From positions 671,072-735,071 of the forward strand of contig NZ_KE386495.1 in NCBI RefSeq assembly GCF_000427425.1: a DNA stretch of 64,000 nucleotides, given 5' to 3'. This stretch comes from Caldanaerobius polysaccharolyticus DSM 13641 (lineage in GTDB: Bacteria > Bacillota > Thermoanaerobacteria > Thermoanaerobacterales > Caldanaerobiaceae). Below, piece after piece: positions 1 through 64,000 of this stretch; the stretch's first letter is position 1, and the number at the start of each line of letters is the position of its first letter. Position numbers and translations under genes: made by a program. Under the pieces are notes generated by a model. That model did not search any database and was not told the DNA's origin. It saw nothing but the letters and a program-made list of their open reading frames with translations.

Positions 1-525
<525 letters not shown>

Positions 526-561
526 TTATACCCACCCCCCCTTTATCCTGGCAAGGTTAAG

Positions 562-595
562 AGCATCTGGAAAGCAGGTGCTTTTTTTATTTTTC
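562..595 (+). terminator. Intrinsic terminator of the rRNA operon
   Basis: An 8-bp stem, AGCATCTG (562-569) against CAGGTGCT (575-582) with one G-U pair and a GAAAG loop, is followed by a run of seven T and further T-rich sequence. It lies about 37 nt after the 23S end, so transcription appears to stop with no 5S gene. Confidence 0.85.
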
Positions 596-664
596 TATGT
601 TATAAGAGTGTAAAATATGTTATATTCATTAAGCGAGGGCATTTAAGGTGAGCTTATATTATTA

Positions 665-1930
665 ATGAGTGGAAAGGGTGCTATGATGTTTGGCAATATA
701 AGGGGTAATGCCAGAGGGTGCCTTTTATATGAACCCATGTTTGTCATACCCTACAGCATGTTTACGACGTATTCATCTCTGTATATGAAAGAATTAGGAT
801 TAAGTGATACCCAGATCGGCTTCATCACATCGCTGGGGTTGTTGGTACAGATATATTCTTCATTTATAAGCGGGTATCTCACTGACGTGCTAGGCAGAAG
901 AAAAGCCCTTATCCTGTTTGACTTGTTGAGCTGGAGTATAGCTACGCTCATATGGGCAGTATCCCAAAATTTCTGGTATTTTTTTATAGCTGCTATAATA
1001 AACGGTTTCCAGAAGGTGCCGAATACAGCGTGGAATTGTCTGTTGGTAGAGGATACGGATCCTCAGGATCGACCTGTGATTTTTGCTGTGCTTCAGTTTA
1101 TAGGTATTATAGCCGGATTCTTTGCTCCTTTGGGGGGGCTTCTTGTAAAACGTTTTACGTTAGTGCCTGCTATGAGGATAATGTATGCCATAGCTTTTGT
1201 GAGCATGACGTTGATGTTTATAGGCAGAAATTATGCCACCCATGAAACCGATATAGGCATTAAAAAGATGAAAGAAAGCAGCGGATTAAAATTCAGTGAT
1301 AGCATTAAAGAATACGTGAGTGCTGTAAGAGAGATATGGAATAATAAAGCTCTTATGATCATATTCGCTGTATATATACTCAATAATTTCCAGATTACTA
1401 TAAGAGGAACGTATCAGTATTTATACCTTGTCGATGTGCTAAAATTAAGTGATGTGATGATATCTGTATTTCCTTCTGTTTCCTCTTTAGCTATGCTGAT
1501 ATTGTTGTTTTTTATTATGCCAAGGCTTAAAAATGAATACGCTGATAAGTATATGAAATACGGTTTTGCGGCATCTTTGGTCGCCAATTTGATACTGGTT
1601 CTGGCTCCTCCTGCCAACATACCTCTGGCGATGGTGAGTACTTTGCTGGTTTCAGCAGGGGGTATGATTATAACTCCGTATCTTGAAAGCGCGGTGGCCA
1701 ATGCCATTTCCGATGAAACTAGGGCAAAAACTTTTTCCATATTAACTGTTCTTATATTGCTTTTTATATCACCTGCGGGGATTATCGGCGGCTGGACTTA
1801 TTCTATACAGCCTAGGATACCATTTGTACTGGTGGCTGTTACGTTTTTGCTTTGTATAATTCTAATGGGGGTGTTAGTAAAATATAACAGAGTAAATTGT
1901 GGCGAGAAAAAAGCATCTTCTGAGCTTTGA
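665..1930 (+). CDS. MFS transporter
   Basis: A 421-residue membrane protein with about twelve hydrophobic segments. The major facilitator signature between helices 2 and 3 is present (G70-YLTDVLGRRK-80, matching GxxxDxxGRR). The substrate cannot be told from sequence; families of this kind export drugs or move sugars and small metabolites. The first ATG has AAGGTG at 645-650, 14 nt away. In-frame ATGs at 683 and 686 follow a GGAAAGGGTG stretch closely, so the true start may be six or seven codons later. It stands alone between the rRNA operon terminator and a convergent gene. No clear promoter and no strong terminator were found around it. Confidence 0.85.
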   Translation: MSGKGAMMFGNIRGNARGCLLYEPMFVIPYSMFTTYSSLYMKELGLSDTQIGFITSLGLLVQIYSSFISGYLTDVLGRRKALILFDLLSWSIATLIWAVSQNFWYFFIAAIINGFQKVPNTAWNCLLVEDTDPQDRPVIFAVLQFIGIIAGFFAPLGGLLVKRFTLVPAMRIMYAIAFVSMTLMFIGRNYATHETDIGIKKMKESSGLKFSDSIKEYVSAVREIWNNKALMIIFAVYILNNFQITIRGTYQYLYLVDVLKLSDVMISVFPSVSSLAMLILLFFIMPRLKNEYADKYMKYGFAASLVANLILVLAPPANIPLAMVSTLLVSAGGMIITPYLESAVANAISDETRAKTFSILTVLILLFISPAGIIGGWTYSIQPRIPFVLVAVTFLLCIILMGVLVKYNRVNCGEKKASSEL

Positions 1931-2055
1931 CGTAAATGGTCATGTAAAGCAGTACCATAGGGCTGTATTTATTGATTTTACGCCATTACGAGGGTATAGA
2001 AAAGCTTGATGGCTATAGTAAATCCATCGATGGGTTTGAAAAAAGTTTACGGAGA

Positions 2056-4032
2056 TTAACCGTTAATGTGTATTAGCCAAAAAACGGTCTTTTTATCCCA
2101 GCCTAGGTCCCATGGCACATGATAACGGTCAGATGTATGGGAGTTGACCACAGGGATGGACTTACTGTTTAATCCAGTCACTATAGCGAAATGCACTATG
2201 TCGTTTTTTTCCTCGTATGCGATAAGGTCACCGATTGAGAGACTGCTAAGATGCTTTTCCACTTCCTCATAATTTCCTTTGGCTATAAGGCTTCCTTTTC
2301 CAGAATACAGGAGGTAGCTGGCTAAAGAGTCGGCCTGTACCCACGCCTTGCTTCCAGCTTTTCCGTTAAAAAACCACGTGTAATCCTGAGGCAGGCCACC
2401 TCCTTCCTCAGGATCTCCTAAGCATTGGGAGACGAAATTAGTACAGTCACCTCCTAAAGCTGTGTAGTCGGGGTACTTCTGGTTGTATCTATGGTTTTTT
2501 TCTGTCCGATAAGCACCTCCATTGTACATGTCGGCGTATTTTACGGCTTTTTCCCTATCGTAACGGTATGTATTTGAGTTTGCTTTTTGTTGGATTGCTA
2601 GGTTTTGAAATGCCGCTTGGGCTTGGCTGTATAAGGTTGAAGCAGGTGTAACGTCATGGATGGTGGTATCTTCATCTAAGGGGTCCGTGTACCAGTCTCG
2701 TTTTATCAGCCATTTTCCATCTTTTTGTACCATTTCTATGGCGTGCCTTATACCTATGCCGAAAAGGTTTTTGTTATTATCATCATACTCGTAATTGGCG
2801 TTCATGGTTTCAACGGCGTATATCCATACGGATTCGCCTTTTCTCTCGGTATATATTATCCTAAGATCTATGTATATATTTGAGAAATGGACATTTCGCT
2901 TTTTTGCCCATGAAGTCACATAATTTATGCGCCTGATCTCGTGCTCGTATGCGTATTTGCCGTATATGGAACTTAAATCAAAAAAGTCCTTTAGATTTTT
3001 TTCTGTTATTCCTGTAAGGGCTTTTGTCTTTACGTCAAATATGTTTTTAAGGGACGATTTAATACTAGCTGATATGTCTTCGTTGTTGCTCATGGTGAAC
3101 AGTTCCGGGTTTATTTGGTAATCGTAAATCATTTTTGATATGCGGGCTATGTGTTTAAACCCTGTTTCTACATCTTTATTTTTGTCAGTGAGCACTGCTA
3201 AAATATATGGTCTTTGGCAATAAACTATCCCTACGTCATTGGCTACGTCGTGTAAATCACCTTCTTTATGGGGTATATACAGTCCATCAGGGAGAAGAGC
3301 AGGAATGCCTGAATTATAAACTGTGTGGGCCAGGTCATCGAGCAGCATTTTTCCTAATTCTGAATTGGCTTTGGTAAAGGATATCACCGCTTCCATATAA
3401 GTGACCATATCTTTTGCTGTAGTCATGTTTTTGCCGCCAGGGTATACTGTTTTGCCGCCCAGGTTTTTCATAAACTTGATTATGTTGTCCTTTCCTAGGT
3501 AGCGCATGATCATCCGATTGGCGATGTTGTCACTGGTGGTAATGGCCTGATTAGCTAGAGTCCTCAATGAGTACTTATCTCCTGGCTTAGCGATGTACTC
3601 TAAAACCCCTGCTCCTGATTCAAAGTCTTTGTCTTTATCATAGGCTATTTTGGCGTTAAGGTCTACTTTTTTCTCGGAGGCCAAGGTATAAAGATATAGC
3701 ACTATGGGCACTTTTACTGTGCTAGCAGCGGTGAAGGCCTTGTTTTCATTTATACCAAAATCGGTATTGGTGGTGAGGTCTTTGAAGTACACGCCTGCTG
3801 ACAGGTTATTGGATGATATGTACTCTGCGATTTTTTGCTTTAGAGGTTGATAATCAGGTTGGAGCATTCTGTCTTCTTCTGAGCTTTTTTCAACTCTAAC
3901 CGATTTAGCCGATGGGAGCGCGCTAGTATAGATAGGTAACCTTATGGCAAAGAATGCGACCAGTATGCTTATGATTACTATAACTGCGCTCAGTATAGCG
4001 CGGTTGAGCATCATGATAAGATCACTCCTCAA
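2056..4032 (-). CDS. Membrane-anchored serine hydrolase (class A beta-lactamase fold) fused to an Amidase_6 domain
   Basis: A 658-residue protein with an N-terminal hydrophobic anchor (about 9-30) that places the rest outside the cell. Residues about 60-290 look like a class A beta-lactamase/penicillin-binding fold: SxxK as S104-TVK107, SDN at 167-169, and HKEG (255-258) where KTG is usual. A middle region (about 300-490) resembles nothing I recognise. The C-terminal 150 residues match Amidase_6, with the GGDCTNFVSQC motif (Cys530), His614 in IVHFAIV and NSH at 630-632, a likely Cys-His hydrolase. This suggests a peptidoglycan-acting enzyme rather than antibiotic resistance. The arrangement is unusual. 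It lies downstream of pckA on the same strand but after that gene's terminator. Confidence 0.8.
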   Translation of the reverse strand: MRSDLIMMLNRAILSAVIVIISILVAFFAIRLPIYTSALPSAKSVRVEKSSEEDRMLQPDYQPLKQKIAEYISSNNLSAGVYFKDLTTNTDFGINENKAFTAASTVKVPIVLYLYTLASEKKVDLNAKIAYDKDKDFESGAGVLEYIAKPGDKYSLRTLANQAITTSDNIANRMIMRYLGKDNIIKFMKNLGGKTVYPGGKNMTTAKDMVTYMEAVISFTKANSELGKMLLDDLAHTVYNSGIPALLPDGLYIPHKEGDLHDVANDVGIVYCQRPYILAVLTDKNKDVETGFKHIARISKMIYDYQINPELFTMSNNEDISASIKSSLKNIFDVKTKALTGITEKNLKDFFDLSSIYGKYAYEHEIRRINYVTSWAKKRNVHFSNIYIDLRIIYTERKGESVWIYAVETMNANYEYDDNNKNLFGIGIRHAIEMVQKDGKWLIKRDWYTDPLDEDTTIHDVTPASTLYSQAQAAFQNLAIQQKANSNTYRYDREKAVKYADMYNGGAYRTEKNHRYNQKYPDYTALGGDCTNFVSQCLGDPEEGGGLPQDYTWFFNGKAGSKAWVQADSLASYLLYSGKGSLIAKGNYEEVEKHLSSLSIGDLIAYEEKNDIVHFAIVTGLNSKSIPVVNSHTSDRYHVPWDLGWDKKTVFWLIHING

Positions 4033-4087
4033 ATCTTCAACGAGCCTAAATCTAGAATAATTTTATGACGGAGTGATTTTTTGATGA

Positions 4088-4114
4088 CAAAAAAATCTGC
4101 CACAAACGGCAGAT
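4088..4114 (-). terminator. Intrinsic terminator of pckA
   Basis: On the minus strand, ATCTGCC, a 6-nt loop and GGCAGAT are followed by seven T. It sits directly after the pckA stop codon and before the hydrolase/amidase gene. Confidence 0.85.
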
Positions 4115-4116
4115 GA

Positions 4117-5676
4117 TCAAAGGGCTGGTCCTGATGTGACTACTTCATCACTTACGCCCTTAAATTTTTTAAAGTTTTCTATAAAGTTCAGCGCCAGCTT
4201 TCGAATCTGTTTATCGTACGAACTTTTGTCAGCCCAGGTGTTTTTGGGATTTAGTATTTCAGGAGGTACGCTCGGGCATTGTACTGGCATCATGAGGTTA
4301 AACACCGGTAATTTTGCGTACTCCACGCAGTCCAGATTTCCCGATAAAGCCGCGGATATCATAGCGCGAGTGTATTTTAGTCTTATCCTCTTACCAACGC
4401 CGTAGGGACCGCCTGTCCAGCCAGTATTTACCAGCCACACGTTAGGATTGTACTTTTCTATCCTTTCGCCTAAAAGCTCAGCGTATTTTACGGGTTCAAG
4501 GGGTAGGAAAGGCGCTCCGAAGCAGTTGGAAAACGTGGCTTGAGGCTCTGTTATACCTCTTTCAGTTCCAGCTAATTTGCTGGTGTAACCTGATAGAAAG
4601 TAGTACATGGCCTGTTCTTTTGTAAGCTTTGATATAGGCGGGAGGATTCCAAAGGCATCAGCGGTGAGAAATACCACATTTTTAGGAATACCTCCTGTAC
4701 CTGAGGCCACAGCGTTAGGCATGTGAGAGAGCGGGTATGCAGCCCTGGTATTTTCAGTATATGTGCTATCGTCAAAACGACAGTTTCTATTCTCGTCTAC
4801 CACCACGTTTTCCAAAAGTGTACCAAACTTAATAGCATTCCATATCTGGGGTTCATTTTCCTGGGAAAGGTTTATGCATTTGGCATAACACCCTCCTTCA
4901 AAATTGAATATTCCCTTATCTGACCAGCCGTGTTCATCGTCACCTATAAGGTATCTTTCAGGATCAGCTGATAAAGTAGTCTTACCCGTTCCTGATAGCC
5001 CAAAAAACAATGCTACATCGCCGTTTTTGCCCACATTGGCGGAACAGTGCATAGGAAGAACGCCTCTGTGAGGTAATATGTAGTTCATAACGGAAAATAC
5101 GGACTTTTTTATTTCGCCGCAATACGACGTACCACCTATTATTACTGTTTTTTCTACGTAGTTTACTATAATAAAGGCTTCTGAATGAGTTCCGTCTAAT
5201 TCAGGGCAAGCATTAAAACCGGGTGCCGCGATAACAGTGTAATCAGGCTGAAAATCTTTAAGTTCTTCCTCTGGTGGGTTTATAAACAGTTGATGGGAAA
5301 AAAGGTTTTGCGTTGCCAGTTCGTTGACGACTCGAACTTTTAGCCGGTATTCAGGATCTGCGCCTACGTAACCGTCAAAGACGAATAAATCTCGGTTTTG
5401 CAGATAAGCCATGAGCTTTTCGTACAGGTGATGATATTTTTCATGAGAAATGGGTCTGTTGATGTTGCCCCAGCTTATCTCGCGGTGGATTTCGGGGTAG
5501 TCTACGATGAACTTGTCGTGGGGTGAACGGCCAGTGTATTTTCCTGTCAGTATGTTTAGTGCTCCAGTACTTGTCAAAATGGCTTCTTTTCGGCTTAGAG
5601 ACATTTCCACCAAGACGGGTACTGGAAGGTTCCTGTAAATTCGACCTGTATTTAATAGACCTGGTATCTTTACCAT
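4117..5676 (-). CDS. pckA: Phosphoenolpyruvate carboxykinase (ATP)
   Basis: Interconverts oxaloacetate plus ATP with PEP, CO2 and ADP, linking C4 acids to glycolysis and gluconeogenesis in the cytosol. The 519-residue length fits the ATP-type family. Visible signatures are the P-loop GLSGTGKTT (226-234), the metal and ATP site IGDDEHGW (244-251) and [12 protein letters not shown] (181-192). The start is fixed by AAAGGAGG 7 nt before ATG on the minus strand. It is monocistronic, with its own promoter-like sequence (5704-5732) and a strong terminator. In fermentative Clostridia this enzyme may run in the anaplerotic direction, which sequence cannot show. Confidence 0.97.
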
Positions 5677-5703
5677 TTTAAAACCTCCTTTTTCACACTA
5701 TAA

Positions 5704-5732
5704 ATTATACTCCTAATTTTCTTACAATTAAA
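5704..5732 (-). promoter_or_regulatory. Probable sigma-A promoter of pckA
   Basis: On the minus strand a perfect -10 TATAAT (5704-5709) lies 17 nt from TTTAAT (5727-5732), a weak -35. It is placed just upstream of the pckA ribosome binding site. Confidence 0.5.
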
Positions 5733-5812
5733 TAGGTAAGCGTCTTTTTTGCATAAAAAGTTAGAAACAAGAAAAAATCATATATAGATTATTGTAGATG
5801 GAGGTGTTTATA

Positions 5813-6490
5813 TTGTTGGTAGTTTTTATGCGAGCTCTTATTTTGTACATAGTGGTGGTTGCTGTGATGAGGATAATGGGCAAGCAGCAAGTAGCCCAGT
5901 TACAACCTTATGAACTTGCCGTCGCTTTAATGATAGCGGATTTAGGAGCGGTGCCCATGCAGAATACAGGGATACCTCTTGTAACAGGTATAGTTCCGAT
6001 TTTGACCCTTCTTATGGCACAGGTCCTGATATCATACCTCTCGCTAAAAAGCGAGGTGGTTAGAAAGGTGGTATGTGGTACCCCCAGCATACTGATAAAC
6101 AGAGGAAAGATCAATGAAAAGGAGTTATTCAAGGAGAGGTATAATGTCAACGACTTGTTAGAGCAGTTGCGGTCTATGGGTTATTACAATATAGCGGATG
6201 TGGAATTCGCTATATTGGAGACCAATGGTACGTTAAGTGTGATCCCCAAAAGTGACAAAAGGCCTGTCAATCCTTCCGATTTAAATTTAAAACCTCAATA
6301 TGAAGGGGTACCTGTGCCTGTAATCATCGATGGGAAAATCGATGAGGCTAATATGAAAGAAGCTAATATAGATATTAACTGGCTTAAAACCCAGCTGGCT
6401 TTGTTTGACGTAAAAGAGATCGATGAAGTGCTTTTAGCCAGTGTGGATGACCAGAAAAGGCTTTACGTGACGAAAAAAGGAGACAGGTAA
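5813..6490 (+). CDS. DUF421 membrane protein (YetF/YdfR family)
   Basis: About 225 residues. The N-terminal half has three hydrophobic segments; the soluble C-terminal half carries the DUF421 fold, with the conserved RxxGKxQ region (RIMGKQQ) and a later SVIPKSDKRPV stretch. Function is not established. Bacillus relatives such as YetF and the 2Duf protein are linked to the spore inner membrane and resistance. An ATG at 5798 is in frame, but GGAGGTG (5800-5806) covers it and is spaced 6 nt from TTG 5813 (9 nt from TTG 5816). One of these TTGs is therefore the better start and matches the usual short N-terminus. The DUF4363 gene begins 4 nt after its stop, so the two are almost certainly cotranscribed. 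Confidence 0.85.
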   Translation: MLVVFMRALILYIVVVAVMRIMGKQQVAQLQPYELAVALMIADLGAVPMQNTGIPLVTGIVPILTLLMAQVLISYLSLKSEVVRKVVCGTPSILINRGKINEKELFKERYNVNDLLEQLRSMGYYNIADVEFAILETNGTLSVIPKSDKRPVNPSDLNLKPQYEGVPVPVIIDGKIDEANMKEANIDINWLKTQLALFDVKEIDEVLLASVDDQKRLYVTKKGDR

Positions 6491-6494
6491 ACTT

Positions 6495-6875
6495 ATGAGG
6501 CATATTTTGATTGTAGTCCTGGTGCTGGCTTTGATAATAGCGGGAGATGTAGGCGCATACAGGTACCTTAAGACGACATCGGCGTCGCTAAATTCTGAGG
6601 TTAAATCTATGGTGGATTATATAAGTAAAGGCCAGTGGGAGCAAGCCACCGCCTCGGCAGATGCCTTAAGGAGGGAATGGGGCAAAAGAAAGTCTGCGTG
6701 GAGTATCTTGGTAGACCATAAAGAGATTGACGAGATAGAACAGAGCTTAATACGAGCGGAGTACTACATTAAGACAAAAAATAAATCTATGTCACTTGCA
6801 GAGTCAAAGACGCTGTCTAGCATAATAGAGCATATCCCCGATAATCAGTTATTTAGTATAGAAAATATACTGTAA
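6495..6875 (+). CDS. DUF4363 family protein
   Basis: A 126-residue protein with one N-terminal hydrophobic helix (about 3-22), then a charged, mainly helical domain. The family is known from Firmicutes, usually next to DUF421, as here. No catalytic motif is visible. The helix may be an uncleaved anchor that puts the C-terminal part outside the membrane. GGAGACAGG before the ATG is the ribosome binding site. A helper or partner subunit of the DUF421 protein is inferred from the 4-nt spacing. Confidence 0.75.
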   Translation: MRHILIVVLVLALIIAGDVGAYRYLKTTSASLNSEVKSMVDYISKGQWEQATASADALRREWGKRKSAWSILVDHKEIDEIEQSLIRAEYYIKTKNKSMSLAESKTLSSIIEHIPDNQLFSIENIL

Positions 6876-6880
6876 ATGGG

Positions 6881-6909
6881 TTGCACTTTTAAGCAAAATA
6901 AGTTAAAAT
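6881..6909 (+). promoter_or_regulatory. Sigma-A promoter of the glycolytic operon
   Basis: TTGCAC (6881-6886), a 17-nt spacer, and TAAAAT (6904-6909). Transcription would begin near 6916, about 75 nt before cggR, leaving room for the operator-like sequence at 6936-6971. Confidence 0.75.
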
Positions 6910-6935
6910 ATATCTATGGTCGGATATAAAGTGTG

Positions 6936-6971
6936 TGGTATCATTTTTATTATGCCGGGTCTAGATTAGTC
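6936..6971 (+). promoter_or_regulatory. Possible CggR operator
   Basis: The known CggR site is two direct repeats of the form CGGGAC-N6-TGTC, 20 nt apart. Here CGGGTC-N6-AGTC at 6956-6971 matches 8 of 10 positions. A much weaker copy (TGGTAT-N6-TATT) starts exactly 20 nt earlier at 6936. It lies downstream of the promoter and just before the cggR ribosome binding site, as in Bacillus. The second repeat alone is convincing. Confidence 0.45.
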
Positions 6972-6991
6972 CAAAGGAGAATAATGAATGA

Positions 6992-8014
6992 ATGAATGAT
7001 ATCTTATCAGTTCAAAAAAAGATTGTGCCAGAGCTGGTGGAGTTGCTGGAAAAAAGGTATTCCATATTGAAATGCATATATTACAACCAGCCTGTAGGTA
7101 GAAGGATGCTTTCTGATCTTCTTAAGATAGGGGAAAGGACGGTTCGGACGGAGGTCTCGCTGCTAAAAGGACAAGGGCTGATAACGGTAAATTCTCAAGG
7201 GATGTCAGTGACCGGCGAAGGCGAGATGTTACTGGAAAACCTCAAAGATTTTATTCATGAGCTCAAAGGCCTAGATGATATTGAAAACAGGCTAAAGGGC
7301 GAGCTGGGCCTTAAATATGTGATAGTTACACCGGGCAACGTGGATGAAGATTACATATTTATCAAGGATTTGGGTAAGGCAGCGGCGGATTTTTTAAGGC
7401 AAAACCTGAGGGATGATTTGGTCATTGCTGTAACGGGAGGCTCCACTGTAGCAGAGCTGGCCAATGCCATGGACAGCGTAAACCGGTATAATAATATTAC
7501 GGTAGTCCCTGCGCGAGGTGGATTTGGGCGAGACGTAGAAAAACAGGCTAACACCATAGCCGCTAATCTGGCGAAGAAGTTGCACGGCAATTACAAATTG
7601 CTTCATATCCCTGATAACATAGGTAAACCTGCTTTAGACAGTATGCTCAATGAGCCTGATATCAAAAATGTGATAGATATTATCAAAAAGTCTGATGTGC
7701 TCATATACGGAATCGGAAGAGCCGATGAAATGGTAAGGAGAAGAAACCTTTCAGAAGAAGAGATGAAGGATATCCTGGATAAAGGCGCTGTAGCCGAAGC
7801 CTTTGGCTATTACTTTGATAAGGAAGGCAATACTGTCTACGTAACTACCAGTATATGTCTGAGTATAAGGGACATAGAGAGGATACCATGCGTCATCGCC
7901 ATGGCTGGCGGCAGCAGAAAAGCAGAGGCTATACTGGCAACGTGCAAGACAGGCCATCTAGACGTGCTCATAACCGATGAAGGTGCAGCCCACAGGATGA
8001 TAGAGTTGCTTGAG

Positions 8015-8038
<24 letters not shown>
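6992..8038 (+). CDS. cggR: Central glycolytic genes regulator (SorC/DeoR family)
   Basis: A 348-residue repressor with an N-terminal helix-turn-helix (about 25-65, including GERTVRTEVSLLKGQGLI) and a C-terminal SorC sugar-binding domain (about 90-345). In Bacillus, CggR represses its own operon until fructose-1,6-bisphosphate binds. It is the first gene of a run ending with eno, the classical arrangement. AAAGGAGA (6973-6980) precedes the ATG by 11 nt. Three overlapping ATGA units come first (6984, 6988, 6992). The first two give three-codon reading frames in other frames, while ATG 6992 opens the real gene. Confidence 0.95.
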
Positions 8039-9079
<1,041 letters not shown>

Positions 9080-9090
9080 TTTAAGTCGCG

Positions 9091-9111
9091 GCCCGGTCTA
9101 GTAGGCCGGGC
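9091..9111 (+). other. GC-rich hairpin between gap and pgk
   Basis: GCCCGGTC (9091-9098), loop TAGTA, GGCCGGGC (9104-9111): eight pairs including one G-U. What follows (TGTATTATTT) is only moderately T-rich. It may act as a weak attenuator or a 3' stabiliser of gap mRNA. Confidence 0.55.
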
Positions 9112-9139
9112 TGTATTATTTAAAGAAGGAGGTTGTGTC

Positions 9140-10324
9140 ATGAACAAAAAGACTATAGAGGACATAGATGTAGCCGGCAAAAAGGTTTTGGTGAGGGTAG
9201 ATTTTAATGTTCCTATGGATGAAAACAGGAACATAACCGACGATACCAGGATTAAAGCTGCACTTCCTACTATAAAATACCTTGTGGATAAAGGCGCAAA
9301 GGTCATATTGGTTTCCCACCTGGGAAGGCCCAAAGGGCAATTCAATGAGAAGTACAGTTTGAAACCTGTGGCAGCCAGGCTGTCGCAGCTTTTGGGCAAG
9401 GACGTGATTATGGCCGATGATGTTATAGGCGATGACGCTAAAGCTAAGGCGGCGTCATTACAACAAGGTCAGGTACTGCTGCTGGAGAACGTAAGGTTCC
9501 ATGCGGAAGAAGAGAAAAATGACCCGACTTTTTCAAAACAGCTGGCATCTCTGGCTGAAGTGTACGTAAACGATGCCTTTGGTACAGCCCATAGAGCTCA
9601 CGCGTCTACAGCAGGTGTCGCCAGTTATCTGCCGGCAGTTGCTGGATACCTTATAAAAAAAGAGCTGGATGTGATGGGCAAAGCGCTGGAAGATCCGGAA
9701 AGGCCTTTTGTGGCTATATTAGGCGGTGCTAAGGTTTCTGATAAGATCGGGGTTATAACAAACCTGCTAGAAAAAGTGGACACCCTTATAATAGGCGGGG
9801 CCATGTGCTTTACGTTCTTTAAGGCAAAGGGCTATGAGGTAGGAAAATCCCTGGTAGAAGAGGATAAGGTAGAGCTGGCTAAAGACATGATAAAGAAAGC
9901 CGAAAGCAAAGGCGTGAAGTTCCTGCTCCCTGTAGACGTGGTAGTCGCTAAAGAGTTTAAGGCAGATGCCCAACACTGGACAGTGGACAGCGATAAAATT
10001 CCCGCTGATGTCATGGGGCTTGACATAGGGCACAAGACCATTGAGCTCTTTTCCAAGGAAATTGAGAGCGCTAAAACGGTGGTATGGAATGGACCTATGG
10101 GCGTGTTTGAGATGCCTGCCTTTGCAGTAGGTACCAAAGCTATTGCGGAGGCCATGGGCAAGTGCAAAGGCACCACTATAATAGGCGGAGGAGATTCGGC
10201 GGCAGCGGTAGAACAGCTGGGATATGCTGATAAGATGACCCATATATCCACCGGAGGTGGAGCATCGTTAGAGTTCCTGGAAGGAAAAGAACTTCCCGGT
10301 GTTGCTGTACTACAGGATAAATGA
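9140..10324 (+). CDS. pgk: Phosphoglycerate kinase
   Basis: Transfers phosphate from 1,3-bisphosphoglycerate to ADP, the first ATP-yielding step of glycolysis. The 394-residue length is that of a free-standing enzyme; it is not fused to triose-phosphate isomerase as in some thermophiles. Signatures are VRVDFNVP near the N-terminus, [12 protein letters not shown] in the middle, and the nucleotide loop [13 protein letters not shown] near the C-terminus. GAAGGAGGTTG precedes the ATG. Its stop codon lies 11 nt before tpiA, within the same operon. Confidence 0.98.
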
Positions 10325-10335
10325 GGAGTGATAGC

Positions 10336-11082
10336 ATGCGAAAGCCGATCATAGCAGGTAACTGGAAAATGCATAAGACACCTGATGAAGCAGTAAAGCT
10401 TGTAGAAGAATTAAAGCCGCTGGTAAAGGGTGCAGATGCTGAAGTGGTGGTATGCCCGCCTTTTGTGTGCTTACCTGCGGTGGCAGAGGCTATAAAGGGA
10501 ACCGATATAAAGTTAGGAGCGCAAAATGTACATTGGGAAGAGAAAGGGGCTTATACCGGTGAGGTATCGCCGCTGATGCTAAAAGCACTGGGCGTGGAAT
10601 ACGTGATAATAGGCCACTCTGAGCGCAGGCAGTATTTCGCGGAGACCGATGAAACGGTAAACAAAAAGATAATTTCGGCTTTAGAACACGGCCTCAAGCC
10701 CATTGTCTGTGTGGGAGAGACCTTAGAGCAGAGAGAAAAGGGTATAACCTTTGACCTGGTGAGAACACAGACATCTAAAGCTTTTGCTGGAGTTAAATCC
10801 ACTGACATGGAAAAAGTGGTCATCGCTTATGAGCCTATATGGGCCATTGGCACGGGTAAAAATGCGACAGCACAAGATGCCAATGAAGTCATCGGCGTTA
10901 TTCGAAATACGTTAAAGGAGCTTTTTGGGGCTGACGTAGCTTCCAAGGTGAGAATTCAATACGGCGGCAGTGTCAAGCCTGATAATATAAAGGAATTGAT
11001 GGAGATGGACGATATAGATGGGGCGTTGGTAGGTGGAGCCAGCCTTGAGGCAGATTCCTTTGCGAAAATAGTCAAATACTGA
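10336..11082 (+). CDS. tpiA: Triose-phosphate isomerase
   Basis: Interconverts dihydroxyacetone phosphate and glyceraldehyde 3-phosphate. The 248-residue TIM barrel shows GNWKMHKT (catalytic Lys), IIGHSERR (catalytic His), [11 protein letters not shown] (catalytic Glu and mobile loop) and the phosphate-binding YGGSVKP. An in-frame ATG at 10321 overlaps the pgk stop, but GAGGAGTG then falls inside the coding sequence, so ATG 10336 is chosen. The next gene starts 10 nt after its stop. Confidence 0.97.
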
Positions 11083-11092
11083 GGTGGATAAA

Positions 11093-12628
11093 ATGTTAGT
11101 AACGTTGGTAGTAATGGATGGGTACGGGAAAAACCAGAACCTCGAGGGAAATGCTATAGCCAATGCCAATACACCTAATCTCGATCGATACTACAGGGAA
11201 TTTCCCAATACGACTTTAAAAAGCAGCGGCATGGCTGTGGGCTTGCCAGAAGGCCAGATGGGCAATTCTGAAGTGGGTCATCTCAATATAGGGGCTGGAA
11301 GGGTTGTGTATCAGGAGTTTGCCAGGATAAGCAAGGCCATCGAAGATGGGGATTTTTACACCAACGAAGTACTGGTAAAAGCTGTGGACAACGCCATTGA
11401 ACACGGTAGCGCGCTGCACCTCATGGGACTTGTATCAGATGGCGGTGTACACAGCCATATATCCCACCTCTATGCCCTGTTAAAGCTGGCGAAGGACAAG
11501 GGGCTGACCAAAGTTTACGTACATGCATTTTTGGATGGCAGGGATGTGCCTCCCGCATGTGCTACTGAGTACATAGTTGCCCTGGAAGAGAAAATGTCAG
11601 AACTGGGAGTGGGCAGGATAGCTACGGTAGAAGGCAGATATTACGCTATGGACAGAGACAAGCGATGGGAACGGGTGAAGTTGGCTTATGATGCCATTGC
11701 TGACGGCATAGGCATAAAAGTGAGTAGCGCTGTAGAAGCCGTGAAAAAAGCGTACGAGCGAGGGGAAACCGATGAGTTTGTAAAGCCTTCTGTAGTCATG
11801 AATGGGGATAAGCCCGTGGCGACTGTAAACCCTCACGACTCGATAGTATTCTTTAACTTCCGCCCTGATAGAGCGAGGCAGCTTACCCGCAGTTTTATAT
11901 ATGAGGACTTTGACAGCTTTGAGCGAAAAAGGGGTTATATTCCCGTACATTTTGTGACAATGACCCAGTACGACGAAACCTTTGGAGATCTGGTACACAT
12001 AGCCTTTGAGCCTATAAAGAAGCTGGAAAATACCCTTGGCGAATACCTGAGCAAAAACGGCATAAGACAGCTCAGGATTGCTGAGACTGAGAAATATGCC
12101 CATGTGACGTTCTTCTTTAATGGAGGTATAGAGGAGCCCAACGAAAACGAAGACAGGGTGCTTATACCTTCTCCCAAAGTAGCTACTTATGATTTAAAAC
12201 CTGAGATGAGCGCATATGAGGTAACCGATGAGCTGGTAAAGCGCATAAAATCAAAGGATTACCAGTTTATACTGGTTAATTACGCCAACTGCGATATGGT
12301 GGGGCATACCGGCGTGTACGATGCGGCGGTAAAAGCTATCGAAGCTGTAGATAGGTGCCTTGGCCGTGTGGTAGATGCTGTGATGGAGCAAGGCGGCGTA
12401 GTGCTCATTACGGCGGATCACGGTAATGCGGAGCAGATGATTGACTACAATACAGGTGATCCTATGACAGCTCATACCACCAATGTGGTTCCATTTATAG
12501 TGATAGGAGCAGGAGATGTAAAGTTGAGGGAAGGTGGCAAATTGGCGGATATTGCCCCTACGGTCCTGGACATTATGGGGCTACCGAAACCTCAAGAGAT
12601 GACAGGCGAAAGCCTTATAATAAAATAA
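11093..12628 (+). CDS. gpmI: 2,3-bisphosphoglycerate-independent phosphoglycerate mutase
   Basis: Interconverts 3- and 2-phosphoglycerate by a Mn-dependent phosphoserine mechanism. The 511-residue length is normal. VVMDGYG near the N-terminus supplies a metal-binding Asp, MGNSEVGH carries the nucleophilic Ser, and late in the protein [10 protein letters not shown] and [10 protein letters not shown] supply further metal ligands. An in-frame GTG at 11084 lies within the ribosome binding site GAGGTGG, so ATG 11093 is taken. In sporulating bacteria this enzyme type is also sensitive to spore pH, a known family trait. Confidence 0.97.
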
Positions 12629-12656
12629 AATTTTCAGGGGAAAGGAGAGTTTTTAA

Positions 12657-13946
<1,290 letters not shown>

Positions 13947-13965
13947 TCTGACTTCTTTAAAAGCG

Positions 13966-13992
13966 AAAGTGGAGCGCAAGCTCCACTTTTTA
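13966..13992 (+). terminator. Intrinsic terminator of the glycolytic operon
   Basis: A perfect 10-bp stem AAAGTGGAGC (13966-13975) and GCTCCACTTT (13980-13989) with a GCAA tetraloop, followed by a short T-run. Confidence 0.92.
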
Positions 13993-14036
13993 TATCGTTC
14001 TAGAGAATGTCTTTCGTATATTTAGAAAAAGTGGGC

Positions 14037-14065
14037 TTGAAAACAATACGGCGATATGGTAGAAT
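14037..14065 (+). promoter_or_regulatory. Sigma-A promoter of secG
   Basis: TTGAAA (14037-14042), 17-nt spacer, TAGAAT (14060-14065), with a TG dinucleotide one base before the -10 (extended -10). Confidence 0.7.
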
Positions 14066-14088
14066 ACCTTCGATAGGAGGGAAGGACT

Positions 14089-14322
14089 TTGAGGACTTTG
14101 GTTATCATAATACATGTTATTGTATCGCTGATCATGATAGGAAGTATACTTATGCAGTCCAGCAAAACCGCGGGATTGTCCGGTGTCATAGGAGGCGGAG
14201 CGGAGACCTTCTTTGGCAAAAACAAGGGGAGGACGATGGACGCTTTATTTGCGAGGATAACAGAAGTGAGCGCGGCGATATTTATTGTCACATCCATTAT
14301 TTTATCGCTTTTAATTAAGTAG
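14089..14322 (+). CDS. secG: Preprotein translocase subunit SecG
   Basis: A 77-residue protein with two membrane helices (about 3-22 and 55-76) joined by the glycine-rich family loop around SGVIGGGAETFFGK. SecG stimulates SecYE-driven protein export. The start is TTG 14089, 8 nt after AGGAGG (14075-14080); no ATG fits better. secG just ahead of rnr is the usual Firmicutes order. Here an HD-domain gene lies between them and secG has its own terminator. smpB, often the next gene after rnr, is absent. Confidence 0.93.
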   Translation: MRTLVIIIHVIVSLIMIGSILMQSSKTAGLSGVIGGGAETFFGKNKGRTMDALFARITEVSAAIFIVTSIILSLLIK

Positions 14323-14330
14323 TGATTGTG

Positions 14331-14360
14331 AAAAGTAGTATGTCATAATACTACTTTTTT
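14331..14360 (+). terminator. Intrinsic terminator after secG
   Basis: An 11-bp stem AAAAGTAGTAT (14331-14341) and ATACTACTTTT (14348-14358) with a 6-nt loop, ending in a T-run. It separates secG from the HD hydrolase gene. Confidence 0.88.
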
Positions 14361-14399
14361 ATTTTCCTATGATAAAAGTCAATGGGAAGGAGCATAATG

Positions 14400-14951
14400 A
14401 TGAATAGGGACCAAGCGCTGTCTTACTTAAGGGATTATGTAAAGTCGGATAATCTCTTAAACCATATGCTAGGCGTAGAAGCCATAATGAGGGGTCTTGC
14501 AAAGAGGTTGGGGCAGGATGAAGAAAAATGGGCGCTGACAGGGCTTTTACACGATATCGATTACGAGATGACGGAAAATAATCCTCAAGAGCATAGCGTG
14601 ATTGGCGCCAAAATTTTGGAGGAAAAGGGGCTGGAGCCTGATATCGTGTACGCGATAAAGGCGCACAACGAAATCCATGGACTGCCGAGGAATACAATGC
14701 TGGACAAGGCGTTGTACGCGGCAGATCCTACGGCTGGGCTGATTGCCGCTGTAGCCTATGTCATGCCGTCTAAAAAACTGGAGGAGGTACAGCTTAAATC
14801 TCTGAAGAAAAAATTTAAAGACAAGGCTTTTGCGAAAGGCGCTAACAGGGAGCAGATTAAAAGTTGTGAGGAATTGGGTCTGACCGTTGATCAATTCCTT
14901 GAAATATCCCTGCAAGAAATGAAAAAAATAGCTGATCAGATCGGCTTATGA
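14400..14951 (+). CDS. HD-domain hydrolase
   Basis: About 183 residues with an HD metal-dependent phosphohydrolase domain: His in LLNHMLGVEA, the HD pair in LLHDIDYE, His in IKAHNE and Asp in YAADPT. The substrate is unknown; related small HDIG proteins act on nucleotides or cyclic nucleotides. An upstream in-frame ATG at 14382 overlaps the ribosome binding site GGAAGGAG. ATG 14397 (4 nt away) or 14400 (7 nt away) is therefore the likely start. It is followed 12 nt later by rnr and probably cotranscribed with it. Confidence 0.85.
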   Translation: MNRDQALSYLRDYVKSDNLLNHMLGVEAIMRGLAKRLGQDEEKWALTGLLHDIDYEMTENNPQEHSVIGAKILEEKGLEPDIVYAIKAHNEIHGLPRNTMLDKALYAADPTAGLIAAVAYVMPSKKLEEVQLKSLKKKFKDKAFAKGANREQIKSCEELGLTVDQFLEISLQEMKKIADQIGL

Positions 14952-14963
14952 TGGAGGAATTCT

Positions 14964-17075
14964 ATGATTAAAGACGAGATATTGAATTTTATGCGGGAAA
15001 AAGCGTATAGTCCTATGACTACAGAGCAGCTCATGAAGTCGTTTGGCATAGATCTTTCCCAGTACACGGAGTTTCAGAGTTTGCTAAACCAAATGGAATA
15101 CGACGGAGACGTGATAAGGACTAAAAAAGGAAAATACGCGGTGCCTGAGCGCATGGATATGGCTGTGGGGATAATGGAATGCAATAAAAAGGGATATGGT
15201 TTTTTGATAGCTGAAAACGGCCAAGACGTATTTGTGTCCGCTGAAGACATGAACGGCGCCATGAACGGAGATAAGGTCATTGTCAAAATAACGCGACGGG
15301 CGACAGAAGGCCATAAAAGAGAGGGCGCCGTGGTGACAGTGCTTAAGAGGGCCAATCAGCACGTCGTGGGTACACTGGATATGTGCAAAAATTTTGGCTT
15401 TGTAATACCTGACGACCAGCGGTTAACCCAGGATATATACATTCCGGCCGAAGGTTTAAACGGCGCCCATGACGGTCAGAAAGTTGTAGTCAAGATTACC
15501 AGGTGGCCTGAACCCAGGAGAAATCCGGAAGGCGTCATTGTGGAGGTGCTGGGGGATAAGGACGATCCTCAGGCAAATGTGCTGGCCATAATAAAGCAGC
15601 ATGACCTGCCTCAGGATTTTCCTAATAAGGTAAAAAGAGAGGCGGGAGAGATAAAGCAGGAGATAAGTCAGGGTGAACTGGCCAGAAGAAAGGATTTAAG
15701 GGGACTTAAAACGGTGACCATAGACGGAGAAGACGCTAAGGATCTGGATGATGCCGTATCCATCAGAAAGCTTGAGGACGGTAAATACGAGCTGTTTGTC
15801 CATATCGCCGATGTTAGCCATTACGTGAAAGAAGGTTCTGCCCTTGATAAAGAAGCGTATAAAAGGGGCTGCAGTGTGTACCTCGTGGACAGGGTTATAC
15901 CGATGTTGCCTAAGGAGCTTTCCAACGGCATATGCAGCTTAAACCCCAAAGAAGACAGGCTGACATTGACGGTACAAATGGTCATAGATAAAAAAGGCAA
16001 TGTGGTGTCCCACAGCATATACGAGAGCGTCATACAAAGCGATGAGAGAATGACCTATACCGATGTGTACAAAATTTTAGAAGAAAGAGATCAACAGCTT
16101 AAAAAGCGGTATGATTATCTCGTGGACGACTTTTTGCTCATGAAGGAATTGGCGTTAATACTTATGGAGAAAAGGAGAAACCGAGGCAGTATAGACTTTG
16201 ACATACCTGAGGCTAGGATAATATTAGGTGAAATGGGAGACATTGTTGACATAGGGGTGAGGGAGAGGAATATAGCACACAGGATAATAGAAGAATTTAT
16301 GCTGGTATGCAATGAGACGGTAGCAGAGCATATGTTCTGGCTCAATTCTCCTTTTGTCTACAGGGTTCACGAAGAGCCTGACAGCAGCGAGATAATGGAG
16401 TTAAACTCCTTTCTCCACAACCTGGGCTACCATATAAAAGGTGCGGGGAGCAAGGTGCACCCCAGAGCTATACAGGATCTCCTGGACAGCGTAAAAGGCA
16501 AAAAAGAAGAAAAACTAGTAAACTATTTGGCTTTAAGGGCGATGAAAAGGGCTAGGTATTCTGATCAGTGCCTTGGTCATTTTAGCCTGTCGGTAAAGTA
16601 CTACACCCATTTTACCTCCCCTATAAGGCGCTATCCTGATCTCACCATACACAGGATTATAAAGGATAGCATAAACGGCCGCTTGGACGATAGCAAGATA
16701 GCCCATTACAACAGAATATTAGCTGATATCGCCGAGCAGTCCTCAAAGCGAGAACGAGTGGCGGAAGAGGCTGAAAGGGACGTAGAGGACATGAGAAAAG
16801 TACAGTATATGATGCAACACATAGGGGAAGAATTCGAAGGCATAATATCAGGGGTAACCTCTTTTGGGCTTTTTGTGGAGCTGGATAACCTGGTAGAAGG
16901 TCTTGTGCACATAACCAATATGGTGGACGATTATTATCACTTTGACGAAAAAAACCACTGCTTGATCGGTGAACATACCAATAAGGTGTACAGGCTGGGA
17001 GATGTGGTAAAGGTGGAACTCATCAGCGCCGATGTGACCAGGAGGGAAATAGATTTCTTGTTGGTTGAACCTTAA
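14964..17075 (+). CDS. rnr: Ribonuclease R
   Basis: A 3'-5' exoribonuclease that degrades structured RNA and takes part in rRNA quality control and trans-translation. The 703 residues show an N-terminal winged-helix region (about 1-65), cold-shock domains (about 70-220), the RNB catalytic domain with DAKDLDDAVSI carrying catalytic aspartates, and a C-terminal S1 domain (about 620-700). ATGGAGGAATTCT supplies the ribosome binding site. The last four bases overlap the antisense end of azlD. The usual partner smpB is not next to it. Confidence 0.96.
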   Translation: MIKDEILNFMREKAYSPMTTEQLMKSFGIDLSQYTEFQSLLNQMEYDGDVIRTKKGKYAVPERMDMAVGIMECNKKGYGFLIAENGQDVFVSAEDMNGAMNGDKVIVKITRRATEGHKREGAVVTVLKRANQHVVGTLDMCKNFGFVIPDDQRLTQDIYIPAEGLNGAHDGQKVVVKITRWPEPRRNPEGVIVEVLGDKDDPQANVLAIIKQHDLPQDFPNKVKREAGEIKQEISQGELARRKDLRGLKTVTIDGEDAKDLDDAVSIRKLEDGKYELFVHIADVSHYVKEGSALDKEAYKRGCSVYLVDRVIPMLPKELSNGICSLNPKEDRLTLTVQMVIDKKGNVVSHSIYESVIQSDERMTYTDVYKILEERDQQLKKRYDYLVDDFLLMKELALILMEKRRNRGSIDFDIPEARIILGEMGDIVDIGVRERNIAHRIIEEFMLVCNETVAEHMFWLNSPFVYRVHEEPDSSEIMELNSFLHNLGYHIKGAGSKVHPRAIQDLLDSVKGKKEEKLVNYLALRAMKRARYSDQCLGHFSLSVKYYTHFTSPIRRYPDLTIHRIIKDSINGRLDDSKIAHYNRILADIAEQSSKRERVAEEAERDVEDMRKVQYMMQHIGEEFEGIISGVTSFGLFVELDNLVEGLVHITNMVDDYYHFDEKNHCLIGEHTNKVYRLGDVVKVELISADVTRREIDFLLVEP

Positions 17076-17392
17076 TGTTGCATAATCGCTCTAAAGGCCA
17101 GGAAGCTTATAATGCCTACAATTATGGTTATAAAGATATTTTTAGATTTGTATGCGGCGATTACGGTGGGTATGGATGCCATAAAGTATGGATTTACAAA
17201 GTCTATTTTTTTGTCCTGAACGGCAATAGAAGGTATAAGCAAAGCGCTTAATACCGATACCGGTATGTAGTCTAAAAACAGTAAAAACCATTTGGGCAAC
17301 TTTACCCTTGAAAGACCCAGGGCTGGAAGCGCCCTGGGTATATATGTTACTACGGACATACCTATTACTATGTACAAAAATTTATGATTCAT
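17072..17392 (-). CDS. azlD: AzlD family branched-chain amino acid transport subunit
   Basis: A 106-residue membrane protein with about four hydrophobic segments and the family stretch TYIPRALPALGL. AzlD partners AzlC in exporting branched-chain amino acids and their analogues. It begins 11 bases inside the end of azlC, so translation is probably coupled. Its 3' end overlaps the convergent rnr gene by four bases. No terminator was seen between the two converging genes. Confidence 0.9.
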   Translation of the reverse strand: MNHKFLYIVIGMSVVTYIPRALPALGLSRVKLPKWFLLFLDYIPVSVLSALLIPSIAVQDKKIDFVNPYFMASIPTVIAAYKSKNIFITIIVGIISFLAFRAIMQH

Positions 17393-18062
17393 TTAATAAT
17401 ACCCCCAATAGCGAGCCTATTATTGCCGCTAATATCACATTTAGATTGCCAGGCATCAAAAAGTAAAGCCATAACGACAGAAGCCCTGCTAGCAAACCAA
17501 TGACGGCTTTTTTGAAGTTATTTAGCTGCATAAATAAAAGGGCTATGTACATAGCGGGGAGGGCAAAGTCCAACCCTAGATCCAGATTGTTTCCTATTTT
17601 TGAGCCCAATACAGCACCTAGAGCCGACGAAAATACCCATGATAGGTAGGATGCTATAAACAACTGATATAGATAGGATTTTTTTGCTTTGACACCGTTG
17701 TTAAAATCAGTGATGGAAACGGCGTACGTCTCGTCGGTGATGAAAAACGAAAGCACAGGTATATGGACCGTATTTATGTTTTTAAAATACTGAGATAAAG
17801 ACGTGCTGTACAGAAGATGCCTTAGGTTTACGATAAATATAGTCGCGATCATAGAAAGGGCATCAGCGCCTAACGCCCATAAGTTTACCCCTATAAACTG
17901 AGCAGAGCCTGCGTAGCACAGGATTGAAAATATAATCACGTCGGCTATAGACAGGCCGCTTTTAATTCCCACTACGCCATAGGCAAAACCCAATGGAAGA
18001 TATCCTATGATTATCGGTGAAGCGCTTTTGAGCCCTGATAGGTCTAATTTTTTTGGTGACAA
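17382..18062 (-). CDS. azlC: AzlC family branched-chain amino acid exporter subunit
   Basis: A 226-residue protein of five to six helices with the family segments PLGFAYGVVGIKSG, CYAGSAQFIG and NLRHLLYS. AzlCD exports branched-chain amino acids in Bacillus, where loss of control gives azaleucine resistance. The start is TTG at 18062, 7 nt after GGGAGG on the minus strand. An extended -10 promoter (TGCTATAAT) lies just upstream. Usual regulators (AzlB/Lrp) are not adjacent. Confidence 0.9.
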   Translation of the reverse strand: MSPKKLDLSGLKSASPIIIGYLPLGFAYGVVGIKSGLSIADVIIFSILCYAGSAQFIGVNLWALGADALSMIATIFIVNLRHLLYSTSLSQYFKNINTVHIPVLSFFITDETYAVSITDFNNGVKAKKSYLYQLFIASYLSWVFSSALGAVLGSKIGNNLDLGLDFALPAMYIALLFMQLNNFKKAVIGLLAGLLSLWLYFLMPGNLNVILAAIIGSLLGVLLNES

Positions 18063-18094
18063 CTCAAAACCTCCCAGCAGATAATTGTAGTTTA

Positions 18095-18103
18095 ATTATA
18101 GCA
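18095..18103 (-). promoter_or_regulatory. Extended -10 promoter of azlCD
   Basis: The minus strand reads TGCTATAAT, a perfect extended -10. A TTGCTC lies 15 nt upstream of the hexamer, a poor -35. Confidence 0.5.
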
Positions 18104-18133
18104 TATATCATCTCAGAGCAAAAGGATACAACC

Positions 18134-18162
18134 TTGTGGGAAAATGATTGCTGTGATAAAAT
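18134..18162 (+). promoter_or_regulatory. Probable promoter of the TIM-barrel isomerase gene
   Basis: TTGTGG (18134-18139), 17-nt spacer, TAAAAT (18157-18162) with TG one base before the -10. Confidence 0.5.
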
Positions 18163-18191
18163 AGGGCAAAGGGGGTAAAAAGAATAAGGCC

Positions 18192-18962
18192 ATGATAAAA
18201 ACGGGTTTTAGGACAGTAGGTTTTAGCAGGTGGAATATATTTGATGCCCTAAAAAAGATAAAAGATACGGGATATGAGGGAGTGGAGCTCTGTCTGGAGC
18301 ACCCTGATATGATTCCACAGAAGATGAACGATGAAGTGATAAACAGGATACGCTGCTACACTGAGGAGATAGGGCTTAAGATCGCCTCTTTGAGTTACCA
18401 CGGGGATAATGATTCTTTAGATGAAAAGATATTAAATACGTATAAAGCCATTGACATTGCCCATAAAATGGGAGTATCCGTGCTCATAATCAACTGTGAG
18501 AAAAAGAACAGGGAAAAAGCGGCGCAGTACGATAATCTGGTCAGGAGGATTAAGGACTTTACCTCCTATGCAGAAGAAAAAAATGTAACACTCGCCGTTG
18601 AACCAGAACCGTTGTTGGTCGTAGAGACAGCGGAAGAGGCGTTAAGGTTGATTGACGATGTGGCCAGCCCAAACCTGAAAGTAAATTTAGACGTAGGGCA
18701 TACGTATATAACAGATCCGGATTTAAGCGAAGCCATATTGAAATTGAAGGATGTAGTCGTCCACGTTCACATCGAGGACATAAAAGGTAAAGTACATAAG
18801 CACCTGTACCCTTTAGACGGAGATATAGATTATAGAAGCGTGTTCAACGCCCTTGAGCGAATAGGGTATAGCGGTTATTATGTGGTAGATTTGGCTGGCA
18901 TTCAGGATGCGCCAGATGTGCACGCCAGGATTTGTCTTGAGAGGCTTCAAAAGTTCCTTTGA
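18192..18962 (+). CDS. Sugar phosphate isomerase/epimerase family protein (xylose-isomerase-like TIM barrel)
   Basis: A 256-residue TIM barrel of the AP_endonuc_2 superfamily. Metal-binding positions are visible: Glu in GYEGVELCLE, Glu in LAVEPEP, Asp/His in NLDVGHTY, and the late HVHIEDIKG and HKHLYPLDGDIDY stretches. Members isomerise or epimerise sugars and sugar phosphates; the substrate cannot be deduced. The gene has its own promoter, and a terminator overlaps its stop codon, so it is monocistronic. AAGG just before ATG 18192 is a weak ribosome binding site. Confidence 0.82.
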   Translation: MIKTGFRTVGFSRWNIFDALKKIKDTGYEGVELCLEHPDMIPQKMNDEVINRIRCYTEEIGLKIASLSYHGDNDSLDEKILNTYKAIDIAHKMGVSVLIINCEKKNREKAAQYDNLVRRIKDFTSYAEEKNVTLAVEPEPLLVVETAEEALRLIDDVASPNLKVNLDVGHTYITDPDLSEAILKLKDVVVHVHIEDIKGKVHKHLYPLDGDIDYRSVFNALERIGYSGYYVVDLAGIQDAPDVHARICLERLQKFL

Positions 18963-18973
18963 GCCTTTTTTTA
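18942..18973 (+). terminator. Intrinsic terminator overlapping the isomerase stop codon
   Basis: AGGCTTCAAA (18942-18951) pairs with TTTGAGCCT (18958-18966) with one bulged T, followed by seven T. Confidence 0.75.
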
Positions 18974-18980
18974 TGCTTTG

Positions 18981-19024
18981 TTTACAGTTTGTTTACAGTT
19001 TTATCGATAATTTCATGGTATAAT
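18981..19024 (+). promoter_or_regulatory. Promoter region of the ABC operon with an 11-bp direct repeat
   Basis: An extended -10, TGGTATAAT (19016-19024), is preceded by two tandem copies of TTTACAGTTT (18981-18990 and 18992-19001), 11 nt apart. The second TTTACA is 21 nt from the -10, too far for a normal -35. The repeat may instead bind a regulator. Confidence 0.5.
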
Positions 19025-19058
19025 CTTATTGTAAATGATGAAGGAGGGTTGGCAGGCA

Positions 19059-20039
19059 ATGATGATAGAGCTGAATAACGTGACAAAGGTATATGGCAAC
19101 AGGAAAGCGGTTGATAATATAAGCTTTTCTGTTGATAAGGGAGAGATATTGGGTTTTTTAGGTCCTAATGGCGCAGGCAAGAGCACGACTATGAAAATGA
19201 TAACAGGCTATATGCCCCCTACCAGCGGCAGCATAAAGATCGCTGGATACGATATTTTTGAACAGTCGCTGGAGGCCAAAAGGCATATAGGTTATCTTCC
19301 TGAAACTCCACCTCTTTATACGGATATGACGGTGGATGCTTACCTCTATTTTATATGCGAGCTAAAGGGCGTACCTGTGAATCAGCGTAAGGCAACGGTG
19401 GAAAAAGTAGTGGAGGAAATAGGCTTAAAAGAGGTAAAAAAAAGGCTAATAAAAAATCTTTCTAAAGGTTATAAGCAAAGGGTTGGCCTGGCACAGGCCA
19501 TAATCGGTGACCCTGATGTGTTGGTGCTTGATGAGCCCACAGTAGGGCTAGATCCAAAGCAGATAAAGGAGATAAGGGATATTATAAAAAAGTTGGGAGA
19601 AAGGCATACCATTATACTCAGCACCCATATACTTCCCGAGGTCAGCATGATATGTGACAGGGTGATAATTATAAACAAGGGAAAAATCGTAGCTATCGAT
19701 AAAACAGAAAACCTGTCCAACGCGTTGCAGAATTCCAAGAGGTATTCTGTACACGTGGCGGGGCCCTACGGCAAAGTAGTGGATATCATAAATGGGCTGT
19801 ACGGTGTTAAAGGGGTGCACGGCGAGGAAGATAAAGAAAACGGCATAGCTAAGCTAGAAATAGAGGCGTCTGTAGACAGGGATATAAGAAAAGAGATGTT
19901 TTTTTCTCTGGCCAAAGCCGGATATCCTATAATGGAACTAAGACCAGTTGGCTACAGCCTTGAAGAGGTATTCTTACAGCTTACAACGGAGGAGGATAAA
20001 GTCCATGAAAATGTTGACGATATACAAGCGCGAGCTTAA
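19059..20039 (+). CDS. ABC transporter ATP-binding protein (GldA-like)
   Basis: A 326-residue ATPase with Walker A GPNGAGKST, signature LSKGYKQRVG and Walker B VLVLDEPTVGLDP, plus a roughly 90-residue C-terminal extension typical of the ABC-2/CcmA group. It should power the permease and accessory proteins encoded next. AAGGAGGG (19041-19048) is 10 nt from ATG 19059; an earlier ATG at 19035 precedes the ribosome binding site and is rejected. It overlaps the permease gene by 35 nt. The four-gene set resembles the GldA-GldF-GldG systems of Bacteroidetes, which in Firmicutes have unknown substrates. Confidence 0.92.
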   Translation: MMIELNNVTKVYGNRKAVDNISFSVDKGEILGFLGPNGAGKSTTMKMITGYMPPTSGSIKIAGYDIFEQSLEAKRHIGYLPETPPLYTDMTVDAYLYFICELKGVPVNQRKATVEKVVEEIGLKEVKKRLIKNLSKGYKQRVGLAQAIIGDPDVLVLDEPTVGLDPKQIKEIRDIIKKLGERHTIILSTHILPEVSMICDRVIIINKGKIVAIDKTENLSNALQNSKRYSVHVAGPYGKVVDIINGLYGVKGVHGEEDKENGIAKLEIEASVDRDIRKEMFFSLAKAGYPIMELRPVGYSLEEVFLQLTTEEDKVHENVDDIQARA

Positions 20040-20712
20040 AGCGTATTTTTTATCGCCGATGGCGTATGTTTTGCTGGGATTTTTCCTGCTTCTTTCAGGG
20101 TATTTTTTCTCCACATTTGTATTGTCCACGCAATACGCCATGATGAGTCCCATATTGGGCAATATGCTTATGGCTTTCATGTTTATAAGCCCTATACTGA
20201 CAATGAGGCTGTTGGCTGAAGAGATGAAGATGGGGACTGATCAGCTTTTGATGACATCGCCTATAACTACAACGGATATCGTGGTGGGTAAATTTCTGGC
20301 GGCGTTGACGGTGTACCTGGTGGGTTTGGCCATAACCCTTTTGTACCCTATATACCTTAAAGCGTTTGGATCACCGGATATGGGACCTATATTCACAGGT
20401 TATATAGGGATGCTTCTTATGGGTGCAGCCTTTATATCAGTAGGCCTATTTGCTTCATCCCTGACAGAAAACCAGATGATAGCTGGCGTTATAAGTTTTG
20501 CGTTGCTTTTGATGTTTTGGATTATAAACTGGCTTAGCGACGCATTTCAGGGCAAGGCCCAGAAATTTTTCGAGAGCATATCGCTGTTACAGAGGATGAA
20601 CAGTTTTCAAAAGGGCATTTTAAGCGTTAACGATATAGTATTTTTCCTCAGCTTTATAGTGTTTTTCGTATTCGTTTCCATAATGGTAGTGGATAAAAGG
20701 CGCTGGAGCTAG
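20005..20712 (+). CDS. ABC-2 type permease (GldF-like)
   Basis: A 235-residue membrane protein with about six helices. The N-terminal RELKAYFLSPMAYV is the usual amphipathic start of this permease family. GGAGGAGG (19988-19995) is 9 nt from ATG 20005, within the end of the ATPase gene, so translation is probably coupled. In-frame codons further upstream, from 19948, have no ribosome binding site and are rejected. It is expected to form the membrane channel of the ABC complex. Confidence 0.9.
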   Translation: MKMLTIYKRELKAYFLSPMAYVLLGFFLLLSGYFFSTFVLSTQYAMMSPILGNMLMAFMFISPILTMRLLAEEMKMGTDQLLMTSPITTTDIVVGKFLAALTVYLVGLAITLLYPIYLKAFGSPDMGPIFTGYIGMLLMGAAFISVGLFASSLTENQMIAGVISFALLLMFWIINWLSDAFQGKAQKFFESISLLQRMNSFQKGILSVNDIVFFLSFIVFFVFVSIMVVDKRRWS

Positions 20713-20725
20713 GAGGTATTAGGTT

Positions 20726-22117
20726 ATGAATAAAGTCAGATTAAAGTACGGAAGCAATGCTCTGCTGGTAACTGTGGTGCTTTTGGCTATATTAATATTG
20801 ATAAATGTGATTTTAGCTCAAAAACCTATAAAATGGGATCTCACTAAGACAGGCCAGTATTCACTGTCCAGTCAAACAAAGCAGGTCCTTAAGGATCTAA
20901 AGACAGATGTCAAAGTCTATGCCTTCTTTCGAGATGGGGATGGCAATAAAGACAGAGTGAAAACCCTCCTGGACGAGTATTCCAATCTTTCAAAACACGT
21001 TAAGGTCACCTTTGTAGACCCCGATAAGGATCCTGCTACGGCCAAAAAATACGGGATAACGGATTATGGAACTACGGTATTTATCGCTGGTTCGGGCGCC
21101 AGTGAAAAGCGCCAGGTAGTTAACAGTTACGATATCTTCGGCATATCTCAGAGCGATCCAAGTCAGTCTACGTTTAATGGTGAGCAGGAATTTACTCAGG
21201 CCATCATAAATGTAACCCAGCAAAAAAAGATAAAAGCTTACATCCTTCAGGGGCACGATGAATTAAACAGCATAGACTATATGCTGGCGTTTAAAAATGC
21301 GTTGACAGGAGAGGGATATGATGTCAATGATCTCAACATGGCACAATCCGGTGGTATTCCTAAGGACGCCGGCCTTATAGTCATTGCCAATCCCAAAAGG
21401 GAATTTAATCAACAGGAAATGAAAGCCTTAAAGGATTACTTTAGCAAAGGCGGTAAAGCCATATTTATGATGGGAGCGGAAAACGGAGCCTTAACCCAAA
21501 AATCGGTCAACGAGCTCTTGTCTCAATGGGGCGTGAAAGTGGATAACGACGTAGTTGTAGATCCCGGCAGGAATTACTTTATGAATGCCTTATCGCCTGT
21601 TCCGGAGTACAAGTTTCATACTATAACCAACAAGTTGGATTTTGCTAACTTCGCCATGGTAATGCCCAGTTCGAGGAGCATAACTTATCCTGAAAAATCC
21701 AATGGCAATGTAACGGTGGAACCGCTTTTGAGTACCAGCGATAAAGCTTGGGGCGAGACCAATTTTGCCCAAAAGCAGGCGTCTTACGACAGCAAGGATA
21801 TAAAAGGGCCCTTAACTTTAGGTGTGGCTGTATCTAATGATAAGACAGGTATGAAGGTTGTAGTGCTGGGCAATGACCTCATCGCCACTGACAATGTTAT
21901 AGGGTTGGAAGCAAACAAAGACTTTTTGATGAACAGCGCCAACTGGATGGTGGACAAAACCAATCAGATATCTATAAGAGCTAAGTCGCTGGGATTGACG
22001 CAGATATTCCTTACGGGAAGTCAGGCTAAGCTGATTTTCTACTCTACAGTCGTGGTAATACCGCTGGCTATGTGGATTTTAGGCGGTTTCATATGGTTCA
22101 GGAGGAGAGCGCTATGA
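20726..22117 (+). CDS. GldG family ABC accessory protein
   Basis: A 463-residue protein with an N-terminal membrane helix (about 13-30), a large extracytoplasmic region of the ABC_transp_aux/GldG type (including LTKTGQYSLSSQTKQVLK), and a C-terminal helix (about 435-458). GldG proteins work with GldA and GldF. AGGAGGTATTAGGTT precedes the ATG. Its stop shares ATGA with the next gene, giving translational coupling. Gliding is not implied; Firmicutes carry such systems without known function. Confidence 0.87.
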   Translation: MNKVRLKYGSNALLVTVVLLAILILINVILAQKPIKWDLTKTGQYSLSSQTKQVLKDLKTDVKVYAFFRDGDGNKDRVKTLLDEYSNLSKHVKVTFVDPDKDPATAKKYGITDYGTTVFIAGSGASEKRQVVNSYDIFGISQSDPSQSTFNGEQEFTQAIINVTQQKKIKAYILQGHDELNSIDYMLAFKNALTGEGYDVNDLNMAQSGGIPKDAGLIVIANPKREFNQQEMKALKDYFSKGGKAIFMMGAENGALTQKSVNELLSQWGVKVDNDVVVDPGRNYFMNALSPVPEYKFHTITNKLDFANFAMVMPSSRSITYPEKSNGNVTVEPLLSTSDKAWGETNFAQKQASYDSKDIKGPLTLGVAVSNDKTGMKVVVLGNDLIATDNVIGLEANKDFLMNSANWMVDKTNQISIRAKSLGLTQIFLTGSQAKLIFYSTVVVIPLAMWILGGFIWFRRRAL

Positions 22118-23007
22118 AGGTGTTTAGAAACACGTTTGTGCTTCTGATCATTCTAGCAGGTCTTCTGGGTTATTACTACTATACCCAGAAGACCGCAAAA
22201 CCTCCGGAAACCAATGCGGTTTTAAGCTTGAAGAAGAGCGAGATCACCTCTTTAGATATAAGACAAGGTCAGCAGGATTTAATCAGCCTTGCTAGGACTG
22301 GTGGTAAGTGGAAGATAGTAAAGCCTATTGAGTACGATGTGGACAGCATAAATTTAAATGACCTTTTGAATGCCGCCTCGTCGGTAAAAGCCGACAGAAA
22401 GCTCAGCGACAGCGATTTAAGCAAATACGGCCTTGATAATCCTTCGTATACTGTGAGCATAGGGCTGGGGGATGACAGAAGCGTAAAGCTTTTGATAGGA
22501 AATAGCTCTCCTGTAGGTAATGCGTATTTTGTAAAAGTATCAAATAAACCTTACGTTTATAGAGTGGAGTCTACAGCGCTGGAAAAGTTTATGCTATCAG
22601 GGGATTTTGTGTACCAGTATGCCCAGAAGTATATATACCAGACGGCTAAAGACAAGATCACAAAAATAGCTTATATTAAGTCAGGCGATGAGTACACATT
22701 GCAAAAAAATAAAGACGGGAGCTGGGTTAGAAACGGCAAAAAACTCAATAAAGATAGTATGGATAAGCTTTTAGACGATATAGTGTTGCTTCAGATAACG
22801 GGTATTGACGTGGGCAAATCGCCTTCGCCTAACAATTACGATTTTGGCTTAGCGGTATATGGTGGAAATAGTGTGGAGAAGGCTTTCTTTGTGACCAAGG
22901 ACAAGGACAATTCTTATGTAATAAAGGACGGCAAAAGCCTGGGCATGTATGTGGCATCGGATAGCCTGACGCAATTACTTAACGATTTAACTAAGGCGAT
23001 CAAGTAG
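22114..23007 (+). CDS. DUF4340 domain protein
   Basis: A 297-residue protein with an N-terminal helix (about 7-22), then an extracytoplasmic beta-rich region with what look like repeated units around WKIVKPIEYDVD and WVRNGKKLNKDS, as in DUF4340. GGAGGAGAG precedes ATG 22114, which overlaps the gldG stop. DUF4340 genes commonly follow gldG homologues, which supports a structural role in the same envelope complex. It is the last gene of the operon and converges on ytaF with 3 nt between. Confidence 0.83.
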   Translation: MKVFRNTFVLLIILAGLLGYYYYTQKTAKPPETNAVLSLKKSEITSLDIRQGQQDLISLARTGGKWKIVKPIEYDVDSINLNDLLNAASSVKADRKLSDSDLSKYGLDNPSYTVSIGLGDDRSVKLLIGNSSPVGNAYFVKVSNKPYVYRVESTALEKFMLSGDFVYQYAQKYIYQTAKDKITKIAYIKSGDEYTLQKNKDGSWVRNGKKLNKDSMDKLLDDIVLLQITGIDVGKSPSPNNYDFGLAVYGGNSVEKAFFVTKDKDNSYVIKDGKSLGMYVASDSLTQLLNDLTKAIK

Positions 23008-23010
23008 AAT

Positions 23011-23622
23011 TCACTTGTAAAAAAATTGAAATACACCCATTGCTACGATGATCCATCCGGAGATGTATTGTGCGTGCTTTTTTAAAGATTTTGGTAGAAT
23101 CTTTTTGCCTATATGAAATCCTGTTAAAAATGAGATTATGCTGAGGACGAAAGTGAATGCAGATGTGAGAAATGCGTCAAAGCGGGACATGCCTGCGCCG
23201 AGGCCAACGCCTACGTTGTTTAAGGCCAGCGCTAATCCCAGTATAAAAGACTCTTTAGCGTCTATAAAACCCGATTGGTTTATATCCGCTTTTTCCGGGT
23301 TCTCCATGTAGTCGTTATAGGAGGGCAGGCTTATGCTGTAATTAGCGCTTTGTCCATTTTTTCTGCTGCAGCTTATTAAGCTCCAGGTTCCTGCGCCGAT
23401 TAAAAACATGCCTCCTATATAGCTGGATAAATCCCTAGATAGGGAAGATGTCAGAATACCACCTAATGCCATGGAAAGGTATGTGCCTGCAAAAGAAACA
23501 AAAGCTATGATTAAATTCCCTAGTATGCTTATTTTTAACTTTTTAACTCCCATGGCAACTCCTACAATCAGGTTGTCTACGTTGGAAGATATGGCAAAGA
23601 GAAATACGGCCAGATAACGCAT
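23011..23622 (-). CDS. ytaF: Sporulation membrane protein YtaF (MntP-like fold)
   Basis: A 203-residue integral membrane protein of about six helices. The N-terminal FAISSNVDNLIVGVAMG and the internal repeat FILGLALALNNVGVGLGAG carry the conserved Asp/Asn positions of the MntP/YtaF family. YtaF is a Bacillus sporulation protein of unclear function. The related MntP exports Mn2+, so a metal role is possible. The start is preceded by AGGAGGTAGG on the minus strand. About 95 nt of sequence without a recognised element separates it from the next gene. Confidence 0.85.
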   Translation of the reverse strand: MRYLAVFLFAISSNVDNLIVGVAMGVKKLKISILGNLIIAFVSFAGTYLSMALGGILTSSLSRDLSSYIGGMFLIGAGTWSLISCSRKNGQSANYSISLPSYNDYMENPEKADINQSGFIDAKESFILGLALALNNVGVGLGAGMSRFDAFLTSAFTFVLSIISFLTGFHIGKKILPKSLKKHAQYISGWIIVAMGVFQFFYK

Positions 23623-23716
23623 AAACCTACCTCCTGAATCGTTCTAACAGTATCATTATATGTGTGAGAATCTAAATGGTCATTGGAAAGTCAGGAGGCA
23701 GGTTTGCCATGCGCAC

Positions 23717-24454
23717 TTATTTTTCCACCAGGTAATTCCAGTAACGACGGGGCATATATTGCCGCTGTAGCCTGGGATTAAGGCGTTCTTTTACGGCTAT
23801 ATTTTTAAAGTACTCCTTCCACAGTTTCTGAAATTCTATCTCTTCTTTTGCCATTACCAGCATATCTGAGTTAAGCGGTATATCTGTTATGAGCCATTGC
23901 TTTTTATCGTATACAGCCGATAAATTCCTTTTTGTATCGTGTATTATGAAATACTGATCGGCAAAACGGCGGACGAAGTGCGGCGCGATTAGGCCTACGA
24001 TGTTGTGATCAGGACTTATGGGGGCGTAGTAAACCCCGCTGTTAAGCAACCTAAAGCGCACCAATCCCAACATGCGGTGGGCTTCACCGGCGACTTTTTG
24101 CCTGACCCTGAGCATAGATAAAACAGTGTCATCGCCCAGATATCTGTCTATGCGGCACCCTGTTTTAAACCCTGCTCGTATGTAGTTATATATGAGGGTA
24201 GAGCTGCCGTCTATTTCCGAGAGGTAGGCGTATAATACGTTTTTTAGAGCCTCTTTTGATATTTTGTCCTTTATAGCCTGGCATACTTTCTCGGATTTTA
24301 CGGGATCGGCATCGATGTACACATATGTGTCAAACAGGCTTTGCTGCAATACTCCTTTCTCTACGATTTTGTCCGGCTGTTCTTTGCGACTATATGATTG
24401 GTATACTGCTGTCATCAGGCCTTCAAAGCTTCCATCGTAAACATAGCAAAGCAC
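23717..24454 (-). CDS. TIGR03915 family putative DNA metabolism protein
   Basis: A 245-residue soluble protein beginning MLCYVYDGSFEGLMTAVY and carrying a late LNPRLQRQYMPRRYWNYL, both typical of TIGR03915. Family members occur beside, or fused to, uracil-DNA-glycosylase-like domains and are predicted to act with the radical SAM partner encoded next to them. No activity has been established that I know of. It lies 21 nt downstream of the radical SAM gene on the same strand, so the two form one transcription unit. Confidence 0.85.
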   Translation of the reverse strand: MLCYVYDGSFEGLMTAVYQSYSRKEQPDKIVEKGVLQQSLFDTYVYIDADPVKSEKVCQAIKDKISKEALKNVLYAYLSEIDGSSTLIYNYIRAGFKTGCRIDRYLGDDTVLSMLRVRQKVAGEAHRMLGLVRFRLLNSGVYYAPISPDHNIVGLIAPHFVRRFADQYFIIHDTKRNLSAVYDKKQWLITDIPLNSDMLVMAKEEIEFQKLWKEYFKNIAVKERLNPRLQRQYMPRRYWNYLVEK

Positions 24455-24475
24455 CTTACACCATCTCCGTACGTA

Positions 24476-25756
24476 TTATATATCGCCTGTAATGGCTGGT
24501 CTTACATCCTGCAAAAACATCTCGGGGTACATCGAGAATATAGATATCTGTTTTTCAGGCAGCAGTCGTTGCCTTATGTGTGTTTTGCTAAACCGGCAGT
24601 CACCGTAGTATTTGCCCTGGCATGTTATAAAGTACTTAGCCCTCTTTAATACCACCCCGATTTTTTTGAGAGTGTCGTAATCAAGGGGAGCGGCTTTTCT
24701 TGCAAAAATTATGCGCTTTGCGGACCGCACTCCAATACCCGGTACCCTCAGCAGCATTTCATAATCGGCTTTGTTAACCTCTACGGGGAATAAGTTTAAA
24801 TTTCTGAGGGCCCACTGGGATTTGGGGTCTAGATCCAGGTCTAGGTCAGGATGGGCATCGTCGAGAATCTCGTCAGCGCTAAACCTGTAAAACCTCATAA
24901 GCCAGTCGGCCTGATACAGTCGGTGTTCTCTTAATAGGGGAGGGGAGGATAGCGCCGGTAAATAAGGGTGCTGGGCTACAGGCACATAGGCGGAATAGTA
25001 CACCCGTTTTAGGTTAAAAACTTTGTAAAGGCTTTCGGAGAGTTTCAATATAACCCTGTCGCTTTCAGGGGTAGCGCCTACTATCAGCTGGGTGGTTTGT
25101 CCTGCTGGTACAAAGGGCTTTGGGCTTGACCTTACAATCAGCTTGTTGCTTTCTTTTTGCGCTGCTATCTGCTCTTTTAAAAAGCCCATGGGTTTTAAAA
25201 TGGATTCTTTTTTCTTCTGGGGTGCCAGAAGGTTTAAGGATTTCTCGGTAGGCAGCTCGATGTTTACGCTCATGCGGTCCACATAGTATCCTGCGGCCTT
25301 TATAAGCCTTATATCAGCGCCCGGTATTCCTTTAAGGTGTATGTACCCGTTAAAGCGGTATTGTTCTCGCAATTTTTTCACCGTCGTAAGCAACAGTTCC
25401 ATGGTGTAATCAGGGCTTTTATACACCGCAGAGCTTAAAAAGAGGCCCTCTATGTAATTCCTCCTGTAAAAGCTGATGGTCAGCTGAGCCAGCTCATCAG
25501 GGGTGAATATGGCTCTGGGGATATCGTTGGAGGACCTGTTGATGCAGTAAGCGCAGTTGTATATGCATATGTTGGTAAAAAGGATTTTTAAAAGCGAGAT
25601 ACATCTACCGTCATCAGACCAGCTGTGGCAAATGCCTCCGAAATAAGCGTTGCCTATGCCGCCATAGGTGTTTTTTCTCATGCTGCCGCTGGAAGAGCAC
25701 GAAACGTCGTATTTTGCGGAAGCTGAAAGTATCTGGATTTTTTTTAAAAGGTCCAT
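24476..25756 (-). CDS. TIGR03916 family putative DNA modification/repair radical SAM protein
   Basis: A 426-residue radical SAM enzyme with the 4Fe-4S motif CIYNCAYC (C64, C68, C71). A helix-hairpin-helix near the C-terminus (VPGIGVRSAKRIIFARK) suggests DNA or RNA binding. Additional cysteines occur at 43 and 52. The family is predicted, not proven, to repair or modify DNA. A GTG at 25765 is in frame, but GAGGTG (25763-25768) lies 6 nt before ATG 25756, which is therefore preferred. It has a good promoter upstream and is followed by its conserved partner. Confidence 0.88.
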   Translation of the reverse strand: MDLLKKIQILSASAKYDVSCSSSGSMRKNTYGGIGNAYFGGICHSWSDDGRCISLLKILFTNICIYNCAYCINRSSNDIPRAIFTPDELAQLTISFYRRNYIEGLFLSSAVYKSPDYTMELLLTTVKKLREQYRFNGYIHLKGIPGADIRLIKAAGYYVDRMSVNIELPTEKSLNLLAPQKKKESILKPMGFLKEQIAAQKESNKLIVRSSPKPFVPAGQTTQLIVGATPESDRVILKLSESLYKVFNLKRVYYSAYVPVAQHPYLPALSSPPLLREHRLYQADWLMRFYRFSADEILDDAHPDLDLDLDPKSQWALRNLNLFPVEVNKADYEMLLRVPGIGVRSAKRIIFARKAAPLDYDTLKKIGVVLKRAKYFITCQGKYYGDCRFSKTHIRQRLLPEKQISIFSMYPEMFLQDVRPAITGDI

Positions 25757-25776
25757 ATCCCACACCTCTTGTGTTT

Positions 25777-25805
25777 ATTTTACCACAGTTGAAACAAAGT
25801 ATCAA
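25777..25805 (-). promoter_or_regulatory. Sigma-A promoter of the radical SAM/DNA-metabolism pair
   Basis: Minus strand TTGATA (25800-25805), 17-nt spacer, TAAAAT (25777-25782), with TG one base before the -10. Confidence 0.7.
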
Positions 25806-25846
25806 ACATATGTTTGTATATATGCGAATTGTTAATTATAAAAAGA

Positions 25847-25875
25847 TTGACGGAATAGGAATAATATTGTAATAT
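25847..25875 (+). promoter_or_regulatory. Sigma-A promoter of the secreted protein gene at 25912
   Basis: TTGACG (25847-25852), 17-nt spacer, TAATAT (25870-25875), 36 nt before the start codon. Confidence 0.75.
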
Positions 25876-25911
25876 AAGTATAAAAATTGATAAAGGGAAG
25901 GAGAGAATCCG

Positions 25912-27072
25912 ATGAAAAAAATCTTTTTACTGGCCCTTGTCAGTATACTTTTAATCTCATTACCCATATCTGGGCTTGCACAAACAGACAACAGTTACAT
26001 GACGAGGGGAGAGTTTGTCAACCTGTTGATACAGCAGGCGGGAGTTGACTTGGGGGGTAAAACTGTACAGCAATACCTTATAGACAAAGGGATTCTTTTT
26101 GGCGACGGCAAAGGCAACTTAGGATTGGATCGGCCTATAACCTACAGGCAGATTGGTTATATACTGAGCAGATTTTATGGCTTGTCCAAAATGGACGTAC
26201 ATCAGCTTAGTGAAAATGAAAAATATGTATATGCGCTGGAAGAGGATTTGTTACCAAAATATGTTTCGCTAGACAGCAAGGTAACATCTTCTGAGGGCAA
26301 AAAGATTATTGAATCGCTATTTTCAAAGTCTAAAGAGGCTTATGAAATATTAAAAAAGGCTTCCGGAATACAATTAAGCACCATGCGAATCAATGGAGGC
26401 TTTAAGATAATAATGGGTTTGAAAGATGAAAGTGTTATACCTTTTGATTCAATAGACATGACCTTTAATGCTGATATGGATAACACCGGCATTTACGAAA
26501 AGATAGGCTTTAACATACCTCAGATAGGTGATCAACAAGTGGAAGAATACATAATAGGGGATAGAATCTATTTAAAATCATCTGAAGACAATCAATGGGC
26601 GTACATGACCGTGCAAGGGTTATCGAATTTAAAAGATGCGAACAATATCCAGATGCCAGATGTGCTGAATGAAGATACGTTGTTCAGGATGGCTGATAAT
26701 TCTGTAATAGATGGGAAAGAGGTTTATGTAATTGACGCTTATACCAAAATAACTGACATGGAAAAGTTAAATGAGGTTATAAAAATGATGGGAATGAATA
26801 ATCTCATGAATTATAACGATGTATTTGAAAGCATGTATGGTAAATACACGTATTATATAGATACGACCACAAATAATGTGGTCAGGGTAAATATGGCGGT
26901 TAAGATCTATACAAAAGACGGTATTTCAGAGAATGGTCAGCCTGTGCCTTTAAAGTGGGAAATGATCAGTGGTTCAATGAACTGCAGCAATATCAATGAT
27001 CCTGATATAAAAGTGGTTCTCCCTGAAGAGGCTAAAAATGCCAGAGAATTAACTATACCTGATTTGCCTTAA
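25912..27072 (+). CDS. Secreted protein with SLH-like N-terminus
   Basis: A 386-residue protein with a clear signal peptide (positive start, hydrophobic 4-20, probable cleavage after A23 in SGLAQ). Residues about 28-100 hold two weak S-layer-homology-like units (YMTRGEFVNLLIQQAG and LDRPITYRQIGYILSRF). The remaining ~260 residues look beta-rich and recall the DUF6612/LppX-like lipid-binding fold, which is only a guess. No lipobox cysteine is present, so it is secreted or wall-associated rather than a lipoprotein. GGAGAGAATCCG precedes the ATG. It has its own promoter and is transcribed away from the radical SAM gene. Confidence 0.75.
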   Translation: MKKIFLLALVSILLISLPISGLAQTDNSYMTRGEFVNLLIQQAGVDLGGKTVQQYLIDKGILFGDGKGNLGLDRPITYRQIGYILSRFYGLSKMDVHQLSENEKYVYALEEDLLPKYVSLDSKVTSSEGKKIIESLFSKSKEAYEILKKASGIQLSTMRINGGFKIIMGLKDESVIPFDSIDMTFNADMDNTGIYEKIGFNIPQIGDQQVEEYIIGDRIYLKSSEDNQWAYMTVQGLSNLKDANNIQMPDVLNEDTLFRMADNSVIDGKEVYVIDAYTKITDMEKLNEVIKMMGMNNLMNYNDVFESMYGKYTYYIDTTTNNVVRVNMAVKIYTKDGISENGQPVPLKWEMISGSMNCSNINDPDIKVVLPEEAKNARELTIPDLP

Positions 27073-27100
27073 AAATGGCAAAATACAGCCCGGGCTTTTA

Positions 27101-27790
27101 TTACAGCATAATTTCTACCATGTCCTTTATCGATATACTGCCTAAGTCCACGTTGCAGGTATAGGCGTAGGCTTCTACCCCTTTGGACGTAGCCAGCCTT
27201 AGAGCGGCACCGAATTCAGGGTCGGTCCTGTCGTTGGGCGTAAAGTGTTTTATGTCATCCATCTGAATTACGAAGATTATAGCTGCTCTCATGCCTTTTT
27301 CCTTTATTTTGATGAGTTCATTTACGTGCTTTACCCCTCTTTGGGTAGGCGCATCGGGGAACATAGCTACGCCGTTTTCTTCGAGGGTAACCCCTTTGAC
27401 CTCCATGTAGCAGATGTCTTTACCTTTTCTCAGCATGATGTCAAGGCGGCTATCCCCGTACACCTTCTCCCGCTGAATATCATCGTAAACGGCGAATGCG
27501 TCCATCCTTTTTTGAAGGAGAGCCTCGTACACCAGCTTATTGGGTATGCTTGAATCTATCGAAATCAGCCTGTGGCTTTTCTTTACATAGCAGAGCTCGT
27601 AAGGGGTTTTCCTACCCGGCCTTTGCCTTATTTCAATGTAAACTTCAGCGCCGGGGATAAAAAGCTCTTTGCACCTTCCCGAGTTGGGCACGTGGACAAG
27701 GGTTGTGCTGCCATTTACGTCTACATTGGCTTCAAAGCGATTTAATCTTTTTATAAACGTGGCTTTTATAATAGGATTTGGTATCTCCAT
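27101..27790 (-). CDS. sfsA: SfsA, sugar fermentation stimulation protein homologue
   Basis: A 229-residue protein with the nuclease-like SfsA signatures VHVPNSGRCKEL, DSRLDIMLRKG, MEVKGVTLEENGVAMFPDAP and TQRGVKHVNEL. The D, E and K residues recall the PD-(D/E)XK nuclease core. Named for a maltose phenotype in E. coli; its biochemical role is unsettled, with nucleic-acid binding reported. AGGAGG (27794-27802 region) lies before ATG 27790. Eight further in-frame codons upstream lack a ribosome binding site. It is downstream of dapB but beyond that gene's terminator. Confidence 0.92.
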   Translation of the reverse strand: MEIPNPIIKATFIKRLNRFEANVDVNGSTTLVHVPNSGRCKELFIPGAEVYIEIRQRPGRKTPYELCYVKKSHRLISIDSSIPNKLVYEALLQKRMDAFAVYDDIQREKVYGDSRLDIMLRKGKDICYMEVKGVTLEENGVAMFPDAPTQRGVKHVNELIKIKEKGMRAAIIFVIQMDDIKHFTPNDRTDPEFGAALRLATSKGVEAYAYTCNVDLGSISIKDMVEIML

Positions 27791-27840
27791 TTTAATCCTC
27801 CTAAAACCTTTCATTAACCATTATACTACTACCACAAAAA

Positions 27841-27878
27841 ATTTAAAAAGGAATGCTTATCTGCATTCCTTTTTAAAT
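27841..27878 (-). terminator. Intrinsic terminator of dapB
   Basis: A nearly perfect 16-bp stem ATTTAAAAAGGAATGC and its complement with loop TTATCT. It overlaps the dapB stop codon, and the minus-strand side continues into T-rich sequence. Confidence 0.85.
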
Positions 27879-28721
27879 TATAGCATAATCTTCCATTAGG
27901 TAATTTTGAAGTACGGTTTTTAAGTTGAGGACATCATCCATATCGTACATGCCTTTTTTACCTGCGATAAACCGTATAGCTTTCTTAGCGCCTTCTGCAA
28001 AGGCCTCTCTACTAAATGATTGATGCGTTAACTCCACCATATCATTTTCTCCGGCAAATATCACTTTATGCACTCCTACTATACCGCCTGCTCTAATTGA
28101 AGAAATCCCTATTTCATTATCCTCGCGTTTGTGTACCATGCTTCTATCGTATATAAAGTTTCTTTCTTTGATTTTTCTAGCCTTTAAAATACTATCGGCA
28201 ATCTTAATTGCGGTACCTGATGGTGAATCTTTCTTATTCCTATGGTGGGCCTCTGAAATTTCCACATCGTAATCAAATAGCAGGCTGGAAACCAATTCAC
28301 TTACAAATTTTACTACATTTACACCCAATGTAATATTTGGAGCCATTACAACTCCTATTTTATATTGCTTAACTATTGATTCTATCCTTTGTTCCTGCGA
28401 TTTTGTAAAACCCGTTGTTCCTATAACCATATTTACTTTATGTTTTGCAAATACCTCCATATTGTGAACGCACGCGTCAGGAGTGGAAAAATCCACCGCC
28501 ACATCAGGTTTATATAATTTCAGATTATCTGATAGTTTATCTGATCCCATAACGAGTATTCCTGTATCTCTTGTATTTAACAGTTCACCAAGGTCTTTAC
28601 CTTCTTTTTCGCTGCCTGGTGAGCATAGCGCCATTACTAATTTTAAATCTTTGGATTTTAATAGATTTTTTGCAATAACTGACCCAGTTTTTCCTAATCC
28701 AACCATACATACCTTTATCAA
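27873..28721 (-). CDS. dapB: 4-hydroxy-tetrahydrodipicolinate reductase
   Basis: Reduces hydroxy-tetrahydrodipicolinate in the diaminopimelate/lysine pathway, feeding cell-wall and, in spore formers, dipicolinate metabolism. The 282-residue protein shows the nucleotide fold start VCMVGLGKTG, IGTTGF, APNITLGVN and the signature EAHHRNKKDSPSGTA with catalytic His and Lys. ATG 28727 sits only about 1 nt from its purine-rich site AAAGGGGG. TTG 28721 gives MIKVCMVG, the usual DapB start, with 7-nt spacing, and is preferred. It is more AT-rich than its neighbours and stands apart from other lysine genes. Upstream is a ~450-nt leader with a c-di-AMP riboswitch. Confidence 0.93.
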   Translation of the reverse strand: MIKVCMVGLGKTGSVIAKNLLKSKDLKLVMALCSPGSEKEGKDLGELLNTRDTGILVMGSDKLSDNLKLYKPDVAVDFSTPDACVHNMEVFAKHKVNMVIGTTGFTKSQEQRIESIVKQYKIGVVMAPNITLGVNVVKFVSELVSSLLFDYDVEISEAHHRNKKDSPSGTAIKIADSILKARKIKERNFIYDRSMVHKREDNEIGISSIRAGGIVGVHKVIFAGENDMVELTHQSFSREAFAEGAKKAIRFIAGKKGMYDMDDVLNLKTVLQNYLMEDYAII

Positions 28722-28727
28722 TATCAT

Positions 28728-28943
28728 ACCCCCTTTAAAATTACTTAATTTTCGCGAAGGTTTCGCGTTATATCGTTATATTTTCAAAGGATTTCCCCTC
28801 GCTTTTGCTCGGTTTTATAAAGGGAATCCTATGAAAACCAAGTTTAGATAGTTATCTTTGTTTTGCTCTTATGCAGAAACCGAGGAACAGAAAACCCCAA
28901 TAGGTGTTATCCTCTAAAGTGCTTTGAAAATATTTTAGAATAG
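28728..28943 (-). other. Long structured leader segment between riboswitch terminator and dapB
   Basis: About 215 nt with no recognisable gene. On the minus strand several inverted repeats are visible: GAGGATAACA with TGTTCCTC (28879-28914), GGATTCCC with GGGGAAATCC (28790-28830), and CGCGAA with TTCGCG (28752-28766) close to the dapB ribosome binding site. A short frame without a start codon ends at a TAA near 28772. It could be extra regulatory RNA or decayed sequence. Confidence 0.4.
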
Positions 28944-28974
28944 CATAAATAAAACCATGGAGTGATCCATGGTT
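28944..28974 (-). terminator. Riboswitch-controlled intrinsic terminator
   Basis: Minus strand: AACCATGGA, loop TCAC, TCCATGGTT, then TTTTATTTAT. It lies 36 nt after the c-di-AMP aptamer, the spacing expected for a transcription-terminating expression platform. Confidence 0.85.
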
Positions 28975-29009
28975 CATTCACCATATAATATCAGATCATC
29001 TCCCTTTCA

Positions 29010-29117
29010 ACGCTTACGAGGTTAGCTGACGGGCTCGGACTGAAAGGTTGCCCTATCCCTTTACGGGAATACGCCCCAAACAATGGTTCCCCCGTTTCCC
29101 TTGCGGAAATTCAGCGT
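29010..29117 (-). promoter_or_regulatory. c-di-AMP riboswitch (ydaO/yuaA class)
   Basis: The minus strand carries the conserved blocks of this class in order: ACGCTGAAT, GGGGGAACCA, TTGGGGCGTAT, a TCCC/GGGA hairpin, TAGGGCAACCTTTC, CCGAGCCCGTCAGCTAACC and TCGTAAGCGT. P1 is ACGCT paired with AGCGT. In this class c-di-AMP binding favours termination, and a terminator follows at 28944-28974. The next gene on this strand is dapB, about 290 nt from the aptamer. Confidence 0.94.
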
Positions 29118-29145
29118 AAATTTATTATTTATTTCAACTCTCATC

Positions 29146-29203
29146 TGACTACAATGATGTCAATCTCTCTTTATAGTATATATCTTTTTGACAACAATGT
29201 CAA
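29146..29203. repeat. Two related inverted repeats around the leader promoter
   Basis: Palindrome TTGACAACAATGTCAA (29188-29203) covers the minus-strand -35. A near copy, TGACTACAATGATGTCAA (29146-29163), lies just downstream of the predicted start point. The shared parts are TGAC, ACAATG and TCAA; the second copy has three extra bases. They look like paired operator sites. Confidence 0.45.
29175..29203 (-). promoter_or_regulatory. Sigma-A promoter of the riboswitch-dapB leader
   Basis: Minus strand TTGACA (29198-29203), 17-nt spacer, TATACT (29175-29180). Start near 29168, about 50 nt before the aptamer. Confidence 0.78.
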
Positions 29204-29226
29204 GTCTAACAGCGTTTGCTTCGCTC

Positions 29227-29255
29227 TTGTTATTGATATTGTGTTTTTCTATAAT
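29227..29255 (+). promoter_or_regulatory. Sigma-A promoter of the alpha/beta hydrolase gene
   Basis: TTGTTA (29227-29232), 17-nt spacer, TATAAT (29250-29255), 44 nt before the start codon. It is back to back with the dapB leader promoter. Confidence 0.65.
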
Positions 29256-29299
29256 TCTATTAAGTGGACTTTTGTCAATATAGAAAGGGGAGAGACGCT

Positions 29300-30106
29300 A
29301 TGGACTGCAAAGGTAAGGAAAGGATAATGCTGTGGGATAATGGCGTACCGGGGGCAATGGGGTTTGAGTTAGAAGATCGTCCTCATCTGGTTCCTTATTT
29401 GATCCACACTGATAGGCCAGTAGGAGCTGTCATCGTTTTTCCAGGGGGAGGATATGTAAAGAGGGCTGAACACGAAGGAGAGCCGGTGGCCAAGTGGATA
29501 AACTCCATAGGCTTACATTCATTTGTTTTAAATTACAGGGTAAGCCCGTATAAATACCCATATATATTAATGGATGCCAAGAGGGCCGTTAGAAAGGTAA
29601 GGTATCATTCAGCTGAGTGGAACATAGATCCCCACAAGATATGCGTGCTGGGCTTTTCCGCAGGAGGGCATCTGGCGTCATCAGTAGGAACTCATTACGA
29701 CTGTGGAGATATAAATGCCGCCGATCCGGTGGAGAGGATAAGTTGCAGACCAGATGCCATGGTGTTATGCTACCCTGTTATAACTTTTGAAGAGCACACC
29801 CATAGGGGCTCTATGGAGGCATTTTTAGGGGAAAATCCTTCGGAGGAATTGAAGAGGTGCTTTTCCAACGAGCTAAAAGTAACGAAAGATACTCCTCCTG
29901 CGTTTATATGGCATACGGCTGATGATCAAGGGGTTCCGGTGGAGAACAGCGTGCTTTTTGCTATGGCCTTGCGCCGCCATAAAGTGCCTTTTGAAATGCA
30001 CATTTATGAAAAAGGGCCTCACGGCATAGGGCTTGCTGAAAATGACCCCTGTGTAGGCACGTGGACAAAGCTGTGCGCTTTGTGGTTAAAAAAACACCTG
30101 GGTTAG
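29300..30106 (+). CDS. Alpha/beta hydrolase, acetyl-esterase-like (BD-FAE family)
   Basis: A 268-residue esterase-type protein with the oxyanion region VFPGGGYVKRAEHEG, the nucleophile elbow GFSAGGH (catalytic Ser), and a late Asp (HTADDQGVPVENS) and His (GPHGIG). Relatives deacetylate xylan or xylo-oligosaccharides; no signal peptide is present, so it is intracellular and may act on imported acetylated oligosaccharides. That use is an inference. AAAGGGGAGAG is spaced before ATG 29300; an in-frame GTG at 29264 has none. It has its own promoter and a hairpin terminator. Confidence 0.86.
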   Translation: MDCKGKERIMLWDNGVPGAMGFELEDRPHLVPYLIHTDRPVGAVIVFPGGGYVKRAEHEGEPVAKWINSIGLHSFVLNYRVSPYKYPYILMDAKRAVRKVRYHSAEWNIDPHKICVLGFSAGGHLASSVGTHYDCGDINAADPVERISCRPDAMVLCYPVITFEEHTHRGSMEAFLGENPSEELKRCFSNELKVTKDTPPAFIWHTADDQGVPVENSVLFAMALRRHKVPFEMHIYEKGPHGIGLAENDPCVGTWTKLCALWLKKHLG

Positions 30107-30145
30107 CGCAAAAACAAGGTTTGCTGGGATTAGCTTGTTGAGATT

Positions 30146-30170
30146 AGGGCTTGACGCCCTTTATTTTTTG
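30146..30170 (+). terminator. Small terminator after the hydrolase, overlapping the his promoter
   Basis: AGGGC, loop TTGAC, GCCCT, then TTATTTTTT. Its loop and 3' arm contain the -35 hexamer of the his operon promoter. Confidence 0.55.
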
Positions 30171-30179
30171 TTGTAAAAT
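30151..30179 (+). promoter_or_regulatory. Sigma-A promoter of the histidine operon
   Basis: TTGACG (30151-30156), 17-nt spacer, TAAAAT (30174-30179). The start would be near 30186, leaving a leader of only about 40 nt before hisZ, too short for a T-box. Confidence 0.75.
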
Positions 30180-30224
30180 GATTAAAACACTTTAATGCTT
30201 TATCATATTAAAGAGGTGAAGCGA

Positions 30225-31370
30225 TTGTATTTACCTGATGGGGTTAAGGACTACATTAGCGATGAGCTCGCGATTAAAAGGATAATAGAGGAGAAACTCA
30301 GAAAGCTTTTTGCGTCATGGGGATATGAAGAGGTCTTACCACCCTCTTTTGAGTACTGCGATACTTTTAAAAATGCCTTACGGTCTATAGAGGAAAAAGA
30401 CATATTCCGCTTTTTTGATAAAGAAGGAGATATACTGGCATTGAGACCTGACGTCACCACTCAGATCGCTAGGATAGTGGCCGCCAGGTATGGTGCCGAA
30501 ACGATAAAAAAATTCTGTTATGTAGCTAATGTGTTCAGATATGACGAACCACAGGCGGGAAGATTGAGGGAATTCACCCAGGGGGGAGTGGAGTTCATAG
30601 GCAAAAGGTCTGATGAAGTGGACGCAGAGGTCATAGCGCTAGCTATAAGCTCTTTAAGCGTCATAGGTATACGGGATTTCAAGATAGACGTGGGCCAGGT
30701 GGAATTTCTGGACGGCCTTTTTGAGGAATTCAGGCTGAAAGGCGAAGAAGTGGAGAAACTAAAAGCCTATATATCCACAAAGAATCTGTCGTGGCTTGCC
30801 AGATATGTGGATACGCTGGATGTCAGTGCAGAGGTAAAAAATGTGATTTTGGAGCTTCCTGAGCTATTTGGGGGATGCGAGGTACTGGATAAGGCCAGAG
30901 CTATGACATCCAGTAAAAAGGCTATACAAGCCGTTGAGAATTTGCACGGAGTCTACGGCGTATTAAAGGATATGGGTATGGACAAATACCTGATTTTTGA
31001 TCTTGGTACTGCTCAGAAGTTAAATTACTATACAGGAATAATATTTAAAGGGTTTGTGAAGGACATAGGTTATGGCGTTTTGGCAGGGGGGCGTTATGAC
31101 CATCTGGTTTCCCATTTTGGCGTGGATAAACCTGCGGTGGGATTTGCAGTAGGGTTAGAGAGGGCTATGCTGGCTCTGGCAAAACAGCACAGCGATGTGC
31201 TAAAACCCGTTGATAAGGTGCTGATTGTGTGCACAAGGGAGAGGATCAAGGAGGCATTTTACAGAGCCGAGGAAATGAGAAGAGCGGGGAAAATTGTGGA
31301 GATAGCTTTAAAAGAAGATTTTCCTGCTTATACCAAGCGTGCGCACAGTCGGATTATATCTCTTGTATAA
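30225..31370 (+). CDS. hisZ: ATP phosphoribosyltransferase regulatory subunit
   Basis: A 381-residue paralogue of histidyl-tRNA synthetase that lacks aminoacylation and forms a hetero-octamer with short HisG, giving feedback control by histidine. Visible synthetase-like parts are the start YLPDGVKDY, LRPDVTTQIARI and LNYYTGIIFKG. The start is TTG 30225, 6 nt after GAGGTG (30213-30218); ten further in-frame codons upstream lack support. Its presence agrees with the short HisG encoded next. It is the first gene of the operon. Confidence 0.93.
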   Translation: MYLPDGVKDYISDELAIKRIIEEKLRKLFASWGYEEVLPPSFEYCDTFKNALRSIEEKDIFRFFDKEGDILALRPDVTTQIARIVAARYGAETIKKFCYVANVFRYDEPQAGRLREFTQGGVEFIGKRSDEVDAEVIALAISSLSVIGIRDFKIDVGQVEFLDGLFEEFRLKGEEVEKLKAYISTKNLSWLARYVDTLDVSAEVKNVILELPELFGGCEVLDKARAMTSSKKAIQAVENLHGVYGVLKDMGMDKYLIFDLGTAQKLNYYTGIIFKGFVKDIGYGVLAGGRYDHLVSHFGVDKPAVGFAVGLERAMLALAKQHSDVLKPVDKVLIVCTRERIKEAFYRAEEMRRAGKIVEIALKEDFPAYTKRAHSRIISLV

Positions 31371-31388
31371 AAGGTTAAGGTGATTAGG

Positions 31389-32015
31389 ATGGATTACATT
31401 ACAATTGCCATGGCAAAAGGTCGCCTTGCGGAAAAGGCTATGGATATGCTGGAGGAAGCGGGTATTGACTGTACACAGCTAAAGCTACAAACCCGCAGAC
31501 TCGTATTAAAGGACGACTCGTCGGGAATAAGGTTTGTGATGGTAAAGCCTGTTGACGTTCCCACGTACGTGGAGTACGGAGCTGCCGATATGGGCATTGT
31601 GGGAAAGGATGTGCTTATGGAAGAGGAAGTGGACTGTTATGAGATGTTGGATCTGGGATTTGGCCACTGCAAGATGGTGGTAGCTGGCCCTAGAGAAATT
31701 ACAGGGAGGTATTTTGTGGACAAAAGGGTCGCAACTAAATACCCCAGGATTGCCGAGAGGTACTTTAAGGGAAAAGGCGAAAACGTGGAAATAATCAAGC
31801 TCAATGGATCGGTTGAGCTGGCACCTATACTTGGTTTGTCTGAAGTCATCGTGGACATTGTGGAGACGGGCAGGACGCTAAAGGAAAATGGACTGGTGGT
31901 CCTTGACGAGATATTTTCATCAAGCGCCAGGCTTATCGTCAATAAAGCCAGCCTTAAGGTGAAAAGCCAGCCTATGAGAGAGATTATTTCAAGGTTGAGG
32001 GAGGTCGTAGAGTGA
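31389..32015 (+). CDS. hisG: ATP phosphoribosyltransferase, short form
   Basis: Catalyses the first step of histidine synthesis, joining ATP and PRPP. The 208-residue length is the short form, which lacks the C-terminal regulatory domain and depends on HisZ. Signatures include [12 protein letters not shown] at the start, [11 protein letters not shown], and [14 protein letters not shown] in the PRPP site. AAGGTGATTAGG lies before ATG 31389. Its stop overlaps the hisD GTG start by four bases, so the two are translationally coupled. Confidence 0.95.
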
Positions 32016-33301
32016 GGATACTGGATTTTACGCGAGGAATTGATTTAAATGGCCTTGCCGAATTTACCCAAAGGACTGTAAAAGATACTGGTGAGGTCAG
32101 GCAGACGGTAGATCGGATAATAAACGACGTCAGGGAGAGAGGCGATGAGGCGCTACTGGAATATACCGCAAAGCTGGATGGAGTACAGCTTACGCCGGAT
32201 ACCTTAAAGGTGACCCAAGAAGAGATTGATGCTGCGTACAGCGCCATTGACAGTGAGCTTATAAGATCTATGCGCAAGGCCATTAAAAACATCACTGCTT
32301 ATCATGAGAAGCAAAAGCAAAATTCCTGGATGGACTTTAAGGATGGGGTAATCTATGGCCAGAGAGTAAGGCCGCTGGATAAAGTGGGGATATACGTGCC
32401 AGGAGGCAGTGCTGCTTATCCCTCGTCGGTGCTGATGAACGCCATACCTGCTTTGGTAGCTGGTGTAAAGGAGATCGTGATGACCACTCCGCCGGGGAAA
32501 AAATTAAACAGCGCTGTCCTGGTGGCGGCTCGGGAGGTAGGGGTAAGTGCGATATACAGGGTAGGTGGAGCTCAGGCTGTTGCGGCGCTGGCTTTTGGGA
32601 CGTCGACCATTCCTCGTGTGGATAAAATCGTGGGACCTGGCAATATATATGTGGCTATGGCTAAAAGAGCGGTATACGGCTATGTGGACATCGACATGGT
32701 GGCTGGTCCCAGTGAAGTGCTGGTAGTAGCGGATGAGACGGCAAATCCCAGGTGGGTGGCAGCTGATATGCTTTCTCAAGCTGAACACGATGCAATGGCA
32801 TCCTCTGTCCTTGTCACACCGTGCAGGGAATTGGCAGATAAAGTGGTAGATGAGCTGAAGGTTCAACAGAACAAGCTTGAAAGGCGCGCCCTTATAGCGA
32901 GGTCTTTGGAAGACTATGGAGCAATTATTCTGGTCAAAGACGTAGATGACGCGTTGTACATAGCTAATGAGGTAGCGCCGGAGCACCTAGAGCTGGCGGT
33001 GAAAAATCCCTTTGAGGTGCTGCCGCTGGTAAGAAATGCCGGAGCTGTGTTTTTAGGCCATAGTGCCCCAGAGCCCCTGGGAGATTACATAGCTGGTCCC
33101 AATCACGTGTTGCCTACGTCGGGTACTGCTAGGTTTTTTTCGCCGTTATCAGTAGATGATTTCGTGAAGAAGATGAGCGTACTGTACTATTCAAGGGAGC
33201 GGCTTGAGGAAGTAAAAGATGACATAGTGAGGATGGCCCAGGTGGAAGGCTTGACAGCTCACGCCAATGCTGTAAAGGTGAGGTTTGATGAGGAGGCGTA
33301 A
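32012..33301 (+). CDS. hisD: Histidinol dehydrogenase
   Basis: Oxidises histidinol to histidine with two NAD+, a zinc enzyme acting last in the pathway. The 429-residue protein shows [30 protein letters not shown], the zinc-site region [17 protein letters not shown] and [14 protein letters not shown]. The start is GTG 32012, overlapping the hisG stop as GTGA. The hisC ATG follows 2 nt after the stop. Confidence 0.96.
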
Positions 33302-33303
33302 AC

Positions 33304-34362
33304 ATGATAAGGGATTTGGTAAGGCGGGATGTGGTAAATTTAAAAAATTATCAGGTTCACATGCAACAGTGCAGGTACAAAATGGATGCTAACGAGTCCC
33401 CTTTTGATCTTTCTGAGGACATGTATGAAAAAATGGCAGATATTGTAAAGAAAAGCAGGCCAAACATATATCCTGATCCCATGGCCACACGGCTGAGAGA
33501 GGCTATATCAGAGTACGCTGGAGTTCCTGCTGATAGGATCATGGTGGGCAATGGTTCTGATGATCTGATTCACGGTTTGATGAATTCTTTTGTGGAAAAA
33601 GATGACTGTGTGATATACCCTGAGCCATCTTTCAGCATGTACCGTATATATACCCTGATAGCGGGAGCCAGGCCTGTTGGCATACCTTTGGGGGATGAGT
33701 TTCAGTATGATACAGATGAGTTTATGAGGGCCGTATACAGATACAGTCCTAAAGTGGTGTTTTTGTGCACCCCTAATAATCCCACAGGCAATACAATTGC
33801 TCGGGAAGATATAGTTAAGGTGCTGGACTGCGTCAAGGGGCTTTTGGTGGTGGATGAGGCGTATTTTGAATTCTGCGGTAACAGCGTTGTAGAACTCACG
33901 GAAAAGTATCCTAACCTGGTGGTATTGCGGACGTTCTCAAAAGCCATGGGACTGGCAGGACTTAGGGTAGGCTACATGATATCCAGCCAAGAGGTTATTG
34001 GTGAAATGTATAAAACCAAATCTCCCTATAACCTTAATTCCCTTTCGCAGGCTATAGCCTGTGAGGTTTTAAAGAGCGGCAGCTATAAGGAGAGGGTAGA
34101 TTATATAGTGAAAGAAAGAGATAGGCTTTATATGCGATTAAAGGAGATTAAAGGGGTAAAATCGTATCCCAGCCATGCTAATTTTATCCTCATAAAGGTC
34201 GCTGATGCAGAGGGCGTGCACAGGCGACTTATTGAAAAAGGCGTATTGGTAAGGAGTTTTAAAGGTGATCCGTATCTTGATGATTGCCTGAGGGTTACCG
34301 TGAACACAGCGGAAGCCAACGACTACTTTATAGAGGCTTTAAAAGAGATTATGTCGCGATAA
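33304..34362 (+). CDS. hisC: Histidinol-phosphate aminotransferase
   Basis: A 352-residue class I/II PLP aminotransferase that converts imidazole-acetol phosphate to histidinol phosphate. Visible parts are MDANESPFD, GNGSDDLIH, CTPNNPTGN, VVDEAYFEF and the PLP lysine in TFSKAMGLAGLRVGY. Position in the his operon gives the assignment. The family can also act on aromatic amino acids. AGGAGGCGTAAAC precedes the ATG. Confidence 0.95.
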   Translation: MIRDLVRRDVVNLKNYQVHMQQCRYKMDANESPFDLSEDMYEKMADIVKKSRPNIYPDPMATRLREAISEYAGVPADRIMVGNGSDDLIHGLMNSFVEKDDCVIYPEPSFSMYRIYTLIAGARPVGIPLGDEFQYDTDEFMRAVYRYSPKVVFLCTPNNPTGNTIAREDIVKVLDCVKGLLVVDEAYFEFCGNSVVELTEKYPNLVVLRTFSKAMGLAGLRVGYMISSQEVIGEMYKTKSPYNLNSLSQAIACEVLKSGSYKERVDYIVKERDRLYMRLKEIKGVKSYPSHANFILIKVADAEGVHRRLIEKGVLVRSFKGDPYLDDCLRVTVNTAEANDYFIEALKEIMSR

Positions 34363-34374
34363 GGAGAGGATTGC

Positions 34375-34959
34375 ATGAGAAAAGCCACATTTGCCAGAAA
34401 GACTTTGGAGACAGAAGTGAAAGTAGAGTTGAATTTAGATGGAAAGGGTATAGCTGATGTATCTACGGGGATTGGCTTTTTCGATCATATGCTTACATTG
34501 CTTTCAAAACACGGCCTTATAGACCTCAAAATAATTGCCAAAGGCGATCTTCACGTGGACTGCCATCATACAGTGGAAGATGTGGGGATAGCTATGGGAA
34601 AGGCTTTGAACATGGCACTGGGAGATAAAGTGGGCATTGTGAGATATGGTAGCTTTTACCTGCCTATGGATGAGACCCTGGTCAGGGTGGTACTGGATAT
34701 AAGCGGCAGGCCGTTTTTGTTCTTCAATGTCCCTTTTGGTTCGCAGAGGTTAGGGGATTTGGATTCCGAGATGGTAGAGGAGTTCATGAGGGCATTTGCT
34801 TATAATTCGGCCATTACCTTGCATATGGACCTTATACGGGGAACCAACAGCCACCATATTGCAGAGGCGTGCTTTAAGGGATTGGGCAGGGCTTTGAGAG
34901 AGGCTGTATCCATGGATGCCAGGGAAACGGGTTTGCCGTCGACTAAAGGGGTGCTGTAA
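34375..34959 (+). CDS. hisB: Imidazoleglycerol-phosphate dehydratase
   Basis: A 194-residue stand-alone dehydratase, not the enterobacterial fusion with histidinol phosphatase. It has the two metal-binding His motifs [14 protein letters not shown] and [12 protein letters not shown], plus GIGFFDHML. It makes imidazole-acetol phosphate. Because it is not a fusion, a separate histidinol phosphatase is needed, and none is present in this operon. AAGGAGAGG precedes the ATG. Confidence 0.96.
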
Positions 34960-34962
34960 TGA

Positions 34963-35577
34963 ATGAAAGGTATGATAGCGATTATAGACTACGGCATGGG
35001 CAATCTGAGGAGCGTGCAGAAGGCGTTTGAGTATATAGGCTGCAATGCTATAATAACCCAGAATAAGTCCACCATTGACGATGCAGCTGGCCTGGTGCTG
35101 CCAGGAGTAGGAGCTTTTGGAGATGCCATGAGAGCGCTGCATGCCATGGACTTGGTGGACGCTATAGTAAAAAACATACAGAAGGGCAAGCCGTTTCTGG
35201 GCATATGCCTGGGTATGCAGCTGGTATTCCAAAAAAGCTATGAAGGAGGGGCCTGCCAGGGATTGGGCATATTAAAAGGTGAGATAGTGGAAATACCAAA
35301 AAAGCACAAAGTGCCGCACATGGGGTGGAACTCGCTAAATATAAAGCGACAGACAAACCTCTTAAAAGGCGTAAATAGCGGCGACTACGTGTATTTTGTG
35401 CACTCCTATTACCTTAAAACCGATGTGGAGCAACAGGTATGCGCCAGCGTGGAATACGGCGTGGAAATCCCGGCAGTGGTGGCACTGGATAACGTATATG
35501 CCTGCCAGTTTCATCCAGAAAAAAGCGGTGATGTAGGACTCAAGATCGTAAAGAATTTCGGGGAGATGGTGGTATGA
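34963..35577 (+). CDS. hisH: Imidazole glycerol phosphate synthase, glutaminase subunit
   Basis: A 204-residue class I glutamine amidotransferase that supplies ammonia to HisF. The catalytic Cys is in GICLGMQL and the His/Glu pair in CQFHPEKSG; the oxyanion region is VLPGVGAFGDA. ATG 34963 lies 8 nt after GGGGTG; ATG 34972, giving the common start MIAIIDYGMGN, is also possible but has only AAAGG immediately before it. Its end overlaps hisA by four bases. Confidence 0.95.
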   Translation: MKGMIAIIDYGMGNLRSVQKAFEYIGCNAIITQNKSTIDDAAGLVLPGVGAFGDAMRALHAMDLVDAIVKNIQKGKPFLGICLGMQLVFQKSYEGGACQGLGILKGEIVEIPKKHKVPHMGWNSLNIKRQTNLLKGVNSGDYVYFVHSYYLKTDVEQQVCASVEYGVEIPAVVALDNVYACQFHPEKSGDVGLKIVKNFGEMVV

Positions 35578-36284
35578 TAATTTTTCCGGCGATAGACATA
35601 CTGGGCGGTAAATGTGTCAGGCTTACTCGTGGCGACTATGCCAGCCCTGAGGTCTATTATGATAGCCCTGAACAAGTGTCAGACCTGTGGAAAAGCAAAG
35701 GGGCCCAATACCTGCATGTAGTGGATTTGGACGGAGCAAAACAGGGCTTTCCTGTTAACAAGGCTATCGTCCAAAACATCGTGAGCAAGGGGATAAAGGT
35801 CCAAGTGGGGGGCGGCATAAGAAGAGCAGAATATATAGAGGAATTTATGGATATGGGGGTTTTTAGAGTCGTCCTGGGGACTTCTGCACTGGAGGATAGG
35901 TCTCTTTTAGAGTACGCCGTAAATAGGTATGGCGATAGGGTAGCTGTGGGAATTGACTCCAAGGATCGCCAAGTGTCCATTAAGGGGTGGCTTGAGACCA
36001 CAGAGGTCAGAGATGTGGATTTTGCTAGGACAGTAAAAGAGATGGGCGTAAAGACGGTGGTATTTACGGATATATCAAAAGATGGAACGTTAAAAGGGCC
36101 TAATTTCTCAGCTATCGAGGAGATAAAAAGGATTGGCCTGGACGTTGTAGCCTCAGGGGGGATATCTGCGCTAGAGGATGTGATAAAGCTTAAAGAGATG
36201 GGAATTTACGGGGCGATTATAGGCAAAGCGCTTTATACAGGTGATATTGACTTGAGCCAGGCGCTGGAGGTGACTTTATGCTGA
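35574..36284 (+). CDS. hisA: Phosphoribosylformimino-5-aminoimidazole carboxamide ribotide isomerase
   Basis: A 236-residue half-repeat TIM barrel of the HisA/HisF fold, catalysing an Amadori rearrangement. Evidence is [19 protein letters not shown] with the catalytic Asp, VQVGGGIR in the first phosphate loop, [15 protein letters not shown] with the second Asp, and ASGGI in the second loop. It overlaps hisH by four bases and hisF by seven, so translation of the three is coupled. Confidence 0.96.
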
Positions 36285-37036
36285 CAAAGCGCATAGTACC
36301 GTGTCTGGATATAAAAGGGGGAAGGGTGGTAAAGGGGGTCAACTTTGTAAATCTTAAAGACGCGGGAGATCCTGTGGAAATAGCCAGGGCTTATAATCAA
36401 GAAGGGGCTGATGAGCTGGTTTTTCTGGATATAACTGCATCCTATGAGAAGAGGGGCATAATGATAGATGTGGTCAGGAGGACTTCGGAGGAGGTCTTTA
36501 TTCCGCTGACGGTAGGCGGAGGCATAAAGTCTTTGGAGGACTTCAGGGAGATATTAAAAAGCGGCGCTGATAAGGTTTCTATAAACTCCGCGGCAGTAAA
36601 AGATCCCAGCCTTATTAAAGAGGCTGCGAGGAAATTTGGCAGCCAATGTGTGGTGGTAGCTATAGACGCAAAAAAGGTTGGAAATGATAGGTGGAATGTT
36701 TACATAGAAGGGGGTAGGATAGATACAGGACTGGATGCAACCCAGTGGGCTAAAAAAGCGCAGGATCTGGGGGCTGGGGAAATACTGCTGACCAGCATGG
36801 ATGCCGATGGCACCAAAAGCGGATATGATTTGTCGCTGACAAGGGCTGTAGCCGAGGAAGTAGATATTCCCGTTATAGCATCAGGGGGTGCGGGCAACAA
36901 AGAACATTTTTATGAGGTGCTAACCCAAGGAAAAGCTGATGCAGCATTGGCGGCATCACTATTTCACTACGGCCAGTTGTCTATAAAAGAGCTTAAGGAG
37001 TATTTGAGGGCACAGGGCGTTTTGGTCAGGCTATAG
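36278..37036 (+). CDS. hisF: Imidazole glycerol phosphate synthase, cyclase subunit
   Basis: A 252-residue TIM barrel that uses HisH-derived ammonia to form imidazole glycerol phosphate and AICAR. Signatures are [16 protein letters not shown] (catalytic Asp), [21 protein letters not shown] (second Asp) and IASGGAG. It overlaps the end of hisA. A 33-nt gap with its own ribosome binding site leads to hisIE. Confidence 0.97.
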
Positions 37037-37069
37037 TATCAGAACGCAGATTTGAAAGGGGTTTTGAGT

Positions 37070-37696
37070 ATGGGAATTAATTTGGATGAATTAAAGTTTG
37101 ATGAAAACGGACTTATACCTGCTGTGATACAGGATGTATACACCAAAGAGGTATTGATGCTGGCTTATATGAATAAAGAGAGCATTGAATTGACGATAAA
37201 AACTGGAAAGGTTAATTTTTACAGCAGAAGCAGAAAGACCTTGTGGCTTAAAGGGGAGACATCGGGGAATTACCTCAATTTGAAGCGATTGGAGTACGAT
37301 TGCGATGCTGACGCGCTTCTTGTAGAAGTAATTCCCGAGGGGCCTGTGTGTCACACAGGCAATAAGAGCTGCTTTTACAGAACTATGTATAAATCGGAGG
37401 ATGCCCCTGAAGGCGTGGGTATAATTAAAAAATTGTCCGAGAGAATTGCAGATAGAAAAAAGCACCCTGTAGATGGTTCATATACCAATTACCTTTTGGA
37501 TAAGGGCATAGACAAGATACTGAAAAAGGTAGGAGAAGAATGCGCAGAAACCATTATAGCAGCAAAAAACAATTCTCCTGAGGAAATAACTTATGAGGTA
37601 TCCGACCTGGTGTATCATCTGCTGGTGATGCTGGCAGAGAGGGGTGTTGACGTAAATCGGATATACGACGAGTTGGCTAGAAGGTATAAAAAGTGA
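37070..37696 (+). CDS. hisIE: Bifunctional phosphoribosyl-AMP cyclohydrolase / phosphoribosyl-ATP pyrophosphatase
   Basis: A 208-residue fusion. Residues about 1-110 are HisI, with SRKTLWLKGETSGN, the metal-binding YDCDADALL and the zinc cysteine in GPVCHTG. Residues about 115-208 are HisE, with KKVGEECAETIIAAKN and DLVYHLLVML. It carries out steps two and three of histidine synthesis. AAAGGGG lies 8 nt before ATG 37070; an in-frame TTG at 37052 precedes that site and is rejected. The last 20 bases overlap the convergent cwlD gene, with no terminator between. Confidence 0.95.
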   Translation: MGINLDELKFDENGLIPAVIQDVYTKEVLMLAYMNKESIELTIKTGKVNFYSRSRKTLWLKGETSGNYLNLKRLEYDCDADALLVEVIPEGPVCHTGNKSCFYRTMYKSEDAPEGVGIIKKLSERIADRKKHPVDGSYTNYLLDKGIDKILKKVGEECAETIIAAKNNSPEEITYEVSDLVYHLLVMLAERGVDVNRIYDELARRYKK

Positions 37697-38384
37697 TTAA
37701 CCGAAGGAAATAGTAAACTACCCCTGAATCAATACTTTCTGCCAGCTTTGATTGATATGTTTTGTCCTGTAACATAGTGACTTCTTGGGGATTTGATATA
37801 AAGCCCATCTCAATCAGTACGCCGGGAACTTCAGCGTTTCGCAGGAGGAAAAAATCGCCCTCTTGAGGGGTGTGAATATATCCTGTTAGCTCATTTAAGT
37901 AATTCTGTATGGATTTTGCGAGGTTTGCGCTGTCAGGGTTTTTGCTGGAGTAAAAGACGATGGCGCCGCGGCTGCTGGCGCTGCCGGAATTTACGTGAAG
38001 GCTTAAGAAAATATCGGGCTTGCGCTGATTGATGATGTCAGTTCTTGCTATGAGATCCCTTTTGTGCCTGTAAGGGCTTTTGTTATTTAAGTGGTCCAAG
38101 GCTGTATCATTATCCCTTGTCATGTACACTTGTGCACCTTCTTTTTTGAGCTTATCTCGGAGAATCAGTGCCACAGATAGGTTTATGTTTTTTTCAAGGA
38201 CACTTCCCCTGCTGCACCCTCCATCTATTCCGCCGTGGCCAGGGTCTATTACTATGACCTTTCCCGCTAAAGGCTGTAGCCAGGCCGAGACGTGTTGCGC
38301 GTGGAGCAATTGAGATAAAGGAAGGATGCACAGCGTGAAGAAAATTATCGCTGCTGTGGTTATGGTTCGGTAGCGTATGAACAT
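37677..38384 (-). CDS. cwlD: N-acetylmuramoyl-L-alanine amidase CwlD
   Basis: A 235-residue Amidase_3 enzyme with an N-terminal hydrophobic signal or anchor (about 10-30). Zinc ligands lie in VIDPGHGGIDGG (His), VLEKNINL (Glu) and LSLHVNS (His), with catalytic Glu in LIEMGFISN. CwlD in Bacillus acts with PdaA to make muramic delta-lactam in the spore cortex, which is needed for germination. GGAGG on the minus strand is 9 nt from ATG 38384 and only 3 nt from the in-frame GTG 38390. Its end runs 20 bases into hisIE. The nearby CotF-like genes support a sporulation role. Confidence 0.9.
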   Translation of the reverse strand: MFIRYRTITTAAIIFFTLCILPLSQLLHAQHVSAWLQPLAGKVIVIDPGHGGIDGGCSRGSVLEKNINLSVALILRDKLKKEGAQVYMTRDNDTALDHLNNKSPYRHKRDLIARTDIINQRKPDIFLSLHVNSGSASSRGAIVFYSSKNPDSANLAKSIQNYLNELTGYIHTPQEGDFFLLRNAEVPGVLIEMGFISNPQEVTMLQDKTYQSKLAESIDSGVVYYFLRLITFYTF

Positions 38385-38423
38385 CCGCACACACCTCCAC
38401 CAATAGGATATTGTGATGCCAAT

Positions 38424-38460
38424 ATAAAAATTCCCCCTTGTTAACTTGCAAGGGGGAATT
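38424..38460 (-). terminator. Intrinsic terminator of the coat-like gene pair
   Basis: A perfect 12-bp stem AATTCCCCCTTG (38429-38440) and CAAGGGGGAATT (38449-38460), with T-rich sequence after it on the minus strand. It touches the stop of the CotF-like gene and lies just upstream of cwlD. Confidence 0.88.
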
Positions 38461-38463
38461 TGA

Positions 38464-38724
38464 CTATATAATTGCAGCGGTTTTAAAGGTATTTTTTACA
38501 TCAGTGATGTCTTGTGAAGATGCCTGTTTTACTTTATACCAGCCTTTCTGGGACAAAGCATCAAATACTTTTTTATGGTCCACTAAGCAGGTGTTGAGCA
38601 CCGAGGTGAAATCCCTTCTGAGGTCATCGTTAGAAGATTCTACCACGGCATGGTATAGACCATCAATTTCGAGCTTTAAATCGCTCAAGACTCCCATCAT
38701 GTAATCTCTATCAGTCATCTGCAA
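38464..38724 (-). CDS. Spore coat protein, CotF family
   Basis: A small helical protein of about 86 residues with the CotF-like core DRDYMMGVLSDLKLEIDGLY and VLNTCLVDHKKVFDALSQKGWY. Such proteins are structural coat components that fold like ferritin-type helical hairpins. AGGAGGTG (38733-38740) lies 8 nt before TTG 38724, 2 nt before TTG 38730 and 14 nt before ATG 38718; TTG 38724 is chosen. It is cotranscribed with the gene at 38742, 17 nt upstream, and ends at a strong terminator. Confidence 0.8.
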   Translation of the reverse strand: MQMTDRDYMMGVLSDLKLEIDGLYHAVVESSNDDLRRDFTSVLNTCLVDHKKVFDALSQKGWYKVKQASSQDITDVKNTFKTAAII

Positions 38725-38741
38725 TGTCAATACACCTCCTT

Positions 38742-38927
38742 TTACGTTAGATGTTTTATAATGGCCTGATATGCGTTTTTCTGGGATTGAGCAAGCTGGT
38801 GGCACAATGTCTTAAGGTGAGTATCGCTCAATCTGTCGGCGCAGTCCATAAAGCATTTTTCGTTTTGTTGCATCATAGAAAGGGTGTCTTGGATATACTG
38901 AAGTTCCTTCTGGGTCAGATTTGCCAT
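38742..38927 (-). CDS. Small helical spore-coat-like protein
   Basis: A 61-residue protein beginning MANLTQKELQYIQDTLSMM, almost entirely helical, with two cysteines (EKCFMDCADR) and a third in LCHQLAQ. It resembles the small N-terminal partners of CotF proteins and probably pairs with the next gene's product. AGGAGGAAAA precedes ATG 38927; eighteen further in-frame codons upstream are AT-rich noise. No sporulation sigma-factor promoter could be assigned with confidence. Confidence 0.75.
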   Translation of the reverse strand: MANLTQKELQYIQDTLSMMQQNEKCFMDCADRLSDTHLKTLCHQLAQSQKNAYQAIIKHLT

Positions 38928-39054
38928 GTCTTTTCCTCCTTTCACGTATTTATGTTGTGTAAAAAAAATAAATATATTCAATGGTGAAAAAAAACGACCC
39001 TTTCACATATACTGTAATAGTAATTTTATTTTGAAATTTTAAGGGGGCAATAGC

Positions 39055-39405
39055 GTGGACTACGACAAACTTTTTGAGATAATTAAAAATTTAAAGAATC
39101 AGTTGGATGCGAGCAGTACTGAAGAGTTTAAAAAATTTACCAATGAATTGATGGCGATGTCTGATGGAGAATTTCAGGCGCGCATCGACGAATTAGCTTT
39201 GAAGCTTAAAGATATCTTGTCAAAGATAAATTTGCCTGCTGGTGTCAATCCTTATGATATCAAAGGCGCTTTTGAGAAAATAACGCAGGGCAACGAAGGG
39301 TTAAGCTATGAAAAAGTCATGAGCTTTATGTCGGCGTTAGATCCCAATTATAAAAAAGCCCTGGCAAGATTTAGTAAATTAAGCGAGAAGTTAAAAAGCC
39401 TGTAA
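39055..39405 (+). CDS. Small protein of unknown function
   Basis: A 116-residue soluble protein, mainly helical, rich in Lys and Glu (EIIKNLKNQLDASSTEEFKKF). A short SKINLPAGVNPYDIKGAFEKI segment divides two helical parts. No family is recognised and no signal peptide or membrane segment is present. The start is GTG 39055, 6 nt after AAGGGGGC. It is divergent from the CotF-like pair and followed directly by a perfect terminator, so it forms a single-gene unit. The position next to coat genes hints at a sporulation role, which is only an inference. Confidence 0.7.
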   Translation: MDYDKLFEIIKNLKNQLDASSTEEFKKFTNELMAMSDGEFQARIDELALKLKDILSKINLPAGVNPYDIKGAFEKITQGNEGLSYEKVMSFMSALDPNYKKALARFSKLSEKLKSL

Positions 39406-39432
39406 GCACACGATACCGTGTGCTTATTTTAT
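39404..39432 (+). terminator. Intrinsic terminator after the unknown small gene
   Basis: AAGCACACG (39404-39412), loop ATAC, CGTGTGCTT (39417-39425), then ATTTTATATTTT. The stem begins at the stop codon. Confidence 0.88.
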
Positions 39433-39467
39433 ATTTTAATTTATAGCGATAAATTTGCAAAAATGTA

Positions 39468-39497
39468 TTGATTAATTAGTGGTTTTTTTGTTAAACT
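39468..39497 (+). promoter_or_regulatory. Probable promoter of galTKE
   Basis: TTGATT (39468-39473), 18-nt spacer, TAAACT (39492-39497), about 48 nt before galT. Moderate match; no operator was recognised. Confidence 0.45.
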
Positions 39498-39544
39498 AGA
39501 AGTGCAATGATTGTTTATTAATTTAATAAAGAGGTGTTTTAGCA

Positions 39545-40534
39545 ATGGCTGAACTTCGCTGGAACCCATTACTGGGGGATTGGGTGATGATCGCATCTCA
39601 CAGGCAGGAAAGGCCTCAGATGCCCAAAGATTGGTGTCCTTTTTGTCCAGGCTCTGGCAGGGTACCTGATGGCTACGACGTGTTGGAGTATGACAATGAT
39701 TTTCCTGCTCTTATGCAAAATCCCCCTGCGCCTGACGACGTGGAAACGTCACTGTATAAAGTATCGCCTGCGTATGGCAAGTGCGAGGTGATCCTCTATT
39801 CACCTAATCATACCATAACCCTTCCCGAGCTGGAAGTGGAGCATATCAAAAAATTGGTTGATCTCTGGAGTGAGCGATTCACCGCGTTGAAGCGCGACGA
39901 GCGCATTAAGTATATATTTATTTTCGAGAACCGAGGTGAAGTCGTGGGCGTGACAATGCCCCATCCCCATGGCCAGATATACGGCTATTCTTGGGTACCT
40001 CTCAAGATAAAGCGCGAACTTGAGTTATCTCGCAGGCATTACGAGGATACAGGCCAGTGCCTGATATGCAGGATTACCGAGGAAGAATACGATTTTAAAA
40101 AGAGGATAATAATGGAGAACGATCATTTTGTAACGTATCTTCCCTTTTTTACCGAATATCCCTACGGCGTGTTTATATCGGCAAAGCGACATGTGGGGAC
40201 AATAGATGAGTTTACACCTGAAGAGAGACAAGCATTTGCAGAGATTTTAAAGTATACTACGGGCACATTGGATGCGCTATTTGATTATAAATTCCCATAC
40301 ATGATGTGCATGCATCAGCTTCCTGTTAACGGTGAGGAGGATTTTTCGGATTGTTACCATTTTCACGTGGAGTTTTATCCGCCCATGAGGTCTAGAGATA
40401 AGCAAAAGTTCAACGCTTCCAGTGAGACAGGAGCCTGGGCGCCGTGTAATACCACATCACCTGAGGAGAAAGCTGAGGAGCTTAGAAGGGCTTACGAGAA
40501 GTTTAAAGAGAAAATGGGGAGGGTATCGCGATGA
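39545..40534 (+). CDS. galT: Galactose-1-phosphate uridylyltransferase
   Basis: Exchanges UMP between UDP-glucose and galactose-1-phosphate in the Leloir pathway. The 329-residue protein is of the HIT-fold GalT type 1 class. Its active site is MPHPHGQIYG with the nucleophilic His, and zinc-site cysteines (WCPFCPGSG) lie near the N-terminus. FHVEFYPP near the C-terminus supplies further ligands. It is not the type 2 GalT seen in many lactobacilli. GAGGTG precedes the ATG. Its stop overlaps galK as ATGA. Confidence 0.96.
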   Translation: MAELRWNPLLGDWVMIASHRQERPQMPKDWCPFCPGSGRVPDGYDVLEYDNDFPALMQNPPAPDDVETSLYKVSPAYGKCEVILYSPNHTITLPELEVEHIKKLVDLWSERFTALKRDERIKYIFIFENRGEVVGVTMPHPHGQIYGYSWVPLKIKRELELSRRHYEDTGQCLICRITEEEYDFKKRIIMENDHFVTYLPFFTEYPYGVFISAKRHVGTIDEFTPEERQAFAEILKYTTGTLDALFDYKFPYMMCMHQLPVNGEEDFSDCYHFHVEFYPPMRSRDKQKFNASSETGAWAPCNTTSPEEKAEELRRAYEKFKEKMGRVSR

Positions 40535-41694
40535 ATTTTCTTTTAAAGGAGTTTTACGATGTTTTCACTGACAACGGCAGAGAAGTCAGGGCGTTTTTTT
40601 CGCCAGGGAGGGTAAACCTTATAGGCGAGCATACCGATTACAACGGGGGATATGTGTTCCCTGTGGGATTGAACGTGGGAACTACTGTGTTGATAAGAAA
40701 AAGGGATGATAAAAAGGTTTTACTTTATGCCACCGACATTAAAAAAGTGGTAGAGGCGAGCCTGGATGACTTAGAGAGTTATAAGGATATTGAGTGGGGC
40801 AATTATCAGCTGGGAGTAATCCACGAGCTTTTAAAAGCCGGATACAATGTGGGCGGCTGTGAAATGCTGTTTTGCGATACGGTGCCCCATGGCGCGGGAC
40901 TTTCTTCTTCTGCGGCCATTGAGTGCGCCACGGGGATTGCAGTATACAGTATGTTTAACGATAAACCTATAGATAAGGTGGAACTGGCCTTTATAGGGCA
41001 AAGGGCTGAAAATAAGTACATAGGCGTTAATTGCGGTATCATGGATCAGTTTGCATCAAGTATGGCCAGGAAAGACCATGGGTTATTTCTCAATACCATG
41101 ACAATGGAGTATAAGTATGTGCCTTTAAACCTCGGCGACTACAGGATACTTATATCCAACACCAATAAAAAGAGAGGGCTTGCGGATTCAAAGTACAATG
41201 AAAGGAGAAGCCAGTGTGAAGAAGGATTGCAGGCTCTTAAAAAGGCGCTTGACGTAAAGTGCCTGGGTGAGGTGAGCGTAGAGGAATTTGAAAAGCATAA
41301 GTATCTCATTGAGGACGATATCGTCAGAAAAAGGGTTGAGCACGTGGTTTACGAAGATGAGAGGGTCTTAAGTTCTATTGATGTGCTGGAGAAAGGCGAC
41401 CTTAAGTCATTTGGCAGGCTGATGACGCAGTCCCATGAGTCCCTTAGAGATTTGTATGAGGTTACGGGCGTTGAGCTGGATACTTTGGTGGAGGAAGCTT
41501 TGAAGATCGAGGGAGTGCTGGGGTCCAGGATGACCGGCGCTGGTTTTGGCGGGTGCACTGTTACGATAATACATAGAGCTAATATCGAAGAATTTAAGAC
41601 AAAGGTTGGAGAAAACTATACCAGGAAGACGGGACTTAAAGCCGATTTCTACGTGTTTGAAGTAGGGGATGGAGTGCGGGAGATTAATTTATAA
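40531..41694 (+). CDS. galK: Galactokinase
   Basis: Phosphorylates galactose at C1 with ATP. The 387-residue GHMP kinase has the galactokinase signature PGRVNLIGEHTDYNGGYVFP (sugar site), the phosphate loop PHGAGLSSSAAIE and the late GAGFGGCTV. It overlaps galT by four bases, so the two are coupled. galE follows 16 nt after the stop. No galactose transporter is adjacent. Confidence 0.97.
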   Translation: MNFLLKEFYDVFTDNGREVRAFFSPGRVNLIGEHTDYNGGYVFPVGLNVGTTVLIRKRDDKKVLLYATDIKKVVEASLDDLESYKDIEWGNYQLGVIHELLKAGYNVGGCEMLFCDTVPHGAGLSSSAAIECATGIAVYSMFNDKPIDKVELAFIGQRAENKYIGVNCGIMDQFASSMARKDHGLFLNTMTMEYKYVPLNLGDYRILISNTNKKRGLADSKYNERRSQCEEGLQALKKALDVKCLGEVSVEEFEKHKYLIEDDIVRKRVEHVVYEDERVLSSIDVLEKGDLKSFGRLMTQSHESLRDLYEVTGVELDTLVEEALKIEGVLGSRMTGAGFGGCTVTIIHRANIEEFKTKVGENYTRKTGLKADFYVFEVGDGVREINL

Positions 41695-41710
41695 AAAGGG
41701 GTGGATTCAA

Positions 41711-42703
41711 ATGATACTGGTTACAGGAGGAGCAGGTTACATAGGAAGCCATATGGTCTACCTGCTTTCGCAAAAAGGGTTTGACGTCGTCGTATTGGAT
41801 AATCTTGAGAAAGGTCACAGGGCGGCGGTAATGGGAGCGAAATTTTACCAAGGGGATTTGAGGGACAAAGAACTTTTGGATAGGATCTTTGCGGAAAATG
41901 ACGTGGAAGCCGTTATCCATTTTGCCGCTGCTTCCCTGGTAGGGGAAAGCATGGAAAATCCCCTTAAATACTATTTCAACAACGTATATGGGACCATGTG
42001 CCTGGTCGAGGCCATGATAAAGCATGGTGTAAAGAAATTGGTCTTTTCTTCAACAGCCGCGGTATACGGAGAGCCTAAGAATATCCCTATAATGGAGGAA
42101 GATCCCACAGTTCCTACCAATCCTTACGGTGAGACAAAGCTCGCCATAGAGAAAATGTTGAAATGGGCTGATATGGCCTATGGGTTGAAGTACGTGTCCC
42201 TTCGCTATTTTAATGTGGCTGGCGCTCATTGCGATGGCGTTATAGGCGAGGATCATCAGCCAGAGACTCATCTTATACCTATTGTGCTTCAGGTGGCGCT
42301 GGGCAAAAGGGATAAGGTGGTGATTTACGGTGACGACTACGATACCCCTGATGGCACATGTATAAGGGATTACATCCACGTCCTGGACCTGTGTGAAGCA
42401 CACTTGCTGGCTTTGAAATACATTCAACAAAAAGGCAAAAGCGATGTGTTTAATCTCGGAAACGGTATGGGATTTTCTGTAAAGGAAGTGATAGATAAAG
42501 CCCAAAAGGTTGTGGGCAGGAATATTCGCTATGAGGTAGGTAAAAGGCGTCCAGGAGATCCGTCAATTCTCGTCGCTTCTGATAAAAAAGCCAAAGAGGT
42601 TTTGAATTGGGAGCCAAAGTACAGCTCACTGGAGACAATAATTGACACGGCGTGGAAATGGCACTCGGCTCATCCCGATGGATACGATGTTGATAAACCT
42701 TGA
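41711..42703 (+). CDS. galE: UDP-glucose 4-epimerase
   Basis: A 330-residue short-chain dehydrogenase-type epimerase that interconverts UDP-galactose and UDP-glucose. It shows the NAD-binding GGAGYIGSH, the catalytic Ser region FSSTAAVYGEP, and the YGETKLAIEK motif with Tyr and Lys. AAAAGGGGTGG lies before ATG 41711; fourteen in-frame codons upstream lie within galK and are rejected. It is the last gal gene. A short AAACCT/AGGTTT hairpin around the stop codon may weakly terminate, and the bpsA promoter overlaps the stop. Confidence 0.96.
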   Translation: MILVTGGAGYIGSHMVYLLSQKGFDVVVLDNLEKGHRAAVMGAKFYQGDLRDKELLDRIFAENDVEAVIHFAAASLVGESMENPLKYYFNNVYGTMCLVEAMIKHGVKKLVFSSTAAVYGEPKNIPIMEEDPTVPTNPYGETKLAIEKMLKWADMAYGLKYVSLRYFNVAGAHCDGVIGEDHQPETHLIPIVLQVALGKRDKVVIYGDDYDTPDGTCIRDYIHVLDLCEAHLLALKYIQQKGKSDVFNLGNGMGFSVKEVIDKAQKVVGRNIRYEVGKRRPGDPSILVASDKKAKEVLNWEPKYSSLETIIDTAWKWHSAHPDGYDVDKP

Positions 42704-42729
42704 CACAGAGGTTTTAACTATAATATTAT
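42700..42729 (+). promoter_or_regulatory. Promoter of bpsA
   Basis: TTGACA (42700-42705), 18-nt spacer, TATTAT (42724-42729). The -35 overlaps the galE stop codon. Confidence 0.65.
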
Positions 42730-42783
42730 AGGTTATAGGGTTTATTGTTTTCACAGGGCGGACTGCTTTTCAGGAGGTGTTCG

Positions 42784-43836
42784 ATGCAGCATATAGCGCA
42801 AAAAGTTAAAGAGCGTACAGGTGTAAATACCACGGTCAGGGACATTGAGAATATTATGTCGGCCTTGTGTTGCACAGGTGATTTTTATGAGCTAATTCGC
42901 CTGTCTAATGAACCTTTTGTTGTGGTTGTGGAGACGTTAGAGGTGCTTATAGATGAAAAGCTCGTGGAGTTAACTGATAGGGGCTATTTGGCGATTAGCC
43001 AGCGAGGCAGGGAATTTGTGAAAAACCATAACATAAAGCCGATAAGTGATCATATATGTTCTAATTGCGGTGGCAGAGGAATACAATTGGGCGATTTTAA
43101 GTCGCTGCTTCTAAAGTTTAAAGAGATAACCTGCGGAAGGCCGGTACCGGTGGCGGAGTACGACCAGGGGTATGTTACGGAAGAAACCGCTGTGGCGAGA
43201 ATAGCCTTGATGGCCGATAGAGGTGACCTCGATGGCAAGGATATAATAATTTTAGGAGATGATGACCTCGTCAGCATAGCTGCTGCGCTGTCCGGGTTAC
43301 CGGCTCGCGTTACTGTGTTGGAAGTGGATGAGAGGATAGTAAGGTTTATAGACGATGTGGCCTTAAAATACAATCTCCCTATAGAGACGAGAATATACGA
43401 TTTGAGCAAAAAATTACCTGATGAATACGTGGGCAAATTTGATACCTTTATTACCGATCCTCCGGATACGTTGGAGGCTTTAAAGCTTTTTGTTAAGCGA
43501 GGTATTGCTTCTTTAAAGGGCGTAAGGTGTGCCGGTTATTTTGGTGTAACTTCAGCAGAAGCTTCTTTTAACAAATGGTATGAGCTTCAGGCGGCATTGC
43601 TCGCTGAGTGCCATGTGGTTATAACCGACATTATCCATAATTTTAATCATTATATGAACTGGGATTATTTACCTGAGAATTTTAAAGGCCGTTTACCTTT
43701 TTTGAAGCAAAGGCCTTCTAATATATGGTACTGTTCAAGTATGTACAGGGTAGAAACGGTGGGGATTCCTGATACCGCCAATGACGATGTCAGCGATACC
43801 CGCCAGTTGTATGTGGACAGAGAGTCTATAGTTTAA
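42784..43836 (+). CDS. bpsA: N4-bis(aminopropyl)spermidine synthase (branched-chain polyamine synthase)
   Basis: A 350-residue member of the DUF43/BpsA family, which adds aminopropyl groups to the internal nitrogen of spermidine to make branched polyamines that stabilise nucleic acids at high temperature. An N-terminal helix-turn-helix-like region (about 1-95) is followed by a Rossmann methyltransferase-like domain with IIILGDDDLVSIAAAL, VLEVDERIVRFID and TFITDPPDT. CSNCGGRG (about 97-104) looks like half of a metal site. AGGAGGTG precedes ATG 42784. Substrate synthesis genes (speD, speE, speA) are not in the window. It is a useful pointer to a thermophilic host. Confidence 0.9.
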   Translation: MQHIAQKVKERTGVNTTVRDIENIMSALCCTGDFYELIRLSNEPFVVVVETLEVLIDEKLVELTDRGYLAISQRGREFVKNHNIKPISDHICSNCGGRGIQLGDFKSLLLKFKEITCGRPVPVAEYDQGYVTEETAVARIALMADRGDLDGKDIIILGDDDLVSIAAALSGLPARVTVLEVDERIVRFIDDVALKYNLPIETRIYDLSKKLPDEYVGKFDTFITDPPDTLEALKLFVKRGIASLKGVRCAGYFGVTSAEASFNKWYELQAALLAECHVVITDIIHNFNHYMNWDYLPENFKGRLPFLKQRPSNIWYCSSMYRVETVGIPDTANDDVSDTRQLYVDRESIV

Positions 43837-43878
43837 ATTTACGGGCGGTCCGCCCTGGGTTTTAAGGGGTGATGTGCT

Positions 43879-44259
43879 GTGAAGGTTACAAAAGTGTTTG
43901 AATTTGATAGCGCCCATAATCTCCTCAATTATCACGGCAAGTGCGAAAGGCTTCACGGGCATACTTATAGGCTGGAAGTGACGGTAAGCGGCGTACCGGA
44001 CGATGACGGTATTGTGGTAGATTTTAACCTTTTAAAGTCTACGGTGAACGAATGCATTATTGAAAAGCTGGATCACCAGTACCTCAATGAGCTTTTTGAT
44101 TTTAATACTACATGTGAAAATATGCTACTTTGGATGTGGAAGCAGTTATATAAAAGATTAAAGTCAGAAAGGTTTCAGCTCTATCAATTGACATTATGGG
44201 AGACCCCTACCAGTTATGCTACATTGACAAAAGAGGACATGGACGATGTTGAGGGTTAA
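43879..44259 (+). CDS. queD: 6-carboxy-5,6,7,8-tetrahydropterin synthase
   Basis: Makes carboxy-tetrahydropterin from dihydroneopterin triphosphate, an early step of preQ0/queuosine synthesis. The 126-residue T-fold protein has the zinc ligands in DSAHNLLNYHGKCERLHGHTY. The start is GTG 43879, after AGGGGTGATG. It overlaps queE by 14 bases. A short GGGCG/CGCCC hairpin lies between bpsA and queD. No preQ1 riboswitch was found. Confidence 0.95.
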   Translation: MKVTKVFEFDSAHNLLNYHGKCERLHGHTYRLEVTVSGVPDDDGIVVDFNLLKSTVNECIIEKLDHQYLNELFDFNTTCENMLLWMWKQLYKRLKSERFQLYQLTLWETPTSYATLTKEDMDDVEG

Positions 44260-44881
44260 TGAGATCTTTACCAGTATACAGGGTGAAAGCTCATCTGCAG
44301 GTTATCTTACTGTTTTTGTAAGGCTTACCGGGTGCAATCTCAGGTGCTCTTACTGCGACACCAGATACGCCTACGATGAAGGCGTGCTGATGACAGCAGA
44401 GCAGGTTTACGGCGAAGTGGTGAAAAAAGGGGTAAAGAGAGTGTGCATAACAGGCGGTGAGCCTTTGCTGCAAAGTGACGTACAGAAGCTCATAGATATG
44501 CTGGAGGAATATGAGGTTTCCATTGAGACCAATGGCTCTATAGACCTGTCGCGGTTTAGATTGCCTATAAATCACAGGTTTGTAATGGACGTAAAGGTGC
44601 CCTCTTCAGGCTTTTCTGACGCCATGGATTACAGCAATTTTGATCGCTTGAGAAATCATGATGAGATAAAGTTTGTCATAGGCAATAGAGAAGACTATAT
44701 CTGGTCTAAAGAGGTTATAAAAAAGTATTACAAGAAAGGTGTCATAATTTTTTCGCCGGTGTACAAAGCCATAGAGCCAGACCAGATAGCGAGCTGGATT
44801 ATAGAGGATAGGCTTGACAGCGTCAGGTTCCAGCTTCAGTTGCACAAGTACATATGGAATCCTACTATTAGAGGTGTTTAA
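44246..44881 (+). CDS. queE: 7-carboxy-7-deazaguanine synthase
   Basis: A 211-residue radical SAM enzyme that contracts carboxy-tetrahydropterin to 7-carboxy-7-deazaguanine. [10 protein letters not shown] at the start, the cluster motif [14 protein letters not shown] and TGGEPLLQ are typical. ATG 44246 has GAGGA about 10 nt before it inside queD; TTG 44249 is an alternative. It ends just before queC, forming a tight queDEC unit. Confidence 0.95.
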
Positions 44882-44882
44882 T

Positions 44883-45563
44883 ATGAAAAAAGCAGTAGTA
44901 TTGTTGTCGGGGGGATTGGACAGTACCACATGTATGTCAGTAGCACATCGCGATGGATATGAACTATATCCCCTGTCTTTTGATTACGGCCAGAGGCATT
45001 CCCGGGAATTGCAGTCGGCGAGAAAAGTAGCGGAGTATTACGGGGTAAAGCACCACCAGATAGTGAAGATGGACAATGTAGGAGGGAGTGCGCTTACTGA
45101 CCTTTCTATAGAAGTCCCGGACTATAAAGGAGACAGCTCTGAGATACCTGTGACGTATGTTCCAGCCAGGAATATCATTTTTCTCAGCTACGCTGTAGGT
45201 TATGCAGAGGTCGTAGGGGCTGAAGCCATATATATAGGGGTTAGCTCAGTAGACTACAGCGGATACCCTGATTGCAGGCCCGAATTTATAGAAGCGTTTC
45301 AAAAAGTGATCGATGTGGGGACAAAAGCCGGTGTTGAAGGGAAACCTATAAAAATAATCACGCCGTTGATAAATCTATCAAAAGCTCAAACCATAAAGCT
45401 AGCCTATGAAAACGGTGCGCCCCTTCATCTGACCACCACGTGTTATAAAGGAGGAGAAAAGGCTTGCGGGATATGTGACAGCTGCAGGCTCAGGCTGAAG
45501 GGATTTAAAGAAGCGGGGTTAAAGGATCCTCTGGAATATGAAATTGACGTTGACAGTATTTGA
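44883..45563 (+). CDS. queC: 7-cyano-7-deazaguanine synthase
   Basis: Converts carboxydeazaguanine to preQ0 using ATP and ammonia. The 226-residue protein has the ATP loop [11 protein letters not shown] and the zinc cysteines [24 protein letters not shown] lies before ATG 44883; twenty-three upstream in-frame codons are inside queE and are rejected. queF and tgt are not nearby, so the later queuosine steps must be elsewhere. The promoter of the manganese riboswitch overlaps its 3' end. Confidence 0.96.
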
Positions 45564-45578
45564 TGTGTTTGATAAAAT
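45550..45578 (+). promoter_or_regulatory. Sigma-A promoter of the Mn2+ riboswitch and exporter
   Basis: TTGACA (45550-45555), 17-nt spacer, TAAAAT (45573-45578), with the -35 inside the end of queC. The start would be near 45585, just before the aptamer. Confidence 0.8.
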
Positions 45579-45589
45579 GTTACCTAGAA

Positions 45590-45672
45590 CATAGGGGAGT
45601 AGCTTGCGGAGACGCGACAAAGTCAACATGCTGGTTTTAGACCTGGCTTTGTCTTAAAAAGCGAGACCTATG
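45590..45672 (+). promoter_or_regulatory. Manganese (yybP-ykoY) riboswitch
   Basis: The conserved loop ATAGGGGAGTAGC opens the element, and the second conserved internal loop is AAAGCGAGACC. P1 is CATAGG (45590-45595) with CCTATG (45667-45672). A long hairpin between AAAGTCAAC and the TTTGTC arm forms the variable part. The downstream gene is a TMEM165/UPF0016 exporter, a standard target. The 3' arm of P1 is also the 5' arm of the terminator, so Mn2+ binding should prevent termination and turn the gene on. Confidence 0.93.
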
Positions 45673-45707
45673 TATAGCGGTGTGCTATACATAGGTCTTA
45701 TTATTTT
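45664..45707 (+). terminator. Riboswitch-controlled terminator before the exporter
   Basis: A perfect 15-bp stem AGACCTATGTATAGC (45664-45678) and its complement (45684-45698), loop GGTGT, followed by TATTATTTT. It shares 45667-45672 with riboswitch P1. Confidence 0.9.
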
Positions 45708-45737
45708 GCTAAGAATAACTAAAGGAGGACAAGGACG

Positions 45738-46394
45738 ATGGATGCATTTTTAACAGCTTTATTTATGGTGGTAGTTGCGGAAATGGGAGATAAAACGCAG
45801 CTTTTGTCCATGGCTTTTGCTACAAGGTACAGCGCTTTGAGCGTATTAACAGGTGTATTTATCGCTACGGTTCTAAACCACGCCCTGGCTGTTGTGGTAG
45901 GCACATACCTTGCAGAAGTAATACCTGTTTCGATAGTTCAGATAGTTGCGGCGCTGTCTTTTATGTTTTTCGGGCTGTGGACATTAAGGGGTGATAAGCT
46001 GGAAGGAGAGGACAAAGTAAAGACGAGGTATGGGCCCGTTTTTACCGTCGCTTTGGCTTTTTTTGTAGCGGAGATGGGCGATAAGACCCAGCTAGCCACG
46101 GTTGCCCTTGCAGCTAGATACCATAGCCCTGTACACGTGCTGATTGGAACGACGCTGGGTATGCTTATAGCGGACGGTATCGGTATAGTGATAGGCGATT
46201 ACCTTTCTAGGAAGGTATCTGAGGGCTTAATAAAAATCGTCTCTGCTGGTATTTTTATACTGTTTGGATTTGCCACCCTTTATGAGGCTATGGGATATAA
46301 CGCTATTACCATCGGTGTAATGGTATTTCTGGCGGTGCTAATGGGCGCGATAATATACGTAATGAAAAGAGAAAAAGACCTGGAAAAGCATTAG
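45738..46394 (+). CDS. TMEM165/GDT1 (UPF0016) family manganese exporter
   Basis: A 218-residue membrane protein of about six helices in two inverted halves, each with the family motif EMGDKTQL (near 14 and 113). Relatives such as MneA move Mn2+ out of the cell; the preceding riboswitch supports that role here. AAAGGAGGACAAGG lies before the ATG. Its last four bases overlap the convergent rqcH gene, with no terminator seen between them. Confidence 0.92.
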   Translation: MDAFLTALFMVVVAEMGDKTQLLSMAFATRYSALSVLTGVFIATVLNHALAVVVGTYLAEVIPVSIVQIVAALSFMFFGLWTLRGDKLEGEDKVKTRYGPVFTVALAFFVAEMGDKTQLATVALAARYHSPVHVLIGTTLGMLIADGIGIVIGDYLSRKVSEGLIKIVSAGIFILFGFATLYEAMGYNAITIGVMVFLAVLMGAIIYVMKREKDLEKH

Positions 46395-48103
46395 GTCTCC
46401 TCTAAATCCTCAATCTCGGGGTTTACCAATATGGTTTTATAGTTTTCGTATATAACCATGCCTGGCTTGGCGCCGTTAGGCTTTTTTACATATTTTCTCA
46501 AGGTGTAGTCTACAGGTACTTTGCTGGACTCCCTTGCCTTGCTGTAATAGGCCGCTAGCCTCGCAGCGGCCTCCAGGGTTTCAGGAGGCACCTCTTTGCC
46601 ATATGCCTTTATTATCACGTGAGAGCCGTGTACCTTGCTAGTGTGCAACCAAAGGTCTTCTGTTCTGGCAAAACGCAAAGTCAGATAGTCGTTTTGCATG
46701 TTGTTTTTGCCCACGTATATGTCAAAGCCGTTGTGCCTGTAATGCCTTGGTTTTGAACGGTATGTCATTTCTTTTTTTCCGGTGTTGTTTTTTATATACC
46801 CCTCTCTGATGAGCTCGGCTTTTATATCCAAGAGATCTGATTCATTCTCTGCCTGTTGGATATTTGTGAGCTGGCTTTCCAGGTAGTCTATCTCTTTTTT
46901 GTTTTCTTCAATCTGATCTAAGAGCATATTGTATGCGCTCTTTAGTTTATTGTATCGCTTGTAGTACCTCTGGGCGTTTTCGGCAGGGGTCAGTGAGGGA
47001 TCCATGGGGATGCTAATGGTATTTCCGTCGTAATAGTTGTACAGGTCAGCGCATTGCTGGCCTTTTTTCAGGTTGTACAGGTTGGCCGTGATGAGTTCAC
47101 CGTATAGCCTGTATTTCTCCCTGTCTTCTGCCTCTGCAAGATCTTCTTGCTGGATTTTTAATTTCTTGTAGCATCTGTCCAGATTGGTGTCGATGATCTT
47201 TTTGAGGTCTGATGAAAGCTGCTTTAATCTAGACTGCTTTGTAAAAACCGTGTAGTACTCGTCTAAAAGGCTGTTTACGCTGTCAAAATTTTTAAGCTCA
47301 CATTTACCTGCCAGATGGGTCAAATCTATGCAAGAAAAATCTTTGTACATCCCTGTTTTGCTGTCAATGGCGAGGCATGGATTATATCTGTTTGCCTTCA
47401 CTCCCTCAATTATACCTTTAAATACACTGTATAAAAGTTTTAAGTCAGCAGTACCTATGTTTTCTATTCCGGCCCTGAACAGGATTTCCCTGGACACCAG
47501 AGGGCTTATTCCCTGGATGTTATCGGTGAAAAAGGTCGAAACATCTTTACATCGTTTTATAAGCTCCTCCAATTGGTTTAGTTCCACGGAGTCAGGTGGC
47601 ACTTTCTCAGGAGTAGGGGGAAGCTGGTATTTAACCCCTGGCAATATCACCCTTCTGCTCATGTCCTGGGTTACATTTTTTATACAGGATATGATGGTCA
47701 TATCCTGATCGCACAGTATTATGTTGCTGTGCTTGCCCATGATTTCTACGGTGAGCGTTAAAACGATGGGATCTTCCAGCTCTGTCTTTGTCTTTACATC
47801 TATATAAAGGATCCTGTCAAAACCCTCCTGACGTATGCCGTGTATTATGCCTGCTAAGAGGTGTTTTCTCAGAGACATGCAAAAGGGAGGAGGTGTTACA
47901 GGATTTTCAAATTCTTGTCCTGTCAAGTGAATTCTGGCGCTACTAGCGTTTGACGATATCACCAGCTTGTAATTTTTTTTGTTGTTTCTTACAGAGATCC
48001 ATATTGTTTCGCTTTCAGGCTGATATATCTTTTCGATCTTGCCTCCTATTAATTCATTTAGTTCGCTTTTTAGGCAGTAAAGGGTAATGCCGTCTAAAGC
48101 CAT
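46391..48103 (-). CDS. rqcH: RqcH, Rqc2/NEMF homologue of ribosome quality control
   Basis: A 570-residue NFACT-family protein, often annotated as fibronectin/fibrinogen-binding. RqcH binds stalled 50S subunits and recruits tRNA-Ala to add poly-alanine tails. Domains in order are NFACT-N (about 1-215, with SLRKHLLAGII), helix-hairpin-helix-like and coiled-coil segments (about 220-430), and NFACT-R near the end, with DLWLHTSKVHGSHVIIK. GAGGTGATTTT lies before ATG 48103; five in-frame codons upstream overlap the ribosome binding site. Its promoter shares a -35 region with the divergent gene at 48200. Confidence 0.93.
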   Translation of the reverse strand: MALDGITLYCLKSELNELIGGKIEKIYQPESETIWISVRNNKKNYKLVISSNASSARIHLTGQEFENPVTPPPFCMSLRKHLLAGIIHGIRQEGFDRILYIDVKTKTELEDPIVLTLTVEIMGKHSNIILCDQDMTIISCIKNVTQDMSRRVILPGVKYQLPPTPEKVPPDSVELNQLEELIKRCKDVSTFFTDNIQGISPLVSREILFRAGIENIGTADLKLLYSVFKGIIEGVKANRYNPCLAIDSKTGMYKDFSCIDLTHLAGKCELKNFDSVNSLLDEYYTVFTKQSRLKQLSSDLKKIIDTNLDRCYKKLKIQQEDLAEAEDREKYRLYGELITANLYNLKKGQQCADLYNYYDGNTISIPMDPSLTPAENAQRYYKRYNKLKSAYNMLLDQIEENKKEIDYLESQLTNIQQAENESDLLDIKAELIREGYIKNNTGKKEMTYRSKPRHYRHNGFDIYVGKNNMQNDYLTLRFARTEDLWLHTSKVHGSHVIIKAYGKEVPPETLEAAARLAAYYSKARESSKVPVDYTLRKYVKKPNGAKPGMVIYENYKTILVNPEIEDLEET

Positions 48104-48125
48104 AAAATCACCTCGCATAAGACAG

Positions 48126-48154
48126 ATTATATATTAAAATCACTTCATTGACAA
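48126..48154 (-). promoter_or_regulatory. Sigma-A promoter of rqcH
   Basis: Minus strand TTGTCA (48149-48154), 17-nt spacer, TATAAT (48126-48131). Confidence 0.75.
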
Positions 48155-48177
48155 CAACGCGCTTTTAAAGATAAAAT
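48148..48177 (+). promoter_or_regulatory. Sigma-A promoter of the ChrB-N gene
   Basis: TTGACA (48148-48153), 18-nt spacer, TAAAAT (48172-48177). The -35 occupies the same bases as the -35 of rqcH on the other strand. Confidence 0.7.
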
Positions 48178-48199
48178 AAGTAATGTAGGTCGGTGAATT

Positions 48200-48730
48200 A
48201 TGATGAAGTGGTTGCTGGTAGTTTATAAAGTGCCTCCTGAGCCCTCTACAGCCCGCGTGTATGCCTGGAGGAAGTTAAAGGGCTTAGGGGGTTTATATAT
48301 TCAACAATCGGTTTGTATTCTGCCTTATACTCAACAAAATTCAGAGGGGATTTTAGATATTGAAAAGGATATGCAAAAATACGGTGGCGAGTTCTGGCAT
48401 TTTATAGTAGAGCAGTTCGATGAAAAAACCGAAAGCAAATTAATAAATCAATACAATGAGCTGAGGGACAGGGAATACGAAGAGATTGCTGATAAGTGCA
48501 ATGATTTTTACGCGGAGATTGAAAAAGAGACAAAGAACGAGAATTTTACATACGCTGAATTGGAAGAAAATGAAGATGAGTTGGAAAAACTGTGTAATTG
48601 GTTTTGTAAGGTGGTAAAGAGGGATCTATTTGGGGCCAGCAAGAAAGGTCAGGTAGAAGGAATGCTGGAGCAGTGTAAAAAATTGCTTGAAGAGTTTGCG
48701 CAGCGAGTATATAATACTGAAGAAAGTTAG
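48200..48730 (+). CDS. Stand-alone ChrB N-terminal domain protein
   Basis: A 176-residue protein starting KWLLVVYKVPPEPSTARVYAWRKLKGLGG, then QQSVCILP, which matches the N-terminal domain of ChrB, a chromate-resistance regulator. The C-terminal ChrB domain is missing; instead there is a charged helical tail (about 95-170) likely to form a coiled coil. Such stand-alone forms occur in Firmicutes with unknown function, and no chromate transporter is nearby. Two adjacent ATGs (48200, 48203) follow a weak ribosome binding site. It ends 10 nt before dapF, so the two may be cotranscribed. Confidence 0.75.
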   Translation: MMKWLLVVYKVPPEPSTARVYAWRKLKGLGGLYIQQSVCILPYTQQNSEGILDIEKDMQKYGGEFWHFIVEQFDEKTESKLINQYNELRDREYEEIADKCNDFYAEIEKETKNENFTYAELEENEDELEKLCNWFCKVVKRDLFGASKKGQVEGMLEQCKKLLEEFAQRVYNTEES

Positions 48731-48740
48731 GTGTATTGAT

Positions 48741-49547
48741 ATGAAATTTACGAAAATGCAGGGTACTGGAAACGACTTTGTCGTAGTGCAGGAAACCGAA
48801 ATAGAGGGCACAAAAGATTATGCAGCTATGGCGCGAAGGCTGTGCGACAGGCATTTTGGAATAGGAGCGGATGGCCTCATTGTCGTATGCCGATCAGAGG
48901 TTGCTGACATAAAGATGCGCATATTCAATGCTGATGGCAGTGAAGCTGAGATGTGCGGCAATGGCATAAGGTGTTTTTCAAAGTACGTATACGAGAGGAA
49001 TGTTTTGAATAAAGATAAGTTCAGGGTGGAAACGCTGGCTGGCGTGGTTGTACCCATGCTTGAAGTGGAGAACGGTATGGTGAAATCGGTTACTGTCAAT
49101 ATGGGCAATCCTGTATTTGACGATACGCTAATTGATTTTAAGTTGGATGTAAAAGACAGGTCTTTTTATATTACCTATGTGAACATGGGCGTACCTCATG
49201 TAGTTATATTTGTAGATGACATCTTGGTGGATGATATAGTGGAATACGGCCCTTTAATTGAGCGCCATAAATTGTTTCCCCAGGGCACCAATGTGAATTT
49301 CGTCAAGGTGGTGTCTAGGGACAGTTTATGGGTGAGGACATGGGAGAGAGGAGTGGGATTGACCTTGGCATGCGGCACTGGTACCTGCGCCAGTGCTGTG
49401 GCTGCTTGCAGGAGCGGAAAGGTTGAGCGGCGCGTGACCGCTCATCTTGCGGGAGGAGATCTGGGTGTGGAGTGGATGGACGATGGGTGTGTGTACATGT
49501 CTGGGCCTGCGGAAATAATTTTTGATGGTATAGTAAAATTAGCTTGA
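48741..49547 (+). CDS. dapF: Diaminopimelate epimerase
   Basis: Interconverts LL- and meso-diaminopimelate, needed for cell-wall cross-linking and lysine. The 268-residue protein has the two catalytic cysteine motifs NADGSEAEMCGNGIRCF and ACGTGTCAS, with MQGTGNDF at the start. Its presence implies a succinylase/acetylase-type or DapL route rather than meso-DAP dehydrogenase. AGGTG precedes ATG 48741; upstream in-frame codons lie in the previous gene. dapB is 20 kb away, so the pathway is scattered. Confidence 0.95.
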   Translation: MKFTKMQGTGNDFVVVQETEIEGTKDYAAMARRLCDRHFGIGADGLIVVCRSEVADIKMRIFNADGSEAEMCGNGIRCFSKYVYERNVLNKDKFRVETLAGVVVPMLEVENGMVKSVTVNMGNPVFDDTLIDFKLDVKDRSFYITYVNMGVPHVVIFVDDILVDDIVEYGPLIERHKLFPQGTNVNFVKVVSRDSLWVRTWERGVGLTLACGTGTCASAVAACRSGKVERRVTAHLAGGDLGVEWMDDGCVYMSGPAEIIFDGIVKLA

Positions 49548-49572
49548 TAATTATTCGATTTTTGTATAGAAT
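49544..49572 (+). promoter_or_regulatory. Sigma-A promoter of the remA-gmk-rpoZ run
   Basis: TTGATA (49544-49549), 17-nt spacer, TAGAAT (49567-49572), overlapping the dapF stop codon. Confidence 0.6.
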
Positions 49573-49630
49573 TAATATAAATTGAATATAAATTAATTCG
49601 CCATGCGCTGGGTGAGCGGGAGGTTGGTTT

Positions 49631-49930
49631 ATGAATTGTTCTAATATCAGGCTTATCAATATTGGTTTCGGGAACATCATTTCTGCCAATAAATTGGTGG
49701 CCATAGTGAGTCCTGAGTCCGCGCCTATTAAGAGGATAATTCAGGATGCCAGGGATAGGGGTATGCTTATAGATGCTACTTATGGGAGGAGGACGAGGGC
49801 GGTAATAATTACTGATAGCGACCACGTGATATTGGCAGCGGTGCAGCCGGAGACAGTGGCCAATCGCTTGAATTCCAAGGATTTTGGCTTGGACGAGAAT
49901 ATTCTGGATGAGCCCGATGAGGAAGAATGA
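49631..49930 (+). CDS. remA: Extracellular matrix regulator RemA family (DUF370)
   Basis: A 99-residue DNA-binding protein, slightly longer than the usual ~87-90 owing to an acidic tail ([12 protein letters not shown]). The core [23 protein letters not shown] and [16 protein letters not shown] is highly conserved. In Bacillus RemA activates biofilm matrix and osmoprotection genes. In Clostridia it nearly always precedes gmk, as here. GGGAGG lies before the ATG. What it controls in this organism is unknown. Confidence 0.93.
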
Positions 49931-49944
49931 GGTGAGAGGGTTTA

Positions 49945-50556
49945 ATGGAAAATGGGCTGTTGATCGTGTTATCAGGTCCTTCAGGGGCAGGTAAAGGAAC
50001 GCTGTGCAGGGAACTTTGCGAGAAAAGCGATAATTACAGGTTAAGCGTATCTGTGACCACTCGAAAGCCTAGAAAAGGAGAAGTAAATGGGAAGAATTAC
50101 TTCTTTGTAGATGAGGATCAGTTTAACAAAATGGTGGAAGATGATGAGCTGTTGGAATGGGCAAAGGTATACGGAAATTATTATGGAACGCCCAGGGATT
50201 ATGTAGAGCGGTGTTTAAAAGAAGGGTATGATGTGATACTGGAAATCGATATACAAGGCGCGTTAAAGGTCAAAGAAAAATTCCCTGAAGGTGTTTTTAT
50301 TTTTATACTCCCGCCATCTATGGAAGAGCTGAAAAATAGGATAGTCAAGCGTGGGACAGAATCAGAAGAGGAGATAATGAAGAGATTTAAATCGGCGTAC
50401 GAAGAGCTGAATTATATATCTAAATACGATTACGCTGTCATAAACGACGATGTTGAGCAGGCGATAAAAAAAATTCAGGCAATAATAATAGCTGAGAAGT
50501 GCAAAGTGAATAGGAATAAAGAGTACTATCTGAGCATAAGGGAGGGGTTACTGTGA
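49945..50556 (+). CDS. gmk: Guanylate kinase
   Basis: Phosphorylates GMP to GDP, and is a target of (p)ppGpp in Firmicutes. The 203-residue protein has the P-loop SGPSGAGKGTL, the GMP-binding region VSVTTRKPRKGEVNGKNYFFV, and EIDIQGALKVK. GAGGTGAGAGG lies before the ATG. It overlaps the rpoZ GTG start by four bases. Confidence 0.97.
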   Translation: MENGLLIVLSGPSGAGKGTLCRELCEKSDNYRLSVSVTTRKPRKGEVNGKNYFFVDEDQFNKMVEDDELLEWAKVYGNYYGTPRDYVERCLKEGYDVILEIDIQGALKVKEKFPEGVFIFILPPSMEELKNRIVKRGTESEEEIMKRFKSAYEELNYISKYDYAVINDDVEQAIKKIQAIIIAEKCKVNRNKEYYLSIREGLL

Positions 50557-50759
50557 TTTATCCGCCGATAAACGACCTTTTGGAAAAAGCCGAGGACAAG
50601 TATACCTTGGCTGTATTGGTGGCCAAAAGGGCAAGGCAGCTGGTTATGGGAGATAAGAAATTGGTGAATACGGACTCAGATAATCCTGTGGTCATAGCTA
50701 TAAACGAGATAGATCAGGGCAAGGTATCTTTTGAACGGACTAAAGTAGGTATAAAATAA
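50553..50759 (+). CDS. rpoZ: RNA polymerase omega subunit
   Basis: A 68-residue protein, YPPINDLLEKAEDKYTLAVLVAKRARQL, the standard omega core that helps assemble and stabilise beta-prime. GTG 50553 overlaps the gmk stop. Order remA-gmk-rpoZ-coaBC-priA is the usual clostridial one. Confidence 0.94.
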   Translation: MIYPPINDLLEKAEDKYTLAVLVAKRARQLVMGDKKLVNTDSDNPVVIAINEIDQGKVSFERTKVGIK

Positions 50760-50780
50760 TCTTTTTGTAGGGATGATGTT

Positions 50781-51974
50781 ATGTTAAAAGGCAAAAAAGT
50801 CGTCCTCGGTGTGACAGGGAGTATCGCGGCGTATAAAGCTGCAGAGATCACAAGAGCGCTAGTCAAGGAAAGAGCACTGGTCAAGGTCATCATGACGGCA
50901 TCTGCTACCCGCTTTATAACGCCGCTGACATTTCAGACCCTTTCAAATAACCCTGTAGCTGTAGATATGTTTGAAGAGCCTGTGGCCTGGGAAATTGAAC
51001 ATATATCTTTGGCTAAATGGGCTGATGTGTTTTTGATCGCGCCAGCCACAGCTAATGTCATAGGCAAGATGGCGGCGGGTATTGCCGACGACATGCTGAC
51101 CACGACCGTCATGGCCACCAGGGCTCCTGTGGTCGTGGCGCCGGCTATGAACGTCAACATGTACACCAATCCCATTACTCAACACAATATAGATGTGCTA
51201 AAGCAAAACGGTTATCACTTTGTCCAGCCTGAATCAGGGGAATTGGCCTGCGGCGACAGAGGTCAGGGGAGGCTGGCGGATATTAAGGACATTGTGGATT
51301 GCGTGAGATCCCTCTTCATCAAAAAGGACCTGGCAGGTAAGAGGATACTGGTTACCGCAGGTCCTACCAGGGAGCCCATTGACCCTGTAAGGTACATATC
51401 CAATTATTCCTCTGGCAAAATGGGTTATGCGCTGGCGAAAGCTGCAAGGGATAGAGGGGCAGAAGTGGTGTTAGTGTCAGGACCTGTATCTATAAGCCCG
51501 CCGTCAGGAGTGATGTTGGAGAGGATAAATACCGCTGAGGAAATGATGAGAAGCGTGTTGAAACACTTCGATAATGTAGATGCCGTAATAATGGCCGCAG
51601 CGGTAGCTGATTACAGACCTATGGAGTACAGTGAGGTCAAGATAAAAAAGTCCGATGAGGATATGGTGGTACATCTGGGTAAAAACCCTGATATATTAAA
51701 AGAACTGGGATTTAGGAAAGGCAAACAGGTGCTTATCGGGTTCGCTGCGGAAACCAATGATGTGATGCTTAACGCAGGCAAAAAGCTGAGGGAAAAAAAT
51801 CTGGACATGATCGTGGTCAACGATGTGACCCAACCTGGAGCGGGTTTTGAGGTAGATACGAACATAGTCAATGTGATGACAAGGGATGGAGATGTTAAGA
51901 GCTTTCCTTTAATGGATAAAGGAGAGCTATCCCATATGATACTGGATTTGGCAGTAGATTTAATGGTCAGGTAA
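50781..51974 (+). CDS. coaBC: Bifunctional phosphopantothenoylcysteine decarboxylase / phosphopantothenate-cysteine ligase
   Basis: Two coenzyme A synthesis steps in one 397-residue protein. The CoaC flavoprotein half (about 1-185) has GVTGSIAAYKAAEI, the catalytic His region WEIEHISLA, and APAMNVNMY. The CoaB half (about 186-397) starts ITVTAGPTREPID-like (here ILVTAGPTREPIDPV) and has SNYSSGKMGYALA and ADYRP. A GATGATG stretch gives a weak ribosome binding site before ATG 50781. Confidence 0.96.
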   Translation: MLKGKKVVLGVTGSIAAYKAAEITRALVKERALVKVIMTASATRFITPLTFQTLSNNPVAVDMFEEPVAWEIEHISLAKWADVFLIAPATANVIGKMAAGIADDMLTTTVMATRAPVVVAPAMNVNMYTNPITQHNIDVLKQNGYHFVQPESGELACGDRGQGRLADIKDIVDCVRSLFIKKDLAGKRILVTAGPTREPIDPVRYISNYSSGKMGYALAKAARDRGAEVVLVSGPVSISPPSGVMLERINTAEEMMRSVLKHFDNVDAVIMAAAVADYRPMEYSEVKIKKSDEDMVVHLGKNPDILKELGFRKGKQVLIGFAAETNDVMLNAGKKLREKNLDMIVVNDVTQPGAGFEVDTNIVNVMTRDGDVKSFPLMDKGELSHMILDLAVDLMVR

Positions 51975-52003
51975 CTGGCCATTTTTAATTAGGGGGAAAT
52001 CAC

Positions 52004-54223
52004 TTGAGGTTCGCTGAGGTCATAATTGATATCAATTCATCCAGCGTGGATAAAATCTACGATTACATTGTCCCCGAGGACATGGAATTGCAACCAGGTA
52101 TGAGGGTGGTAGTGGATTTTAATAGAAGGCTCATAGAGGGTTTTGTGGTGGGTATAAAAGAGACCAGCGAAATCCACATATCAAAGCTTAAAAGCGTCGT
52201 AAAGCTCATAGATTCCAAGCCGGTGTTGACGGGCAAACAGCTGGTTTTGGCTCATTGGATGAAAGAAAGGTATCTTTGCCATTTGGTAGAGGCTTTAAAG
52301 TGTATAATGCCTGTCGGCTCAAGTAAGTCCATGGAAACAGCTCGCATGATGATTACGTTAAGGGTGTCCGAGGATGAGGTGGTGCGATTTATATCTTCAA
52401 ATAGCAGAAATACCAGGCAGGTAGCCGTTTTAAGTGAACTTTTAAAAAATAAGCTGCATCCTTTAGCGGCTTCGCAGGTTATAAAGGCGACGGGTGCCGA
52501 CTATTCCGTATTAAAGCGCTTAAAGGAAATGGGGCTTGTAGACATCTTTTATGGAGACGTAGACAAAAACCCGTACACATCGTATCGCTGCAGCTTATCC
52601 GGGAAGTTAAAGCTGACCGCTGAGCAGCGCATGGCGCTGGATGAGATCAAAAAGGGGTTGGATGCCGGCAGCGGTAAGTATCTTTTGCACGGGGTGACAG
52701 GCAGTGGCAAGACTGAGGTTTTCCTGCAGGCGATAGAGTACAATATTGAAAAAGGCAAGGATGCCATAGTCCTGGTCCCTGAGATATCCCTGACGCCTCA
52801 GACCATAGAGCGCTTTAAAAGCAGGTTTAATGACGCCGTAGCTGTCTTACACAGCAGGCTTTCGGAGGGCGAGCGCGCCGACCAGTGGAAAAAAATAAGG
52901 GATGGAAAGGTAAAAATAGTTATAGGGGTGAGAAGCGGTGTGTTCGCCCCCTTTAAAAACCTTGGCCTGGTGATTGTGGACGAGGAACACGAAAACACTT
53001 ATAAGCAGTCGGATATGAGGCCCAAATACGATGCCCGTGAGGTGGCAGAAAAGAGATGTGAGATGGAAGGCGCCGTGCTGGTACTGGCATCTGCAACGCC
53101 TTCTGTTTTAAGTTATTACAGGGCGCAGCAAGGGCAGTTTAAGCTGCTTGAGTTGAAAAAAAGGATCAATAGTAATAATATGCCTTGTGTGCAAATCGTG
53201 GATATGAGGCAGGAACTGATGGCTGGCAATCGCTCTATTTTTAGCAGAGCGCTTTATCAGGAGATAAAAAGGGCTCTTGCGAAGCGTGAGCAGATGATAC
53301 TTTTTTTGAACAGAAGAGGTTATTATACCTTTGTGTCCTGCAGGATGTGCGGTTTTGTGATGAAATGCCCTCATTGCAACATATCCATGACATACCACGT
53401 GGAGGGAAAGCTTCGCTGTCATTACTGCGGTTACAGCGAGGATGTGCCTTCTGTATGCCCTTCCTGTGGGCAGAAAAGCATTAGATATTTTGGCATAGGC
53501 ACAGAAAGGGTGGAAAAAGAGATCAAAAGGCTTTTTCCTGAAATCAGGGTTCTCAGAATGGATGTAGACACCACGAGAAGAAAAGGCTCTTTTGAGAGGA
53601 TTTATAACGCGTTTAAAAACAGAGAGGCAGATGTCCTTATAGGAACCCAGATGATATCCAAAGGGTTGGATTTCCCAGGGGTCTCGCTGGTGGGCGTTAT
53701 AACGGCGGATACAGCATTGAATTTTCCGGATTATAACGCCTCTGAGCGAACGTTTCAGCTGATCACCCAGGTAGCGGGAAGAGCGGGCAGAGGTGATGGC
53801 GTTGGAAGGGTTATTGTTCAAACCTATTACCCGGATCATTACGCTATTCTATGCGCAAGAGACCATGACTACGAAGGATTCTATAGAAAGGAGATAGCAT
53901 TTCGAGAAAAAACAGGCTACCCTCCTTTTTCAGAGCTGGCGGTCTTTACCCTTTCAGGCCTTGACGATGAAATTGTGATGGAGAATTCTAAGCTGTTATA
54001 TGATATAATAAATGTGTGCAACGATGGCAGTGTGGAAGTATTTGCGCCGGTGCCTGCTTTGCTTCACAAGCTGAAAGACAGATACCGGTGGAATATTGTG
54101 TTAAAAAGCAGGCATGGCGATAAATTAAGGCGCGTTATAAGCCTTAGTTACGACAGGATAAAAGAGATAGGCAGCAAGGATATCTTGGTTTCTTACGATA
54201 TAAATTATGTAACACTGGCATAG
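52004..54223 (+). CDS. priA: Primosomal protein N' (replication restart helicase PriA)
   Basis: A 739-residue 3'-5' helicase that reloads the replisome at stalled forks. It shows an N-terminal DNA-binding domain (about 1-105), Walker A GVTGSGKTEV, the DEEH box, and the zinc-binding cysteine cluster (about 440-480, CRMCGF, CPHC, CHYC and CPSC). Helicase motif V is ISKGLDFPGV, and motif VI is QVAGRAGRG. The start is TTG 52004 after AGGGGGAAATCAC; the expected N-terminus FAEVIIDINSSSVDKIYDY follows at once. Confidence 0.97.
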   Translation: MRFAEVIIDINSSSVDKIYDYIVPEDMELQPGMRVVVDFNRRLIEGFVVGIKETSEIHISKLKSVVKLIDSKPVLTGKQLVLAHWMKERYLCHLVEALKCIMPVGSSKSMETARMMITLRVSEDEVVRFISSNSRNTRQVAVLSELLKNKLHPLAASQVIKATGADYSVLKRLKEMGLVDIFYGDVDKNPYTSYRCSLSGKLKLTAEQRMALDEIKKGLDAGSGKYLLHGVTGSGKTEVFLQAIEYNIEKGKDAIVLVPEISLTPQTIERFKSRFNDAVAVLHSRLSEGERADQWKKIRDGKVKIVIGVRSGVFAPFKNLGLVIVDEEHENTYKQSDMRPKYDAREVAEKRCEMEGAVLVLASATPSVLSYYRAQQGQFKLLELKKRINSNNMPCVQIVDMRQELMAGNRSIFSRALYQEIKRALAKREQMILFLNRRGYYTFVSCRMCGFVMKCPHCNISMTYHVEGKLRCHYCGYSEDVPSVCPSCGQKSIRYFGIGTERVEKEIKRLFPEIRVLRMDVDTTRRKGSFERIYNAFKNREADVLIGTQMISKGLDFPGVSLVGVITADTALNFPDYNASERTFQLITQVAGRAGRGDGVGRVIVQTYYPDHYAILCARDHDYEGFYRKEIAFREKTGYPPFSELAVFTLSGLDDEIVMENSKLLYDIINVCNDGSVEVFAPVPALLHKLKDRYRWNIVLKSRHGDKLRRVISLSYDRIKEIGSKDILVSYDINYVTLA

Positions 54224-54235
54224 GAGGAATACGGG

Positions 54236-54718
54236 TTGGCTATAAGAAATATCAGGAAATACAATGATGAGATCTTGAGGAAGAAATCAAAAAAAGTGGA
54301 AAAATTTGACGAGAGGTTAATGCAGCTTTTAAGCGATATGGCAGAGACGATGTACCAGGCCAATGGAGTGGGCCTTGCGGCTCCTCAGGTAGGGGTGTTA
54401 AAGAGAGTGGTGGTTATAGATACGGGAGATGGCCTTATTGAGTTGATAAACCCTGTGATAGTAGAACAGGAAGGAGAGCAAATAGAAGTGGAAGGGTGTT
54501 TGAGCATTCCCGATGTCCTGGGGGAGGTCAAAAGGCCCAAAAAGGTAAAGGTCAATGCTCAAGACAGATTCGGCAATAATATAAATGTGGCAGGAGAGGA
54601 TCTTTTGGCGAGGGCTATATGCCATGAGCTGGATCACCTGGATGGGGTGTTGTTCATAGATAAGGTGATAAGGTTTGTGGACAAAAATGAGCAGGATAAA
54701 GAAGTGAAGCGATCATGA
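54236..54718 (+). CDS. def: Peptide deformylase
   Basis: Removes the formyl group from nascent N-termini. The 160-residue protein has the three metal-site motifs [17 protein letters not shown] and HELDHLDG (zinc or iron ligands Cys and two His). The start is TTG 54236, 8 nt after AGGAGG. Its end overlaps fmt by four bases, as is usual for the def-fmt pair. Confidence 0.97.
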
Positions 54719-55656
54719 AGACGGTTTTTATGGGAACTCCGGATTTTGCGGTACCCTCCTTGAGAGTGGTAGCAGAGAATACCGACTTAGCCCTTGTCGT
54801 CACTCAACCCGATAGGCCCCAGGGCCGAGGACATAAGCTTAAGCCCCCTCCGGTAAAAGAAGAAGCGTTAAGGTACGGTGTAAAAGTGGTTCAACCAGAA
54901 AAGCTCAAAGGCAATGAGGAATTCTTAAGCCTTCTTAAAGATATAAAGCCAGATTTGATTGTGGTAGTAGCCTATGGTAAAATATTGCGTAAAGAGGTGC
55001 TGGATATACCTCGTTACGGCTGTATCAACGTCCATGCATCATTGCTTCCCAAATACAGGGGTGCTGCGCCCATAAATTGGGCTATAATAAACGGCGAAAA
55101 ACATACGGGTATAACCACCATGTACATGGATACGGGATTGGATACAGGGGATATTATACTTCAGGAGGTTGTAGATATAGGCGAGAACGATACAGCCGGT
55201 TCTTTGCACGATAGATTAAAAGATGTAGGTGCTAAGGTGCTATGCGATACGCTGCGATTGATAGAGCAAGGCAAGGCCGTAAGGGTTCCTCAAGATGACA
55301 ACAGTAGTACCTATGCACCTGCGCTAGATAAAGACACGGGGCGTATCGACTGGACCAAGAGAGCAGTGGACATCGTAAACCTGATAAGAGGTACAAACCC
55401 GTGGCCTGGAGCCTACACCCGCTATGGTGGCCAGGTGCTCAAAATATGGAGGGCTCAGGTAGTACAATGTTCTAAAGAGGGAAAGCCTGGAGAGGTGATG
55501 ATGGCTGATGAGAAAAAGGGTTTTATCGTGCGGTGTGGAGAAGGATGCGTGAGCATACAGGAATTGCAGGCACCTAATTCGAGGAGAATGTCTTATATGG
55601 AGTATTTGCGGGGCCATCGCGTAGAGGAAGGAAAGTCAATGGGCGATGTTAGCTAA
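54715..55656 (+). CDS. fmt: Methionyl-tRNA formyltransferase
   Basis: Formylates initiator Met-tRNA with 10-formyl-THF. The 313-residue protein has [11 protein letters not shown], the folate site [21 protein letters not shown]-type stretch (about 107-127), and GDIILQE, followed by a C-terminal OB-like domain. It overlaps def by four bases and DUF116 by eleven, so this run is translationally coupled. Confidence 0.96.
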
Positions 55657-56395
55657 AAAAAGGGTTTTATTTGGCATTGCAGCGGGGATAGCGCTGGCAT
55701 TTGGAGCGATAGGAGCAGTTTTGCTGTACATCTTATTTGTAGGTGATCTTCAGGTCTACAGGACAGTGATGAAGGTTATAGTGGCAATGCTGTTTGCCAT
55801 TATGCTATCTTTTTTCATCGTTCTGTCACTTCTAGCGCTGGCGCTGGTAAAAAGTCCTGGTTTGCAGTTAGCAAGTTTTGCCAGTAGGCTTTTAAGTGTG
55901 ATATTTGCTATGGCTATTCCCGTATGCAGGCTGTTAAAACTAAATACAGAAAAGATTCAGGCGTCTTATGCGGAGATAAACAACAGCCTTGTAAGATCCC
56001 ACAGGGTTAATGTGAAACCTGAGGAAGTGCTCATTCTGGCACCTCATTGCCTTCAGTGGTCAGGATGTGGGAGGAGGATAACCGTCGATGTAAACAATTG
56101 CGCCCGATGCGGAAAGTGTACGGTTTCAGGTTTACTGGATATCTCCCGAAGGTATGGTGTCAATTTGACTATAGCTACAGGGGGAACTGTTGCGAGAAAA
56201 AAAGTCGTAGAGTTTAAACCTAAAGCTATAGTAGCTATAGCGTGCGAGAGAGATCTTTCCAGCGGCATACAGGACGTCAACACTGTGCCCGTGTTAGGGG
56301 TGTTAAACATCAGGCCCAATGGGCCGTGCTTTGATACCACCGTTGACCTCGCGGCGGTGGAAGATGCTGTTAAATTCTTTTTAGAGGAGGAATGA
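55646..56395 (+). CDS. DUF116 membrane protein with cysteine cluster
   Basis: A 249-residue protein with two N-terminal hydrophobic helices (about 6-28 and 38-65) and a cytoplasmic-looking C-terminal DUF116 domain. Cysteines in HCLQWSGC, NNCARCGKC, IACERDL and GPCFDT suggest a metal or Fe-S centre. The function is unknown. In many Clostridia it lies, as here, between fmt and the zinc peptidase gene. It starts within the fmt end; AGGAAAG lies upstream. Confidence 0.85.
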   Translation: MLAKKRVLFGIAAGIALAFGAIGAVLLYILFVGDLQVYRTVMKVIVAMLFAIMLSFFIVLSLLALALVKSPGLQLASFASRLLSVIFAMAIPVCRLLKLNTEKIQASYAEINNSLVRSHRVNVKPEEVLILAPHCLQWSGCGRRITVDVNNCARCGKCTVSGLLDISRRYGVNLTIATGGTVARKKVVEFKPKAIVAIACERDLSSGIQDVNTVPVLGVLNIRPNGPCFDTTVDLAAVEDAVKFFLEEE

Positions 56396-56398
56396 GAT

Positions 56399-57091
56399 AT
56401 GCCTTTTTTCTATGGGTTTGATTACACTTACGTTGTATACGTTCTGCCGGCTCTCATTTTTGCCCTTTACGCTCAGGCCAAAGTCCAGAGCACTTTTGCC
56501 AGGTATCTTGATGTACCCAACAGCTATGGTTTTACGGGCGCTGAAGTAGCCAGAAGGCTATTGGACAGAAATGGCCTATACGATGTGGCGGTTCAGATGA
56601 TACCCGGCAGCTTGACAGATCACTATGATCCGAGGGAGAGGGTCTTGAGGTTATCCGAGGATGTTTATGCCAGCAATTCGATTGCAGCTATAGGGGTAGC
56701 TGCTCACGAGACAGGTCATGCCCTTCAACACGCTGAGGGTTATGCCCCTCTTGCTATAAGGAATTCCCTTGTACCTGTGGCTAATCTGGGTTCTAATCTT
56801 ACATGGATTTTTGTCATAGCAGGTATAATTTTGGGTTTGCCTTCTTTGATAAATATAGGCATACTGTTTTTCATAGGCGCGGTTTTGTTCCAGATCGTCA
56901 CACTTCCTGTAGAATTTAATGCCAGCAGAAGAGCGCTGGCGATGTTGAGCAACGAAGGCTTTGTCGCGCAAAGCGAATTGAGTCCAATAAGGTCAGTGTT
57001 GGGTGCAGCTGCTATGACGTATGTTGCTGCTACGATTATGGCTATAGCGCAGCTTTTAAGGCTTTTAGCTATCAGGGGTAGAGAAGATTAA
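56399..57091 (+). CDS. Membrane zinc metallopeptidase (YugP-like, Zn_peptidase_2)
   Basis: A 230-residue membrane protein with the zinc-protease motif AAHETGHALQHAE in the middle and four hydrophobic segments, one N-terminal and three after the motif. The final glutamate ligand is plausibly in LPVEFNASRRAL. Relatives such as Bacillus YugP are uncharacterised. GAGGAGGAATGAGAT lies before the ATG. Its stop overlaps the rsmB start by one base. The fixed position between DUF116 and rsmB in Clostridia suggests a shared, unknown envelope role. Confidence 0.88.
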   Translation: MPFFYGFDYTYVVYVLPALIFALYAQAKVQSTFARYLDVPNSYGFTGAEVARRLLDRNGLYDVAVQMIPGSLTDHYDPRERVLRLSEDVYASNSIAAIGVAAHETGHALQHAEGYAPLAIRNSLVPVANLGSNLTWIFVIAGIILGLPSLINIGILFFIGAVLFQIVTLPVEFNASRRALAMLSNEGFVAQSELSPIRSVLGAAAMTYVAATIMAIAQLLRLLAIRGRED

Positions 57092-58371
57092 TGGATGCCA
57101 GGGAGTTGGCCTTTAAGGTTTTAATGGATATAGAAAAAAATCGATCTTACGCTGATATAGCCCTTAAAAAGTACCTCAATAAAACGCCGTTGGATCCTAG
57201 GGATAGGGCACTGGCTACAGAATTGGTATACGGGGTAGTAGAGCGCAGGAATACCCTTGATTATGTGATTTCATCTTTGTCTAGTAAGAGATCAAAACCT
57301 GACATCCGCGCGCTAAATGTGCTCAGGATGGGGTTGTATCAGATTATGTACCTGGATAAAATCCCGCCATCGGCGGCCTGTGATCAGGCCGTGGAGTTGG
57401 CTAAAAAGCACTGCGGTATAGGGCTTTCAAAATTTGTAAACGCCATTATAAGGTCGTATCTGAGAAACGGAGTTGAATTCCCTGAGGAGAGCCTTCAGCC
57501 TGTGAAATATCTGGCGCTTAAATACTCTCACCCTGAGTGGATGGTTGAAAGATTCTTGAAGGATTATGATTATCAGTTTGTACGAGATTTTTTGGATGCC
57601 AACAATCGCAAGGCTGAGACATGCATAAGGGTAAACACGCTTAAGACTTCGGATGAAGAGCTTACGGCGATTTTAGAAAACGAAGGTTTTGAAACCAAGA
57701 GAGGAAAATACGCTGCGGAGGCCATTTACGTGCATGGCGTAAAAAGAATCGATAAATTAAACTCTTATAAGGATGGCCTTTTCCACGTGCAAGGCGAGAG
57801 CTCTATGTTGGTGTCCCATATGCTTGACCCTAAGCCAGGGGAATTTATAATAGATGTCTGTGGGGCTCCTGGAGGAAAAGCTACCCATATAGCCCAGCTT
57901 ATGGATAATAAAGGCACTGTAGTGGCCAGGGATATTTACCAGCACAGAGTTGATTTAATCCTCAGAAACTGCAAGAGATTAGGTGTGACTATTGTCAAGC
58001 CACAGCTTTATGATGCGCAGGTTTTGGATTGGGATATGGTGGACAAAGCTGATAGGGTACTGGTGGATGCGCCGTGTACAGGATATGGGGTTATACGCAA
58101 AAAGCCTGATATAAAGTGGTACAGGAACTCTGAGGACGAATCGGAGTTGGTGAATGTACAGCATAGGATTTTGTATAACGCCTCGAGGTATGTGAAAAAA
58201 GGTGGTCTGTTGGTGTACAGTACGTGTACTATTACCCGGAGGGAAAATGAGGAGCAGGTCAATATGTTTCTGCTGGAAAACCGGGATTTTCAGCTGGAGT
58301 CGTCTTTGGCCTTGTATCCACATATTCATGGCCTTGATGGATTTTTCATATCCTGTTTAAGGCGAAAATAA
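57091..58371 (+). CDS. rsmB: 16S rRNA (cytosine-967-C5)-methyltransferase
   Basis: A 426-residue methyltransferase with an N-terminal NusB-like domain (about 1-140) and a C-terminal SAM domain. Motif I is VCGAPGGKATHIAQ, and the two catalytic cysteines are in DAPCTGYGVIRKKPD and YSTCTI. It modifies 16S rRNA at C967 in E. coli numbering. The order rsmB-rlmN-stp-prkC-rsgA-rpe-thiN is widely conserved in Firmicutes. Confidence 0.95.
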   Translation: MDARELAFKVLMDIEKNRSYADIALKKYLNKTPLDPRDRALATELVYGVVERRNTLDYVISSLSSKRSKPDIRALNVLRMGLYQIMYLDKIPPSAACDQAVELAKKHCGIGLSKFVNAIIRSYLRNGVEFPEESLQPVKYLALKYSHPEWMVERFLKDYDYQFVRDFLDANNRKAETCIRVNTLKTSDEELTAILENEGFETKRGKYAAEAIYVHGVKRIDKLNSYKDGLFHVQGESSMLVSHMLDPKPGEFIIDVCGAPGGKATHIAQLMDNKGTVVARDIYQHRVDLILRNCKRLGVTIVKPQLYDAQVLDWDMVDKADRVLVDAPCTGYGVIRKKPDIKWYRNSEDESELVNVQHRILYNASRYVKKGGLLVYSTCTITRRENEEQVNMFLLENRDFQLESSLALYPHIHGLDGFFISCLRRK

Positions 58372-58386
58372 AATTGGAGGATTATT

Positions 58387-59412
58387 ATGATAGATCTTTA
58401 TGACCTTAGTATTCAAGAATTGGAAGATCTCTTTAAAAAGATCGGGGAGCCTTCTTATAGGGCAAAACAGATGTTTGACTGGCTATATAAGGGCATTCAG
58501 GATATTTCGGAAGTCACGGTGTTTTCCAATGAATTAAAGGACAAATTGAGGGAGATCGCTTATATAGGCAGGCTTTCTGTGGTAAAGAAGCAGCTCTCAA
58601 AGGATAAAGAGACGATAAAGTACCTCTTTAAGCTGAAGGACAAAAACGTAATTGAGAGCGTCGTCATAAAGTACCGATTTGGGTACACACAGTGCATTTC
58701 TACACAGGTAGGGTGCAGAATGGGTTGTGCTTTTTGTGCGTCTACGGTAGATGGCATAGAACGCAATCTCACCTCAGGGGAAATGGTTGAGCAAATACTT
58801 GCCGCCCAAAGGGATACGGGGCGTAAAATGTCTAGAGTGGTACTCATGGGAAGCGGAGAACCTATGGACAATTACGCAGAGGTGTTAAAATTTATAAGGT
58901 GCATTAACATCGAAAGGGGATTGAATATAGGACAGAGGCATATTACCGTTTCCACCTGTGGTATCGTACCTGGAATCCTGAAATTGGCGGAAGAAGGGCT
59001 TCAGGTGAACCTAGCCGTTTCGCTTCACGCACCTAACGACGAGATAAGGTCACAGCTGATGCCCATTAACAAAAAGTACGGTATCAAAGACGTATTACAA
59101 GCGTGTAAATACTACGTGCTGAGGACCAACAGAAGGGTTACGTTTGAATACGCTCTTATAAGGGGATTAAATGATTCTATCCACCACGCAGTTGAGTTGG
59201 CTAAGCTTTTAAAAGAAATACTGTGCCACGTAAACCTGATACCTGTAAACAACGTAAAAGACCAGTTTTTGCGTCCCAGCGAAGAAAGGGTAAATGAATT
59301 CGCCAGAGCTCTTCAGATAAGGGGTATTAGTACCACTGTGAGGAGAGAACTGGGTAGCGATATAAAAGCGGCATGTGGCCAGCTCAGGCGTAGCTATGTA
59401 AGCGGTAAGTGA
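58387..59412 (+). CDS. rlmN: 23S rRNA (adenine-2503-C2)-methyltransferase / tRNA A37 methyltransferase
   Basis: A 341-residue radical SAM methyltransferase acting on A2503 of 23S rRNA and on some tRNAs. The cluster motif is CRMGCAFCAS, preceded by CISTQVG. The methyl-carrying cysteine is in the C-terminal GSDIKAACGQLR. VLMGSGEPMDNY is typical for RlmN and argues against Cfr. TTGGAGGATT lies before the ATG. Confidence 0.95.
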   Translation: MIDLYDLSIQELEDLFKKIGEPSYRAKQMFDWLYKGIQDISEVTVFSNELKDKLREIAYIGRLSVVKKQLSKDKETIKYLFKLKDKNVIESVVIKYRFGYTQCISTQVGCRMGCAFCASTVDGIERNLTSGEMVEQILAAQRDTGRKMSRVVLMGSGEPMDNYAEVLKFIRCINIERGLNIGQRHITVSTCGIVPGILKLAEEGLQVNLAVSLHAPNDEIRSQLMPINKKYGIKDVLQACKYYVLRTNRRVTFEYALIRGLNDSIHHAVELAKLLKEILCHVNLIPVNNVKDQFLRPSEERVNEFARALQIRGISTTVRRELGSDIKAACGQLRRSYVSGK

Positions 59413-59422
59413 GGTGAGACTT

Positions 59423-60157
59423 ATGAAAGCTGTGGGGAAAACCGATGTGGGAAATACCCGTGAGAATAACGAAGACGGGTATTATATCAAAAACGATGAT
59501 GAACTGAAGCTGTTTATAGTAGCAGACGGTATGGGAGGGCACAATGCCGGTGAAATAGCCAGCAGCCTCGCTATTAAGTCCGTAGCGGATTACTTTGAAG
59601 AGAACTATAAAAAAATCAACAAGAGGGATTGTGACATAGTTAATTTTATAAAAGAGGCTATAGTGCAGGGGAATTTAGAGGTATTTAAAAGAGCAATGCT
59701 GAATAAGAGCATGAATGGCATGGGAACTACCTTGACTTTACTGCTCATCGAGAACGGCAAGTACTTTTTGGGCCATATAGGTGACAGCAGGGCATATCTG
59801 GTAAGGGACGGGGAGATCAAGCAGATATCCAACGATCATTCCCTGGTGGCAGAACTGATACGCCAGGGAAGTATAACGGAGAATGAAGCGAGGGTGCATC
59901 CCCAGAGGAATATAATAACAAGGGCGCTGGGGACAGAGGACGACATAGAAATAGATATTGCCTTTGACCATGTAAACCCTGGTGATATAATTTTGCTCTG
60001 CACCGATGGATTGACTAGTATGCTCACTGACCAGGAAATTTTGGATATAATTTACGATAAAGAGCCGGAGATGGCCTGTGAAGAGCTGGTTAAGGCAGCT
60101 AATGCTAGGGGAGGCTATGATAACATCACTGTGGTTATCACGAAGGTGGAATCTTAG
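59423..60157 (+). CDS. stp: PP2C-family serine/threonine phosphatase (Stp/PrpC)
   Basis: A 244-residue metal-dependent phosphatase that reverses phosphorylation by PrkC. Visible metal ligands are in TRENNEDGYY, DGMGGHNAGE, GDSRAYLVRDG, CTDGLTSML and GGYDNITVV. GAGGTG lies 6 nt before ATG 59423; an in-frame GTG at 59414 overlaps that site. Linked directly to prkC, it forms the usual kinase/phosphatase signalling pair. Confidence 0.94.
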   Translation: MKAVGKTDVGNTRENNEDGYYIKNDDELKLFIVADGMGGHNAGEIASSLAIKSVADYFEENYKKINKRDCDIVNFIKEAIVQGNLEVFKRAMLNKSMNGMGTTLTLLLIENGKYFLGHIGDSRAYLVRDGEIKQISNDHSLVAELIRQGSITENEARVHPQRNIITRALGTEDDIEIDIAFDHVNPGDIILLCTDGLTSMLTDQEILDIIYDKEPEMACEELVKAANARGGYDNITVVITKVES

Positions 60158-60176
60158 CAGATAGGAGGTGAAAAAG

Positions 60177-62183
60177 TTGATAGGGAGGTTGCTGGGAAAC
60201 AGGTATGAGATTTTGGAGAAAATAGGGGAAGGCGGCATGGGGATTGTCTACAAGGCCAGATGTAATTTATTAAATAGGTATGTAGCCATAAAGGTATTGC
60301 GCCCGGAGTACGCCAATGATGAAGATTTTGTCAAGAGGTTTAAGAGAGAATCTCAGGCTGCGGCAAGTTTATCCCATCCCAACATAGTGAGCATATATGA
60401 CGTAGGATGCGACGACGGGATATATTATATAGTGATGGAGTACGTCAATGGAAAGACGTTAAAAAAGATCATAAAAGAAAGCAATGGTCCGCTGCCTGTG
60501 GATTATGCTGTGGACATAGCAAGGCAGGTAGCTTCTGCCCTGGATCACGCCCATAAGAGAGGAGTTGTGCACAGGGATATAAAGCCGCAGAATATCATCG
60601 TAACAGATGAGGGCAGGGCGAAGGTTACGGACTTTGGCATAGCCAGGGCTGGAGGCAACACTACTTTGACCTATAGCGGCAATATTATAGGTACGGCTCA
60701 GTATTTTTCACCTGAGCAGGCAAAAGGCGGATATATAGACGCCAAATCCGATGTGTATTCGCTGGGTATTGTTCTGTATGAGATGGTTACGGGTAAATTG
60801 CCCTTTGACGGGGAGAGCCCCATATCTGTGGCACTTAAACACATCCAGGAAGAGATCGTTCAGCCAAAAAATATCAATCCGTCTATACCTCATGCTTTGA
60901 ACATGATAATAATGAAAGCCACCCAAAAGGATCAAAATGCCAGATACCAGAGCGCCGAAGACCTTCTCACGGATTTAGGGCGCTTTTTAAAGGATCCTTA
61001 TGGCGACTTTGTAAATATTAACGATAATTTTTCTGACGATGTCACCAAGGTAATAAAAATAAAGGACGAGAGAATATCTGACGCGCTAAAATCTAAAAAC
61101 CAGGACACGCGTAAGGATAAAGGCGTATTGAAAAAGGTTTTTATGAGCATTGCCATTTTAGCTTTGGTCCTCATTGCGCTGGGCGCCGTATCTGCTGCGG
61201 GGGTTTACTATTTAAATAATTCAATGAGAGCCAAGGAAGTGACGGTTCCTGATCTAGTGGGTATGAAAGCTGATGACGCTAAAGCGCTTTTACAAAAGTA
61301 CCACCTTAAACAAAAGGAAATCACGATGTACAATGACCAGTATCCCGCTGGCGTGGTGTTTAAACAAGAGCCTGAGCAAGGGACCAAAGTAAAAGAGGAT
61401 TATGTGATTACACTGTACGTGAGCAAGGGAGTGCAGATGGTGACAATACCCGATGTGACGGGAATAGATTACAGAGATGCCCAGATAAAACTGGATAACG
61501 TAGGTTTAAATAGCAGCGTTAAATACGTATACGACGACAGACCTGCGAATATCGTCATATCCCAGTATCCTTCGCCGGATGCTGGTGAGGTCAAAAAAGG
61601 TACTACTGTGGTGTTGACTGTAAGCAAAGGTCCCAACAAGACTGCAGTGCCTTCGCTTGTAGGCTTGGATTTGGAGGCTGCCAAAAACCTATTGCAAAAC
61701 AACCAGCTTCAGCTGGGACAAGTTCAATACCAGGAAGATGCAGGTCCGGAAAATGTGGTGTTGAAGCAGTCTGTGGATCCCGGACAGTCGGTGGACATAG
61801 GTACGGCAATAGACCTGGTTGTAAGCAAAAAGCCATCTCAGGTACAGACTCCGTCGGATCAACAATCCCAGCAGCCCTCGCAAGACCAGCAGACTCAGAA
61901 TCAGCAACAGCAGTCAGGCCAGCAGACTCAGCCTGGGCAGAACCAGAACAAAGGTCAACAGGCTGTTACTAAAAATGTAGTAGTAACCTTGCCTCAATCT
62001 GACAAGCCCATGAATGTGCAATTGGTTATGGTTCAGGGGAAAAAGACCACTGTGGTTTACAGCGGTGTGAATAAATACACGGACAGCCCGCTTAGCATAC
62101 CTGTTACGGCAAAGGGCAAGGCGGTTTTACAGCTTTACATTGATGGAAAACTACAGAGTACTCAAGAGGTAGATTTTCGTTGA
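60177..62183 (+). CDS. prkC: PASTA-domain serine/threonine kinase PrkC
   Basis: A 668-residue membrane kinase that senses peptidoglycan fragments and controls growth, wall synthesis and, in Bacillus, germination. The kinase domain (about 1-270) has GEGGMGIVYKA, HRDIKPQN and DFGIAR. A membrane helix follows at about 320-345, then three PASTA repeats (VPDLVGM, IPDVTGI, VPSLVGL). A Gln/Ser/Pro-rich linker leads to an extra beta-rich domain of about 70 residues at the C-terminus. AGGAGGTG lies 6 nt before TTG 60177. The GTG at 60168 falls within the ribosome binding site. It overlaps rsgA by four bases. Confidence 0.95.
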   Translation: MIGRLLGNRYEILEKIGEGGMGIVYKARCNLLNRYVAIKVLRPEYANDEDFVKRFKRESQAAASLSHPNIVSIYDVGCDDGIYYIVMEYVNGKTLKKIIKESNGPLPVDYAVDIARQVASALDHAHKRGVVHRDIKPQNIIVTDEGRAKVTDFGIARAGGNTTLTYSGNIIGTAQYFSPEQAKGGYIDAKSDVYSLGIVLYEMVTGKLPFDGESPISVALKHIQEEIVQPKNINPSIPHALNMIIMKATQKDQNARYQSAEDLLTDLGRFLKDPYGDFVNINDNFSDDVTKVIKIKDERISDALKSKNQDTRKDKGVLKKVFMSIAILALVLIALGAVSAAGVYYLNNSMRAKEVTVPDLVGMKADDAKALLQKYHLKQKEITMYNDQYPAGVVFKQEPEQGTKVKEDYVITLYVSKGVQMVTIPDVTGIDYRDAQIKLDNVGLNSSVKYVYDDRPANIVISQYPSPDAGEVKKGTTVVLTVSKGPNKTAVPSLVGLDLEAAKNLLQNNQLQLGQVQYQEDAGPENVVLKQSVDPGQSVDIGTAIDLVVSKKPSQVQTPSDQQSQQPSQDQQTQNQQQQSGQQTQPGQNQNKGQQAVTKNVVVTLPQSDKPMNVQLVMVQGKKTTVVYSGVNKYTDSPLSIPVTAKGKAVLQLYIDGKLQSTQEVDFR

Positions 62184-63061
62184 AAGGCGTAATTGTAAAA
62201 GGCGTTGGGGGTTTGTATTACGTTAAGACCGAAAGCGGGGTTTACCCATGTAGAGCCAGGGGTAGGTTCAGGAAAGATGAAATAATACCGATGATAGGGG
62301 ATCGGGTAGAAATAGACGTGGTAAATGAAAGAGGAGAAGGCTTTATAAAGGAAATTCTTCCTAGAGACAACTTTATGATTAGACCTCCTGTAGCCAACAT
62401 TGATCAGGTCATCGCGGTGTTTTCTGTGACAAATCCTGATCCCAACCTTCTTTACGTGGATAAGCTCCTGCTTATGTGCCATACCAGTGGTATTTGTCCT
62501 GTTATTTGCATAAATAAGATCGATCTAGACGAAAAAGATGTTGCCAGCTACTATGGAAATATCTACATTAAAGCTGGGTATAAAGTGGTCTTTACATCTA
62601 CGGTAAACAAAACAGGGATAGGCGAACTAATAGGGACTATGAAGGGCAAGGTATCCGCTATGGCAGGCCCATCGGGAGTGGGTAAGTCTTCCCTGCTTAA
62701 CGCTATTCAGCCAGATCTAAATCTTAAGACAGGGGATGTAAGCTACAAAGCTAACAGGGGCAAGCATACCACAAAACACGTAGAATTACTTGAGTTGAAA
62801 GTCGGTGGTTATATACTGGATACACCAGGTTTTGGGGCAATAGATCTGAGCTTTTTGACCAGGGCAGAGGTAGCAGCGAGTTACCCTGAATTTAAAGCTT
62901 ATCAAGGGCAATGCCGCTTTGTGGATTGTTTGCACATTTTTGAACCGGGCTGCAAGGTTAAAGAAGCTTTACAGGCAGGAGAGATAAGTTATGAGCGATA
63001 CCAAAATTACACGCGCATTCAAGAAGAGGTAAAAGCTGCAGAGGAAAGGAGATATGATTAA
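62180..63061 (+). CDS. rsgA: Ribosome small subunit-dependent GTPase A
   Basis: A 293-residue circularly permuted GTPase that helps 30S maturation. It has an N-terminal OB domain, then INKIDL (G4) before GPSGVGKSSLLN (G1) and DTPGFG (G3). The C-terminal zinc site has CRFVDCLHIFEPGC. TTG 62180 overlaps the prkC stop as TTGA. Its final base is shared with the rpe start. Confidence 0.96.
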   Translation: MKGVIVKGVGGLYYVKTESGVYPCRARGRFRKDEIIPMIGDRVEIDVVNERGEGFIKEILPRDNFMIRPPVANIDQVIAVFSVTNPDPNLLYVDKLLLMCHTSGICPVICINKIDLDEKDVASYYGNIYIKAGYKVVFTSTVNKTGIGELIGTMKGKVSAMAGPSGVGKSSLLNAIQPDLNLKTGDVSYKANRGKHTTKHVELLELKVGGYILDTPGFGAIDLSFLTRAEVAASYPEFKAYQGQCRFVDCLHIFEPGCKVKEALQAGEISYERYQNYTRIQEEVKAAEERRYD

Positions 63062-63711
63062 TGCCATTATTATCGCCGTCTATACTGGCAGCCGACTTTG
63101 CCTGTCTCCTTGAGGAGATTTTAAAAGTGGAAAAAGCCGGTGCCGATATGTTGCATATTGATGTGATGGATGGCCATTTTGTTCCCAATTTGAGTTTTGG
63201 CATTCCTGTAATACAGTCTATTGTGGGCAAAACATCTTTGCCTTTTGACGTGCACCTGATGGTGGATAACCCTGATGCGTATGTCAACGAACTGGCCAGG
63301 CTGGGCGTCTACAATATAACAGTGCATGCAGAATCCTGCATCCATATGGATAGGCTTTTAAATCGGATTAAAAGCGCTGGTATAAAAGCCTCTGTGGCTT
63401 TGAATCCATCTACTCCTTTAACGGTATTGGATTACACCTTGGCTTTATGCGATATGGTGCTTATAATGACCGTAAACCCCGGCTTTGGAGGACAGAAGCT
63501 CATTCCATATACGCTAGAGAAGGTAAGGGATTTAAAAGTTTTGAAAGAGAAAAGGGGATTAGAGTTCTTAATTCAGGTAGACGGAGGTATTGACATTCAA
63601 AATGTCAGAAAAGTGATAGACGCAGGTGCGGATGTAATAGTAGCTGGAACATGTGTTTTTAAAAGCGAAAACGTAGAAAAAACAGTGTATATGTTAAAAG
63701 GCGGGGTGTAA
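63061..63711 (+). CDS. rpe: Ribulose-phosphate 3-epimerase
   Basis: Interconverts ribulose 5-phosphate and xylulose 5-phosphate in the pentose phosphate pathway. The 216-residue TIM barrel has LSPSILAADF at the start, HIDVMDGHFVPN with metal ligands, DVHLMV, MTVNPGFGGQ and QVDGGI. AAAGGAGATATGATTA precedes the ATG. Placement between rsgA and thiN is the conserved Firmicutes order. Confidence 0.97.
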   Translation: MPLLSPSILAADFACLLEEILKVEKAGADMLHIDVMDGHFVPNLSFGIPVIQSIVGKTSLPFDVHLMVDNPDAYVNELARLGVYNITVHAESCIHMDRLLNRIKSAGIKASVALNPSTPLTVLDYTLALCDMVLIMTVNPGFGGQKLIPYTLEKVRDLKVLKEKRGLEFLIQVDGGIDIQNVRKVIDAGADVIVAGTCVFKSENVEKTVYMLKGGV

Positions 63712-63712
63712 T

Positions 63713-64000
63713 GTGAAGGGGCTTGTAATAACCCATGGCACTATTTGCGACATCAATTTTTATAGAGGCATGGATTACGATATATGCGTGTGCGCTGATG
63801 GAGGGATAGAATACGCCCGAAAGTTGAATATAATACCTGATTTGATAATAGGGGATTTTGATTCTTGCAACAGGGATTTACTAGACGAATTTATTGAGAA
63901 AGGTGTAAAAGTGCAGAAGTTTCCTGTAGAAAAGGATTTTACAGATACCCAGCTGGCTGTAGATGCGGCTGTAGACATGGGATGTGACGAAATAACGATA
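63713..64000 (+). CDS. thiN: Thiamine diphosphokinase, 5' part (runs off the window)
   Basis: The first 96 codons are present and remain open to the last base. They read MKGLVITHG, then CVCADGGIEYARKLNI, PDLIIGDFDSC and VEKDFTDTQLAVDAA, which are the conserved N-terminal motifs of thiamine pyrophosphokinase (DGG and GDFDS are substrate-binding). The start is GTG 63713 just after GCGGGGTG. The enzyme makes thiamine diphosphate from thiamine and ATP. The full length is about 210 residues in relatives, so roughly half is missing here. Confidence 0.9.
   Translation, partial: MKGLVITHGTICDINFYRGMDYDICVCADGGIEYARKLNIIPDLIIGDFDSCNRDLLDEFIEKGVKVQKFPVEKDFTDTQLAVDAAVDMGCDEITI

Follow-up and report, generated by a model that had tools for sequence, protein, structure and literature searches.

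The window analyzed here, a stretch of 64,000 nt from Caldanaerobius polysaccharolyticus DSM 13641, carries a riboswitch for c-di-AMP, a messenger of salt and turgor state, followed by its own terminator and then by an accessory dapB, a paralogue of the gene for 4-hydroxy-tetrahydrodipicolinate reductase (HTPA reductase). We consider it probable that the riboswitch is an OFF switch controlling this stand-alone, horizontally acquired second DapB, with low c-di-AMP allowing read-through and the production of extra enzyme. The original prediction from the sequence could not say whether such a pairing had been reported; c-di-AMP riboswitches ahead of dapB are in fact already published (PMC9337991), and the case is not unique. 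What is new here is the paralogue status of the gene, the tie of its whole clade with the abl genes, and the exception that this abl-less genome represents.

The riboswitch leader and the gap to dapB

The proposal of a ydaO/yuaA-class riboswitch on the minus strand, with a consensus promoter ahead of it, a terminator behind it and dapB as the next gene, was borne out. Using Rfam cmscan, the c-di-AMP model RF00379 matched 28996-29126 (-) over its full length (model positions 1-134) with 103.6 bits, far over the gathering score of 38 bits (E 1.5e-23 for the 64-kb window), and it was the sole riboswitch within the window. The span first proposed for the element, 29010-29203, covers the promoter and almost all of the aptamer, the Rfam 3′ end lying ~14 nt farther. 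The sigma-70-type promoter, TTGACA-17-TATACT at 29203-29175 (-), agrees with the consensus at 11 of 12 positions and is the top-scoring match within 27-31 kb, where promoter-match counts were not above chance (11 found vs 9.1 expected); transcription is expected to start near 29168. Promoters resembling it precede the aptamer in the related leaders G224, G399, G339, L118, L131, and L117. The terminator scan placed an intrinsic terminator hairpin of 10 pairs, GAACCATGG-ATCACT-CCATGGTTTT, at 28975-28952 (-), followed by a U-rich tract, and related leaders keep a terminator at the equivalent position. A promoter-like site (10/12) at 29227-29255 (+), near the riboswitch promoter, faces a divergent esterase gene at 29264-30106.

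The aptamer includes two helices, P1 (29117-29113 paired with 29014-29010) and a tail helix in which the loop CUUUCA (29046-29041) pairs with the 3′ tail UGAAAG (29009-29004). Across an alignment of 16 leaders, their 11 pairs were formed in 88.5% of cells, nine of the 11 had changed on both sides, and the covariation score was 0.534, whereas shuffles gave 0.238 and sliding no more than 0.27. Directly 3′ of the tail helix, a candidate antiterminator strand at 29003-28980 (-), with GGAG, UGAUCU, and AUGGU segments, is predicted to form a duplex with the terminator's left arm and loop at -17.2 kcal/mol, against -13.0 kcal/mol for the terminator hairpin itself. Equally good complementarity arose in 4 of 300 shuffles of the window's tail, and the predicted placement recurs in most relatives; the statistics reach significance in the window and in some other members but are weak (p 0.1-0.35) in over half of them. 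This layout fits the OFF switches reported in tandem Na+/c-di-AMP systems, in which strands of P1 and of the pseudoknot compete with the left shoulder of the terminator (PMC9337991), and for the kdpFABC c-di-AMP riboswitch of Bacillus thuringiensis, where termination rose from 27% to 63% with c-di-AMP and the c-di-AMP level dropped under K+ limitation (PMC6488665). We infer the antiterminator, the OFF sign, and read-through into dapB.

The gap between terminator and dapB measures ~225 nt, while in most relatives 70-180 nt separate the aptamer end from dapB. About 90 nt of it (28773-28862 (+), approximate limits) is a 5′-terminal relic of an IS1182-like insertion sequence, recognized by aligning dispersed copies, which occur intact or partial in relatives from the same order (L208-L214, with the transposase in L209). 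The relic holds a decayed transposase start, MKTKFR*LSL, directed away from dapB. With its unusual length and the relic inside it, the gap possibly weakens the coupling between riboswitch and gene. No sigma-70-like match of at least 8/12 was found in the gap (28979-28728), and this, along with the direction of the transposase start, makes read-through control of dapB by the riboswitch likely. The Na+ riboswitch RF03071 had no match in 28680-29320 at E values up to 5, and no other Rfam family came near its cut-off in the leader or the gap. Two further candidates were rejected: a second structured element in the gap, with a fold z-score of -1.23 that is not notable, and a conserved stretch considered as part of the leader, which is the IS end.

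A second DapB distinct from the housekeeping enzyme

The gene that follows, at 28727-27873 (-), encodes a DapB-family protein with 256 bits to TIGR00036 (cut-off, 122 bits) and matches to both Pfam domains, PF01113 and PF05173. Its start is more likely the TTG at 28721 than the ATG at 28727, since homologues begin MIRVCLVGLG, giving a protein of 282 aa; a Shine-Dalgarno sequence, AGGGGGT, lies ~7 bases ahead of the TTG. The reading frame is intact and all invariant catalytic and substrate residues of DapB are kept, with the catalytic block HHxxKxD[AS]PSGTA present as HHRNKKDSPSGTA and GTTGF also there. The nucleotide-binding motif is GLGKTG, which retains the Rossmann type, rather than the common GxxGRMG, the usual DapB form and not a strictly defining one. 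The closest solved structures are all DapB, and the protein presumably acts as an HTPA reductase. A terminator-like hairpin at 27840-27879 (-), with 17 pairs of which four are G-C, separates the gene from sfsA.

This gene is an accessory paralogue and not the housekeeping dapB. The genome assembly (three contigs, 96% complete) carries two dapB genes, and the housekeeping copy lies on another contig (G000:C2:429650-430402) in the operon lysine riboswitch-asd-dapA-dapB (L094), whose lysine riboswitch matches RF00168 with 111.5 bits; the window gene is in no such operon. Both loci encode DapB, but the housekeeping copy groups in the tree with dapB of the order relatives whereas the window protein falls in a different clade, the two leaders have different ligands, and the L094 operon is multi-gene. 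The GC3 of the window gene (0.289) is the lowest among the 58 ORFs of at least 150 aa in the window, compared with 0.52 for the canonical dapB, and the gene was not found in the other 23 genomes sampled from the order, the genus mate included, so horizontal acquisition is the natural reading. When positions were compared among the matches listed for near relatives, only the window's own dapB and c-di-AMP riboswitch were close to each other. A second DapA-like gene, considered as an extra dapA near the window, was rejected, as it lies ~446 kb off and scores barely over the cut-off. The original interpretation was right about the type of riboswitch, about the promoter and terminator on either side of it, and about the identity of the next gene as a DapB; it needs revision in that the gene is an accessory copy and a link to dipicolinate is not supported.

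Riboswitch-dapB modules and abl genes in related genomes

The proteins nearest to the window DapB, at 45-52% identity, belong to other families of the phylum and to named genomes picked up with a profile. A c-di-AMP aptamer lies immediately before dapB in the genomes G336, G380 (two copies), G224, G399, and G339 (of which L116 is a duplicate), in a Desulfitobacteriaceae MAG (L113), Pseudobacteroides cellulosolvens (L115), Clostridium weizhouense (L118), and Acetivibrio straminisolvens (L119), and in L117, L120, and L131; in P. cellulosolvens, a Na+ aptamer lies upstream of the c-di-AMP aptamer. With a model built from the leaders, the aptamer preceded 14 of 28 DapBs that form a single clade (SH-aLRT 98) and none of 51 other DapBs. 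This contrast holds for the present sample and should not be taken as an unbiased rate, because part of the set was collected for its resemblance to the window gene and the model itself derives from some of the leaders. On the tree, the aptamer label required 5 changes vs 13.1 in shuffles, and shuffled labels were never equally clustered. An even draw of 399 genomes of the phylum contained the clade in 12, with the switch in six of those 12. The clade is also marked by the motif GxG[RK][TA]G, found in 28/28 of its proteins and in 3/51 DapBs outside it, where the GxxGRMG form prevails (48/51). At least two DapB-family matches were present in each of the 21 genomes checked.

Five Clostridium members of the clade (L114, L121-L124) have no c-di-AMP aptamer upstream. 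DapB paralogues in G339 and G399 (L100 5149-5997 (-) and L101 7494-8342 (-)) have lost HHxxKxDxPSGTA and lack the riboswitch; each adjoins a cysteine-synthase-like gene and perhaps has a new function. In G336 (L104 4053-5741 (+)), riboswitch and dapB lie directly behind genes for an ammonium transporter and a P-II protein.

AblA and AblB convert lysine to N-acetyl-beta-lysine. An operon riboswitch-dapB-ablA-ablB is found in the Desulfitobacteriaceae MAG, P. cellulosolvens, and C. weizhouense, with AblA at 616-633 bits and AblB at 274-279 bits, the AblB frame of P. cellulosolvens being shorter and below the cut-off. These operons share the DapB clade of the window (46-50% identity) and its leader layout, but ablA and ablB are absent from the window's genome. 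In G380, ablA-ablB lies ~3 kb downstream. A c-di-AMP riboswitch also stands ahead of ablA-ablB and a dapB-like gene in G336, of ablA-ablB in C. luticellarii, and of a KamA-like gene in G063 that is below the AblA cut-off and has one stop, while G224 and A. straminisolvens carry the module with no AblA gene. As AblA and AblB use lysine, the dedicated DapB is best read as a supplier of lysine for the osmolyte, which in these kin points to an osmolyte route and not to a wall route. Attachment of c-di-AMP riboswitches has thus recurred in a single DapB clade and with ablA/ablB, and lysine supply for N-acetyl-beta-lysine would most likely be the ancestral job of the module. G336 further encodes very diverged DapB-like proteins (L218 2764-3552 (-) and L222 4270-5058 (-)), one of which is the third gene in its c-di-AMP riboswitch-ablA-ablB operon.

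Tandem Na+/c-di-AMP riboswitches ahead of dapB were reported in 2022 and read by their authors as serving in osmotic stress, with dapB taken as lysine supply and, in the extended data, also as wall supply; the tandem riboswitch of Dehalobacter ablA was tested in vitro (PMC9337991). The riboswitch-dapB locus of the window resembles these tandems in having a c-di-AMP aptamer and terminator immediately before dapB, and it differs in lacking the Na+ riboswitch, in its stand-alone dapB, in its abl-less genome, and in the IS relic in the leader. With the kdpFABC riboswitch of B. thuringiensis (PMC6488665) and the ydaO/kimA riboswitch of B. subtilis, it shares the RF00379 aptamer, an intrinsic terminator, and the expectation of an OFF switch, but its target is a biosynthetic enzyme and not a K+ transporter.

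Possible roles in a genome without abl genes

Neither AblA nor AblB had a match anywhere in the genome (96% complete), and no convincing traces of ablA/ablB were found in the gap or the rest of the window, so the role best supported in kin, osmolyte supply, is inapplicable here. We infer the physiological role of the riboswitch-dapB pair in the following way. At high c-di-AMP, the bound aptamer would hold P1 and the tail helix, the terminator would form, and transcription would end ahead of dapB. A drop in c-di-AMP, as under low K+ or turgor loss, would free the tail to base-pair with the terminator's left arm and loop, leading to read-through. The extra DapB would then turn 4-hydroxy-tetrahydrodipicolinate into tetrahydrodipicolinate without depending on the lysine riboswitch that governs asd-dapA-dapB. 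In relatives, AblA/AblB would carry this product on to N-acetyl-beta-lysine, whereas in this genome it could feed only lysine and meso-diaminopimelate. Against this explanation, DapB alone, not joined under this control by additional aspartokinase or DapA, may bring only a small gain in flux.

The main alternative to a role in the wall is that the gene is a partnerless leftover of an abl-type osmolyte module, having come with or beside a c-di-AMP-controlled N-acetyl-beta-lysine pathway whose ablA/ablB were lost or never arrived, and now being a marginal remnant. The adjacency of ablA-ablB to dapB in kin operons, the absence of both proteins from this genome, the IS debris beside dapB, and the foreign composition of the gene would all agree with such a history, but the reading frame, every invariant DapB residue, the promoter, the aptamer, and the terminator are intact, and G224 and A. 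straminisolvens keep the module with no AblA gene, so we regard a remnant as rather unlikely. It is improbable that the IS relic supplies or carries a promoter of its own and places the second dapB outside riboswitch control: the ~90-nt IS end and the unusual length of the gap would allow for it, but the gap has no adequate sigma-70 match and the transposase start of the relic points the other way.

We also doubt strongly that the paralogue has ceased to be an HTPA reductase and puts its DapB fold to use on a different imine or amino acid. Such a change could be read into the replacement of the usual GxxGRMG by GxG[RK][TA]G throughout the clade (28/28) and into the loss of HHxxKxDxPSGTA in some members (G339 and G399), but the window protein lacks none of the invariant catalytic and substrate residues, reaches 256 bits with TIGR00036, and has only DapB among its nearest solved structures. 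DapB and dipicolinate synthase share the product of DapA, and the original prediction had raised control of dipicolinate for spores. This is very improbable, as a search limited to DpaA, of the candidates DpaA, DpaB, and the alternative route through EtfA, gave no match in the genome and the paralogue is absent from the other members of the order sampled.

Regulation of a second DapB by a c-di-AMP OFF switch remains the preferred explanation. The three other c-di-AMP riboswitches of this genome lie ahead of one LysM/Hydrolase_2 and two NlpC/P60 proteins, all of them wall hydrolases, and this, together with the absence of ablA/ablB, makes a role of the window DapB in wall precursor supply possible. 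As a tentative extension, the second DapB might free the diaminopimelate/lysine branch from lysine repression at low turgor and join the three wall hydrolases in one c-di-AMP regulon; if true, a single messenger would set both the opening of the wall and the supply of its precursors. The genome offers a testable exception in which switch and enzyme are kept, the osmolyte pathway is absent, and a separate dapB is under lysine control, and it could reveal whether the supply of wall precursors is set by c-di-AMP as well. One diadenylate cyclase gene is present in the genome.
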